52,119 nucleotides of DNA from Campylobacteraceae bacterium (lineage in GTDB: Bacteria; Campylobacterota; Campylobacteria; Campylobacterales; Sulfurovaceae): the NCBI GenBank assembly GCA_027024155.1, contig JALVTE010000016.1:1-52119 (forward strand). Reading direction: 5' to 3'. The notes beneath the pieces are model-generated. The model made no database searches. It was not told where the DNA came from and was given only the letters and a program-made list of their open reading frames with translations. Of this stretch, positions 1 to 52,119 are shown one piece after another (position 1 is the first letter of the stretch; every line of letters begins with the position of its first letter). A program made the position numbers and the translations under genes.

Positions 1-150
1 ATTTACAAACCCTTTATTCTCTTTTGTCGGTGGATTAAAATCACCGATAACACACTCTATACCATTTGCTACTTTTTTAAAATCAAAGTTATAAACATTT
101 GCACTCAAAAGTGAAAAAAGTGCAACTGCTACTGATACTATTTTTCTCAT
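1..150 (-). CDS. N-terminus of an exported protein, probably MBL-fold metallo-hydrolase (partial)
   Basis: The gene begins at the ATG at 148-150 on the minus strand and runs off the window edge, leaving 50 codons. The first 17 or so residues (MRKIVSVAVALFSLLSA) form a typical Sec signal peptide, so the product is exported. The stretch that follows (VANGIECVIGDFNPPTKENK) resembles the start of exported MBL-fold zinc hydrolases (SoxH and quinoprotein-relay type), but the HxHxDH metal site lies outside the window, so the family call is tentative. The ribosome-binding site GGAGAG is formed by the last codons of the upstream CDF gene, with no gap between the two genes, so translation is probably coupled. 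It is the last visible gene of the sulfur-handling operon. Confidence 0.5.
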   Translation of the reverse strand, partial: MRKIVSVAVALFSLLSANVYNFDFKKVANGIECVIGDFNPPTKENKGFVN

Positions 151-1047
151 TTACTCTCCTATTTTATTTATCAAAGCTTTACTATCATCTCTATTAAATT
201 CTGGTTGCAGAGTTATATGTGCAATATGGAATTTACTCTTTAACAACTCTTCTACCTCTTCAAGTTTTGCTCTGACTTCATCTAATTTTAAATTGTTTGT
301 AAAATCTATATGAGCTTCTAAAAATATATCGTGGTCATTTAATCGCCAAATGTGGATATGGTGGATATTTTCTATCTCTTCAATTTGAGCAACACTTTTT
401 GCCAACTCGTCTAAATTAATCTCTGGTGCAAACTGCATTAAAATTGCAACCGACTCTTTTATAATGTCATAAGATGCATACATTAGATAAAATGCAATTA
501 AAATTGTTATAACACTATCTACCCAATAGATATGCAGATACTTCATCAATAAACCACCAATAACTACAGCTACAGAAGTTGCTACATCTGTCATTAAGTG
601 TAGATAGGCAGCTTTTACATTCATATTATCGTGCGAATCATCTTTTATTAAAAGAACACTCGCACTATTTAACACAATGCTTAGCACCCCTAGCCAAATA
701 ACCCAATTTGAGCCTACTGGTTCTGGGTGAAAAAACTTATGTACAGCTTCGTAAATTAAAAATATTGCAATCGCTAAAAGAAGCGATGAATTAAAAAGTG
801 CAGCTATAATTTCGGCTCTTTTAAAACCAAAAGTTTTACCCTCTTCGCTTGGTTTCAAAGAGAGCCTGTTTGCTCCCCATGCAATAAGCAGTGCCAATAC
901 ATCACTAAAGTTATGCATCGCATCGCTAAGCAGTGCCAAAGAGCCAGAAATTACTCCGCCAATAATTTGTGCAACAGTTATAATTACATTCAAAATGACA
1001 GTTAAAAAGAGTTTACCTCCGCTAACTTCGTGGTGATGATGTCCCAT
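151..1047 (-). CDS. Cation diffusion facilitator (CDF) family metal exporter
   Basis: This 298-residue protein is an inner-membrane Zn/Co/Cd-type proton antiporter of the CDF (CzcD/ZitB) family. It has about six membrane segments in the first 200 residues and a cytoplasmic C-terminal domain rich in His (NIHHIHIW near residue 230). The two transport-site motifs are visible: HxxxD at H45/D49 in transmembrane segment 2 and HxxxD at H150/D154 in segment 5. Four His at residues 3-6 can bind metal. The start is supported by an AAAGGG ribosome-binding site lying in the stop region of the upstream 78-residue gene. Which metal it exports cannot be told from sequence. Its place at the end of a sulfur operon may reflect metal-sulfide stress, which is inference. 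Confidence 0.93.
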   Translation of the reverse strand: MGHHHHEVSGGKLFLTVILNVIITVAQIIGGVISGSLALLSDAMHNFSDVLALLIAWGANRLSLKPSEEGKTFGFKRAEIIAALFNSSLLLAIAIFLIYEAVHKFFHPEPVGSNWVIWLGVLSIVLNSASVLLIKDDSHDNMNVKAAYLHLMTDVATSVAVVIGGLLMKYLHIYWVDSVITILIAFYLMYASYDIIKESVAILMQFAPEINLDELAKSVAQIEEIENIHHIHIWRLNDHDIFLEAHIDFTNNLKLDEVRAKLEEVEELLKSKFHIAHITLQPEFNRDDSKALINKIGE

Positions 1048-1050
1048 ATT

Positions 1051-1287
1051 TTACCCTTTACATCTATTTTGTCGAACATTTATAATATGTTCAATTTTCT
1101 TTTTTAAATCTTGTAGCATTAAATAGTGTTCGCTATCTGTTTTACCCTGCTCTTGCATATGTTTAATATGTTCTTCTACAGTCTCTAACCACTCTTGCAC
1201 TACTTCATCAGGTACAGTGCAATCTTCGGCATCTCTCTCCTCTTTTTCAATTATCCAATCGGCTATTTTTTCTAAAATATGAATCAT
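1051..1287 (-). CDS. Small acidic helical protein of unknown function
   Basis: A 78-residue protein starting at the ATG at 1285-1287. A longer in-frame TTG start five codons upstream is less likely, because AAGGGAG sits just before the ATG at good spacing. It is Glu- and His-rich and predicted largely helical (MIHILEKIADWIIEKEERD at the start). A single Cys in the middle (EDCTVP) and one near the end (NRCKG) are the only notable side chains. I do not recognise a family. It lies between the TSUP exporter and the CDF gene in the same operon, with 3 nt before the CDF start, so it may work with one of them. Confidence 0.6.
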   Translation of the reverse strand: MIHILEKIADWIIEKEERDAEDCTVPDEVVQEWLETVEEHIKHMQEQGKTDSEHYLMLQDLKKKIEHIINVRQNRCKG

Positions 1288-1291
1288 ATTT

Positions 1292-1316
1292 TCTCCCTTC
1301 AAACTTCCAACTTAAC
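1292..1316 (-). repeat. Short heptad-period repeat at the end of the TSUP gene
   Basis: On the minus strand the end of the TSUP gene and the following ribosome-binding site read as three consecutive 7-nt units, AAGTTGG, AAGTTTG and AAGGGAG. The unit pattern matches other 7-nt-period arrays in this window, for example at 4778-4826 and 33256-33298. The last unit doubles as the Shine-Dalgarno sequence of the downstream 78-residue gene. With only three units, chance cannot be excluded from this site alone. Confidence 0.5.
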
Positions 1317-2049
1317 TCACAAGCGAATAAATCATCTTCGCCGCCAATAAAAGTAGCAGTACAGCAATTAGCTTTTTAACCTGTGCAGGTGTTAATCGGT
1401 AATGCATTATTTTGTCACCCAAATAGCCACCCATAATTGCAGCTACCGTTACTGTGCCAAGTAGAACCCAATCCATCTTTACAAAGCTTAGGTATGTAGC
1501 AAAAGCTCCTAAAGATGAGAATGGAATAATAAAACTTACAGCATATGCTGCTTTTTTTGCATCGAAGCCTAAAAGTATTAAAAGTGGCATTATTAATGCT
1601 CCGCCACCTACTCCTATCATTCCAGATATTATACCTACAAAAAAGCCTATTAAAAATAGAATCCACGCTTTATCGTAAACTACTTTTGTTTCGCGTTTTG
1701 TATATAAAAGTAAACTAGCCGCAATTATTAAAAAGGCAACCAAAATCCACTTTACCACAACAACAGGCACAAATTGAGAACTCCATGCACCAATAGGTGT
1801 AGCAATTAAAATCGCAACAATTAATGGCAGAGCAAATTTAATATCTAAAACACCTCTAAAAAAGTTCATAATCGAAGCTGTAATTGTAGAAGAACTATTT
1901 ATAAAAAGCCCGATTGCTTTAGATAAATTCAGTGGCATACCCAGCATATTAAAAATAGGCACAAGCACAATAGCTGAACCTACTCCACCCATTGCAAAAA
2001 GGGTAGAGAGCCCCAAAGTTAGGGCAAAATAGAGTAGATAGTGCATCAT
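1312..2049 (-). CDS. TSUP-family (TauE/SafE) anion exporter
   Basis: A 245-residue inner-membrane protein with about eight hydrophobic segments and the duplicated glycine-rich pattern of the TauE/SafE (TSUP) family: GGVGSAIVLVPIF near residue 20 and GMIGVGGGALIMPLLILLG near residue 145. Members move sulfite, sulfoacetate, thiosulfate or similar sulfur anions across the membrane. Its ATG overlaps the stop of the upstream rhodanese gene by 4 nt (ATGA), so the two are translationally coupled. The neighbours (two rhodaneses and an SQR-like flavoprotein) point to a reduced-sulfur or sulfite substrate, but the substrate itself is inferred from context. Confidence 0.9.
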   Translation of the reverse strand: MMHYLLYFALTLGLSTLFAMGGVGSAIVLVPIFNMLGMPLNLSKAIGLFINSSSTITASIMNFFRGVLDIKFALPLIVAILIATPIGAWSSQFVPVVVVKWILVAFLIIAASLLLYTKRETKVVYDKAWILFLIGFFVGIISGMIGVGGGALIMPLLILLGFDAKKAAYAVSFIIPFSSLGAFATYLSFVKMDWVLLGTVTVAAIMGGYLGDKIMHYRLTPAQVKKLIAVLLLLLAAKMIYSLVS

Positions 2050-2408
2050 AAATTAATATCCTTTGCCATACCACCTTTTAATCTCTCCATTAAACCTAAA
2101 AGTCCGCCTACAAGATATTTAACATTAAAACCTTGCTCTGCTAAATAGACTCTTGCCATGTTAGAGCGGTCGCTGTGAGGACAAGCTACTACAATTAATT
2201 TATCTTTTGGAAGCTCATCCAATCTTGTTGGTAACTCATTTGCAGGAACTTTAAGCCCAAAATTAACTTGCCAAACTTTTGTCTCCATTGGAACCCTAAT
2301 ATCTACAAGCTCTGCCTCACCTTTATTGTAAGCCTCAATAAATTCATCTACCGAAATTCTAAAATTTTTCATCTCTTTTGGAACAATGTTCTCCGGAAAA
2401 TTTGCCAT
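2046..2408 (-). CDS. Single-domain rhodanese (sulfurtransferase), CPHSDR active loop
   Basis: A 120-residue cytoplasmic rhodanese-fold protein. It carries the N-terminal ELVDIR strand (residue 33 on) and a six-residue active-site loop starting at the catalytic Cys76 (CPHSDR), followed by the helix SNMARVYL and the C-terminal GGLLG motif. The Cys would carry persulfide sulfur. It is clearly paralogous to the rhodanese at 2556-2945, which has CPHYDR in the same place, so the pair arose by tandem duplication. It overlaps the TSUP exporter gene by 4 nt. A likely role is passing sulfane sulfur between the SQR-like enzyme and later steps, which is inference from the operon. Confidence 0.92.
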   Translation of the reverse strand: MANFPENIVPKEMKNFRISVDEFIEAYNKGEAELVDIRVPMETKVWQVNFGLKVPANELPTRLDELPKDKLIVVACPHSDRSNMARVYLAEQGFNVKYLVGGLLGLMERLKGGMAKDINL

Positions 2409-2448
2409 TTTTACATCCTTTGTTTTTTTAATTAGTTTTATTCTACCC

Positions 2449-2545
2449 GTAGGGGTAGACCTATGTGTCTGCCCGTTAGTTCATAATACTTTGATATTTT
2501 TAAAGCATTTGAAGCTAACGGGACGACACACAGGTCTGCCACTAC
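2449..2545. repeat. GTAG-headed REP pair in inverted orientation (BIME), between the two rhodanese genes
   Basis: Two 31-nt arms, 2449-2479 on plus and 2515-2545 on minus, are inverted copies of each other with about five mismatches. Each arm starts with GTAG and contains its own hairpin (GGGGTAGAC, CTATGT loop, GTCTGCCC). The tetranucleotide plus imperfect hairpin is the defining layout of REP elements moved by RAYT (TnpA-REP) transposases. A related single copy lies at 4757-4782. The element fills most of the 147-bp gap between the two rhodanese genes. The minus-facing arm runs straight into a 7-nt-period tract, 2541-2570, that holds the stop of the upstream rhodanese. Confidence 0.75.
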
Positions 2546-2555
2546 ATCCTATATC

Positions 2556-2945
2556 CTAACCTCTAACCTTAGCCATATAATCCCTTGCCTTATCACCACG
2601 CAAGTAATTTACAGCTCCAAGCAAGCCATCAGTTAAATAGCGTGCATTAAAGCCTTTTAGCTTTAAAAACAGTCTTGCAATTTCTGCTCTGTCGTAATGT
2701 GGACAAACAGTAACTATAGTTTTATTTTTATCTAACTCATCTATTCTGTTTGGCAATTCATTTAATGGAATATTTTTTCCAAATCCCAAATGCCACGCTT
2801 CGTACTCATCTTTAAATCGAATATCTATAATTTCAGCCTTACCATCTTCGTAAAGTTTAAGCATCTCATCTAGCTTAATCTTCATAGCTTTTCGCTCATC
2901 GTAATCGAAACCTTTTAAATAGTCATCAAAACTTATCTCTTTCAT
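2556..2945 (-). CDS. Single-domain rhodanese (sulfurtransferase), CPHYDR active loop
   Basis: A 129-residue rhodanese-fold protein with AEIIDIRFKDEYEAWHLGFG in the first half and the active loop CPHYDR beginning at Cys81, followed by AEIARLFLKLKGF. It shares the unusual Pro-His loop with the rhodanese at 2046-2408 but has a longer N-terminus (SFDDYLKGFDYDERKAMKIK). The last codons and stop (KVRG, TAG) lie in a tract that reads GGTTAGA GGTTAGG ATATAGG on the minus strand, part of the heptad-repeat phenomenon in this window. It lies 62 nt downstream of the SQR-like gene and is probably cotranscribed with it. Confidence 0.9.
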   Translation of the reverse strand: MKEISFDDYLKGFDYDERKAMKIKLDEMLKLYEDGKAEIIDIRFKDEYEAWHLGFGKNIPLNELPNRIDELDKNKTIVTVCPHYDRAEIARLFLKLKGFNARYLTDGLLGAVNYLRGDKARDYMAKVRG

Positions 2946-2963
2946 AATTCTCCTTTATTAATT

Positions 2964-3011
2964 GGTGCAGTAAGGAGACTGCACCCTACGCCTTCAACCT
3001 TCTACCTTCAC
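2964..3011 (-). repeat. REP hairpin plus heptad tract after the SQR-like gene
   Basis: On the minus strand, GTAG at 2989-2986 opens a hairpin with GGGTGCAGT and ACTGCACC arms around TCTCCTT (2964-2989). Just upstream, between the end of the SQR-like gene and the hairpin, the sequence runs GGTGAA, GGTAGAA, GGTTGAA, GGCGTAG, a near-perfect 7-nt period that includes the TGA stop of the flavoprotein gene. The combination of heptads followed by a GTAG hairpin recurs at 2515-2570 and 4757-4826. Confidence 0.65.
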
Positions 3012-4240
3012 CCTTTCTTGCCAAATTTATGCAATAGACTCTCTAACGCTTCTACTGCAATATCTGGTGGCATATGCCCATGAGTATAGTGGTATTCTTC
3101 ATCAAAGCCGGTTTTCATCATTTTTGCTATTGGTGAATGCCAAGCAAAATCATACTCACCGTTATAAAGTGCATTCGAATAAATCAAAATAGCACTAAAT
3201 CCACCCATATTCATAATACAAAATACTTCAGGGTTAAACTCAACCTTTTCATGCTCAATATCTTCGGCTTTTAAAATAGAGCTTACAACTACATCGGCTT
3301 GGTTAATTGCAATGTGTCCAAGTTTTGGTTGAGCTAAAGCACTTACATCTCCTGCAGCAAAGATATTATCAAAGCCGATATGTTTCATTGTTTCATCTAC
3401 AGGAATCCAACCTTTATCGTCGCCTAAATTGCTTTTTGCAATAAATTCAGGGGCAATATACGGCGGTATAATAATTGCCAAATCGCAATCCATACTGCTA
3501 CCGTCACTAAATATTACCTTATCTTTTGTAATTTCGACAAGCTCTTTTGCAGTTGTTAATTCAATACCATGCTCTTGCATAAGTTTAGCAACTGGTTCTC
3601 TTGCACCATCGCCAACATCTTCAAAGAAAATCTCTGCCGGAGAGAAGACATTAATTGTACTTTTATCTCGCTTGCCCTCTTTGCGTAAACGGTAATCCAT
3701 CATAAACATAATCTCACCAATAGGACCTTCGCATGGTGCTTTTAAATTTGGAGCTTCTACCATTGTGCCAAATTCGCTTTTTGCTGCTCCTGTTACTACA
3801 TTTCCACCCTCAAAGCTTTGCAAACGCTCATTTAATCTTTTTGCTTCGCTGTCGTCACAAACAGAGTAACCAAACTCTCTGTATCCTTTAATTGCATCAT
3901 AATCCTTAATAGCTCCAGAAGCGATTATTACATAATCATACGGCAATTTATCGCCGCTTTTTAAAAGCACCTCTTGGGTGTCGGTATTAATTAAATCAAC
4001 TTCACCCTGCACAAATGCTGCTGTGTGTTTTCTAGCTTGTGGTTCAAGATTAATATGCACATGTTCTAAACTTTTGCCATCAAATGCCACTTCTGGCAAT
4101 GCCGGTTTTTCTAAAGAGGTATCTCTTTTATCTATAATTGTTACCTCAAAATGGTAATCGTAATCGCTTAATCTATAGAGTGCTCTAAGCCCTGCAAAAC
4201 CACCACCTATTATTACAACTTTTTTTAAATTACTACTCAT
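3008..4240 (-). CDS. Sulfide:quinone oxidoreductase-like FAD flavoprotein
   Basis: A 410-residue flavoprotein of the SQR / flavocytochrome c sulfide dehydrogenase / type II NADH dehydrogenase superfamily. The N-terminal FAD-binding loop IGGGFAGL is at residues 11-18 and the second FAD contact, NIFAAGDVSAL, near 292-302. Three Cys fall at 128, 170 and 341, close to the three redox Cys of true SQRs; the 341 site reads EVFCIMNMGG. This favours sulfide oxidation with transfer of electrons to quinone, with the C-terminal region docking to the membrane. It heads a minus-strand operon with two rhodaneses and a sulfur-anion exporter, which fits. A related quinone-linked disulfide oxidoreductase is the alternative. 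A short palindrome lies upstream at 4261-4273. Confidence 0.8.
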   Translation of the reverse strand: MSSNLKKVVIIGGGFAGLRALYRLSDYDYHFEVTIIDKRDTSLEKPALPEVAFDGKSLEHVHINLEPQARKHTAAFVQGEVDLINTDTQEVLLKSGDKLPYDYVIIASGAIKDYDAIKGYREFGYSVCDDSEAKRLNERLQSFEGGNVVTGAAKSEFGTMVEAPNLKAPCEGPIGEIMFMMDYRLRKEGKRDKSTINVFSPAEIFFEDVGDGAREPVAKLMQEHGIELTTAKELVEITKDKVIFSDGSSMDCDLAIIIPPYIAPEFIAKSNLGDDKGWIPVDETMKHIGFDNIFAAGDVSALAQPKLGHIAINQADVVVSSILKAEDIEHEKVEFNPEVFCIMNMGGFSAILIYSNALYNGEYDFAWHSPIAKMMKTGFDEEYHYTHGHMPPDIAVEALESLLHKFGKKG

Positions 4241-4260
4241 GATTTTTCTCCTTTATTGAG

Positions 4261-4273
4261 TTACTGTCAGTAA
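4261..4273. promoter_or_regulatory. Palindrome upstream of the SQR-like gene, possible operator
   Basis: TTACTGTCAGTAA is a 13-bp perfect palindrome around one central base, 20 nt upstream of the flavoprotein start. Its half-sites TTACT and AGTAA match those of the TetR-gene operator at 10964-10981, with three instead of four bases between them. This suggests binding by a TetR-family dimer, although the different spacing may mean a different regulator. A transcription start has not been located. Confidence 0.4.
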
Positions 4274-4302
4274 ATTATACTCTTAAATTTAAACTCTTTT
4301 TG

Positions 4303-4617
4303 TTACTTATGTAACATCTCTTCAAACCGCCTCGTTATATCCTCGGCTTGAATGAGCCCTTCTATAAAAATCTTTCCATCTAAAACTAGAGTTGGGTCTT
4401 TTCGTATACCTAAAGCTATTGCATCTTCTACACTGCTGTTATAATTAAATTTCAAACGAATTGGCAAATGCTTTATTGCACAACTAAGCCTTTTTGAGAG
4501 CTTAGCACTAAGTACCCTATCTCCATAAATTGTACATTTATAGAGTGGTACATGCGTTAAAACTTCATTTAAAATTTCACCCTCTGCCATTTCGTGGCAA
4601 GCATCACCTATTATCAT
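4303..4617 (-). CDS. Small thioredoxin-fold protein without a CxxC motif
   Basis: A 104-residue protein if started at the ATG at 4615-4617, which has AAGG at good spacing. A GTG start ten codons upstream would run into a REP element and is less likely. The C-terminal half (DPTLVLDGKIFIEGLIQAED) has the cis-Pro strand and last helix of small thioredoxin-like proteins. The usual N-terminal CxxC is missing; single Cys occur at residues 7, 28 and 46 (GDACHEM, YKCTIY, LSCAIK). It may therefore be a thiol carrier or a 2Fe-2S type thioredoxin-fold protein. It sits alone upstream of the SQR operon, 62 nt before the flavoprotein start, in the same direction. Confidence 0.5.
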   Translation of the reverse strand: MIIGDACHEMAEGEILNEVLTHVPLYKCTIYGDRVLSAKLSKRLSCAIKHLPIRLKFNYNSSVEDAIALGIRKDPTLVLDGKIFIEGLIQAEDITRRFEEMLHK

Positions 4618-4647
4618 TTTTTTGCCTTTTTTAAAATACATAATCAC

Positions 4648-4714
4648 GTAGGGTCGATTTATCGACCATTAAATAGACATCCATCTCAATTATTGGTCGA
4701 TAAATCGACCCTAC
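4648..4714. repeat. Inverted pair of GTAG REP hairpins (BIME)
   Basis: The plus-strand copy at 4648-4667 reads GTAGGGTCGATTTATCGACC and an exact inverted copy lies at 4695-4714. Each copy is itself a hairpin (GGTCGA, TTTA, TCGACC). The 27-nt spacer (ATTAAATAGACATCCATCTC then AATTATT) is almost the same as in the element at 15827-15893, so the whole pair is one dispersed unit. Confidence 0.85.
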
Positions 4715-4756
4715 ACGTATATTAATATTTAAAATATATATGCCATTTTGGCATGT

Positions 4757-4826
4757 GGGGCGACACATAGGTCACCCCCTACAAACTACAAACTTGCAAC
4801 TTCAAACTTCAAGCTTTAAGCTTCCA
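4757..4826 (-). repeat. Single GTAG hairpin plus 7-nt-period array at the end of the RND gene
   Basis: Read on the minus strand, the RND gene ends in a run of heptads: AAGCTTA, AAGCTTG, AAGTTTG, AAGTTGC, AAGTTTG, TAGTTTG. This leads directly into GTAGGGGGTGACCTATGTGT, the head of a hairpin of the same type as 2449-2479. The TAA stop of the RND gene lies inside the first heptad. Next to it at 4742-4752 is a small separate hairpin (GCCATTTTGGC). Confidence 0.75.
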
Positions 4827-7800
4827 ACTCCTCTTCTACTTTCTCAATAGGATTTGACTTTTTATTTCTTGGGTCTGTTGCGTATGCGTACATTGGTACA
4901 TAAATTAATGTTAATAGTGTTCCTATCAATAAACCACCCACGGCAACATCTGCTAATGGTGAAAGACGCTCTAATCCGACTGCTTGCTCTAATGCTATTG
5001 GTATCATTCCTGCGATTGTTCCAAATGCTGTCATCATAACAGGACGGAAACGGACACGAACTGACTCAACTGCTGCATCAAATGGTGTTTTACCCTCTTT
5101 TTCATACTCTTTATAAAAGTCAATTAGTAAAACGGCATTTTTAATAATAATACCAAAGAGCAAGAGCAATCCAACCATCGATGGCATACAGCTAGGTTTA
5201 TGGAATATCAACATTCCCCAAGCAGCCCCAATCATAGAAAGAGGCAACACTAAAATCATAATCAGTCCAAGTCGAACAGACTCATAAATTGCAATTAAAA
5301 TCATTAATAAAATTACAACACCAAATCCGATTGCTTTAACCATTCTCTTAAAGCTATCGTTAAGTTGTGCAATATCACCCTCTTGAGTTACAATATATCC
5401 ATTTGTATCGACTTTTTTAAGAGCATTAACTGCATCTTCTGTAATATGTGTAACTGGTCGCTTAGAGCGGAAACCATTTACATCGATACTGTAGAGCATT
5501 TTATCTCGCTCAATTTTTGCCGGTACTAAGTGGCGTTTAATTGTTGCAACTTGACTAAGTGGTATTTGCCCATTTTTTGTACTAATTGGCAACATTTTCA
5601 AAGTTTCTATATTTTGACTAAATTTACCCTTTAAATATATTCTTGCAAACTGTGTCTTCATCGAAGTAAAGTTTGCTGCTAATGACGCCACTTGTCCATG
5701 CAGTGGTATTTGCGAGATTATCTGCATTGGCGTTAGCCCATAACTTAAAGCTTTATTATTATCGATTTTGAGCTCAATTTCACTAAAATCTCTATCCCAA
5801 CTTGTCGAAACAGATGTTAGCCCTTTAATATCTTTAATAGCATTTAGCACCTCTTTGGATTTAGAAGGCAATTCATGATAATCGCTCGATTTTATACGCA
5901 CATCTAATGGTGCTTTAATACTAGATAGTGCTGTTGCACCAAAGTCGTAAACATCATCTTTTTTAATACCATCAAGTTTTGCTAAGCGGTTTCTAATTTG
6001 TCCCTCTAACTGCCAAATTGTCGCATTTCTATCGAAACGATTTACAGCTGTAACTGTAATTGTTGCTTCTGTTGGTAAATTACCACTACCAAGGCTTAGT
6101 ACACCTGGTTCACTACCAAATGCTATAGAGCTTCTAACAAGCCAAGGCTGTTTGTTTAACCAATTTAAGAATGGTTGCAACTTCTTCTCAGCACTATCAA
6201 CATTTTCATTTGCACTAAATGCAATTTGTGCCTTAATAATCCCTGTATCCATTGGTGGCATTACATCTTTACCAATTAATGGCATAATATTTTTAACACT
6301 TAAAACTAGCGTTGCCATTACAATCATTGTTAAAAACATTCTTCTTAATGCCCACCATTTTCCATTAGAGAATTTCAGCACCCCAATATATGGTACAACC
6401 AAACGACCAATCGTATTTTCATAAAGTGCTTCGAACCACTGCTCTATCTTTGTTTTACCTGTACCATTTTTATAAAGCCAAGTTGATAGGCTAGGAATAA
6501 AGGTAATTGATAAAAAGTAACTCACAAGTAGTGCAATTATTAGTGTCTCTATTAATGGTCTAAAAATCTTTTGCGGAAAATCTCCAACGAACATTAAAGG
6601 GAAAAGTACAGCAATAGTTGCGATAGTTCCTGCAAAAATTGGCGAAATAACCTCTTTTGTTCCCTTTTTTACAGCTGTTGTTAAATCTTCGTGCTCTTCA
6701 TTTAAGTGCCGTTCAATGTTCTCTAACACAACAACGGCATCATCAGTTAGCATTCCAAGGGCTAAAATAATTGCTGTATAAATTACAATATTAAGCTCTC
6801 CGCCTGTTAGCCAAATAATCGCCATTGTCGCAAAAAATACCATTGGAATAGAAAGTCCTGCTGCAATAATTGCACGGAAATTTCCCAAGAATATCATAAT
6901 AACAATTAGTGTATAAACAACTGCATCACGCAGAGCTTCTAGCATATTTGTATTGGCTGTTTCAATCAAATCTCGTTGTGTATCAGATATGCTAAAGTTG
7001 ATATTTGGATAGAGCTTTTGCAACTTTTTCATCTCTGCTCTTGCTGCTTTAGATACACTTAGCACACTTCCGCCCGGAGCTCTTTGAACTGCCAAAGCTA
7101 TACCTTTTTTGCCATTTCCAATATATCCACTTGTTCTCTTTTTATAAGACCAACTAATTTTTGCAATATCACCTAAGCGTAAATTTGGCATAACAGGCAG
7201 TTGTTCAAGCGCTTGAATTTGGTCTTTTTCTCCATAATATGTAATAGTGTAAAAGTTATCTTTCCCTTTAACAAAACCTACCGGCGAGTCACGGTTTATA
7301 GAAAAAATAGCTTTTGCAAGTTTCGTAAAATCTACACCATATTTTTTAGCTTTGAATGGGTCTACCTCTATATTTATAGCACTCTGGTACCCACCAAATA
7401 CTTCGACATTACCAATTTTTTCATTCCCTAATAAGTATGGTTTTATAAAACTATCTGCAATTTTTCTAATATCTGCAACAGTAATATTGCTATCTTTTTT
7501 AGGAGTAAGGGTCATTACATCTACAGGTAGCGTAAAATCTCCGGCTGTATAAACCGCAGGCGTTACATTTTTTGGTAACCGACCTTTAGCAATAGATAAT
7601 GCATTCGATACATCAACAGCCGCAGCTTCTAAGCCTTTTTTATACTCAAATTCAGCCTTAACAATCGAAAAGTTTGCAACGTTTACAGAGCTTACATCTC
7701 GAACCATTGCAATACGAGAAATCTCCTCTTCAATAGGCTTACTTACTGTACTTGCCGCAACCTCAGCGGTAGCCCCTGGAACTTGTGTAATAACCACAAC

Positions 7801-7926
7801 TTGCGGTCTGTTTGCATCAGGAAAGAGGTTTTTAGGCAATACTATAAGTGCCACAACTCCAATGATAAAAAATGCCAATATCAAACTGTAAAGTTGATAG
7901 GGTCGTTTATGGAAATAATCAAACAT
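4816..7926 (-). CDS. RND-family efflux pump inner-membrane permease
   Basis: A 1036-residue AcrB/MexB-type proton-driven pump, full length for the family. The N-terminal membrane segment (YSLILAFFIIGVVALIVLP) is followed by two large periplasmic loops and two bundles of membrane segments. The proton-relay motif LGMLTDDAVVVLENIERHL is present, with the paired Asp in transmembrane segment 4. The C-terminal half repeats the fold (LLLLFGIIIKNAVLLIDFYKEY). Its ATG lies 9 nt downstream of the membrane-fusion-protein stop. With the upstream adaptor, TolC-like channel and TetR regulator it forms a complete tripartite efflux operon. The substrate (hydrophobic drugs, solvents or other) cannot be read from sequence; the motifs fit HAE-type rather than heavy-metal pumps. 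Confidence 0.95.
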   Translation of the reverse strand: MFDYFHKRPYQLYSLILAFFIIGVVALIVLPKNLFPDANRPQVVVITQVPGATAEVAASTVSKPIEEEISRIAMVRDVSSVNVANFSIVKAEFEYKKGLEAAAVDVSNALSIAKGRLPKNVTPAVYTAGDFTLPVDVMTLTPKKDSNITVADIRKIADSFIKPYLLGNEKIGNVEVFGGYQSAINIEVDPFKAKKYGVDFTKLAKAIFSINRDSPVGFVKGKDNFYTITYYGEKDQIQALEQLPVMPNLRLGDIAKISWSYKKRTSGYIGNGKKGIALAVQRAPGGSVLSVSKAARAEMKKLQKLYPNINFSISDTQRDLIETANTNMLEALRDAVVYTLIVIMIFLGNFRAIIAAGLSIPMVFFATMAIIWLTGGELNIVIYTAIILALGMLTDDAVVVLENIERHLNEEHEDLTTAVKKGTKEVISPIFAGTIATIAVLFPLMFVGDFPQKIFRPLIETLIIALLVSYFLSITFIPSLSTWLYKNGTGKTKIEQWFEALYENTIGRLVVPYIGVLKFSNGKWWALRRMFLTMIVMATLVLSVKNIMPLIGKDVMPPMDTGIIKAQIAFSANENVDSAEKKLQPFLNWLNKQPWLVRSSIAFGSEPGVLSLGSGNLPTEATITVTAVNRFDRNATIWQLEGQIRNRLAKLDGIKKDDVYDFGATALSSIKAPLDVRIKSSDYHELPSKSKEVLNAIKDIKGLTSVSTSWDRDFSEIELKIDNNKALSYGLTPMQIISQIPLHGQVASLAANFTSMKTQFARIYLKGKFSQNIETLKMLPISTKNGQIPLSQVATIKRHLVPAKIERDKMLYSIDVNGFRSKRPVTHITEDAVNALKKVDTNGYIVTQEGDIAQLNDSFKRMVKAIGFGVVILLMILIAIYESVRLGLIMILVLPLSMIGAAWGMLIFHKPSCMPSMVGLLLLFGIIIKNAVLLIDFYKEYEKEGKTPFDAAVESVRVRFRPVMMTAFGTIAGMIPIALEQAVGLERLSPLADVAVGGLLIGTLLTLIYVPMYAYATDPRNKKSNPIEKVEEELEA

Positions 7927-7935
7927 CTCTTATCC

Positions 7936-8982
7936 TTACTTTGAATTTTTAACAATCACAGGATAACCACTTATCAAGCGAAGTAAAATATCGGGTTTAG
8001 CAACTACAATAGTTTTACCCTCTAAATTATTACTTACAACTGCACCCTCTTGTGCACTATTAACAATATTAACCTCTATTGGTTTTACCTTTTTACCATT
8101 TAACTCTAGCACATAATTTTTGCCATCTCTATTTAAAATAGCATCTAATGGTAATTTAATCGCTTTACCTTTAAACAGAACAACACTTGCATCAACTCTT
8201 TGACCTGCTGGTACAAATTTGTCGATATCTGCTCTGTACTCGTTAAGTCCATTAAATGTTGTATTAAGTGAACTTAAAGGATACTCTTTCCCCTCAAACT
8301 TAAGAGCTTTTGCCGAATTTGGTAATCGCACAATTAAATAACTTTTAGCTTTAGCAGTAAGTTTCATTAATGGCTTACCTGGCATTGCCAAATCTCCAAC
8401 ACTTACCATACTTTTAGCTACAATTCCATCGCTAGGAGCTTTTACAACTGCGTAAGATAAGTTGTCTAAAATATTAATCTTTTTAGCTTTTAGCGAAGCA
8501 ATTTTAGCTTTTAAAGAGTCTATTTTAACCCTTTCACCATCAAATTGCTCTTTTGTTGCACCTCCAACTTTTAGCAATTTTGCTGTAGTTTTATGTGTAC
8601 TTATAGCATTTGCCAAAGCCACTTTTGCACTATTTATAGAGTTATCGATAGACGCTACAGAAGCCTTTAGTGATGTTGCATCAACTTTTACTAAAACATC
8701 GCCTTTTTTAACAATATCTCCACTCTTTTTAGCAAATAAAACTCGCCCTGGCACTTTAGAAGCCACCATAATATTGCTATCGCTTCCCGCCAAAGCAATA
8801 GTTGGCAGAGTCAATTCTACATCACCAATTTTTGGATGCATTGTACTTACAATTACAGCATACTCATTTGCCACAGGCGTCTTCGCCTCACTAGCTTTTC
8901 TCTTTTTAATTAATTTAATACCGCCAACTACAAGTAAGGCAACTATTAAAATAAATACAATAAACTTAATAATTTTCTTCAT
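7936..8982 (-). CDS. RND efflux periplasmic adaptor (membrane fusion protein)
   Basis: A 348-residue adaptor linking the RND permease to the outer-membrane channel. It has one N-terminal membrane anchor (IIKFIVFILIVALLVVGGIK). The two halves of the barrel-sandwich (lipoyl-like) domain are recognisable as GDIVKKGDVLVKVD and YAVVKAPSDGIVAKSMVSVGD. Between them is a helical hairpin of about 75 residues (SLKASVASIDNSINSAKVA onward), followed by a beta-barrel and membrane-proximal domain. It lies 9 nt before the permease gene. The 109-nt gap to the tolC gene upstream holds a repeat structure (9003-9094). Confidence 0.93.
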   Translation of the reverse strand: MKKIIKFIVFILIVALLVVGGIKLIKKRKASEAKTPVANEYAVIVSTMHPKIGDVELTLPTIALAGSDSNIMVASKVPGRVLFAKKSGDIVKKGDVLVKVDATSLKASVASIDNSINSAKVALANAISTHKTTAKLLKVGGATKEQFDGERVKIDSLKAKIASLKAKKINILDNLSYAVVKAPSDGIVAKSMVSVGDLAMPGKPLMKLTAKAKSYLIVRLPNSAKALKFEGKEYPLSSLNTTFNGLNEYRADIDKFVPAGQRVDASVVLFKGKAIKLPLDAILNRDGKNYVLELNGKKVKPIEVNIVNSAQEGAVVSNNLEGKTIVVAKPDILLRLISGYPVIVKNSK

Positions 8983-9002
8983 ATTCTCCCCTTTTTTTTA
9001 AG

Positions 9003-9094
9003 CTGAAAGCTAAAAGCGATAAGCTTAAAGCTATATATATTGCGGCGAAGCCGCACCATTGGCTTTTAGCTTTATGCTTGAAGCCTTTTGCTTA
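9003..9094. repeat. Heptad arrays flanking a GC-rich hairpin between tolC and the adaptor gene
   Basis: The gap holds a symmetrical structure. On plus, AGCTGAA, AGCTAAA, AGCGATA, AGCTTAA, AGCTATA runs at a strict 7-nt period. Then comes a hairpin TGCGGC GAA GCCGCA at 9041-9055. It is followed by TGGCTTT, TAGCTTT, ATGCTTG, AAGCCTT, TTGCTTA, again at 7-nt period and the reverse complement of the first array in character. The tolC stop codon is at the edge of the second array. The same arrangement recurs at 44245-44427. Confidence 0.7.
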
Positions 9095-10366
9095 CTTAAC
9101 GATTTGTCTAAAATTATTACCATAAACAAATGCCAACTGTGCCAATGTTTGCCAATATGATGCTTGTACTTTGTAAGTATCTGCTTTGGCACCATAATAT
9201 GCATCTATATATCTTAAGTACTCCTCTATAGGCATTCTGCCCGCTTCGTAAGAAGCTCTAGCAATTCCTAAAAGTTGTTTTTCGTTTCGTACATTCTCTT
9301 TTGCATAGCCGATAGATTGGCGAATATACTTCATCTGCTCTCTCATAGCATCTGCTTTTGCTCTAAGCTCACTTGCTGTTTTTTTAATATCTATTTGGCT
9401 CTTCATATAAGCTAATTTAGCCTTTTGCACACTTTTTCTCTGAGGCATATCCAGAAGTGGCATATTTAACATTACACCAATCGAACTATAGTTGCTATGT
9501 ACACTTCTTTTCCCTATATAGTCACTTCCGTAACTTCTGGTATAGTTTGCTTTTAAGGCAACTGACGGATAGTAAAGTTTCTCCCTCTGTGCCTTCATAT
9601 TTAAATAATCAGCTCTACTCTTAGCACGAAGTGGAGCAACAGGAGCTAGTGAAGCCACATGGTAACTGCCAACTTTTCGCATTCTAACAGGTCTTTTTAG
9701 ACTAATGCCTGTTAAAGATTTTATTAAAGCTTTTAAATTTTGCTCTTGTATTTTAATATTGTTAATAGCAATTTTAATTTTGTTAAGCCCCTCTTTTACC
9801 TTAAACTCTGCAACCTTTGGCTTACGCCCAAGTGCCACTTGAGCTCGTGTAATCGCAAGTGTTTGACTAAGCGTTCTCTTTTTTTGAAGCAAACTACTCT
9901 TTAGCCCCTCTAAGTATCGCCAATTAGCATTAGCACCAACAATAGCTGCTTCGTTTTTAAGTAAATCTACTCGTCTTTTTGCACGAGCCGAAGCTTGCAT
10001 TGCCTCTGCTTTATGAGCAAGCGTAAAGAGTGACTTAACATATATAGGCATAGATAAATTAAGCCCAACTCTTGCTATATTTTGGCTAATTGGCAAAGGC
10101 TTGTGCTTTGCTAAAATTTTAGCCGTATCTGTTGGAGAAATCGGACGCATAGCCGTAGGATACGAATAGTGCGTATAGCTAGCAAACGCATTTACCTTTG
10201 GCCAAAATTGAGCCTTAACCATCGCTTGTGCATTTTTAGCTTGCGATATACTCAATCTATCACTCTGCATCTGATAATGGCTCTGCAACCCATTAAACAG
10301 TTGCCCCATGGTTGTAGCATGCGATAAAACAACTACACTCGATATTAAAATACTCTTCTTTAACAT
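9092..10366 (-). CDS. TolC-family outer-membrane efflux channel
   Basis: A 424-residue outer-membrane factor of the TolC/OprM family, with an N-terminal signal peptide (MLKKSILISSVVVLSHATT). Two repeats of long alpha-helical regions and short beta segments are seen, as usual for trimeric channel-tunnels: the first around residues 100-220, the second from about residue 310 (DMPQRKSVQKAKLAYMKSQI) to the end, where YEAGRMPIEEYL is a family-typical stretch. Its start overlaps the tetR gene by 7 nt. It would connect with the adaptor and permease downstream to cross the periplasm. Confidence 0.9.
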   Translation of the reverse strand: MLKKSILISSVVVLSHATTMGQLFNGLQSHYQMQSDRLSISQAKNAQAMVKAQFWPKVNAFASYTHYSYPTAMRPISPTDTAKILAKHKPLPISQNIARVGLNLSMPIYVKSLFTLAHKAEAMQASARAKRRVDLLKNEAAIVGANANWRYLEGLKSSLLQKKRTLSQTLAITRAQVALGRKPKVAEFKVKEGLNKIKIAINNIKIQEQNLKALIKSLTGISLKRPVRMRKVGSYHVASLAPVAPLRAKSRADYLNMKAQREKLYYPSVALKANYTRSYGSDYIGKRSVHSNYSSIGVMLNMPLLDMPQRKSVQKAKLAYMKSQIDIKKTASELRAKADAMREQMKYIRQSIGYAKENVRNEKQLLGIARASYEAGRMPIEEYLRYIDAYYGAKADTYKVQASYWQTLAQLAFVYGNNFRQIVK

Positions 10367-10953
10367 TTTAAAGCCTTTATAATTTTACTTGCAAGATTTG
10401 GAATAATATCTTCTAAATCTACATCTATATTTTTAATATCCTTCAAATTTGCCATTACCACCTCTCTTAGTTTTTTTGTTGTTCTGTAGTTAATTAATGG
10501 TGTTACAATCATCATTTGCACCATAAAAGGGTTCTCTTTCTCAAAAAGATTCTCTGCCTCACCATTTTGCAAAATTTTGCTAAGTTTTTGTAAATTCAAA
10601 GACATTTGCTTAGAACAACTAGCCGGCATATTCATAGCCCCATCTGCCAACTCTCTTGCAAAAATAGCACTAAAGCACGGCTTGTCTACTAAAAACTTAC
10701 CAAAACTCTCTATATACTCCCTTAAAGCTTCTATTGGCTTACTATCATCAATTTTATCGATAATTTTAGCCAACTCGCCAAACCGGCTACAAAGTACCGC
10801 TTCGTAAAGTGCAAACTTATCTTTAAAATGATAATAAATTGCAGCCTTACTAACCCCAACCTCTTTAGCTACATCATCCAGCGTTGCTTTATCGTACCCA
10901 ACTTCGCTAAAATATTTCGATGCAACTTTAATTATCTTCTCTTTTTTACTCAT
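10360..10953 (-). CDS. TetR/AcrR-family transcriptional repressor of the efflux operon
   Basis: A 197-residue TetR-family regulator. The N-terminal helix-turn-helix is clear: FSEVGYDKATLDDVAKEVGV, then SKAAIYYHFKDKFALYEAVL, residues about 14-53. The C-terminal part is the ligand-binding and dimer domain and is variable, as expected. It is the first gene of the tetR-tolC-adaptor-permease operon and overlaps tolC. A 7-bp-arm palindrome lies 10 nt upstream of its start, which makes repression of its own operon, released by a pump substrate, the likely mode of control. Confidence 0.93.
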   Translation of the reverse strand: MSKKEKIIKVASKYFSEVGYDKATLDDVAKEVGVSKAAIYYHFKDKFALYEAVLCSRFGELAKIIDKIDDSKPIEALREYIESFGKFLVDKPCFSAIFARELADGAMNMPASCSKQMSLNLQKLSKILQNGEAENLFEKENPFMVQMMIVTPLINYRTTKKLREVVMANLKDIKNIDVDLEDIIPNLASKIIKALKC

Positions 10954-10963
10954 AACAACCTTT

Positions 10964-10981
10964 ACTTACTCGTCAGTAAGT
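10964..10981. promoter_or_regulatory. Palindromic operator for the TetR regulator
   Basis: ACTTACT CGTC AGTAAGT has perfect 7-bp arms around a 4-bp centre and sits just upstream of the tetR ribosome-binding site AAAGG. Arms and spacing suit a TetR-family dimer. The same gap must also hold the promoter of the divergent outer-membrane protein gene at 11108, so one bound repressor could affect both directions. Confidence 0.7.
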
Positions 10982-11107
10982 TTATCATATTTATACTTGT
11001 TATGTCAAGAGTATTAATAAAATTTTATAAATTTCTACATAACTTATGCAATTTCTAATAAGAATAAGTATAAAATATTTCTATTAACTGAAGGATTAAC
11101 AAACACA

Positions 11108-12520
11108 ATGAGTAAAAAACTATTAATACCAATAATATCTTGCTTTACGCTTTTATCTGCGGATATTTTAAAATCAGAAGCTACCATAGGTTATGAAGAG
11201 TGGAAATTGCCAAAAAATGAAAAATTAGGTATGACACATTTTGGTTTACTATTTAATTTTACACCTAATTGGTACGAAGGAATCGAAATATATGGTGCAA
11301 GTAGAGGCAAAAGAGGTGGCTTTTTTGCTTTAGGTGTAGATAGTGGTTTAAAAACTAATTTTAGTAAATATATAGATTTAAAAAGTGGTATCTTTATTGG
11401 TGCTGGAGGTGGAGGTGCTGCTCCACAAGGTGGTGGTTTAATGTTAAGACCCTATGTAGAGATGCTCTTAAAAAATAAAAACTTCTCTATAGGTATAGGT
11501 GCAAGTAGAGTCAAATTTCCAAATGGGAATATTAACTCTTCACAAATATATAGCTCTTTATATATTCCTCTATACTCCAAAAGCAAGCAAAGTGATACAT
11601 CGAATTATGATGAGTGGAATTTACTATTAAAAAGTGGCATTTACAAGGTCGATTCATCTTCTAAAACTCTATCTGGCAAGAGCATAGAAAATATGAAATG
11701 GATAGGTGTAGAGTTACAAAAAATATATCCAAATAATCTATTTACTTCAATATCTATGTCAGCCGCTGGTGGTGGAGCTTCGGCTGGATATATGGAGACT
11801 TTTGCAGGCTTGGGGTATCAACTTAAAAATAAAAATATACCTATTTATCTACAATTTCAATCGGAATTAGGCTTAGGCGGTGGAGGTAAAATCAATAGTG
11901 GTGGAGGTGCACTATATAGATTTAGAACAGGAATATACACAAATATTTACAAAGATTTAACTATTGGCTTAGAAGCTTCACACTTAAGCTCTTTTAACAG
12001 TAAATTTAAAACAGATAGTTTAGGAGTATCTATAGGATATGACTCTTTTTATACATTAAATGCTAACTCTTCAGCTATTAATTTAGATATAAGATTAATA
12101 GAGAAATCTCACTTAAAAGCTCAAACAAAACAGTTGAAAAAGCATAGAGTAGATATGCTAGGTATTGCTATAGATAGATACTTAAATAACTATTTCTATC
12201 TAACAGGTCAAACATTCTGGGCATACAAAGGCAAAGCTGGAGGCTATGCCGAAGGTTTATTAGGCTTGGGAGCAAAAGTTTCTATTTATAATAAATTTAA
12301 TATTTGGACAGAAGCATTAATTGGTGCCGGAGGGGGAGGTGGAGTAAAGACTAATGGCGGTGCCATTCTCTCTGCAAATATCGGTTTATCATATAAAATT
12401 AATAAAAAACTAAGTTTGAAAATAGGCACAGGCTATACCAAAAGTTTACACAAAGGGTTATCTACAGTTGATACTACTATGCAACTAGAATATAAATTTA
12501 ATCTATTTGAGAAAAAATAG
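11108..12520 (+). CDS. Outer-membrane protein of unknown function with three glycine-rich internal repeats
   Basis: A 470-residue protein with a signal peptide (MSKKLLIPIISCFTLLSA) and alternating hydrophobic strands ending in an aromatic-rich C-terminus (MQLEYKFNLFEKK), as expected for an outer-membrane beta-barrel. It contains three copies of a unit spaced about 155 residues apart. Each has a GxxGG(Y/F) turn followed about 30 residues later by a poly-Gly loop: GAGGGGAAPQGGG at 98-110, LGGGGKINSGGG at 256-267 and GAGGGGGVKTNGGA at 406-419. I do not recognise the family. The gene stands alone, divergent from the efflux operon, with a GAAGGA ribosome-binding site somewhat far from the ATG. Function is unknown. 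Confidence 0.75.
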   Translation: MSKKLLIPIISCFTLLSADILKSEATIGYEEWKLPKNEKLGMTHFGLLFNFTPNWYEGIEIYGASRGKRGGFFALGVDSGLKTNFSKYIDLKSGIFIGAGGGGAAPQGGGLMLRPYVEMLLKNKNFSIGIGASRVKFPNGNINSSQIYSSLYIPLYSKSKQSDTSNYDEWNLLLKSGIYKVDSSSKTLSGKSIENMKWIGVELQKIYPNNLFTSISMSAAGGGASAGYMETFAGLGYQLKNKNIPIYLQFQSELGLGGGGKINSGGGALYRFRTGIYTNIYKDLTIGLEASHLSSFNSKFKTDSLGVSIGYDSFYTLNANSSAINLDIRLIEKSHLKAQTKQLKKHRVDMLGIAIDRYLNNYFYLTGQTFWAYKGKAGGYAEGLLGLGAKVSIYNKFNIWTEALIGAGGGGGVKTNGGAILSANIGLSYKINKKLSLKIGTGYTKSLHKGLSTVDTTMQLEYKFNLFEKK

Positions 12521-12546
12521 CGATTTTTCTTTTAAGTTTCTTTATA

Positions 12547-12552
12547 TATAAT
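12547..12552 (+). promoter_or_regulatory. -10 promoter element of the c-heme protein gene
   Basis: TATAAT at 12547-12552 lies 34 nt upstream of the ATG at 12587, in a T-rich context typical of campylobacterial sigma-70 promoters, which often lack a clear -35 box. An AAAAGG ribosome-binding site lies between it and the start. Confidence 0.5.
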
Positions 12553-12586
12553 TCTATCTTAAATATAAAATAAGAAAAGGTTATAT

Positions 12587-13171
12587 ATGAAGAGAGTGAT
12601 TATTCCTATGATTATAGCAAGTGCAATTTATGCAAATGGCACTGAGGCTAATACAACTAAAGCACAAATGTCACCAGTAGTTTTAAAAGGTGTATCGGCT
12701 ATTAAAATGCTTGGCGGAGAGTTAAAAAAGAATTTAAAAGCTAAGTTTAAAGAGGATAAAAGTGGCTTAAAAGCTGTTAATTTTTGTGCAACAAGAGCTG
12801 TAGAAATTACAGCAGAAGTTCAGAAAAAGCTTCCTAGAGGAGTGATAGTAAGAAGAGTGGCAAGCAAATATAGAAACGAAGCAAACAAACCAGATAGCAT
12901 TGATACAAAAGTTTTAGAGCAATTTCAAAAAGAGATAGATAATAAAACTTTTGTAAAAAAACCAACAGTAGTTGATGTTAATGGTACAAAAAGAGTTTAT
13001 GTACCAATTTTAGTATCAAAAGCTTGTATAAAATGTCATGGTAAAAATATTGACCCTAAAATTGCTACTGTGATTAAAAAATACTATCCAAACGATAAAG
13101 CAACAGGCTTTAAAGTAGGCGACTTAAGAGGAGCTATGGTAGCAGAAATCAAAGACAAACCTAAAAAATAA
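12587..13171 (+). CDS. Periplasmic c-type heme protein with Tll0287-like (DUF3365) domain
   Basis: A 194-residue exported protein. The N-terminal signal (MKRVIIPMIIASAIYANG) is followed by a Tll0287-like domain, recognisable from the NFCATRAVEIT segment near residue 65 and VRRVASKYRNEANKPD near 88. A single heme-attachment site CIKCH is at residues 147-151, so the protein carries one covalent c-heme in the periplasm. Related domains act as heme-based redox or gas sensors and are often fused to signalling modules. Here the domain is alone, so it may be an electron carrier or a separate sensor. It has its own promoter-like element and a strong downstream hairpin, which suggests a monocistronic unit. 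Confidence 0.85.
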   Translation: MKRVIIPMIIASAIYANGTEANTTKAQMSPVVLKGVSAIKMLGGELKKNLKAKFKEDKSGLKAVNFCATRAVEITAEVQKKLPRGVIVRRVASKYRNEANKPDSIDTKVLEQFQKEIDNKTFVKKPTVVDVNGTKRVYVPILVSKACIKCHGKNIDPKIATVIKKYYPNDKATGFKVGDLRGAMVAEIKDKPKK

Positions 13172-13189
13172 TTTTATACCTTGCACTAT

Positions 13190-13222
13190 TTTAATTTTCA
13201 CTCTTAATGAGTGAAAATTAAA
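13190..13222 (+). terminator. 14-bp perfect hairpin downstream of the c-heme gene
   Basis: TTTAATTTTCACTC at 13190-13203 and its exact reverse complement at 13209-13222 enclose a 5-nt loop (TTAAT). It lies 18 nt after the stop codon and is likely a transcription terminator. It lacks a clear T-run on the plus strand (CCTTTC follows) and is AT-rich, so it may instead protect the 3' end or act in both directions. Confidence 0.6.
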
Positions 13223-13334
13223 CCTTTCAAATCTACAATTTTTTTAAAAAATCATAACAAAATGTAACCTAAGTAGCATCTAATCAGACAAAAATTAGCT
13301 ATATTAAAAATACCTTGATATAAAAGGATTAAAA

Positions 13335-13892
13335 ATGTATAGTAATGAACAAAAAAATATAATATTAAAAATTGCAAAAGATGCCATAAAAGAAGCTGTT
13401 TTAAATAAACAAATAATAGATAAAGAAGCTTTAATTCTAAACTACCCTTGGCTAAAAGCCAAAGGTGCAGTTTTTGTAACAATTAACGAATTTAACTCGC
13501 TAAGAGGGTGTATAGGCTCTATTATTGCACACCAAAGTTTAATAGACGATATTATCCAAAATGCAAAATCAGCAGCACTTAACGACCCACGCTTTAAGCC
13601 AGTTAGCAAAGAAGAGTTAGAGAATTTAGAGGTAGAAGTATCTATTTTAACCGAACCAAAACCTCTGCCTTACGATAATATAGATGATTTACGAAGCAAA
13701 ATAAAACCAGGAATCCACGGAGTAATTTTACAATACAATGAGTATCAAGCTACATACTTACCAAGTGTTTGGGAGCAAATAAGCAGCTTCGATGAGTTTT
13801 TTAGCTCGCTATGTATGAAAGCAGGAATGAGTCCGAACTGTTTAACTCTACACCCAAACATTTATGTTTACGAAGCAATAAAAGTGAGTTAG
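13335..13892 (+). CDS. amrA: AmmeMemoRadiSam system protein A (AMMECR1 domain)
   Basis: A 185-residue AMMECR1-family protein. The hallmark LRGCIGS motif with its conserved Cys is near residue 57, followed by the helical part IIQNAKSAALNDPRF and the PLPYDNIDDL region. It is the first of three genes (AMMECR1, radical SAM enzyme, Memo) that co-occur in many bacteria and archaea. The AMMECR1 domain is structurally known but its biochemical role is unsettled. An AAAGGA ribosome-binding site precedes the ATG. The 3' end runs into a 7-nt-period repeat that holds the stop codon. Confidence 0.93.
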   Translation: MYSNEQKNIILKIAKDAIKEAVLNKQIIDKEALILNYPWLKAKGAVFVTINEFNSLRGCIGSIIAHQSLIDDIIQNAKSAALNDPRFKPVSKEELENLEVEVSILTEPKPLPYDNIDDLRSKIKPGIHGVILQYNEYQATYLPSVWEQISSFDEFFSSLCMKAGMSPNCLTLHPNIYVYEAIKVS

Positions 13893-13914
13893 TAAGTAGT
13901 GGTTAGTGCTTAGT
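13887..13914 (+). repeat. Heptad array covering the stop codon of the AMMECR1 gene
   Basis: Four consecutive 7-nt units, AGTTAGT, AAGTAGT, GGTTAGT and GCTTAGT, start within the last codons of the AMMECR1 gene and run into the gap before the radical SAM gene. The stop TAG at 13890-13892 is inside the first unit. This is the only plus-strand-gene example; the others lie at the ends of minus-strand genes. Confidence 0.6.
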
Positions 13915-13937
13915 TTATGGATTTGAAAGGATTAGAT

Positions 13938-14936
13938 ATGAGCAGAGTTCACAAATTTTATAAAAATGAGGGCAACAAAATAGAGTGCCTGCTCTGTCGT
14001 CACTACTGCAAATTAAAAGATGGGCAAGTTGGTATTTGTGGTGTTAATAAAAACGAAAATGGCAAGCTTGTTAATTTGGTTTATGGAAAAGTCAGTGCAA
14101 TAAATATTGACCCAATAGAGAAGAAACCACTCTACCACTTTTTGCCAGGCACTACATCGCTAAGTATAGGTACAGTTGGGTGCAATTTTCAGTGTCCGTT
14201 TTGTCAAAATTGGCAAATTTCTCAAAGCAAATCGTTAGATGGCTCTTACGATGTAACGCCAGAGCAACTTGTAAGGTTAGCCGTAGAGAAAGGGTGCAAA
14301 AGTATATCGTACACATATAATGAGCCGACAATTTTCTACCCATTTGCAAAAGATGTAGCACTCTTAGCAAAAAAAGCAGGGCTTAAAAATGTTTTTGTAA
14401 GTAACGGTTTTGAGAGTCCGGAAGTTATAGACGATATGGTAGGTGTAATCGATGCCTTTAATATCGATATAAAAGGCTTTAAAGATGAGTATTACAAAAA
14501 ATACTTAAAAGGCGGACTACAAGGTGTATTAGATACCCTAAAACGACTTAAAGAGAGAAACTTTTGGGTAGAGTGCACAACTCTAATAGTACCAGGAGAT
14601 AACGACAGCGACGAAGAGTTACAAGATATAGCAAACTTTATAGCAAAAGAGTTAGATGTTAATACCCCATGGCATATAAGTGCCTTCCACCCAGATTATA
14701 AAGTAAACGACAAGGGTGCAACACCTATCGAGACTCTGCAAAGAGCATACAATATAGGCAAAGAGGCAGGGCTTAACTTTATCTATATGGGAAATATCTT
14801 AAACGACAACATAACTTATTGCCCAAATTGTAATGAGAGTTTAATAGAACGAGTAGGTTTTAGCGTAAGAAAAAATATATTAAATAACGGCAAGTGCCCA
14901 AAATGTGGTACAGAAATTGCCGGAGTTTGGAGGTAA
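13938..14936 (+). CDS. amrS: AmmeMemoRadiSam system radical SAM enzyme
   Basis: A 332-residue radical S-adenosylmethionine enzyme. The cluster-binding motif CNFQCPFC (C82, C86, C89) binds a 4Fe-4S cluster. The N-terminus has four conserved Cys of this subfamily (C17, C20, C24, C34), and the C-terminus has a zinc-ribbon-like pair of CPxC motifs. The start at 13938 is preferred over an ATG seven codons upstream because AAAGGA is well spaced before it. The substrate is not known. The gene lies between the AMMECR1 and Memo genes; the Memo start comes 2 nt after its stop. The three proteins are presumed to act in one modification pathway. Confidence 0.92.
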   Translation: MSRVHKFYKNEGNKIECLLCRHYCKLKDGQVGICGVNKNENGKLVNLVYGKVSAINIDPIEKKPLYHFLPGTTSLSIGTVGCNFQCPFCQNWQISQSKSLDGSYDVTPEQLVRLAVEKGCKSISYTYNEPTIFYPFAKDVALLAKKAGLKNVFVSNGFESPEVIDDMVGVIDAFNIDIKGFKDEYYKKYLKGGLQGVLDTLKRLKERNFWVECTTLIVPGDNDSDEELQDIANFIAKELDVNTPWHISAFHPDYKVNDKGATPIETLQRAYNIGKEAGLNFIYMGNILNDNITYCPNCNESLIERVGFSVRKNILNNGKCPKCGTEIAGVWR

Positions 14937-14938
14937 AT

Positions 14939-15745
14939 ATGAGTATAAGAGTAGCAGGAAATGCAGGGTCTTTTTACCCAAATAGTGCTATTGAAATAGA
15001 GAGTTTAATAGAGATGTTTAACAATGCACTTGATAGTAATTTAAAAGACAAAGAGTTACTAAAATTAGAACCAGAAGCGATAATATCCCCACATGCAGGG
15101 TACATATATAGTGGCTTTACAGCAAATTTTGCACATAGAGTTTTAGCAAATAAAAAGGCAAAAAGAGTAGTAGTAATAGGACCTAGCCACCATGTCTATT
15201 TTAAAGGTATAAGTGGCTCATTTTACGACAAATATCAAACACCATTAGGCGATATAACTATAGATAGAGAGTATTTGCATGTGATGAAACAACTATTTGA
15301 TATAGGTTTCGTAGCAGAGGCACACAAATTAGAGCACTCTACAGAGACACAAATGCCATTTATCAAGTACTATCAACCAAATGTAGAAGTTATAGAGTTA
15401 ATTTATGGCGATGTAGATTATAAAGAGTTGGCAAAAGTTATAGATTGGCTACTACAAGATAGCTTAACTACAGTTGTAATAAGTAGCGACTTAAGCCACT
15501 TCTACACCGAAGAGAGAGCTCATAGCTTAGATAGCATATGTATAAATGGTATAGAAAAATTAGACAACGATATTTTAGATATGGGATGCGAAGCATGCGG
15601 AATAGTAGGCATAAAAGCATTAGTAGAAAATGCAAAAGATGAAAATCTAAAAAGCACAATACTAGACTACAGAACAAGTGCAGATATAACAAACGACAAA
15701 GAACGAGTAGTCGGCTACCTCAGCGTAGCATTTACAAACGATTAA
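14939..15745 (+). CDS. amrB: AmmeMemoRadiSam system protein B (Memo family)
   Basis: A 268-residue Memo-family protein, related in fold to class III nonheme-iron extradiol dioxygenases. Metal- or substrate-site residues are visible in SPHAGYIYSG near residue 51, GPSHHVYFKG near 82, and SSDLSHF near 185. The start at 14939 is chosen because GGAGG stands 5 nt before it; a longer reading frame would overlap the radical SAM gene. It is the last gene of the three-gene unit. Function in bacteria is unknown; human Memo binds copper, which offers only a weak hint. Confidence 0.92.
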   Translation: MSIRVAGNAGSFYPNSAIEIESLIEMFNNALDSNLKDKELLKLEPEAIISPHAGYIYSGFTANFAHRVLANKKAKRVVVIGPSHHVYFKGISGSFYDKYQTPLGDITIDREYLHVMKQLFDIGFVAEAHKLEHSTETQMPFIKYYQPNVEVIELIYGDVDYKELAKVIDWLLQDSLTTVVISSDLSHFYTEERAHSLDSICINGIEKLDNDILDMGCEACGIVGIKALVENAKDENLKSTILDYRTSADITNDKERVVGYLSVAFTND

Positions 15746-15751
15746 AACACC

Positions 15752-15893
15752 GTAGGTGCGACCATGTCGCACATGTATCAGCCAAAGAAAATATTTTTTT
15801 TAAATACTTAAATTTCAGTATATTTCGTAGGGTAGGTTTACCGACCATAAAATAGGCATTCATCTCAATTATTGGTCGATAAATAGACCCTAC
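15752..15893. repeat. One single and one paired GTAG REP element
   Basis: GTAGGTGCGACCATGTCGCA at 15752-15771 is a single hairpin on plus. Downstream, GTAGGGTAGGTTTACCGACC at 15827-15846 and its inverted partner at 15874-15893 form a pair with the same spacer sequence as the pair at 4648-4714. The two arms of this pair differ by a few bases (TTTACC versus TTTATC), showing independent drift. The rest of the 208-bp gap, up to 15953, is AT-rich without other features. Confidence 0.8.
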
Positions 15894-15953
15894 ACATATA
15901 TTAATATTTAAAAACCCACTATATAGTATGTACAATTATCATTAACTAGAAAA

Positions 15954-16244
15954 TTAAACAAAAAGCCCTTTCCCCTTACCTAAACATCCTTCTAAATAAC
16001 CTATACAATCTTTATTAATGCAAGTTTTAATTTTGCCAGCTTTTTTTAATTTATCATCTCTGGATGCTTCAGTAACAGAAAGCTGTAAAAAGGAAAGAGG
16101 TGCCTCTATAATAATAAAGATTTTAAGCAACCATTTCAAAAACTTATTTTTAGGCATATCATTTTTAGAGCGTAGAGAATTACAATCAAACTCATGCAAC
16201 TCTTTACGGCAATATTTACACACTTTTATTCTATCTTCATCCAT
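15954..16244 (-). CDS. Small cysteine-containing protein of unknown function
   Basis: A 96-residue protein starting at the ATG at 16242-16244, which has AGGGAG upstream; a longer frame adds six codons with no ribosome-binding site. It has CKYC near the N-terminus and CINKDC near the C-terminus. This suggests a small zinc ribbon split by a hydrophobic segment (FLKWLLKIFIIIEAPLSFLQL). I do not recognise a family. It is an isolated gene between repeat elements, opposite in direction to the Memo operon. The open frame on the other strand is a shadow. Confidence 0.5.
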   Translation of the reverse strand: MDEDRIKVCKYCRKELHEFDCNSLRSKNDMPKNKFLKWLLKIFIIIEAPLSFLQLSVTEASRDDKLKKAGKIKTCINKDCIGYLEGCLGKGKGLFV

Positions 16245-16298
16245 ATTTACTCCCTGCAACAAAACAACTTTACAATTTTCACACTAACTTATAAGCCA

Positions 16299-16356
16299 GT
16301 AGTATGCGGTGCCCTCACCGCACTAAAAAACTAAATCCTAAATCCTAAATCCTAAT
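16299..16356. repeat. GTAG hairpin followed by GGATTTA heptads
   Basis: GTAG at 16299 precedes a perfect hairpin TGCGGTG CCC TCACCGCA (16305-16322). On the minus strand the gap after the sulfite reductase gene reads three near-identical 7-nt units (GGATTTA) ending in TTTAGTTTTTTAGTGCGG, so the heptads lead into the hairpin from that side too. This is the cleanest tandem heptad in the window. Confidence 0.7.
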
Positions 16357-16360
16357 TTCA

Positions 16361-17992
16361 TCAACTATAAACCACTCTTTCCAACTCTTTAATACTCTCA
16401 TAAAGCCTATCTTTACCCTCTTGAATCTCAGTAACCAAAGCCCCACTTCCACTAAGCAAATAATCAAAACTATCAGCCTCTTTTAAACTAGCTTTTTGCT
16501 TAGTATAAAGTTTAGCCAAAAACCAAAATGCCAAAAATTCACTCTCGAATTTTGCCAACACCTCTTTGCTAAACTCTTCAAAATCACTAAAGCCACTAGC
16601 TTCAAACTCTTCTATTATAACATTAATAACACTATTTAAAGCACGCAGTGGAATCGCCCAATATATTAGCCTAGCCCCACTCTGCCCATTAGTATATAAT
16701 CCACCTAAAAATAGCCTTACACCCTGCTCTACATTTCCATAAAGATTTGTTCTAATAGCTACCAAACCAATATCGCTAAAGTTATGGCGTCCGCAACCCT
16801 TTAGACAACCGCTGTAGCCTACTTTTATGCCGTATCTGTTAATTTTTTCAAGTTCTAACTCTTGCACTCTATCCTTTGTATCAAAAAGAGAGAAAAAGCA
16901 GTATCTACTACCAGCACATACAAGCATATTTTGGTTTTCACTTAAGCCCTTAAATGGAACTTCTTTATGCTCTAGCCCAAACATATAAATATTTTGCTCA
17001 ATCCCAAAACGAAGCTCTAATCTATTTTGCTTTGCAAACTCAATAACACTCTCTAAACTAGCAATATCTATCTCGCCAAATCTACTTTTAAACATATAAG
17101 CGTATTTACCATTTGCCAATTTATAAAAATCATCACTACTATCCAATTTAGATACAAGCAACTCACCAGCACCGCTTATTGGCTTAGAGTAAAACTCTTT
17201 AATATACTCTACAAAGCCCTTAATTCCAACACTATCTATTAAAAAAAACAGCCTAGCCTTTGTTCTACTACCTCTAAAGCCATACTTTAAGTAAGCATCT
17301 ATCACAGCTTCAAAAAGCTCGACTACATCCTCTTGCTTTACAAAAATATTAGCACTCTTTGCAACTTCGTTATTCTTACCACCAAGATATAGGTTAAAGC
17401 CGTATACTCCATCTTTTATAGCCAGTGCAAAGTAACAATCATTACCAAAAAAGCTAGTGACAACACTTTTAGTTCCACAAATTGCTGTATTAAACTTTCG
17501 TGGAGCCATACCCACATACTCAGCCTTTTTCAAAAACAGCTCTTGCATCTGTAAAATCAGGCTATAAACTTCTATTTGGCTATTTTGTCCAATACCATCG
17601 TAAACATCTGTAACAATATTTCTAAAATTATCTGTCAAAGTCTGCCAAGATGTCAGCCCTAAACTCTCTAGCATATTGTATGCTTTTAGTATATGATCAG
17701 GTCTCAATTTTTGCAACTCAATCTGAGCTCTAGCCGTCAAAATAAGCTTAGCATCAAACTCTTTAGCAATTTTAACTATCGCCTCTAACTGCTCGATAGC
17801 AATCCTGCCACCAGCAACCCGAACCCTTAGCATAAATTCATCGGTTCTCTGGCTCTGCGTATAAATACCAAAATTCTTCAGATAAAATCTATCACTCTCG
17901 TCCAAATTAGCAAAATCCAAACTTTGTAATCTACTAAGATACTCTATAGGTTTTAAATCGGCTTTTAATCTCTCTATTTTATTCAGTTTCAT
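16361..17992 (-). CDS. Siroheme-dependent sulfite/nitrite reductase, single chain
   Basis: A 543-residue enzyme of the ferredoxin-type nitrite/sulfite reductase family. The 4Fe-4S/siroheme ligands are clear: CxxxxxC at C359/C365 and CxxxC at C396/C400 (SGCLKGCGRH). The N-terminal ferrodoxin-like half starts near RVRVAGGRI at residue 57. The protein would reduce sulfite to sulfide, or nitrite to ammonia, in the cytoplasm; the sequence alone does not decide which. The ATG is only 37 nt from the divergent methyltransferase-like gene, and no good ribosome-binding site precedes it. A 7-nt-period tract follows the stop codon. Confidence 0.87.
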   Translation of the reverse strand: MKLNKIERLKADLKPIEYLSRLQSLDFANLDESDRFYLKNFGIYTQSQRTDEFMLRVRVAGGRIAIEQLEAIVKIAKEFDAKLILTARAQIELQKLRPDHILKAYNMLESLGLTSWQTLTDNFRNIVTDVYDGIGQNSQIEVYSLILQMQELFLKKAEYVGMAPRKFNTAICGTKSVVTSFFGNDCYFALAIKDGVYGFNLYLGGKNNEVAKSANIFVKQEDVVELFEAVIDAYLKYGFRGSRTKARLFFLIDSVGIKGFVEYIKEFYSKPISGAGELLVSKLDSSDDFYKLANGKYAYMFKSRFGEIDIASLESVIEFAKQNRLELRFGIEQNIYMFGLEHKEVPFKGLSENQNMLVCAGSRYCFFSLFDTKDRVQELELEKINRYGIKVGYSGCLKGCGRHNFSDIGLVAIRTNLYGNVEQGVRLFLGGLYTNGQSGARLIYWAIPLRALNSVINVIIEEFEASGFSDFEEFSKEVLAKFESEFLAFWFLAKLYTKQKASLKEADSFDYLLSGSGALVTEIQEGKDRLYESIKELERVVYS

Positions 17993-18029
17993 ACCAAAAA
18001 GTGTACCGTTTTTAGATAAAATACATCTT

Positions 18030-18908
18030 ATGAAACTATTTACAGACGAAACACTTTTAGAAATTTATACTCTTTTAGAAAAAGAGCTAGCAAACACCAG
18101 CACCCTAAGCTTTCTAGCCAACAACCCCGACACAAACCCAAATGCCCTAAGCATAAAGTCGTGGGCAGACTTGGCAGAGATATTTAAATGCAAACTACAA
18201 ACACCCAAAATAGTAGGCGAACATATAGAACTGACTTTCAAAAAACTAAACCAAGATAGCTCTTTTCACAACGCCAACATCTCAGACAAAACCGAAAAAT
18301 ACGGAGTAGATTCACTATTTTTCAATATAGAAAAAAACAAGCACCCCTACTTCCTACACAGCTTTATCCAAGCACTTAAACTAGCAAATGTAGCCAAAAG
18401 AGAGAATATCCTAAACTTAGGAATAAACAAAGCAGACGAATTCAAACTAATAAAAGAGTTACTAAGCCAAGAAGAGTTTAGCCATCTAAAACTAACAGGC
18501 ATAGACCACTCCAAAACAGCCATAGCGTACGCCAAAAAACAGTTCCCCCACCCAAACACAACCTTTATAACCCAAGACATAAACAAATTAAGAGAGCTTA
18601 ACCTACCAAAACAAGATTTAATAATTTCAATAGGCACGATGCAGAGCCCATCTATAAATTATAAACCACTCTTAATGCAATTAGTACAAGAGCACTTAAA
18701 ACAAAATTCAGCCATAATCCTAGGCTTCCCAAACAGCCGATGGATAGAAAACACTCTAATCTACGGAGCCAAAACCAAAAACTATAACTTCAGCGAAATG
18801 GGCATACTACTAAACGACATAATCTTTGCAAAAAAATATCTACAACAGAAAAAATATAAAGTATTTATATCAGGAAGAGAGTACCTGTTTCTTACCGCCT
18901 TTAGGTAA
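18030..18908 (+). CDS. SAM-dependent methyltransferase-like protein
   Basis: A 292-residue protein with a C-terminal Rossmann-type methyltransferase fold. The motif-I strand reads NILNLGINKADEFKLI instead of the usual DxGxGxG, so cofactor binding is uncertain. The acidic loop after strand 2 (LTGIDHSKTAIAYAKKQF) and the IISIGTMQS strand fit the family. The N-terminal 100 residues are not recognised. It diverges from the sulfite/nitrite reductase across 37 bp. A TAAAAT box at 18017-18022 would place the transcription start at the ATG itself, and no ribosome-binding site is seen, so a leaderless mRNA is possible. Confidence 0.6.
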   Translation: MKLFTDETLLEIYTLLEKELANTSTLSFLANNPDTNPNALSIKSWADLAEIFKCKLQTPKIVGEHIELTFKKLNQDSSFHNANISDKTEKYGVDSLFFNIEKNKHPYFLHSFIQALKLANVAKRENILNLGINKADEFKLIKELLSQEEFSHLKLTGIDHSKTAIAYAKKQFPHPNTTFITQDINKLRELNLPKQDLIISIGTMQSPSINYKPLLMQLVQEHLKQNSAIILGFPNSRWIENTLIYGAKTKNYNFSEMGILLNDIIFAKKYLQQKKYKVFISGREYLFLTAFR

Positions 18909-18941
18909 ATAAATAGAAAAAAGACAAGTTTTAATATCTAC

Positions 18942-19958
18942 TTATAAAAGCTTTCTCTTCGCCAAATGCCCCAAAAACAGTGTTGTTAAGAAGCCAACTA
19001 GCGATAATAAAAACCCAATAATATTTAAAATAAACTTACTCGTATATTTAACAAGCACTTTACCAGTTCGCAAAACTCTTTTACCTAAAACTTTAAATAC
19101 TCCAACACTATTATCTCTATATTTATCACTTATCTTAACAATTCTTACTAAATCTTTCTCGCTATTGGCATACTTTAATAGCTTAACACTATCTATATAA
19201 GAAGTGTTGTTTTTTACTCTGTATAACTGTTTAAATAGCGTTTTAAAGGGTTTTGGGTTTATACTTTTTACTACTGCTTTACTAGAGTTTTTAAATCCAT
19301 TAAAAGAGCTAAAGTCTACATTTTTTAGCAGTTTTAAATCTATACTTTGTGATAACTTTTTATCTAATATTTTTATAAAACCTTTTGTTAATTTTCCACT
19401 TTTATAAGCTATTTTTACTACTGCCTCTCCTGTTTTTATTGGGGCAGTTGCTCCAAAGCTTACATAGGTAGAGGCAGTTATGGCTAAACCTATTAGTGAT
19501 ATATCTAATAAGAATTTATCGTAATCTTGCCCTTTTAGATATTTACTTCCCTCTTTGTATGTATCTCTTAAATCACCTACAACTGTAAAGTCTGATACTA
19601 CACTTCCACTAAGACTTGCTGTACTTTCACTCTTGCCTGTTATAAAGCCACTTGCAAACTCTTTTGCTTTTCTTATTGTACTTGCTATTGGTGAATCTTG
19701 TTTTTCTACTTTGCTTTTTAGCTCACTTTTAATTGGAATATTCAAGTAGTTGGCTATGCCTATATAGCTTTTTGCATCGTCTATATTATCCTGTTTTAGT
19801 GCCTCTTCTATTTTATTTTCAAGATACTCTTTAGTAGCAACCTCTTTTAACTCTGCATCTATATTTGGCTCTTTCACTTTTGTTGCATAAGTATATTTAA
19901 AAGCCCATCCAAAAAATATTGCAGAGAGTAAAAAGATTAAAGCTATAACTTTTCGCAA
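18942..19958 (-). CDS. Membrane-anchored protein of unknown function
   Basis: A 338-residue protein with an N-terminal membrane segment (VIALIFLLSAIFFGWAF), a charged helical region to about residue 90, a hydrophobic stretch near 150-170 (ISLIGLAITASTYVSFGATA), and a C-terminal membrane segment (FILNIIGFLLSLVGFLTTLFL) ending in basic residues. I do not recognise a family. It starts 3 nt after the FetB-like permease gene and is the last gene in the four-gene run beginning with the fused methyltransferase. A role in the envelope is likely, but nothing more can be said. Confidence 0.65.
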   Translation of the reverse strand: MRKVIALIFLLSAIFFGWAFKYTYATKVKEPNIDAELKEVATKEYLENKIEEALKQDNIDDAKSYIGIANYLNIPIKSELKSKVEKQDSPIASTIRKAKEFASGFITGKSESTASLSGSVVSDFTVVGDLRDTYKEGSKYLKGQDYDKFLLDISLIGLAITASTYVSFGATAPIKTGEAVVKIAYKSGKLTKGFIKILDKKLSQSIDLKLLKNVDFSSFNGFKNSSKAVVKSINPKPFKTLFKQLYRVKNNTSYIDSVKLLKYANSEKDLVRIVKISDKYRDNSVGVFKVLGKRVLRTGKVLVKYTSKFILNIIGFLLSLVGFLTTLFLGHLAKRKLL

Positions 19959-19961
19959 TTT

Positions 19962-20648
19962 TTAACCTTTACGATTTAGCAATAGATAGCTTATTACACT
20001 AATTCCTGCACTCCCTAAAACCATACACATTACTACTATTTGGTATCTAACAGCAACTGTTGGGTCTACACCAGAGAGTATCTGCCCTGTCATCATACCA
20101 GGCAAAGATACAAGCCCAACGGCTAAAAATGAGTTTATTTGCGGAATTAATGCCCCTTTAAAAGCTACTGCCCTCGCCTCTTTATAACTGCTATGTTTTA
20201 TCTCATTCTCAAACCTCTCACTAGCTAGCGATATTGCATTCATAGCATTTGCATATATCATTCCGGCAAGTGGTATTATAAATCGTGGCTGGTATAATGG
20301 CTCTAAATCTATTACTACATATAGCACCAAAAGAAGGTTTATACTGCCACCAATCAATATAGATATAAATATTTTGTAGTATCTTTGTAAGTTTCTATTT
20401 TGTACATTTCTTAACGCTATAAGTGATGATACTAACACCATAAAAAGCACTATTAAAAGCCCAACTAAACTGTTTTGGTTATTGAATATATAGACTAAAA
20501 GGTAACCAATCAAAAGCAGTTGAACAACCATTCTAACAGTTGCAAGAGCTATCTCTTTAGAGTTACCAATCCACTTATAATAAAAGTAGCCAACAATACC
20601 AACAGGTATAAGCATAAATATTAAGTGAGAAAATGAGATAATTTTCAT
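19962..20648 (-). CDS. FetB/YbbM-like ABC-type permease (UPF0014)
   Basis: A 228-residue inner-membrane protein with about seven hydrophobic segments and the family segment FIIPLAGMIYANAMNAISLA near residue 122, followed by the EARAVAFKGALIPQINSFLAVGLVSLPGMMTGQ region. In E. coli FetB works with the ATPase FetA to export iron under oxidative stress. No ATPase gene is next to it here, so a partner must be elsewhere or absent. It lies 1 nt from the upstream TehB-like gene. Confidence 0.88.
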   Translation of the reverse strand: MKIISFSHLIFMLIPVGIVGYFYYKWIGNSKEIALATVRMVVQLLLIGYLLVYIFNNQNSLVGLLIVLFMVLVSSLIALRNVQNRNLQRYYKIFISILIGGSINLLLVLYVVIDLEPLYQPRFIIPLAGMIYANAMNAISLASERFENEIKHSSYKEARAVAFKGALIPQINSFLAVGLVSLPGMMTGQILSGVDPTVAVRYQIVVMCMVLGSAGISVISYLLLNRKG

Positions 20649-20649
20649 T

Positions 20650-21228
20650 TTATGCCAATCTTTTCACCACTATAGAGGCTTTTTTCATTCTATATTTTTC
20701 GAAACTTTCATTCCAAAAAGTTTTGTACTCTAAAATTTCAAAGCCACTTTTAAAAATATCTAAAAGTTCATCTTCTTTTAATAAAAAATTGGAATTAGAG
20801 TTCATTTTCTCATTCTCTTCATCTTCGATATATGTCTCTACAACCATTATGCCACCAATTTTCAAAGCTTTTTTGGCTCTTTTTATTAAGTCTCTATCTA
20901 GGAAGTTACACTTTACTATAAAGTCATATCTCTCTTCTCCTAAATCGAACTCATCTAAATCTGCTAATATTGTATTTATTTTATTATATTTAGACCTACC
21001 ATTCAGTGTATCTAAGGCAAGTTTTGATATATCTACAGCATCAACTTCAAAGCCATTCTCTTCTAAAAATAGGCTGTTTCTTCCTGCTCCACATGCTAAA
21101 TCTAAAGCCCTATTTCCACTACACTCTTTATAGTTTTTTACAACAGCCATACTCGGTTCTCTAGGAGATAATAAATCACTGTTTTCACTATATTTTTTAT
21201 CCCATTTGATTTTATCATCTACTGCCAT
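20650..21228 (-). CDS. TehB-like class I SAM-dependent methyltransferase
   Basis: A 192-residue methyltransferase with the complete SAM-binding motif LDLACGAGRNSLFL near residue 39, the acidic loop DAVDISKLALDTL, and the later strand GGIMVVETYI. Overall layout (WDKKYSEN at the N-terminus, short single domain) is like TehB and related thiopurine/tellurite-type methyltransferases. The substrate is unknown. It sits 1 nt downstream of the fused membrane methyltransferase and 1 nt upstream of fetB, so the genes form one transcription unit. Confidence 0.88.
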   Translation of the reverse strand: MAVDDKIKWDKKYSENSDLLSPREPSMAVVKNYKECSGNRALDLACGAGRNSLFLEENGFEVDAVDISKLALDTLNGRSKYNKINTILADLDEFDLGEERYDFIVKCNFLDRDLIKRAKKALKIGGIMVVETYIEDEENEKMNSNSNFLLKEDELLDIFKSGFEILEYKTFWNESFEKYRMKKASIVVKRLA

Positions 21229-21229
21229 T

Positions 21230-22369
21230 TTAGACCTTTATTGCTTTTAGTAATCTAATATGACCTTTCTTGTAAGTTTTGCTTGAAAAATCACCAAATC
21301 CCTCTTTTTCTAAAATCTCTTCAATATCGGTATTTATAAACTCTTCGGCTAATGGACACTCTAAAATTCTTATACCAAATCGGTAGATAAATGGAGCTTT
21401 ATCTACATTAAATTCATTATAATCTAAAATGACAAATGCACCACCCTTTTTTAAAATTTTATGGGCATTTTGTATAATCTTTTCTCTATTCTCTCTTGTA
21501 AAACCGTGTAACACAAAAGAGATAAATACGAAATCATATTTTTCTTCCTCGTTTAATGGCTCTAAAATAGATTTGTCAGCCAATATAATATTTTTATAAG
21601 CTTTTGTATTTTCTAAAAATTGCTCTTTCATCTCTTTACCAATTTCGTAACCTACTATCTCACCATCTTTACCAATATATGGATGCATAAGTAGCGCATT
21701 ACTGCCTGTTCCTGCACCAAAGTCTGCAACTTTTGCATCTTTACTTAAAGCTATATCGGCTATTGCTTTTTTAATAAATTTAGAGTACCAACCAAAAGTT
21801 ACTAAATTCATCAATATGTCATAATATCTTGCTTCGAAACCTGTAACTTCTACTTTTGAATTCTCTTGAGATAACTCTTTCTGTTTTAAAGCATATAAGC
21901 CTTTCTCTATGCACTTTAAACTAAAAGTAAATGCTGGTACTTTTTGCATATACTCTATATAACTATCTTTATATAATGCCATAGTTTCAGGCTCTTCTAT
22001 TGCCAATACAAACCAAAATGCAGCAGCCAATACCCAACCACTAGCCATTATTGCAGCAATATTTCCAAAAATAAGGGCAATTCCTAATGGTAGTAAACCA
22101 ATACCTAAATGCATAGGGTGACGCATACAAGAGTAGATACCAAAATTTGTAAACCTGTCTGGTACAAAACCACTCTTGGGCTCTTGATGTGCATATCTTT
22201 TTAGTGTTCTGCCTGCAATAGACGAAAGTGCAAATGCATAACTTGCTATAAAGATACCAACAATAGCAAGAATATATTTACATATACCAACAATATGCCA
22301 ATCACTTAGCAAACCTACCAATAAAATACCAATATAGACTATTACCCAAAATAAAACTTTTGATTTCAT
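21230..22369 (-). CDS. Fusion of a NnrU/isoprenylcysteine-methyltransferase-like membrane domain with a SAM methyltransferase
   Basis: A 379-residue protein, started at the ATG at 22367-22369 because GGAG precedes it; the longer frame would include the hairpin at 22385-22439. The first 150 residues form several membrane segments with the RHPMHLGIGLLPLG motif of the PEMT/ICMT/NnrU membrane methyltransferase group. The second half is a soluble class I methyltransferase with VADFGAGTGSNALLM and LKKGGAFVILDYNEF. Two possible SAM sites in one chain is unusual. The downstream gene is another methyltransferase, 1 nt away. Substrate unknown; lipid or quinone methylation would fit the membrane part. 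Confidence 0.8.
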   Translation of the reverse strand: MKSKVLFWVIVYIGILLVGLLSDWHIVGICKYILAIVGIFIASYAFALSSIAGRTLKRYAHQEPKSGFVPDRFTNFGIYSCMRHPMHLGIGLLPLGIALIFGNIAAIMASGWVLAAAFWFVLAIEEPETMALYKDSYIEYMQKVPAFTFSLKCIEKGLYALKQKELSQENSKVEVTGFEARYYDILMNLVTFGWYSKFIKKAIADIALSKDAKVADFGAGTGSNALLMHPYIGKDGEIVGYEIGKEMKEQFLENTKAYKNIILADKSILEPLNEEEKYDFVFISFVLHGFTRENREKIIQNAHKILKKGGAFVILDYNEFNVDKAPFIYRFGIRILECPLAEEFINTDIEEILEKEGFGDFSSKTYKKGHIRLLKAIKV

Positions 22370-22384
22370 ATTATATGCTCCTAA

Positions 22385-22439
22385 TAACCTGAGTTCAATG
22401 GAATACCATGTGGTATGGTATTCTATTGAACTCAGGTTA
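22385..22439. repeat. Long inverted repeat (25-bp arms) between the DUF4139 gene and the fused methyltransferase
   Basis: Arms at 22385-22409 and 22415-22439 pair with a single mismatch (G against A, giving a wobble in one strand) around the 5-nt loop GTGGT. The outer part is AACCTGAGTTCAAT. The TAA stop of the upstream gene (22437-22439) is the base of the stem. No T-run follows on the minus strand, so it is not a standard intrinsic terminator, though it could stop or protect transcripts. It could also be the remains of a small mobile element. Confidence 0.85.
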
Positions 22440-23765
22440 ATAATATACTTCAAACTCAGTTGTAAAACTATAACTCTCGTTTGCTTTTAATTTAATTGTA
22501 AACTCTCTTAAAAATGCATTTTTCTCTCTACTCGTGCATATACCACTACAAGTTGTATTAAACTTTATAGTATCTCTATATCTTGGTATATTTTCGCTTA
22601 TTTTAACATCTATTTGCTTTTTACCTCTATTTTTAATAGTATATTTTGTCTCAATATCTCTATAATTATCTCGCACAATATATTTAATAATTTTTTGCTT
22701 TCCAACTATATCAAACATTTGCCCAATATTTAGAGTTATATTTTCATTTTTAGGAGTATTTCCTATTATTGAGTCGCCTAAATAGTGTTTTGATTTATAC
22801 ACCCTAACTAAGCCTTGAGGTAGTGGCATACCTAGAGCATTCTCTTTAGAGTTTTTAAATTTGATTTGCTGAGAAAAGCTTATTTTTCTCTCTTGGTATC
22901 TGTTAAAATAACTATTATTCGCTACAGCATATCGCTTATATTTAATATTTTTAGCCGATATCATTACTACCTGTTTTGATTGATTATTTAGTAAGCTGAC
23001 TCTATTTGGTAACTTATAAATATGGTAACCGCTAATACCTTTAGGTAGCATATTCACATCTGCACTTGCTTCTATACCTATGGAATTACTTTTATACATT
23101 CTTGCCATTGGAGCTATATTTATTTTATCTCTATTTACAACACCTGCAATCAACTCTACATTCTCATCTTTAAACTCTTTGCCACTTTTATTAACAATAC
23201 TTGCCCAAGCTTTTAAGTTTAAGGTATCATCAGTTAGAGTAGCTGTATAGTTACAATGCCAATTAATGCCATTAAGTAAATAACTTAATTCGACACTGCT
23301 AGCTTTTTCTACTTTAGAATCTATATCCCAAATTAAATATGGTTGATAGTCAATATTCTTAGGCAATTTATTAAAAATAATAGAGTTGCTATCAACAATA
23401 TAATATTTTTTATTACTATCAATAATTGTAGGGTTAAGATTTACTAATTTACCTTTTAAAAGTTTTTTCTGCTTATCTTGCATATAAAACTCTACCTCAC
23501 TATTCAAATTAGCTTTTAAGAGCTTATTAATGCTTAATTGATTATTTTTATAACTCTGAGAAATCAACTTAACCCCATTTTCAAAAGTTGGAGATATAGA
23601 ATCTACTATTATAGAGTTAGGCAAGTTTGTAAATTTAATTTTTTGCAAGCCTTTTTTTAAAAATATTTTTTTAGTCTCATTAACATTTGCTAAATTATTA
23701 TAAATTGTTATAGAGTTTGAAAATAGAAGTGAAGAGGTAGCAGTTATAAGTATAATTTTTTGCAT
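22437..23765 (-). CDS. Exported DUF4139-domain protein
   Basis: A 442-residue protein with a signal peptide (MQKIILITATSSLLFSNS) and the DUF4139 domain, known from mucoidy-inhibitor-A-like proteins. The segment SVELSYLLNGINWHCNYTAT near residue 160 and the start of the C-terminal half (QERKISFSQQIKFKN) are typical. It is beta-rich and presumably periplasmic or on the outer surface. Function is unknown for the family. It follows rpoC by 71 nt. An AAAGGAG ribosome-binding site overlaps a hairpin at 23774-23809. Confidence 0.8.
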   Translation of the reverse strand: MQKIILITATSSLLFSNSITIYNNLANVNETKKIFLKKGLQKIKFTNLPNSIIVDSISPTFENGVKLISQSYKNNQLSINKLLKANLNSEVEFYMQDKQKKLLKGKLVNLNPTIIDSNKKYYIVDSNSIIFNKLPKNIDYQPYLIWDIDSKVEKASSVELSYLLNGINWHCNYTATLTDDTLNLKAWASIVNKSGKEFKDENVELIAGVVNRDKINIAPMARMYKSNSIGIEASADVNMLPKGISGYHIYKLPNRVSLLNNQSKQVVMISAKNIKYKRYAVANNSYFNRYQERKISFSQQIKFKNSKENALGMPLPQGLVRVYKSKHYLGDSIIGNTPKNENITLNIGQMFDIVGKQKIIKYIVRDNYRDIETKYTIKNRGKKQIDVKISENIPRYRDTIKFNTTCSGICTSREKNAFLREFTIKLKANESYSFTTEFEVYY

Positions 23766-23773
23766 TATAAACT

Positions 23774-23809
23774 CCTTTAGGTGTTAATATTTATTATATC
23801 ACCTAAAGG
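23774..23809 (-). promoter_or_regulatory. Hairpin downstream of rpoC that contains the next gene's ribosome-binding site
   Basis: Perfect 10-bp arms, CCTTTAGGTG and CACCTAAAGG, enclose a 16-nt AT-rich loop. On the minus strand the distal arm includes AAAGG of the AAAGGAG ribosome-binding site of the DUF4139 gene. The loop contains TATAAT (23793-23798). So it may act as an rpoC terminator, as a translation-blocking hairpin in read-through RNA, and/or hold the -10 box of a separate promoter whose transcript would lack the hairpin. Confidence 0.55.
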
Positions 23810-23836
23810 TAAATAAAAAGTGAAGAAAGTTAGAGT

Positions 23837-32528
<8,692 letters not shown>

Positions 32529-32577
32529 TCAACCTTATAAGTTTGGGGTTAACCTGTGTATTGGGGAGTATAAGCCT

Positions 32578-32656
32578 AAAGAAGGCTAAAAATAGATAAG
32601 TATTTATATTATATTTATTAAATTATTTTGAAGATTACCTATTTTTAGGCTTCTTT
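32578..32656. repeat. 18-bp inverted repeat in the rplL-rpoB gap
   Basis: Arms at 32578-32595 (AAAGAAGGCTAAAAATAG) and 32639-32656 pair with one mismatch around a 43-nt AT-rich loop. It lies in the rpoB leader, about 50 nt before the start. It may be an attenuator or an RNA-processing site that sets the rpoBC level relative to the ribosomal protein genes. Confidence 0.6.
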
Positions 32657-32797
32657 AACTCTGTTCTATACTAAATTTAAATAAAAAATTTAAAATCTAG
32701 ACAATAACTTTAATACTCCCACATACCAAGTTATGCATTTTAATATCGCTAGTGATACACAAATAAATTATTATCAATACAAAATGTATTTGAATAA

Positions 32798-32827
32798 TAA
32801 CTTATTTGTAAATCTACAAATAAGTTA
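32798..32827 (-). terminator. 13-bp perfect hairpin after rplL, probable terminator or attenuator
   Basis: Arms TAACTTATTTGTA (32798-32810) and its exact reverse complement (32815-32827) enclose the loop AATC, 25 nt past the rplL stop. On the minus strand it is followed by TTATTC. A partial terminator here, with read-through to rpoBC, is the textbook arrangement in other bacteria. The remainder of the 32526-32852 gap is AT-rich; no separate promoter is obvious. Confidence 0.6.
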
Positions 32828-32852
32828 AAAGTGCCGAAGGCAAAAGTTGAGC

Positions 32853-33224
32853 TTACTTAAGCTCAACAGATGCACCAGCCTCTTCAAGTTGTTTTTTAAG
32901 CTCTTCTGCTTCTTCTTTAGAAACACCCTCTTTAAGTGTAGTTGGAGTCTCTTCAACTGCAGCTTTAGCCTCTTTAAGACCAAGACCAGTGATAGCTCTA
33001 ACAGCTTTAATAACATTAATTTTCTTAGCACCAGCACCTGTAAGAACAACATTAAACTCAGTTTGTGCCTCTTCAGCAGCTCCGCCCGCAGCACCAGCAG
33101 CAGCAACTACAGTTGCTTGTGCAGATACACCAAATTTTTCTTCAAACTCTTTAACTAACTCAGAAAGTTCTAATACAGTTAAACCAGAGATATACTCTAA
33201 TACATCTTCTTTAGAAATTGCCAT
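32853..33224 (-). CDS. rplL: Ribosomal protein bL12 (L7/L12)
   Basis: A 123-residue L7/L12 stalk protein: N-terminal dimer domain ([20 protein letters not shown]), Ala-rich flexible hinge near residues 40-52, and C-terminal factor-binding domain ([20 protein letters not shown]). It forms the stalk with L10 that recruits EF-Tu and EF-G. Separated from rplJ by a 70-nt gap with heptad repeats. Confidence 0.98.
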
Positions 33225-33255
33225 TTCTTATCCTTTTATTTTTTCTTTAAATATT

Positions 33256-33298
33256 AACTTAAAACTTGCAACTTAAAACTTGCAACTTAAAAACCTAC
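33256..33298 (-). repeat. Heptad-period array between rplJ and rplL
   Basis: On the minus strand, directly after the rplJ stop, AAGTTGC and AAGTTTT alternate (AAGTTGC AAGTTTT AAGTTGC AAGTTTT AAGTTAA). This makes two copies of a 14-nt unit composed of 7-nt halves. The rplJ stop TAG begins the tract. It resembles the array after the RND gene. Confidence 0.7.
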
Positions 33299-33780
33299 GC
33301 CTCTTCTTCTTTTTTCTGTCTTAAAGCATCTAAACCAATCGTAAAGTTGCGAATTGGAGCTTGCCAAACATTAAGAAGCATTCCAATAAGCTCGTCACGA
33401 CTTGGTAACTTAGCCATAGCCATAATAGTATCTAAATCTACTGTCTTACCTTCTAGTGCACCAGCTTTAAGAGCAAATGTATTCTTGAATTCAGTTGCAG
33501 CTTTATCAGCAACTTTACAAGTAGATATTTGATCTTCACCCCACACAACAAGGTTAGTATCTTTAAGCTCTAAGCCTTCGATACCAGCATTTTTCAGAGC
33601 AATCATTGCTAATGTATTTTTAACTACTTTTACATGAGCACCATTTTCACTTGCAAGTGCACGAACACTCTCAAGCTCTTGACACTTTGTACCTTTGTAG
33701 TCACAAATTACAACAGCATTTGACTCTGAAAAAGCAGCAGTTAAATCAGCTACAAACTTCTCTTTTTCAGCTCTTGTCAT
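33295..33780 (-). CDS. rplJ: Ribosomal protein uL10
   Basis: A 161-residue L10 protein with the N-terminal rRNA-binding domain (KEKFVADLTAAFSESNAVVI, and VKNTLAMIALKNAGI) and a C-terminal helix that binds L12 dimers. It ends in an acidic tail (QKKEEEA). The upstream gap holds a structured leader that L10-L12 may bind to regulate its own operon. Confidence 0.98.
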   Translation of the reverse strand: MTRAEKEKFVADLTAAFSESNAVVICDYKGTKCQELESVRALASENGAHVKVVKNTLAMIALKNAGIEGLELKDTNLVVWGEDQISTCKVADKAATEFKNTFALKAGALEGKTVDLDTIMAMAKLPSRDELIGMLLNVWQAPIRNFTIGLDALRQKKEEEA

Positions 33781-33896
33781 ATTTTCTCCTTTCAGACCTT
33801 ACAAAAGGGTTACTAAGATTAACTTAGTAGGATTACTCCAAATTTAAGTCTTATGACCCCTGATGTCTTCGTCTAAGATTAATTAAAATTTTTCTC
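33781..33896 (-). promoter_or_regulatory. Probable L10 leader (autoregulatory mRNA region)
   Basis: The 116-bp gap between rplA and rplJ contains a hairpin with 7-bp arms TACTAAG and CTTAGTA around ATTAA (33811-33829), and the segment AAGACATCAGGGGTCATAAG nearer to rplA. In many bacteria this position holds the L10 leader to which the L10-L12 complex binds. The secondary structure was judged by eye only, so the assignment rests mostly on location. Confidence 0.4.
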
Positions 33897-34598
33897 TTAC
33901 TTAATATCCATTAACTCTTGAGTATCTAAAGTTACAGATGGACTCATAGTTAAAGATAGTGCAGCATTTTGGATATATCTACCTTTAGCGCTCGCTGGCT
34001 TAAGTCTATTAATTTTAGCAACAAAAGTTCTTAAATTCTCTTCAATTTGCTTAGCATCAAAACTAACTTTACCAATACCAGCGTGAATGTTACCTTTTTT
34101 ATCAACTCTAAAATTAACTTGACCACCCTTGGCATTTTTAACTGCTTCTGCTACATTTGGCGTAACTGTACCAGTTTTAGGGTTAGGCATCATACCCTTA
34201 GGTCCTAAAATTCTAGCAACTCTACCTAATACACCCATCATATCTGGTGTTGCAATTACAACATCAAAGTTGATTTCACCATTTTGGATTTGTGCTAACA
34301 CTTCATCATCACCAATAATATCTGCACCTGCAGCTTTTGCTTCATCAATTTTGTCACCTTTTGCAAATACTGCAACTGTAACTTGTTTACCTGTACCATG
34401 TGGTAAAACTACTGATGATCTAATCATTTGGTCAGCATGTCTTGGGTCTACATTTAAATTTAATGCAACTTCTACAGTTTCATCAAATTTTGCTGATTTT
34501 AAATCTTTAACAGTTTCAACTGCTTCTGTTAAAGGATATTTTTTCTCTTTGTCTATTTTTGCTAATAGAGCCTGTTTTCTTTTACTAATTTTTGCCAT
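33897..34598 (-). CDS. rplA: Ribosomal protein uL1
   Basis: A 233-residue L1 protein. The family signature region ([20 protein letters not shown], then [15 protein letters not shown]) is complete, as is the C-terminal [15 protein letters not shown]1 forms the mobile stalk at the ribosomal E site and in other bacteria represses its own operon by binding upstream of rplK. It lies 59 nt downstream of rplK. The long frame on the other strand is a shadow. Confidence 0.98.
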
Positions 34599-34657
34599 AT
34601 TTCTCTCCGCTTATATTTGCTCCCACGATTTTTTAAATCTATAGTGGTAATTAGATT

Positions 34658-35083
34658 TTAACCTTCTATCTCGATTCCCATACTTCTACAAGAACCTTCA
34701 ATAATTTTAGCAGCTTGCTCTCTATCGTTAGTATTTAAATCTTCAATCTTTAAATCAACAATTTTAAGTATCTGCTCTTTACTTAACTTTGCAACTTTAT
34801 TTAATAGTGGATTATCACTACCTTTTTTAATACCAGCTTCTTTCATAATTAAATCAGTTGCAGGTGGTTGCTTAGTTATAAATGTAAAACTTCTATCTGT
34901 ATAAACAGTAATTTCAACAGGAACTTTGAATCCCATTTTATCTTTAGTTTTTTCGTTAAATGCTTTACAAAACTCCATAATATTAACACCACGCTGACCT
35001 AGTGCAGGACCAACTGGTGGTGATGGGTTTGCTTGACCAGCTTGAATCATTAGCTTAAATTTCTCAGCTACTTTTTTAGCCAT
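34658..35083 (-). CDS. rplK: Ribosomal protein uL11
   Basis: A 141-residue L11 protein with the N-terminal Pro-rich segment ([20 protein letters not shown]) that controls stringent response and release-factor activity, and the C-terminal rRNA-binding domain ([20 protein letters not shown]). The 215-bp gap upstream contains a terminator-like hairpin and a nested inverted repeat. Confidence 0.98.
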
Positions 35084-35105
35084 TTTATTTCCTTTTCTTT
35101 AAATT

Positions 35106-35270
35106 AACCTAGATTGTGCATTAGAAATTAACAAATTCCAATAAATCATTTGACAGTGGGCATTCATAAAAAACCATCTCTTAAATTTAACTTAAAATTA
35201 AGTTTTTTATAAAAACCCACAGACAAAGCATTTATCAAAAGTTTGATAATTCTAATGCACAATCTAGGTT
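35106..35270. repeat. 165-bp nested inverted repeat between nusG and rplK
   Basis: Perfect 21-bp outer arms at 35106-35126 and 35250-35270 (core AGATTGTGCATTAG) enclose further pairing. Inside are GTGGG with CCCAC and ATAAAAAAC with GTTTTTTAT, a central AACTTAA AA TTAAGTT hairpin, and on the right ATCAAA AG TTTGAT. In RNA the whole gap could fold as one long branched hairpin in the rplK leader. Possible roles are an L1-binding leader, a non-coding RNA or a small mobile element. TTA stands outside both ends if the arm is read from ACCTAG, which weakly hints at a target duplication. Confidence 0.75.
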
Positions 35271-35271
35271 T

Positions 35272-35300
35272 AAAACACCTTTAATAAAATTAGGTGTTTT
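35272..35300 (-). terminator. Terminator-like hairpin at the end of nusG
   Basis: Perfect 9-bp arms AAAACACCT and AGGTGTTTT around an 11-nt loop. On the minus strand the distal arm ends in GTGTTTTAAA, which gives a short T-run. The nusG stop codon overlaps the proximal arm. It probably reduces transcription from secE-nusG into rplK. Confidence 0.6.
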
Positions 35301-35829
35301 ATATAATTTTCTCTACTTGAGAGTAGAGAATTTCTACAGGTGTATTTCGTCCAAAAATAGATACATTTAGCTTCAGTTTTCCATGGTCTAAATCATACTC
35401 TTCAACTAAACCTGTGAAGTTAGCGAATGGACCTTCTGTAATTCTAACCATTTCACCTTTCTCGAAATCAACTTTCGGTCTTGGTGGTGCCTTATGCTCC
35501 ATTTTTTCTAAAATAACATCTATATCTGCTTGAGATAACGCTGTAGGAGTCTTTTGCTCCCCGATAAATCTAGATACTTTTGGTAAAGATTGAATCTTAT
35601 GCCATAAGTCAGTATCCAAATCTATATGGGCGAATACATAACCAGAGTATAAAGAACGCTCAGTTATCTTTTTCTCTCCATTTTTTACCTCTATGACCTC
35701 TTCAGTTGGAACAACTACTTGGTCAATCTTATCTTCTAAACCATAATCTATAGCTATTTGTTCAATACCTCTTTTTACAGCTCTTTCGCTACCTGCATAT
35801 GTCTGTATAGCGTACCATTGATGTGCCAT
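35299..35829 (-). CDS. nusG: Transcription termination/antitermination factor NusG
   Basis: A 176-residue NusG: N-terminal NGN domain starting HQWYAIQTYAGSERAVKRGI, and C-terminal KOW domain with KGEMVRITEGPFANFTGLVE near residue 125. It binds RNA polymerase and Rho or ribosomal S10. It lies 3 nt after secE, the usual order. Confidence 0.98.
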   Translation of the reverse strand: MAHQWYAIQTYAGSERAVKRGIEQIAIDYGLEDKIDQVVVPTEEVIEVKNGEKKITERSLYSGYVFAHIDLDTDLWHKIQSLPKVSRFIGEQKTPTALSQADIDVILEKMEHKAPPRPKVDFEKGEMVRITEGPFANFTGLVEEYDLDHGKLKLNVSIFGRNTPVEILYSQVEKII

Positions 35830-35832
35830 ATC

Positions 35833-36018
35833 TTAAGCCTTTAATGATGTAGATACAATTTCTGACATTAAAAGGTCTACAAGTGCTAAATATGTTGCTA
35901 TTACAGCCACTACAATTACAACTGCAATAAATGCTTGTTTAACTTGAATTTTAGTAGGAAAAATTACTTTATCTAATTCTAATTTTGAACTTTTTATAAA
36001 ATTTATTATTTTGCTCAT
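35833..36018 (-). CDS. secE: Preprotein translocase subunit SecE
   Basis: A 61-residue SecE with one conserved amphipathic helix (SSKLELDKVIFPTKIQVKQA) and one membrane segment (AVVIVVAVIATYLALVDLLM). The ATG at 36016-36018 is used; the frame continues upstream into the tRNA-Trp gene, where translation is not credible. SecE clamps the SecY channel. It is 15 nt from tRNA-Trp. Confidence 0.95.
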   Translation of the reverse strand: MSKIINFIKSSKLELDKVIFPTKIQVKQAFIAVVIVVAVIATYLALVDLLMSEIVSTSLKA

Positions 36019-36033
36019 TATATATACCTTTAA

Positions 36034-36109
36034 TGGCAGGCCAAGAGGGACTCGAACCCCCGACACCTGGTTTTGGAGACCAGTGCTCTACCAACTGAGC
36101 TATTGGCCT
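36034..36109 (-). tRNA. trnW: tRNA-Trp (CCA)
   Basis: A full cloverleaf is readable on the minus strand: acceptor AGGCCAA with TTGGCCT, D arm, anticodon loop CTCCAAA with anticodon CCA, and T arm with GTTCGAG. The discriminator G and 3' CCA are encoded. Length is 76 nt. Confidence 0.97.
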
Positions 36110-36154
36110 ATATGATAGTTAACTAGAGGCTAACAATAGCCTACTAGAGAACAA

Positions 36155-36307
36155 TTACAGTTTCATTTCTTTATGAACTGTATGCTTTTTACACCACTTG
36201 CAATACTTTTTTAAAGCAAGTTTTTCAGTTGTTGTTCTTTTATTTTTAGTTGTGTGATAGTTTCTTCTAGTACACTCTTCACAACCTAGATGAACAGTTT
36301 CTCTCAT
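36155..36307 (-). CDS. rpmG: Ribosomal protein bL33
   Basis: A 50-residue L33 protein, translated from the minus strand beginning [20 protein letters not shown] and ending HTVHKEMKL. It keeps two zinc-binding CxxC pairs (CEEC and CKWC), so it is the zinc form. It lies between tuf and tRNA-Trp. Confidence 0.96.
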
Positions 36308-36405
36308 CTTTTCTCCTATATGTTAAAGTACCTTTTTCTTATCGTTAAAATATGCCATTTATTATGGTCAGGTACTTAAGGAGCAGTAATAAAACTGCTA
36401 CCTAA

Positions 36406-37614
36406 TTATTCAATGATGTTTGTAACAACACCAGCACCAACAGTTCTACCACCTTCACGGATAGCGAATCTTGTACCTTCTTCAAGTGCAACTGGTGCAA
36501 TTAATTCAACATTAATTTTAACGTTGTCACCTGGCATAACCATCTCTGTACCCTCTGGAAGTGTTACAGAACCAGTAACGTCAGTTGTTCTTACATAGAA
36601 CTGAGGTCTATAGTTATTAAAGAATGGAGTATGTCTACCACCCTCTTCTTTTGTTAATACATAAACTTCTGCTTCGAACTTAGAGTGTGGAGTAATTGAA
36701 CCTGGCTTACAAAGAACCATACCTCTTTGTACTTGATCTTTACCAATACCACGGATAAGAACACCAGCGTTATCACCAGCTTGACCACAATCCATCTCTT
36801 TTCTAAACATTTCAACACCAGTTACAGTAGTTTTTTGAGTATCTTTAATACCCACGATTTCTACTTCTTCACCAACACATACTTGACCTCTGTCGATTTT
36901 ACCAGTTACAACTGTACCACGACCTTGAATAGAGAAGATATCTTCTATTGGCATCAAGAATGGCTTATCAGTATCTCTCTCTGGAGTTGGAATATAGTTG
37001 TCTACTTCATCCATTAGTTTAAGAATTTTTTGTGACCATTCACCTAATTGACCTTTTTTAGCCTCTTCTAGTGCTTGATATGCAGAACCAGCTACGATTG
37101 GAGTATCATCACCAGGGAATTCATACTCTGATAAAAGTTCTCTAACTTCCATCTCTACTAATTCTAACATCTCTTCTTTATCTTCGTCATCTAGTTGATC
37201 TTCTTTGTTTAAGAATACAACGATGTAAGGTACACCAACTTGGCGAGATAGAAGAATATGCTCTCTAGTTTGTGCCATTGGGCCATCAGTCGCAGCAATA
37301 ACAAGAATTGCACCATCCATTTGTGCAGCACCAGTAATCATGTTTTTAACATAGTCAGCGTGACCTGGACAGTCTACGTGAGCGTAGTGCTTAGTATCAG
37401 TTTCGTACTCTACGTGAGATGTAGCGATTGTAATACCTCTTTCTCTCTCTTCTGGTGCATTATCGATTGCATCATAATCCATAAATGCTGAATCATTTTT
37501 TGTTGCAAGAACAGCAGTAATTGCAGCTGTTAGTGTTGTTTTACCATGGTCAACGTGACCGATAGTACCAATATTTACGTGTGGTTTGGTACGTTCAAAT
37601 TTTTCTTTAGCCAT
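36406..37614 (-). CDS. tuf: Translation elongation factor Tu
   Basis: A 402-residue EF-Tu with the P-loop GHVDHGKT near residue 19, the switch-[10 protein letters not shown] and the guanine motif NKED. Domains 2 and 3 are complete. It brings aminoacyl-tRNA to the ribosome. It sits in the classical tRNA-tuf operon but also has its own -10 box upstream. A small AGCAGT / ACTGCT hairpin after the stop (36382-36399) may attenuate read-through. Confidence 0.99.
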
Positions 37615-37647
37615 TTGTTTCTCCTAGCTTTATTATTTACGGGTGGA

Positions 37648-37653
37648 ATTATA
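37648..37653 (-). promoter_or_regulatory. -10 promoter element for tuf
   Basis: TATAAT on the minus strand 33 nt before the tuf ATG, inside GGGTATAATTCCACCC. It gives tuf a promoter separate from that of the tRNA cluster. An AGGAG ribosome-binding site follows. Confidence 0.55.
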
Positions 37654-37765
37654 CCCAACTTTACTTAAGAGTTTTACTTTTTTTCACAAAAATATACTCT
37701 TAAACCATGCCCTTGAGCAGATGGACAAGACTTTAACCCAAAAGTCAAACTCCTGTCCATCGCAC

Positions 37766-37840
37766 TGGAGCCCAGAAGCGGATTTGAACCGCCGACCTCT
37801 TCCTTACCAAGGAAGTGCTCTGCCCCTGAGCTATCTGGGC
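37766..37840 (-). tRNA. trnT: tRNA-Thr (GGT)
   Basis: Minus-strand cloverleaf of 75 nt with acceptor GCCCAGA / TCTGGGC, anticodon loop TTGGTAA (anticodon GGT), T-loop TTCAAATC and encoded CCA. Fourth gene of the tRNA cluster. Confidence 0.96.
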
Positions 37841-37994
37841 AAAATATTATTTTTACAAAGAATCAAACTAAATTTATCTTAAAGTTCAATTATATCTAAA
37901 AATAAAAATATCTATATGTTTACAGTAATATATTGGGATTGAGTAGTAGTTAAACTAACATAATTAGTAGTAAGAATAACTCAGCTCCCAGTTA

Positions 37995-38071
37995 TGGAGC
38001 GGGTGACCGGATTCGAACCGGCGACAACCTGCTTGGAAGGCAGGAGCTCTAGCCAGCTGAGCTACACCCGC
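37995..38071 (-). tRNA. trnG: tRNA-Gly (TCC)
   Basis: Minus-strand cloverleaf of 77 nt, acceptor GCGGGTG / CACCCGC, anticodon loop CTTCCAA (anticodon TCC), T-loop TTCGAATC, encoded CCA. Confidence 0.96.
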
Positions 38072-38082
38072 AGTAAAAACGA

Positions 38083-38168
<86 letters not shown>

Positions 38169-38208
38169 CCAGTTATTACTGGTCAAACACTGATATTTTA
38201 AAATTTTA

Positions 38209-38285
38209 TGGAGCTGGTGAAGGGACTTGAACCCCCGACCTGCTGATTACAAATCAGCTGCTCTAGCCAGCTGAGCTACACCAGC
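38209..38285 (-). tRNA. trnT: tRNA-Thr (TGT)
   Basis: Minus-strand cloverleaf of 77 nt, acceptor GCTGGTG / CACCAGC, anticodon loop TTTGTAA (anticodon TGT), T-loop TTCAAGTC, encoded CCA. First gene of the cluster after the promoter. Confidence 0.96.
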
Positions 38286-38322
38286 ACCGAAAACTTTGTG
38301 CTTCCAATCAAATTGGACTGCA

Positions 38323-38328
38323 ATTATA
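38323..38328 (-). promoter_or_regulatory. -10 promoter element of the tRNA-tuf operon
   Basis: TATAAT (in GACTATAATTGC) on the minus strand lies 38 nt before the first tRNA, in AT-rich sequence. It is the likely start of the tRNA-Thr/Tyr/Gly/Thr transcript. Confidence 0.55.
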
Positions 38329-38465
38329 GTCACTTAAACCTTAAAGTTTTATTAAACCATTATAAAAAATAAAAAAAATGCAATTTATTTTTAATAACTG
38401 AACTTATGCACTATATACACTAAAGATTGTAAATCTCTAATGTATAATTTGTGCTTAACTTATTT

Positions 38466-39137
38466 TTATAACTTATCAACTCCACCTACTACTTTACCAA
38501 CAACTCTAACTTCATCTGGTGCCATCACTTCAGTAGAGTATAACTGATTATCTGAAATTAATTCTATAGAACCATCTACTTTTCTATTTAATCTTTTAAT
38601 AAAGAGTCCACCAGGTGTTGAGACTACAAATATGCCATCTCTACTGATACTATTTTTCTCTCTATCTATAAAGACTATAGAACCATTTTTAAGCGTAGGC
38701 TCCATTGATTCCCCATCTACATGAATTGCTTCTATCTTTTTATTAGATAACTCTTCATCACAAATATTACCAAAAAAGCTTCTAATTAATACTTTATCTA
38801 CGGTAATATTTTTATAATCTTCAGCAAAACACTCTGAACCACCTCCGGCACTAGCTCGAACATTAGAAAAATATTTAACTTGAAAGAACTTTTCAGTCTC
38901 TTCTATAAGCATACCTGCTGATTGGTCGAAGAAAATCCAGTTTATGCTTATTTTTCGTCTTGCACAAAACTCCATTAACTCTTTATATGGAATTGCACCT
39001 CTTTTTTTCATTGTTGCAAATGTAGCTTGCGATATACCTAATTCAGATGCCACATCTTTATCAAATACTTTTCCACTCTCACTTTCACTAGAGATAATAT
39101 CTTTTACTTTCTCTATTATTTCATTAAAATTGTTCAT
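38466..39137 (-). CDS. S24/LexA-type self-cleaving repressor (phage CI-like)
   Basis: A 223-residue regulator. The N-terminal helix-turn-helix (DVASELGISQATFATMKKRG, residues about 28-47) is of the phage-repressor type. The C-terminal domain is an S24 peptidase with Ser144 in HVDGESMEP and Lys181 in FIKRL. An Ala-Gly pair (A97-G98, in RASAGGGS) in the linker is a plausible self-cleavage site. Cleavage during DNA damage would inactivate it. No prophage genes, integrase or attachment-site repeats were seen nearby, so it may be a stand-alone host regulator. A 19-bp-arm inverted repeat lies upstream of its start. Confidence 0.85.
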   Translation of the reverse strand: MNNFNEIIEKVKDIISSESESGKVFDKDVASELGISQATFATMKKRGAIPYKELMEFCARRKISINWIFFDQSAGMLIEETEKFFQVKYFSNVRASAGGGSECFAEDYKNITVDKVLIRSFFGNICDEELSNKKIEAIHVDGESMEPTLKNGSIVFIDREKNSISRDGIFVVSTPGGLFIKRLNRKVDGSIELISDNQLYSTEVMAPDEVRVVGKVVGGVDKL

Positions 39138-39187
39138 AACCCTTCCTTTGTGTAAATTTTAAATACTACACCAATTAAACAGACCGC

Positions 39188-39239
39188 TTAGTGAGCTTTA
39201 AAGATTCAATCTATTGCTTAAATCTTTAAAGCTCACTAA
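39188..39239. repeat. 19-bp perfect inverted repeat between moeA and the S24 repressor
   Basis: TTAGTGAGCTTTAAAGATT at 39188-39206 and its exact reverse complement at 39221-39239 flank a 14-nt loop. An outer AGACC / GGTCT pairing (39181-39185 with about 39288-39292) could extend the stem. It lies about 50 nt before the repressor start, so it may be a terminator for moeA, the repressor's own leader structure, or an operator. Confidence 0.75.
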
Positions 39240-39302
39240 ATCTAATATTCAGCACAATAAATTAGCTAAATTTAGAGCTTTAAAAAAGGTCTACTAAAAA
39301 AA

Positions 39303-40502
39303 TTAATAGATAAATGTATCTATCTCTTCACCTACATCTTTATTACCATCGGTTGGTGATGTAATTGTCAATGCACACTTACCAAGCATATTAGTCATTA
39401 TTGCACTTGTACCATTTTTTTTACCATCAAAATCTACATACAACTTAGCATCTTTTATAGAATAATTCGCTGGTGTAAATTCAGTCTTTTTACTCTTTTT
39501 TATAAACTTAGATTTTAATATTGCTTTTAAAATCATAGGTTCATACTCTGCATTCATATATTTATAAAGTACAGGTAATAGATAAACAAGAGCTGTAACA
39601 GTGGAAGAGTAGGCAAAACCAGGTAGTGCTAAAATAACTTTATTATCAACCTGTGCAACCATAATATGTTGCCCAGGCTTAATAACTACTCCTTTAAAGA
39701 GTACTTCAGCACCAAGCTCATCTCTTACTATATCTTTTACAAAATCAAAATCTCCAACACTAACACCACCTGTGCTTACTATAATATCAGCTTTATTGAG
39801 TGCATTTTTAAATACCTCTTTTATATTCTGGATATTATCTCCAATACATCCTAACTGAATAGGTATTGCATTATGTTTTTTTACTATAGCTTCTATTGTA
39901 TAATTATTTGAACTTCTAATTTGACTCTTCTTAGTTTGCTCTTCACCTAAAGCAAGAAGTTCACTACCTGTAGCAATAATTGCGACTTTAGGAGTTTCAT
40001 ATACCTTGACAGTTACATAATTTAAAGAAGCAAGTACAGCAATTTGGGCAAAATCTATTTTAGTACCTTTTTTAATTAGCACTTCACCCTTTTTAAAATT
40101 TTCTCCAACTTCTCGTACACTAAAGCCAAATGGAACCTCTTCATTTATTACTATTTTATCATCATCAGCAGTGACATTCTCGATTGGTATTAATGTATCA
40201 CTATCTACAGGCATAATAGAGCCTGTAAATGTTTTTATAACTTCACCAGAAGTTAATGTCAATATCTCATCTGCACCTGCTGGATTAATTGCTGAAATTT
40301 TTAACTCTTTTAGTGCTTGATCTTCATGCTTTAATGCATATCCATCCATAGCAGAAGTTGGATACTCCGGAGAGTTAAAACTAGCTACAATATCTTCGGC
40401 TAAATATAAATTCTGTGCCTCCATTAAAGGTACTTCAATAATATCTTTAGGAACTATCTCTATAGAATTAATAATTTCTAAAGACTCTTCGTAACTTATC
40501 AT
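39303..40502 (-). CDS. moeA: Molybdopterin molybdenumtransferase MoeA
   Basis: A 399-residue MoeA. The molybdopterin-binding strand STGGVSVGDFDFVKDI is near residue 240, and TSAMDGYALKHED near residue 50 is a family signature. The domain order (N-terminal, MPT-binding, C-terminal barrel) is complete. It inserts molybdate into adenylated molybdopterin. It directly follows moaE with no gap. Confidence 0.95.
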   Translation of the reverse strand: MISYEESLEIINSIEIVPKDIIEVPLMEAQNLYLAEDIVASFNSPEYPTSAMDGYALKHEDQALKELKISAINPAGADEILTLTSGEVIKTFTGSIMPVDSDTLIPIENVTADDDKIVINEEVPFGFSVREVGENFKKGEVLIKKGTKIDFAQIAVLASLNYVTVKVYETPKVAIIATGSELLALGEEQTKKSQIRSSNNYTIEAIVKKHNAIPIQLGCIGDNIQNIKEVFKNALNKADIIVSTGGVSVGDFDFVKDIVRDELGAEVLFKGVVIKPGQHIMVAQVDNKVILALPGFAYSSTVTALVYLLPVLYKYMNAEYEPMILKAILKSKFIKKSKKTEFTPANYSIKDAKLYVDFDGKKNGTSAIMTNMLGKCALTITSPTDGNKDVGEEIDTFIY

Positions 40503-40949
40503 TTAATTACTCTCCTTAGCTAAAATTCCAGCTCCACGCATTGGGGTGCTTCTATCTTTGGCATAAACTCTTTTGCCATCTATAACATCATATTTCCAAA
40601 TAGGGGCATTCGCCTTAAAATCTTCTACAAATTCATCTATAAGCTCTAATGCAACTCTTCTTTTAGGAGATATGACTGCACTTATATATGAACTTTTATT
40701 AATAGGTACATCTCCAATCGAATGTGCCATCTTAACAATAGCACCTCTCTCTTCTGCTTTCTCTTGCCAAGTTTCAAACCATTTTTTTAAAATTGGCTCA
40801 TAAATATCAAAACTTAAAGCTTCAATACCATCTTCTTCTCTTATAGTGCCAATAAAAGTAATAAATGCACCATAATTTAAATTGCTTGACTCTTTATACC
40901 ATTTAGATGTAATTTTATCAACATTTAAAGGCTCACTATATAGTTCCAA
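40503..40949 (-). CDS. moaE: Molybdopterin synthase catalytic subunit MoaE
   Basis: A 148-residue MoaE. NYGAFITFIGTIRE at the N-terminus and the KRRVALELIDEFVEDFKANAPIWK region near the C-terminus are characteristic. With MoaD it converts precursor Z (cPMP) to molybdopterin. The start is placed at a TTG (40947-40949), because GGAGG at the end of moaD is 5 nt before it and homologues begin near LELYSEPL; an ATG 15 codons upstream would overlap moaD by 44 nt. Confidence 0.9.
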   Translation of the reverse strand: MELYSEPLNVDKITSKWYKESSNLNYGAFITFIGTIREEDGIEALSFDIYEPILKKWFETWQEKAEERGAIVKMAHSIGDVPINKSSYISAVISPKRRVALELIDEFVEDFKANAPIWKYDVIDGKRVYAKDRSTPMRGAGILAKESN

Positions 40950-40950
40950 A

Positions 40951-41172
40951 TCAACCTCCACAAACTGGTGGTAAGATAGATACTCTATCGCCATCTTTTA
41001 ATTCATAATTTATGTCAGTTACAATTACATCATTTACAGCTACAGCTGAATTTATAGCCCAATCTTTTAATTCATCCGAACTTTTCATATATGCAGAAAG
41101 CTCTTTTAAAGATTTAATATCCATATCTACAGAATCCAATTCAATCGGACCTAAAAATTCAACTTTAATCAT
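40951..41172 (-). CDS. moaD: Molybdopterin synthase sulfur carrier subunit MoaD
   Basis: A 73-residue beta-grasp protein ending in GG (ILPPVCGG), the C-terminus that is thiocarboxylated. It donates sulfur to MoaE. Its stop TGA is 1 nt before the proposed moaE TTG. First gene of the moaD-moaE-moeA unit. Confidence 0.93.
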   Translation of the reverse strand: MIKVEFLGPIELDSVDMDIKSLKELSAYMKSSDELKDWAINSAVAVNDVIVTDINYELKDGDRVSILPPVCGG

Positions 41173-41695
41173 TCAGCACCTACTTTTTATATTAAACATA
41201 TGTTTTGTACTGTTAATTATATTAGTAAACTCTTTAGTAAATCTTAAAGTTTTGTTCTTATTTCTTAATATCAATAAAAAAACTGTCAAATTGTCATATT
41301 TTTTGTTACTTTTCGTGTATTTTAAAGTTTAAAACCATATATTCTTATAATTTTTTATCTATTTTAGGGTTATTTTTTAGAAAAAGTATGAAAATTAAAT
41401 ATTTATGCTAAATAAATTTTAATAATTATAAAAATTAGAATAAAATTCTGTTCTTTTTATTAAAAAATATTAACTTATATATCTATTTTATACAAAATTA
41501 AAATAAAAAGATATATTTAATTGGTTGCAGCATTGATAACTGAAGTCATAAACTTTTGCCTTAAATCTTTAAGTAATAGCTGACTAACAAAACTTTTAAG
41601 TATGGAAAATTATGATAAGATATATAAATTTTGTGCGGTAAAGATACCACACATTATGTAAAAGAAGTTGCTTAAATGAAGCTCATAGCTAGAGC
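41173..41695. other. 523-bp AT-rich gap without genes
   Basis: Between moaD and the fumarase beta gene I find no convincing coding region, tRNA, REP element or long inverted repeat. The sequence is strongly AT-rich from about 41330 to 41520. A short hairpin GTGCGGT AAAGAT ACCACAC lies near 41631-41650, some 50 nt past the fumarase stop, and could be part of a terminator. The moaD promoter is presumably in the upper end. Confidence 0.4.
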
Positions 41696-42253
41696 TTAAT
41701 CTTTAACTTCGTACTGCTCTCTTCCCATTTGGTATAAATCGTTTCCATATGTATCGTTGATTACTGTTACTGGGAAATCCTCTACCTCTATTCTTCTTAC
41801 TGCTTCTGGTCCTAGTTCTGGGTATGCAATTACCTCTGCTGATTTAATCTTTTTACCCAATAGTGCACCTGCACCGCCTGTTGCACCAAAATAGATACCG
41901 CCATACTCTACGCAAGCATCTTTTACCTCTTGACTTCTTTTACCCTTACCAATCATACCTTTAGAGCCGTGCTTTAGCATTGTTGGAGAGTAGCTATCCA
42001 TTCTATAACTTGTAGTTGGACCGGCACTTCCTATTGGGTCACCTGGTTTTGGTGGTGTTGGTCCTACGAAGTAAATTACACTACCTTCTAAATCGAAAGG
42101 CAACTCTTCGCCAGCTTCTATTAAATCTACAAGTCTTTTGTGTGCTGCATCTCTAGCTGTATAGATAACTCCGCTTAAGTTTACAACATCTCCAGCTTTC
42201 AGTTTTCTTGTATCCTCTTCTGTTAATGGTGTAGTTAAATTATAAGTAGCCAT
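41696..42253 (-). CDS. fumB: Class I fumarate hydratase, beta subunit
   Basis: A 185-residue C-terminal subunit of the iron-sulfur fumarase. It shows GPTPPKPGDPIGSAGPTTSY and MIGKGKR, which line the substrate site. It works with the alpha subunit to interconvert fumarate and malate in the TCA or reverse TCA cycle. Starts 9 nt after the alpha gene. Confidence 0.93.
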   Translation of the reverse strand: MATYNLTTPLTEEDTRKLKAGDVVNLSGVIYTARDAAHKRLVDLIEAGEELPFDLEGSVIYFVGPTPPKPGDPIGSAGPTTSYRMDSYSPTMLKHGSKGMIGKGKRSQEVKDACVEYGGIYFGATGGAGALLGKKIKSAEVIAYPELGPEAVRRIEVEDFPVTVINDTYGNDLYQMGREQYEVKD

Positions 42254-42262
42254 CTTCTCTCC

Positions 42263-43114
42263 TTATATAGTTATATGTGTATGTCTTGAACTATGGCACT
42301 GAACATTTACAGATACAGGCAAGCTAGCTATATGGCAAGGGTTAGATTCAATATGAACAGCAAGAGCAGTCTTTGTTCCACCCATTCCCATTGCACCAAT
42401 TCCTAATTTGTTAATTTCATCAAGCATAATCTTCTCTAACTCTGCCATCTCTGGGTCTTCATTTACTGTACCCAAATCTCTAAATAGTGCATGCTTAGAG
42501 CTTATACAAGCCTTCTCAAATGTTCCACCAATTCCAACACCTACTGTTATAGGAGGGCAAGGGTTTCCACCTGCATCGCTAATTACCTCTTTTACAAACT
42601 CTATAACACCCTCTTTTCCAGCAGCTGGTGGGAATACTTTAGCACGAGATACATTCTCAGACCCGCCACCTTTAGCAGCGTATTCAATATCAATTTTATC
42701 ACCCTCTACAATATCAAAGTGGATAATTGCAGGCAGGTTATAACCAAGTGTATCTTTTAAGTTAGCACGACTAAATGGCTCACAAGTCGAAGCTCTTAAA
42801 TAAGCCTCTTCATAACCTTTAGCAGTACCTTCATTAATTGCATCTTTAAGCAAACCGCCTTTTATCTTAACATCTTCACCAACTTTTACAAAAAATACCG
42901 CTAAACCAGTATCTTGACATAGTGGTCTCTTCTCATTTTTTGCAATATCTGCATTCTCTAGCAGTTGTCTAATTACCTCTTTACTTACTGGAGATTTCTC
43001 TTTTTCCATAGCCTCTTTAAGTGCATCGTATGTATCTTCTGGTAAGTTTGTTGCTGTTGTTATAATCATATTTTTAACAGCATCTACAACTTCGCTATAT
43101 TCAATCTCTCTCAT
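42263..43114 (-). CDS. fumA: Class I fumarate hydratase, alpha subunit
   Basis: A 283-residue N-terminal subunit carrying the cluster Cys in PLCQDTGLAVFF, TCEPFSRANL and ISDAGGNPCPPITVGVGIGG. These bind the 4Fe-4S cluster that activates water. It lies 8 nt downstream of the malate dehydrogenase gene, so product and substrate enzymes are coexpressed. Confidence 0.93.
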   Translation of the reverse strand: MREIEYSEVVDAVKNMIITTATNLPEDTYDALKEAMEKEKSPVSKEVIRQLLENADIAKNEKRPLCQDTGLAVFFVKVGEDVKIKGGLLKDAINEGTAKGYEEAYLRASTCEPFSRANLKDTLGYNLPAIIHFDIVEGDKIDIEYAAKGGGSENVSRAKVFPPAAGKEGVIEFVKEVISDAGGNPCPPITVGVGIGGTFEKACISSKHALFRDLGTVNEDPEMAELEKIMLDEINKLGIGAMGMGGTKTALAVHIESNPCHIASLPVSVNVQCHSSRHTHITI

Positions 43115-43122
43115 TTTGCCTC

Positions 43123-44079
43123 CTAGCTAAAAAATTTATTCTTTTTAAGTACGTCTATCATCTCTTTAACAGTGTTTACACTATGCTCAAACTGCTTACT
43201 CTGCTTTTCACTCAATGTCATTTCAAAAAGCTTCTCTACACCATTTGCACCAAGTGCTACTGGAACACCAGATACAACATCTTCGTAACCATAATGCCCA
43301 TCTAAATATACAGCACATGGGTGAATCTGCTTAGTATCTTTTAAAATTGCCTCTACCATTAAAGCAGTAGCTTTTGCCGGTGCATAGTATGCTGAACCTG
43401 TCTTTAAATAGCCAACAATTTCTGCACCGCCATGCTTTGTTCGCTCTACTACTTCTTCTATCTCTTCATCAGATAAAACATCTGTTAAAGGAACACCGGC
43501 TACTGTAGAGAACTTAGGCAGTGGAACCATAGAGTCACCATGACCACCCATTACGCTAGCTCTAATTTGTCCTGCTCCATATCCAATTTTTTCGAAAATA
43601 AAGTGTGCCATTCTAGCACTATCTAAAATCCCCGCCATTCCTATAACTCTCTCTTTAGGGAAACCTGACTCTTTTAGTGCAACATATGTCATAACATCTA
43701 AAGGGTTAGATACCATAATAATTATAGAGTCTGGTGCATAAGTTTTAACATCTTGAATTACCTCTTTAGTAATCTCTGCGTTAATCATTAGCAAATCATC
43801 TCTACTCATCCCCGGCTTTCTAGGGCTTCCGGCTGTAATTACAACAACATCACTATCTTTCATATCGCTAGCTTCGTGTGCAACTTTTACAATAGTGTGA
43901 GTTCTTGCAACATTCGCAGCTTGACTCATATCTAATGCTTTTCCCATAGAGATGTCTGAATTTCTATCTCTAAGCATAATCTCGTGACAAACACCTCTCA
44001 TTGCTAACGAATAAGCAACTGTTGCCCCAACATTTCCAGCACCAATGATGGTAACTTTTTTACCTCTTTTTCTCTCCAT
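43123..44079 (-). CDS. mdh: Malate dehydrogenase, LDH-like type
   Basis: A 318-residue NAD(P)-dependent malate dehydrogenase. The nucleotide-binding loop IIGAGNVGATVAYSLA is near residue 11; RKPGMSRDDLL has Arg at the specificity position that selects malate/oxaloacetate over lactate; the catalytic His is in MGGHGDSMVPL. The AAGGAG site precedes the ATG. It heads mdh-fumA-fumB. The leader holds a nested inverted repeat (44116-44193). Confidence 0.94.
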   Translation of the reverse strand: MERKRGKKVTIIGAGNVGATVAYSLAMRGVCHEIMLRDRNSDISMGKALDMSQAANVARTHTIVKVAHEASDMKDSDVVVITAGSPRKPGMSRDDLLMINAEITKEVIQDVKTYAPDSIIIMVSNPLDVMTYVALKESGFPKERVIGMAGILDSARMAHFIFEKIGYGAGQIRASVMGGHGDSMVPLPKFSTVAGVPLTDVLSDEEIEEVVERTKHGGAEIVGYLKTGSAYYAPAKATALMVEAILKDTKQIHPCAVYLDGHYGYEDVVSGVPVALGANGVEKLFEMTLSEKQSKQFEHSVNTVKEMIDVLKKNKFFS

Positions 44080-44115
44080 TTATGCTCCTTGGTTTACGCC
44101 CACATTAGGCTTTTT

Positions 44116-44193
44116 CCCAAATAGTTGCAAAACACAATTAAAAATTATATATAACTCTTAATTGTATTTTATGCCTTGCCATAACTATTTGGG
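44116..44193. repeat. Nested inverted repeat in the mdh leader
   Basis: Outer 11-bp perfect arms CCCAAATAGTT (44116-44126) and AACTATTTGGG (44183-44193), with an inner pair ACAATTAA (44134-44141) and TTAATTGT (44158-44165). In RNA it would fold as a stem with internal loop, about 37 nt before the mdh start. It may control mdh-fum expression or mark an old mobile element. Confidence 0.6.
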
Positions 44194-44244
44194 GATTAGG
44201 GCACCTCCAATACCATTAATTTAAGAATTTATATCCATAAAATG

Positions 44245-44427
44245 CTGAAAGCTTAAAGCACAAAGCTAAAAGCCTGCCATTGCTGTCATTCCCGTAAGAA
44301 CGGAAATCCACAGTTTACATTGCTTAAAATATACTTTTAAACTTTTAAGCAGTTAAAATCATGGACTTACACTCTCAAAGGAGTGACGCAGTTGCTAGCT
44401 TTATGCTTTTGGCTTTAAGCTTTGTGC
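44245..44427. repeat. Composite repeat: heptad arrays flanking an inverted pair of hairpin elements
   Basis: The left array is TGCTGAA, AGCTTAA, AGCACAA, AGCTAAA, AGCCTGCC on plus. In the middle is GTCATTCCCGTAAGAACGGA (from 44285), a small hairpin element, with a degenerate inverted copy at 44361-44387 (GGACTTAC to GAGTGAC). The right array is GCTAGCTTT, ATGCTTT, TGGCTTT, AAGCTTT, GTGCC, the reverse complement of the left one in character. All 7-nt units hold their phase. Beyond 44427 to 44598 I see only a weak hairpin (CGCCAACCC TTAATT GGGCTAGCG) near 44529-44553. Confidence 0.7.
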
Positions 44428-44598
44428 CAAGAAATGGATACTCTATCCTTAAATTAAGACATTGTACGACGCCTTTAACAATAGGCAATACCCTAATATA
44501 ACGTTTTATTATAACAGTTAGATAACACGCCAACCCTTAATTGGGCTAGCGTATTGAGTTTTAATTTTTTAAGATTTCGAAACTATACAGTTAGCAAC

Positions 44599-46776
44599 TT
44601 ATATAGCATCAATAATTGCATTTAAAGTAGCCGAAGGTCTCATTGCTGCTTCTGCTTTTGCATCATCTGGCTTGTAGTATCCGCCAATATCAGCTGGTTT
44701 ACCCTCTACTGCTAGTAACTCTTCTAAAATTTTAGCCTCGTTATCTGCTAACTCTTTTGCAACTGGTGCAAATTTCTCTGCTAACTCTTTATCTTCACTA
44801 TTTGCTAAAGCCTCTGCCCAGTATCTTGCTACCCAGTAGTGGCTAGCTTTGTTATCTGGCTCTCCAGCTTTTCTACTTGGTGCTTTATCGTTACCTAAGT
44901 AAGCTTCGTTTGCTTTATCTAAAGCTTTTACCATCTCTTCGATTTTAGCATCTTTATTTTTATATGCTTCCATTCTTAAAGACTCTGCTAATGCCAAAAA
45001 CTCCCCTAAAGAGTCCCATCTTAAGTGACCCTCTTTTAAGAATTGTTCAACATGCTTAGGAGCCGACCCACCAGCACCAGTTTCAAACAATCCGCCACCA
45101 GCTAATAGAGGAACAATAGATAACATCTTAGCAGATGTACCAAGCTCTAAAATTGGGAAAAGGTCTGTTAAGTAATCTCTTAAAACATTTCCTGTAACAG
45201 AGATTGTATCTTCTCCAGCTCTTACTCTCTTTAAAGAGTATGCCATTGCCGCTTGAGGGTCTTTTATTAATATCTCTAAACCTTCAGTATCATACTCTTT
45301 TAAGTACTCATTTACTTTTTTAATCATATTTGCATCGTGAGCTCTGTTTTCATCTAACCAGAATACCGCCGGAACACCTTCGATTCTAGCTCTCTCAACT
45401 GCTAATCTTACCCAGTCTCTAATTGGGATATCTTTAGCTCTACTCATTCTCCAAATATCGCCTTTTTCTACATCGAAGCTCATAAGTTCTGTACCATCTT
45501 CAGCAGTTACAGTTAATTTACCATCTTCAGCCATCTCGAATGTAGTTGGGTGAGAACCATACTCTTCTGCTTTTTGTGCCATTAAGCCAACATTTGAAAC
45601 ACTACCCATAGTAGTTACATCAAATTGTCCATTTTTCTTACAATCTTCAATAATCTCTTTATAGAAAGTCGCATAAGTTCTATCTGGAATTACAGCTACA
45701 CACTCTACAGCGTCCCCTGCTCTGTTCCACTGCTTACCACCCTCTCTTACAACAACAGGCATAGAAGCATCGATAATTACATCGTTAGATGCGTGTAGGT
45801 TTGTTACACCTTTATCGCTATCTACCATTGCAATCTCTGGAGAATCACTCTCTACAACAGCTTTAAATGCAGCTAAAATTTCAGCCTCTTTTTCATGACC
45901 TTTTAACTTCTTCTCAATATCGCTAAGACCTAAATTTGGGTTTACTCCAAGCTCTGCAAATGTATCTGCATATTTTTCAAACACATCTTTAAAGAAAATC
46001 TCAACAGCATGACCAAACATAATTGGATCACTTACTTTCATCATAGTTGCTTTAAGGTGAATAGACCATAAAACACCATTAGCTTTTGCATCTTCTATAG
46101 ATTTAGCCAAGAACTTTCTTAACGCTTTAGCCGACATATATGTACCGTCTAAAATCTCACCCTCTAATGCATCAATAGTTTTTAACTCTTTTCCATTAAG
46201 TGCGATAGTTACTTTTTGAGCCTTATCCATAATTACAGCTTTTTCATTTCCATAAAAATCGCCCTCTTCCATATGGTCTACATAAGCTTTGCAATCATCT
46301 GCAAAAGGCTTTAATCTGTGTGGGTGCTCTTGTGCATACTTCTTAACAGCTTTAGCCGCTCTTCTGTCTGAGTTACCCTCTCTAAGTACTGGATTTACCG
46401 CACTACCTAAACAAGTGTTATACTTAGCTCTAACTGCTTTTTCCTCTTCTGTTTCAGGATTTTCAGGAAAATCAGGAATATCATAACCCTTCTCTTGAAG
46501 CTCAGCAATACACTCTTTAAGTTGCCCTACAGATGCCGAAATATTTGGTAATTTAATAATATTACCCTCTGGCTTATGAACCAATTCACCAAGTTTTGCC
46601 AAGTTATTATCTGCTAAATCAAATGCAGCTAAAACTCTACCTGCTAATGAAATATCTGATTGTACTACATCTACTCCCGCTTCTTTTGCAAACTTCTCTA
46701 CTATTGGAAATAGTGAATATGTTGCTAACGCCGGAGCCTCATCGATTTTGCTCCATACTATTGTTGGTTGAGACAT
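44599..46776 (-). CDS. icd: Monomeric NADP-dependent isocitrate dehydrogenase
   Basis: A 725-residue enzyme of the large monomeric IDH type (family length about 740), unrelated in length to the homodimeric form. Family segments are [18 protein letters not shown] at the N-terminus, [14 protein letters not shown] near residue 243, NWNR-like QWNRAGDA near 349 and [17 protein letters not shown] near 575. It oxidises isocitrate to 2-oxoglutarate and could run in reverse in the reductive TCA cycle. A GGAGG ribosome-binding site precedes the ATG. It lies upstream of mdh-fumAB but is separated by 519 bp of repeats, so cotranscription is doubtful. Confidence 0.96.
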
Positions 46777-47126
46777 TTAAGTTCCTCCATAATTTTAATT
46801 GATAAATTAAGTTTAACAATTAATCACTCAATCCAGACTTTAAGCCCAATTAATTTTAAAATTAAGCATTACTAATGTTTCAATATGACACAAATAATAT
46901 ACAAAGAGTTTTAAGTGGAGTGTATAGTTTCAAAAAAGTGCTAGTTTAGATGGGTAGAAATGTTACAGATAAAATGATGACTCTATAACTGATTCATAAC
47001 ATAATGTTTATAATACAAATAGAATTAAAATTATTCTCAACCGTAGGGTGCAGTGCCATCACCGCAGCTTTTTAATTCAAAGCCAATGCTAAATATTAGA
47101 CGCATAAATAGAACTTAGAGAAGATT
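46777..47126. other. 350-bp gap before icd with one REP hairpin
   Basis: The gap between ridA and icd is AT-rich and must hold the icd promoter, though no -10 box stands out. The only distinct element is a GTAG hairpin at 47043-47067, listed separately. No coding region is supported. Confidence 0.5.
47043..47067 (+). repeat. Single GTAG REP hairpin
   Basis: GTAGGGTGCAGTGCCATCAC then CGCAG: GTAG followed by an imperfect hairpin of the same type as 16299-16323 (loop CCATC versus CCCTC). It lies 60 nt past the ridA stop, between convergent-free tail sequence and the icd leader. Confidence 0.7.
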
Positions 47127-47507
47127 TTACTTCTCTAATACCATAGCAATACAGTCTATCTCTACCTTTACATTAAGTGGTAGGGTTTTAACAGCAACCG
47201 TACTTCTTGCAGGTTTATGGTCGCTAAAGTATTTTGCGTAAACTTCGTTTACTGCTTTAAAGTCATCCATATCACTTAAGAAAATTGTAGTTTTAATTAC
47301 ACTGCTTAAATCTGCTCCTGCCTCTTTAAGTACTTCACTTAAATTCTTTAAAACTTGCTCGCACTGTCCTACTACATCGTCACATACAATTTCACCATCA
47401 GGGCTTAGTGCAATCTGTCCAGATGTAAATACCATTCCATTTGCAACCATAGCTTGAGAGTATGGTCCAATCGCTTGTGGTGCTTTGTTTGTTGATACTA
47501 CTTTCAT
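47127..47507 (-). CDS. ridA: RidA-family enamine/imine deaminase
   Basis: A 126-residue RidA/YjgF/UK114 protein. The signature GPYSQAMVANGMVFTSGQIA near residue 17 and the Arg in HKPARSTVAVKTLPL that binds the substrate carboxylate are intact, with Glu near CIAMVLEK. It removes reactive enamines formed by PLP enzymes. It is the last gene of the operon starting with metX, 9 nt after the lipoprotein gene. Confidence 0.95.
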   Translation of the reverse strand: MKVVSTNKAPQAIGPYSQAMVANGMVFTSGQIALSPDGEIVCDDVVGQCEQVLKNLSEVLKEAGADLSSVIKTTIFLSDMDDFKAVNEVYAKYFSDHKPARSTVAVKTLPLNVKVEIDCIAMVLEK

Positions 47508-47516
47508 AAAATCTCC

Positions 47517-47858
47517 TTAATTTTCATCATTTTCATAGAATACATAACTTGTTGAGTAGTCAGAGAATTCAAAATAAACCTTTTTCTCACCTCTATCTCT
47601 TTTAAAGTTAAAGTTTTTATCGTCATATCCATAGCCATATCTATATGGGCGTGGTTTATGGTCTTCTGTTCCATACGCAGTAGATAGTTTATCGATTTTA
47701 ATAAATCTCTTAACCAATTTACTGCCTGCATAGATATCTAAAACGCCATCTGTTCCTGTCCAATTTTGAATAGAACGACTAATTGTATTTTGCGACTCTT
47801 GCGTACAACCTACAAAAAATGCAGATGCTACAACACTCAATATTAGTAATTTTTTCAT
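47517..47858 (-). CDS. Small lipoprotein of unknown function
   Basis: A 113-residue protein with a lipoprotein signal (MKKLLILSVVASAFFVGC); the lipobox FVGC puts the acylated Cys at residue 18. The rest is rich in Tyr, Asp and Lys (PYRYGYGYDDKNFNF). I do not recognise a domain. It starts 2 nt after the thiF-like gene and precedes ridA, so it is in the same operon, but shares no obvious pathway. Confidence 0.75.
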   Translation of the reverse strand: MKKLLILSVVASAFFVGCTQESQNTISRSIQNWTGTDGVLDIYAGSKLVKRFIKIDKLSTAYGTEDHKPRPYRYGYGYDDKNFNFKRDRGEKKVYFEFSDYSTSYVFYENDEN

Positions 47859-47860
47859 TT

Positions 47861-48529
47861 TTATTCCTTTGGTAACTTGAATTTTTTTATCTCAAATTCT
47901 CCACTATCATTATAGTATAAATAGTAAAAAATATCGCTTGCAACTTTCAAATTTGCAAGATAACGCAGGGCTAAATTTGCCTCGAAAGATGCTATCTGCA
48001 TAACCATAGGAGCTGTAATACCTTTTGGCTCTACCTCTTTTGTTGCAAACATATTAAAGCTAGCCTCTTTAAACAGGCACACTTGCCCATTAAACTCCTC
48101 TACACTTCCGTAAATCCAAGCTATTTTATGCTCTTTTGCAAAAGCGTTTATCTGCTCTCGCACAAATAGATTATCGGTTGCATCAATAACTAAATCGTAC
48201 TCTCGATTCTCTTTAATAAACTCTTCAAAACTTACACAATATGCACCTGCTTTAACGCCACTAGCTCTTTGCTTTACACGCTCTACTGCAACTTCAGCCT
48301 TAAACTTGCCAACATCATCGCCATTAAACAAAACTTGTCTGTGTATATTGTGAATCTCTACTCTATCAAAATCTACAATATCTAAAACGCCAACTCCGCT
48401 ACCACTAAGAGCCAAAGCAATAGAGCAACCAAGCCCACCGCTTCCAACTATTAGCACTCTTTTAGTAGCTAAATCCTTTTGAGTTTTTTCGCCCCAAAGC
48501 ATAATTTGGCGAGAGTAGTAACCGTTCAT
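47861..48529 (-). CDS. ThiF/MoeB/HesA-family adenylating protein lacking zinc Cys
   Basis: A 222-residue E1-like protein. The ATP-binding loop VGSGGLGCSIALALSGSG near residue 29 and the RQVLFNGDDVGKFKAEVA segment with its Arg and Lys are present, as is DATDNLFVRE. Typical ThiF and MoeB are about 250 residues with two CxxC zinc pairs; here only single Cys at about 35, 98 and 151 are seen and there is no CxxC. It may adenylate a ubiquitin-like sulfur carrier such as MoaD (encoded 7 kb away) or ThiS. Its start shares 1 nt with the stop of the upstream gene (TAATG). Confidence 0.85.
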   Translation of the reverse strand: MNGYYSRQIMLWGEKTQKDLATKRVLIVGSGGLGCSIALALSGSGVGVLDIVDFDRVEIHNIHRQVLFNGDDVGKFKAEVAVERVKQRASGVKAGAYCVSFEEFIKENREYDLVIDATDNLFVREQINAFAKEHKIAWIYGSVEEFNGQVCLFKEASFNMFATKEVEPKGITAPMVMQIASFEANLALRYLANLKVASDIFYYLYYNDSGEFEIKKFKLPKE

Positions 48530-49335
48530 TACAACTCTCCCCTCTTTTTAAGCTGAGCCATAAAGCCCCAACCTCTTCGGCTCTCGCTTAGCTCTGCTTT
48601 AGATATTGGCTCAATTAACATAGACTCTCTATCTTCGAGCTTCATATCTATATCGCCATCTGGATTTACCAGCATAGAGTCGCCATAAAAGCTCCATCTT
48701 GTATCTTCCTCTAAAAAGTCGCCTACCCTATTTGCACGCAAAATGTAGCAATTATTCACAAATGCCCTAGTGCAAATAAGCTCTCGCCAACGATACTTGG
48801 AGCTAAAAGTAGATACAGTTGGCAAGAGTACCAAATCTACTCTTTTTCGCTGAATCGACTCCCAAAACTTATCAAAATGTATCTCGAAGCCTGCCATTAT
48901 TGCTATTTTAAACCCCTCGATATTAAAAACAGTCGGCTCTTTTAAAGTAGTTATAGGGTTGGCAAAAAATGCCTCTTCATTCCAGTGTGGGTAGTTTATT
49001 AAAATCTGTTGCATATAGTAACTTGTAGATTTAGGAGAAATCTTAACAATCTTTTTATAGTACTTATCGCCCTTTATCTCAACAATAGGGGCAACTAGCG
49101 TAATATCGTACTCTTGGCTAAGTCTTTTTAGTGTCTCAATATGCGAAGCTGTCTGCTCTTTTACCATACTCTTTGGCATATCTATAAGCTCTTTAAAAAA
49201 GTGGTTTAGAACATACTCGCCAAATAGCAAAAGCTTGCAGTTACGCTCTTTCGCCTTTTTCAGGTAAAACTCTAAACGAGTTGCATTCATACCCAAAGTT
49301 GGCAGTTGCAACACGCCTACCATAAGCTCTTTCAA
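48529..49335 (-). CDS. Nitrilase-fold (carbon-nitrogen hydrolase) protein without the catalytic Cys
   Basis: A 268-residue protein of the carbon-nitrogen hydrolase superfamily. Glu40 (LFGEYVLNHFF) matches the first catalytic residue, and Lys in YYKKIVKIS the second. The Cys-containing motif, normally CYE(I/L)xFPE, reads AGFEIHFDKFWE, with Gly149 where Cys should be. The enzyme is therefore probably not an amidase by the usual mechanism. Start is a TTG with GGAG 7 nt upstream, overlapping xseB by 4 nt; an ATG four codons later is possible. Confidence 0.8.
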   Translation of the reverse strand: MKELMVGVLQLPTLGMNATRLEFYLKKAKERNCKLLLFGEYVLNHFFKELIDMPKSMVKEQTASHIETLKRLSQEYDITLVAPIVEIKGDKYYKKIVKISPKSTSYYMQQILINYPHWNEEAFFANPITTLKEPTVFNIEGFKIAIMAGFEIHFDKFWESIQRKRVDLVLLPTVSTFSSKYRWRELICTRAFVNNCYILRANRVGDFLEEDTRWSFYGDSMLVNPDGDIDMKLEDRESMLIEPISKAELSESRRGWGFMAQLKKRGEL

Positions 49336-49526
49336 GACTCAACTCCACTAATATTTTTATTTATCTCTTCGACCTTTAACTTCGCCTCTTCAAGCATTTT
49401 TTGAGCCTCTTTAATACTCTCTAAACCCTCTTTATAAATCTTTATACTCTCTTCTAATGTAATCTCTGGGTTCATTAATTTATCTATTAACTCTTTACTC
49501 TTCTCTAACTTCTCTTCAAAATTCAC
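49332..49526 (-). CDS. xseB: Exodeoxyribonuclease VII small subunit
   Basis: A 64-residue XseB with the typical start NFEEKLEKSKELIDKLMNPE and the helical YKEGLESIKEAQKMLEEAKL. It binds the large subunit XseA, encoded elsewhere. Start is GTG overlapping the metX stop (GTGA), with AAGGGG upstream. Confidence 0.9.
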   Translation of the reverse strand: MNFEEKLEKSKELIDKLMNPEITLEESIKIYKEGLESIKEAQKMLEEAKLKVEEINKNISGVES

Positions 49527-50617
49527 TTTAAAACCCCTTTTATTATATGCTCGAACTTATCTAGCTCTACTAAAAATGCATCGTGCCCATAGTCGCTGTC
49601 TATCTCTGTGTAGCTATGTGGCTGATTGTTTCGTTTTAACATTTTAGCCAAATGAGCCATCTCCTCTGGAAAGAATAACATATCTCCCTTAAAACTAATC
49701 AGGTGAACATCTGCCTTTATTCTGCTAATAGCATCATGCAAAGACTCATACCCACGAGAGAGATTAAAGGTATTAATAGCCTTTACAATATAGAGGTAAC
49801 TTAGCGGGTCAAATATTTTAGCAAAATTGCTAGTATTATACTCCATATATCGCTCTACTTCGTAGCGACCAAATAGCTCAAACAGCCCATCTGTAGGTAC
49901 ATAGTTTCTACCAAACTTTTCATCCATAGAGTGAGGCGAAAGGTACGATATGTGCCCAGCAATTCTACCAATAGCCAAACCATCCAAACCATGCTCTTTA
50001 AAATCATCTTTACCATAATTACCATTTTTAAAGCGAGGGTCACGCCGTATAGCCTCTACTGCCACTTTATTAAATGCAATAGTCCAAGGACGCGTAGCAT
50101 ATGTAGTTGCAAGTGCAATAACACTCTTTGCAATATTTGGATAATCCACCGCAAACTGCAACGCTTGCATTCCACCCATAGAACCACCAACAATGGCTTC
50201 TAACTTATGAATACCAAGAGATGAGAGCAAATGCATCTGAGCCTTAACCATATCTTTAATAGTAACAACCGGAAACTTCAATCTATAAGGCTCGTTAGAC
50301 GGATACTGCCCACTCATAGGCCCAGTACTTCCAAAACAAGAACCAACAACATTGGTACTAATTACAAAATATTTACTTGTATCAATAGCCTTACCATCGC
50401 CTATAAGACCATCCCACCAACCAGCTTTTCTATCGCCCTTATACTTCCCAGCAGCATGGTGCGACCCACTCAGAGCATGGCAAATTAACACTACATTATC
50501 TTTAGCATCATTTAACTTACCATAAGTCTCATAAACAATATCATAAGGCTCTAAAATCCGCCCACTCTCCAAATAAAGCGGCGAAGTAAAATGGGCTCTC
50601 TTGGTCTCTATATTCAT
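49523..50617 (-). CDS. metX: Homoserine O-acetyltransferase (MetX)
   Basis: A 364-residue alpha/beta hydrolase-fold enzyme. The nucleophile Ser is in GGSMGGMQAL near residue 146, an Asp lies in IDSDYGHDAFLVELDKF, with the catalytic His (GHDAF) near residue 349. HALSGSHHAAGKY near residue 48 is typical. It transfers acetyl (or succinyl) from CoA to homoserine in methionine synthesis; the acyl donor is not certain from sequence. First gene of the operon. Confidence 0.94.
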   Translation of the reverse strand: MNIETKRAHFTSPLYLESGRILEPYDIVYETYGKLNDAKDNVVLICHALSGSHHAAGKYKGDRKAGWWDGLIGDGKAIDTSKYFVISTNVVGSCFGSTGPMSGQYPSNEPYRLKFPVVTIKDMVKAQMHLLSSLGIHKLEAIVGGSMGGMQALQFAVDYPNIAKSVIALATTYATRPWTIAFNKVAVEAIRRDPRFKNGNYGKDDFKEHGLDGLAIGRIAGHISYLSPHSMDEKFGRNYVPTDGLFELFGRYEVERYMEYNTSNFAKIFDPLSYLYIVKAINTFNLSRGYESLHDAISRIKADVHLISFKGDMLFFPEEMAHLAKMLKRNNQPHSYTEIDSDYGHDAFLVELDKFEHIIKGVLK

Positions 50618-50688
50618 ACACTCTTTTCTTGAAAATTATTTTCGTTATTTTATCTTAATTTATATAAAGAGCTACAATAAAGCTATTG

Positions 50689-50761
50689 GTAGGGTCGGTT
50701 TACCGACCATAAATAACAAAAATAAATCCATTGAAGAAATTGGTCGGTAAACCGACCCTAC
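50689..50761. repeat. Inverted pair of GTAG REP hairpins (BIME) upstream of metX
   Basis: GTAGGGTCGGTTTACCGACC at 50689-50708 and its exact inverted copy at 50742-50761 flank a 33-nt spacer (ATAAATAACAAAAATAAATC and following). Each copy is a hairpin by itself (GGTCGG TTTA CCGACC). It is the most symmetrical pair in the window and stands between the divergent metX operon and the gene at 50810. Confidence 0.85.
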
Positions 50762-50774
50762 TCATTAATTGTGC

Positions 50775-50780
50775 TATAAT
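50775..50780 (+). promoter_or_regulatory. Extended -10 promoter of the gene at 50810
   Basis: TGCTATAAT: TATAAT at 50775-50780 with the TGN extension, 29 nt upstream of the ATG. AAAGGAT follows as the ribosome-binding site. Confidence 0.6.
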
Positions 50781-50809
50781 ATACAAAAAGCCAACATAAA
50801 GGATATTTT

Positions 50810-51283
50810 ATGACACTCTCAAAAGTAACTACTCCTAAATATATCTATATTAAATCTATAAAGCTATTTCTGCTCTTCTTAATCTGTACTAGCTTACTGC
50901 AAGCATCAGACATAAAATCTAAAAGTACAGAGTCAATTTTGATGGAAGAGTTAAAAAAATTAAATTTAAAAAAACCAAAACAAGATGTTATTAAAAATTT
51001 AAAAAATAACGATATGCGTTTTATAGGAGTTTATGGATTCACAATAATGCTACCAGGTATTCCAGATGATTATAAGTTCAAAATAGCAAAACAGTATGGT
51101 ATCCGTGCAATAGAAGGAACAAGCGATAAAATAGAAAGTAGTTTACATTCCAATTTAATATCTAGTGCCTACGGATATGCATATGAGTACAACCAAGCTT
51201 TAGTTAAAGCATTAAGGGAGAAAGATTATATATCAAGTATCACTATTAATAAAATTGTTGGCACTCTATTAAGAGATAAATAA
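50810..51283 (+). CDS. Small exported protein of unknown function
   Basis: A 157-residue protein with a signal-like segment (IKLFLLFLICTSLLQASD) after about 15 residues, so it is probably periplasmic. The mature part is charged and helical (EELKKLNLKKPKQD) with GFTIMLPGIPDDYKFKIAKQ in the middle. I do not recognise a family. It has its own promoter and stands alone, convergent with the toxin-antitoxin pair. A weak hairpin (TTGCATT GAAA AATGCAA, 51401-51418) between the two may terminate transcription. Confidence 0.6.
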   Translation: MTLSKVTTPKYIYIKSIKLFLLFLICTSLLQASDIKSKSTESILMEELKKLNLKKPKQDVIKNLKNNDMRFIGVYGFTIMLPGIPDDYKFKIAKQYGIRAIEGTSDKIESSLHSNLISSAYGYAYEYNQALVKALREKDYISSITINKIVGTLLRDK

Positions 51284-51438
51284 GCCAACGCATAGCCAAT
51301 TTGTTGGATTTTCCTTCACTATTTAAGATTTTAAGAAAAAGATATTTATTTAATTGTAGCGTTAAAAAAATGCAACTCTCTGAAGCAGATAGACTGAGTT
51401 TTGCATTGAAAAATGCAATTTTGCAACTAGATAAAAAT

Positions 51439-51714
51439 TTAATGCCATATATTTCTATTAAAAATGCCTAAAACTATAATTTTACCATTCAACTCATCTA
51501 TAAAATATGGTACCGTATAGCCTTTGTGTATCAACTCTCTTATATTTTCGTCATTAATACTTACTCTTTTTCTATAGATGTAAGGGTTAATATATAACTT
51601 TTCTATTTTTAAAATAATATCATCGTAAAACTGCAAAGCACTAGCTACACTATCTTTTGCAATATAACTAACTATATCTTGCAACTCTTGTTTAAATCTA
51701 TCGCTCTTTTCTAT
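51439..51714 (-). CDS. RelE/ParE-type toxin, start codon uncertain
   Basis: The frame matches RelE/ParE toxins: SDRFKQELQDIVSYIAKDS, then FYDDIILKIEKLYINPYIYR, then NIRELIHKGYTVPYFIDELN. The first standard start is a TTG at 51682-51684, which would cut off about ten conserved residues (IEKSDRFKQE). The frame is open upstream to the stop at 51742-51744, but contains no ATG, GTG or TTG there; ATA at 51712-51714 overlaps the antitoxin stop TAG. So either a rare start (ATA or ATC) is used or the toxin has been weakened. Expected partner is the upstream antitoxin. Confidence 0.65.
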   Translation of the reverse strand: MEKSDRFKQELQDIVSYIAKDSVASALQFYDDIILKIEKLYINPYIYRKRVSINDENIRELIHKGYTVPYFIDELNGKIIVLGIFNRNIWH

Positions 51715-51926
51715 TGTGAAATTTGAGATAGCAACTCCTCTCTAATCTCAGATAAACCATCATGTAGTGGAGTAGTATCTAAATTGCCTTTTTTATAAGA
51801 GTTTACTCTTTTTAAAATTTCATCATCCAAACTCTTAGTAATCTGCACAGAATCTTTAGGAAGAGATTGCACAAATTGCTCAAAAAGAGTATAATACTGC
51901 TCTTCAATATTCATAGTAATAGTCAT
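51711..51926 (-). CDS. Small antitoxin of the RelE/ParE-type pair
   Basis: A 71-residue protein with NIEEQYYTLFEQFVQSLPKD and QITKSLDDEILKRVNSYKKG, the layout of short antitoxins of ParE/RelE modules. The ATG at 51924-51926 has GGAGG 6 nt upstream. It ends where the toxin frame begins. A TATAAT box lies 25 nt upstream of the start. Confidence 0.75.
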   Translation of the reverse strand: MTITMNIEEQYYTLFEQFVQSLPKDSVQITKSLDDEILKRVNSYKKGNLDTTPLHDGLSEIREELLSQISQ

Positions 51927-51950
51927 TATATACCTCCTATACTTAATTTA

Positions 51951-51956
51951 ATTATA
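51951..51956 (-). promoter_or_regulatory. -10 promoter element of the toxin-antitoxin pair
   Basis: TATAAT on the minus strand lies 25 nt before the antitoxin ATG, followed by GGAGG. The rest of the window, 51957-52119, is AT-rich and I see no gene in it. Confidence 0.55.
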
Positions 51957-52119
51957 TCTAATTTTTTTTGAAAAATCAAATCCTTTTTTTTCTCCCAAAT
52001 AATTCCATAACACACCTCACACACCAAAAGTCAGAAAAGACTCATCTTTTTTTGAATCCAAAAGCACCAAGTTTGGCTATAAAGTTATATTTTACATATT
52101 TTTAAGTTCCTTTATATTC

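Follow-up and report, generated by a model that had tools for sequence, protein, structure and literature searches.

A predicted outer-membrane protein of the Campylobacterota with three homologous eight-strand modules and a recurrent glycine rim

A gene on the forward strand of contig JALVTE010000016.1 encodes a protein composed of three homologous modules, each of about 140 residues (135-150) and eight predicted β strands. The gene lies in the window, by which we mean the whole 52,119-nucleotide stretch of DNA that was analyzed. The modules of this protein are only 18-20% identical to each other, and despite this divergence the same Gly rim is kept in all three copies. The features discussed below, with their positions in the window, are as follows.

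11108-12520, + strand: gene for the three-module outer-membrane protein; ATG start, 470 amino acids plus stop
11108..11161, + strand: signal-peptide-like N terminus, residues 1-18; judged by eye in the sequence
11177..11575, + strand: module 1, eight-strand unit; module profile match 5.1e-40
11306..11320, + strand: module 1 GxRGG turn, strands 3/4, residues 67-71; G67, R69, G70, and G71 invariant in the 10-row alignment
11399..11437, + strand: module 1 Gly rim, strands 5-6, residues 98-110; G98, G100-G103, A105, Q107, G108, and G110 invariant
11609..12043, + strand: module 2, eight-strand unit; module profile match 1.3e-37
11774..11788, + strand: module 2 Gly turn, strands 3/4, residues 223-227; G223 and G227 invariant
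11870..11908, + strand: module 2 Gly rim, strands 5-6, residues 255-267; G255, G258-G260, G266, and G267 invariant
12086..12508, + strand: module 3, eight-strand unit, modeled; module profile match 1.6e-46, pLDDT 80.5
12230..12244, + strand: module 3 GxxGG turn, strands 3/4, residues 375-379; G375, G378, and G379 invariant
12323..12361, + strand: module 3 Gly rim, strands 5-6, residues 406-418; G406, G409-G411, and G418 invariant
12458..12499, + strand: last strand, residues 451-464, with invariant F464; from the alignment and the module model

The explanation that we propose for these features is that the chain would be an integral outer-membrane protein consisting of three tandem OmpA-like eight-strand meanders (24 strands), produced by one old triplication. 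Each copy would most likely close into its own small, filled barrel. The barrels, joined by periplasmic linkers of 11-13 residues, would stand next to one another, forming a pseudo-trimer within one chain. The upper ends of strands 3-6 in each barrel would present a smooth Gly rim, nearly free of side chains, on the cell surface. A surface polysaccharide could dock at this threefold rim or exit there, much as GfcD accompanies a Wza-type exporter in group 4 capsules. Taken whole (tandem OmpA-like triple, three barrels, and Gly rim as polysaccharide surface), this explanation appears to us evenly balanced between right and wrong.

The threefold repeat and its history

The open reading frame at 11108-12520 is genuine and is conserved across relatives, and proteins of this family are 450-530 amino acids in size. 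A first-pass annotation, made from the sequence without database searches, had described three internal repeats of about 155 residues with Gly motifs, too regular to be due to chance. The motifs of the three modules correspond as G67-G71, G223-G227, and G375-G379, and again as G98-G110, G255-G267, and G406-G418, with a period between motifs of 157 and then 151 residues. In an alignment of ten relatives, 33 of the 52 invariant columns are Gly, most of which cluster at the upper ends of strands 3-6 in each module. The Gly loops thus sit at the equivalent place of each repeat, as had been suggested, namely at the tops of hairpins 3-4 and 5-6.

Similarity between the modules was measured first within the single protein, where all three pairwise scores between modules (z = 7.4, 10.1, and 9.9) exceeded those of every one of 1000 shuffles. 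When runs of Gly were masked, these scores were reached by 66, 57, and 2 of 1000 shuffles, which indicates that within a single protein the similarity rests mostly on glycine. Such a near loss of signal is what would be expected of a Gly-rich porin that otherwise carries no repeats. However, profiles built from the family match each other over 141-152 columns, at 1.4e-16 for modules 1 and 2, 7e-19 for modules 1 and 3, and 3.4e-38 for modules 2 and 3, and these matches persist over the whole module when every Gly is masked (1.7e-10, 5.4e-11, and 1.6e-25 for the same pairs). In control comparisons using 60 column shuffles per pair, the best scores were 21, 18, and 23 versus real scores of 93, 103, and 209, and reversed module profiles gave no match. 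A mere effect of composition is therefore virtually excluded, and chance or composition can be ruled out as the source of the repeat. The core module profiles were derived from 32 of 39 rows; five divergent rows were profiled apart, and two genes cut by contig ends (L024 and L057) were dropped.

These comparisons uphold the threefold repeat, its Gly motifs, and its excess over chance. The proposed period also holds (151-157 residues), but the extent of the similar segments, put at about 50 residues, does not. Because the profile matches run end to end, the repeat is longer than those segments and covers the whole module of about 140 residues.

The age of the triplication was assessed using a tree that contains all 96 modules of 32 proteins. 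In it, each module position corresponds to one clade of exactly 32 members, with support values of 0.999, 0.832, and 0.807 for modules 1, 2, and 3, respectively. This position-wise monophyly implies that the copies predate the spread of the family and that no exchange between positions has occurred since. Judged from the sequences, the triplication is an old, single event.

The number of modules is also constant. A search with the module profile of open reading frames in the neighborhoods of 37 regions matched 39 of them, and 36 carry exactly three modules. Of the other three, two are pieces of a single broken gene (L093), and in the third (L094) a contig end truncates the gene. Among 175 genomes of the same bacterial family, module matches are confined to the same 15 genomes that hold the whole gene, and no gene with one or two modules was found there except for pieces at contig ends. 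The broken copy (L093:7643-9162, genome G670) is present as two open reading frames beside a gene that, by eye, resembles groEL. In genome G568, two divergent paralogs lie back to back (L083:160-3296); one belongs to the main type, and the other to a second type that is common to L089 and L090.

A divergent subfamily (L038, L055, L056, L091, and L092) keeps three modules, but most Gly motifs are missing from modules 2 and 3. By profile comparison, similarity of its module 1 to modules 2 and 3 is no longer detectable (E = 0.36 and 0.18), and that between modules 2 and 3 is retained (7.7e-6). Each divergent module matches the main-family module of equal position (7e-28, 4.3e-16, and 5e-18). This subfamily offers a natural experiment on the purpose of the Gly rim.

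Fold of the module and number of barrels

The repeating unit had been taken to be a β-hairpin module. The triplication stands, whereas the unit is larger than supposed, being an eight-strand OmpA-like structure equivalent to four hairpins. Module 3 was modeled by AF2 from six modules, those of the window protein and its sibling, and the model has exactly eight strands (pLDDT 80.5, pTM 0.72). A full-length model from two sequences gave a pLDDT of 27.3, and strand borders in modules 1 and 2 were transferred by homology from the modeled module 3. The top fold matches of this model in the PDB are eight-strand outer-membrane barrels: the OprF N-domain (Z = 14.0, rmsd 2.8 over 126 residues), the designed barrel 6x9z (Z = 13.9), OmpA (Z = 13.5), and NspA (Z = 13.2). 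Among the matches listed, small barrels and larger porins predominate and a few soluble barrels rank below them; the best E value with Foldseek was 5.7e-7.

The Pfam family OMP_b-brl (PF13505) was matched at E ≤ 0.1 by seven of 33 separate modules. The best match (E = 3.2e-5, 24.6 bits; 20 of the 33 modules were scanned one by one) did not reach the curated cut-off of 28.7 bits, and all five module matches viewed individually fall under that cut-off. Most strands show alternating hydrophobic and polar residues, and in strands 3-5 of module 1 the inward faces are more conserved than the outward faces (entropy 1.0-1.1 versus 1.7-2.2 bits). The last strand of the protein, which includes F464, is presumably β-signal-like. 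Together, the module model, the fold matches, and the module profiles support the earlier description of this protein as an outer-membrane barrel.

If the N and C termini are periplasmic, as is usual, then the Gly-rich turns are outside and the linkers inside. Given the signal-peptide-like N terminus and the meander rule, the Gly rim very probably lies on the cell surface. The Gly-rich turns are short, and several show almost no variation in length. Connections within modules comprise 3-10 residues in the window protein and 0-14 residues across the family (37 rows). Length and variability are greatest in the linkers between modules (12-47 and 8-22 residues in the same 37 rows), which in the window protein consist of 13 residues and, between modules 2 and 3, 11 residues. 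Most outer-membrane proteins have long and variable outer loops, and the layout suggested here is the reverse.

We favor the interpretation that three small barrels close separately in one chain, rather than one large barrel being formed, and we consider this moderately probable. It is favored by the OmpA-like model of the unit, by the lack of any loop big enough to plug a 24-strand pore, and by the occurrence of long variable linkers only at module borders. The isolated module, however, may close in the model only because its neighboring modules are missing.

The alternative, which seems unlikely to us, is one continuous 24-strand barrel. Strand 8 of each unit would then pair with the first strand of the unit that follows, and the sheet would close between strands 24 and 1, placing the three Gly rims at 120 degrees around a wide pore that is shut or gated by a partner such as an OPX ring. 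A closed sheet would fix the number of modules, in agreement with the constancy of three modules among intact genes and the lack of modules outside three-module genes in the 175 genomes. The conserved inward strand faces also suit such a barrel, as does the shortness of the linker between modules 2 and 3 in the window protein. Strand covariation, which is weak (37 of 39 rows, Neff 31; AUC 0.72 on known neighbors), places the pair formed by strand 8 of module 2 and strand 1 of module 3 at percentile 96, but the other two pairs of the 24-strand ring are at percentiles 41 and 14. By the same weak measure (Neff 31), the pairs that would close single units are at percentiles 61, 98, and 74. The absence of a plug or long loop further opposes a single large barrel, as do the modeling of the isolated unit as an OmpA-like barrel and the location of the most variable connections at both module borders.

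Similarly unlikely is the fuller version of this arrangement, in which exact triplication of an eight-strand unit has produced a plugless 24-strand barrel whose pore is closed or gated by a periplasmic partner (an OPX ring in genomes that have one) and whose mouth is lined by the three rims. In any single 24-strand barrel, repetition of a complete eight-strand unit would have given rise to a large barrel. The plugless form, if it exists, would represent an outer-membrane translocon of a new type and a naturally occurring large barrel that arose via whole-barrel duplication.

If instead the favored interpretation of three separate barrels is true, then the chain itself would fix a pseudo-trimer of the smallest outer-membrane barrel. 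The protein would be a clean test object for the folding of multi-barrel proteins by BAM, and it would also test whether a small barrel gains function only when tripled.

Distribution, neighborhoods, and a possible polysaccharide link

The presence of the gene across the phylum is patchy. It was found in 15 of 175 genomes of the source organism's own bacterial family, in 23 of 228 genomes of a second family, in four of 44 genomes of a third, and in 17 genomes of a phylum sample of 397. The reach of the protein family is stated here within this one phylum. A scan of genome contigs with the single sequence, which finds close relatives only, matched the sibling genome alone. No relative of the three-module gene was found among plasmids or viral contigs, and on these grounds a mobile or viral origin was rejected.

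The source genome is a 2.15-Mb draft of 123 contigs (97.45% complete) that carries one copy of the gene. Upstream lies a divergent efflux operon with TetR, OEP/TolC-type, HlyD-type, and AcrB-type genes. Downstream (window 12587-15745), a Tll0287-like gene precedes genes for AMMECR1, radical-SAM, and Memo proteins. No OPX gene is among these neighbors. Gene order at the sibling locus (L014) is identical to that of the window, including this downstream group, and the nine genes compared (window 4816-15745) are 89-98% identical. The three-module gene is the least conserved of the nine, at 89% against 92-98% for its neighbors, as is expected of a surface protein.

Neighborhoods of the gene at 37 loci differ widely and include many unrelated settings (by eye, dxr/tsaD, metE/metK, frd, and ksgA among others), and no neighborhood conserved across the phylum was found among them. 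At seven of the 37 loci (L049, L050, L078, L080, L084, L094, and L097), a Poly_export/SLBB protein (OPX, Wza-type) is encoded no more than three genes away, with a Wzz-type PCP gene beside the exporter. The OPX gene was confirmed by Pfam at L049, L050, L078, L080, and L097, and at L084 and L094 by a match to the OPX protein of L097. The OPX is of the longer type at six of the seven loci, that of L084 being cut by a contig end. At L078, the genes for the outer-membrane protein, SLT, OPX, and PCP run in one direction; at L049, all genes likewise run in the same direction, with an IS-like pair in between (by eye). At the other five loci the gene converges on the exporter genes and lies outside their operon. 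The L078 region (1417-9536) encodes, all in one direction, a polysaccharide deacetylase/GHL13 protein, a Wzz-type protein, an OPX with a GfcC-like tail, an SLT lysozyme-type protein, and the three-module protein. We take the deacetylase/GHL13 gene to be of PgaB-like architecture.

Two further loci (L046 and L057) lie, by eye, amid glycosyltransferase-like genes. The polysaccharide-linked loci make up two tree clades, one of L046, L049, L057, and L078 and the other of L050, L080, L084, and L097; L094, which is cut short, is not in the tree. Association with the long OPX protein was also found at the level of genomes, in one bacterial family and one genus. In the second bacterial family, a long OPX protein is present in 12 of the 23 genomes with the gene versus 24 of the 205 without it (Fisher P = 1.6e-5, ancestry ignored). 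Within one genus of 135 genomes, the corresponding counts are nine of 11 versus 16 of 124 (Fisher P = 2.8e-6, ancestry ignored), and in eight of those nine genomes the gene is located elsewhere on the chromosome from the long OPX gene.

No co-occurrence with exporter genes was found in the source organism's own bacterial family (12 of 15 genomes with the gene versus 116 of 160 without it, P = 0.76). In this family, Poly_export proteins occur in 128 of 175 genomes, and their absence from the source genome reflects either a real loss or a draft gap. No Poly_export (PF02563) protein was found in the source genome or in three others that carry the gene (G008, G025, and G568). An obligatory Wza partner is therefore ruled out for the window's genome.

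A role in polysaccharide biology is thus a lead for two clades and one genus and not a finding for the window's protein. For the family at large we advance such a role tentatively, and for the protein in its own genome it is doubtful. Of comparable standing to the family-wide role, and likewise short of an even chance, is the possibility that the three barrels belong to a surface protein that has no particular connection with polysaccharide. It could be an adhesin, a receptor, or an envelope stabilizer, which are the functions that small barrels such as those of the OmpA/Ail/NspA type mostly perform, and the exporter genes would then be hitchhiking in variable regions of surface genes. This would account for the 30 of 37 loci with no exporter gene within three genes, as well as for the four gene-bearing genomes with no Poly_export protein. 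Patchy presence and a faster rate of change than that of neighboring genes also fit an accessory surface protein. However, two separate tree clades are wholly polysaccharide-linked (the contexts of L046 and L057 being judged by eye), and the gene correlates with long OPX even when it resides elsewhere in the genome. Moreover, the surface turns are very short and conserved, unlike those of most adhesins. Under either architecture, three barrels or one, an unnamed family acquires a role that can be tested, namely one alongside polysaccharide exporters in two clades.

Comparison with known systems

Searches of Pfam, NCBIfam, PHROGs, and PDB sequences gave nothing over cut-off for the whole protein. 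The initial failure to recognize a family was therefore correct at this level, although separate modules match OMP_b-brl weakly. The Pfam family for GfcD/YjbH gave no match, and a whole-protein Pfam scan (E ≤ 10) returned only two other families. DUF2490 (PF10677) was rejected as a candidate: it scored 16.1 bits over 30 residues versus a curated cut-off of 29.8, and a search for this family gave no match in the source genome. The protein family was not found in the titles or the beginnings of abstracts of literature on multi-barrels, OPX partners, and this bacterial group.

A 2021 study in PNAS by Solan and colleagues reportedly found multi-barrel chains to be restricted to particular lineages and to consist predominantly of eight-strand barrels. 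According to PMC11494523, outer-membrane chains with more than one barrel were described as a class in 2021, and GfcD with its homologs, having 12 + 13 strands, forms the largest cluster of that class. This source and PMC8592465 present GfcD as a multi-barrel protein that is encoded in a capsule operon with a Wza-type exporter and is proposed to aid polysaccharide export. According to PMC9601211 and PMC9603273, the barrel partners of OPX proteins in Myxococcus (EpsX/WzpX) are 18-strand proteins. A 2022 survey associates barrel partners mainly with short OPX proteins, 93% being with an OPX of ≤280 amino acids (PMC9601211). This speaks against the polysaccharide link, since the exporter near the gene is of the longer type at six of the seven loci found here. 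PMC6340704 considers how barrels may have grown from an eight-strand ancestor.

The window family resembles multi-barrel chains, which carry more than one barrel unit, in that the window protein has three homologous units. It differs by its fixed number of three copies and shared Gly rim, with separate closure modeled for one unit. With GfcD/YjbH as described above, the likeness is that of a multi-barrel outer-membrane protein encoded, at some of the loci examined here, with a Wza-type exporter. In contrast to its 12 + 13 strands and periplasmic middle domain, the window protein would have three equal eight-strand units and no such domain. Like EpsX/WzpX, the family has an outer-membrane barrel gene near OPX and PCP genes (at L049, L078, and other loci), whereas those proteins are single 18-strand barrels, mostly with short OPX, rather than three eight-strand units (24 strands). 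OmpA, OprF, and NspA share with the modeled module its eight strands, with fold matches of Z 13-14. They are, however, single barrels with long variable loops and not three in a row with short, conserved, Gly-rich turns. These comparisons identify a separate, unnamed family of the already known multi-barrel kind, which the 2021 survey may already contain.
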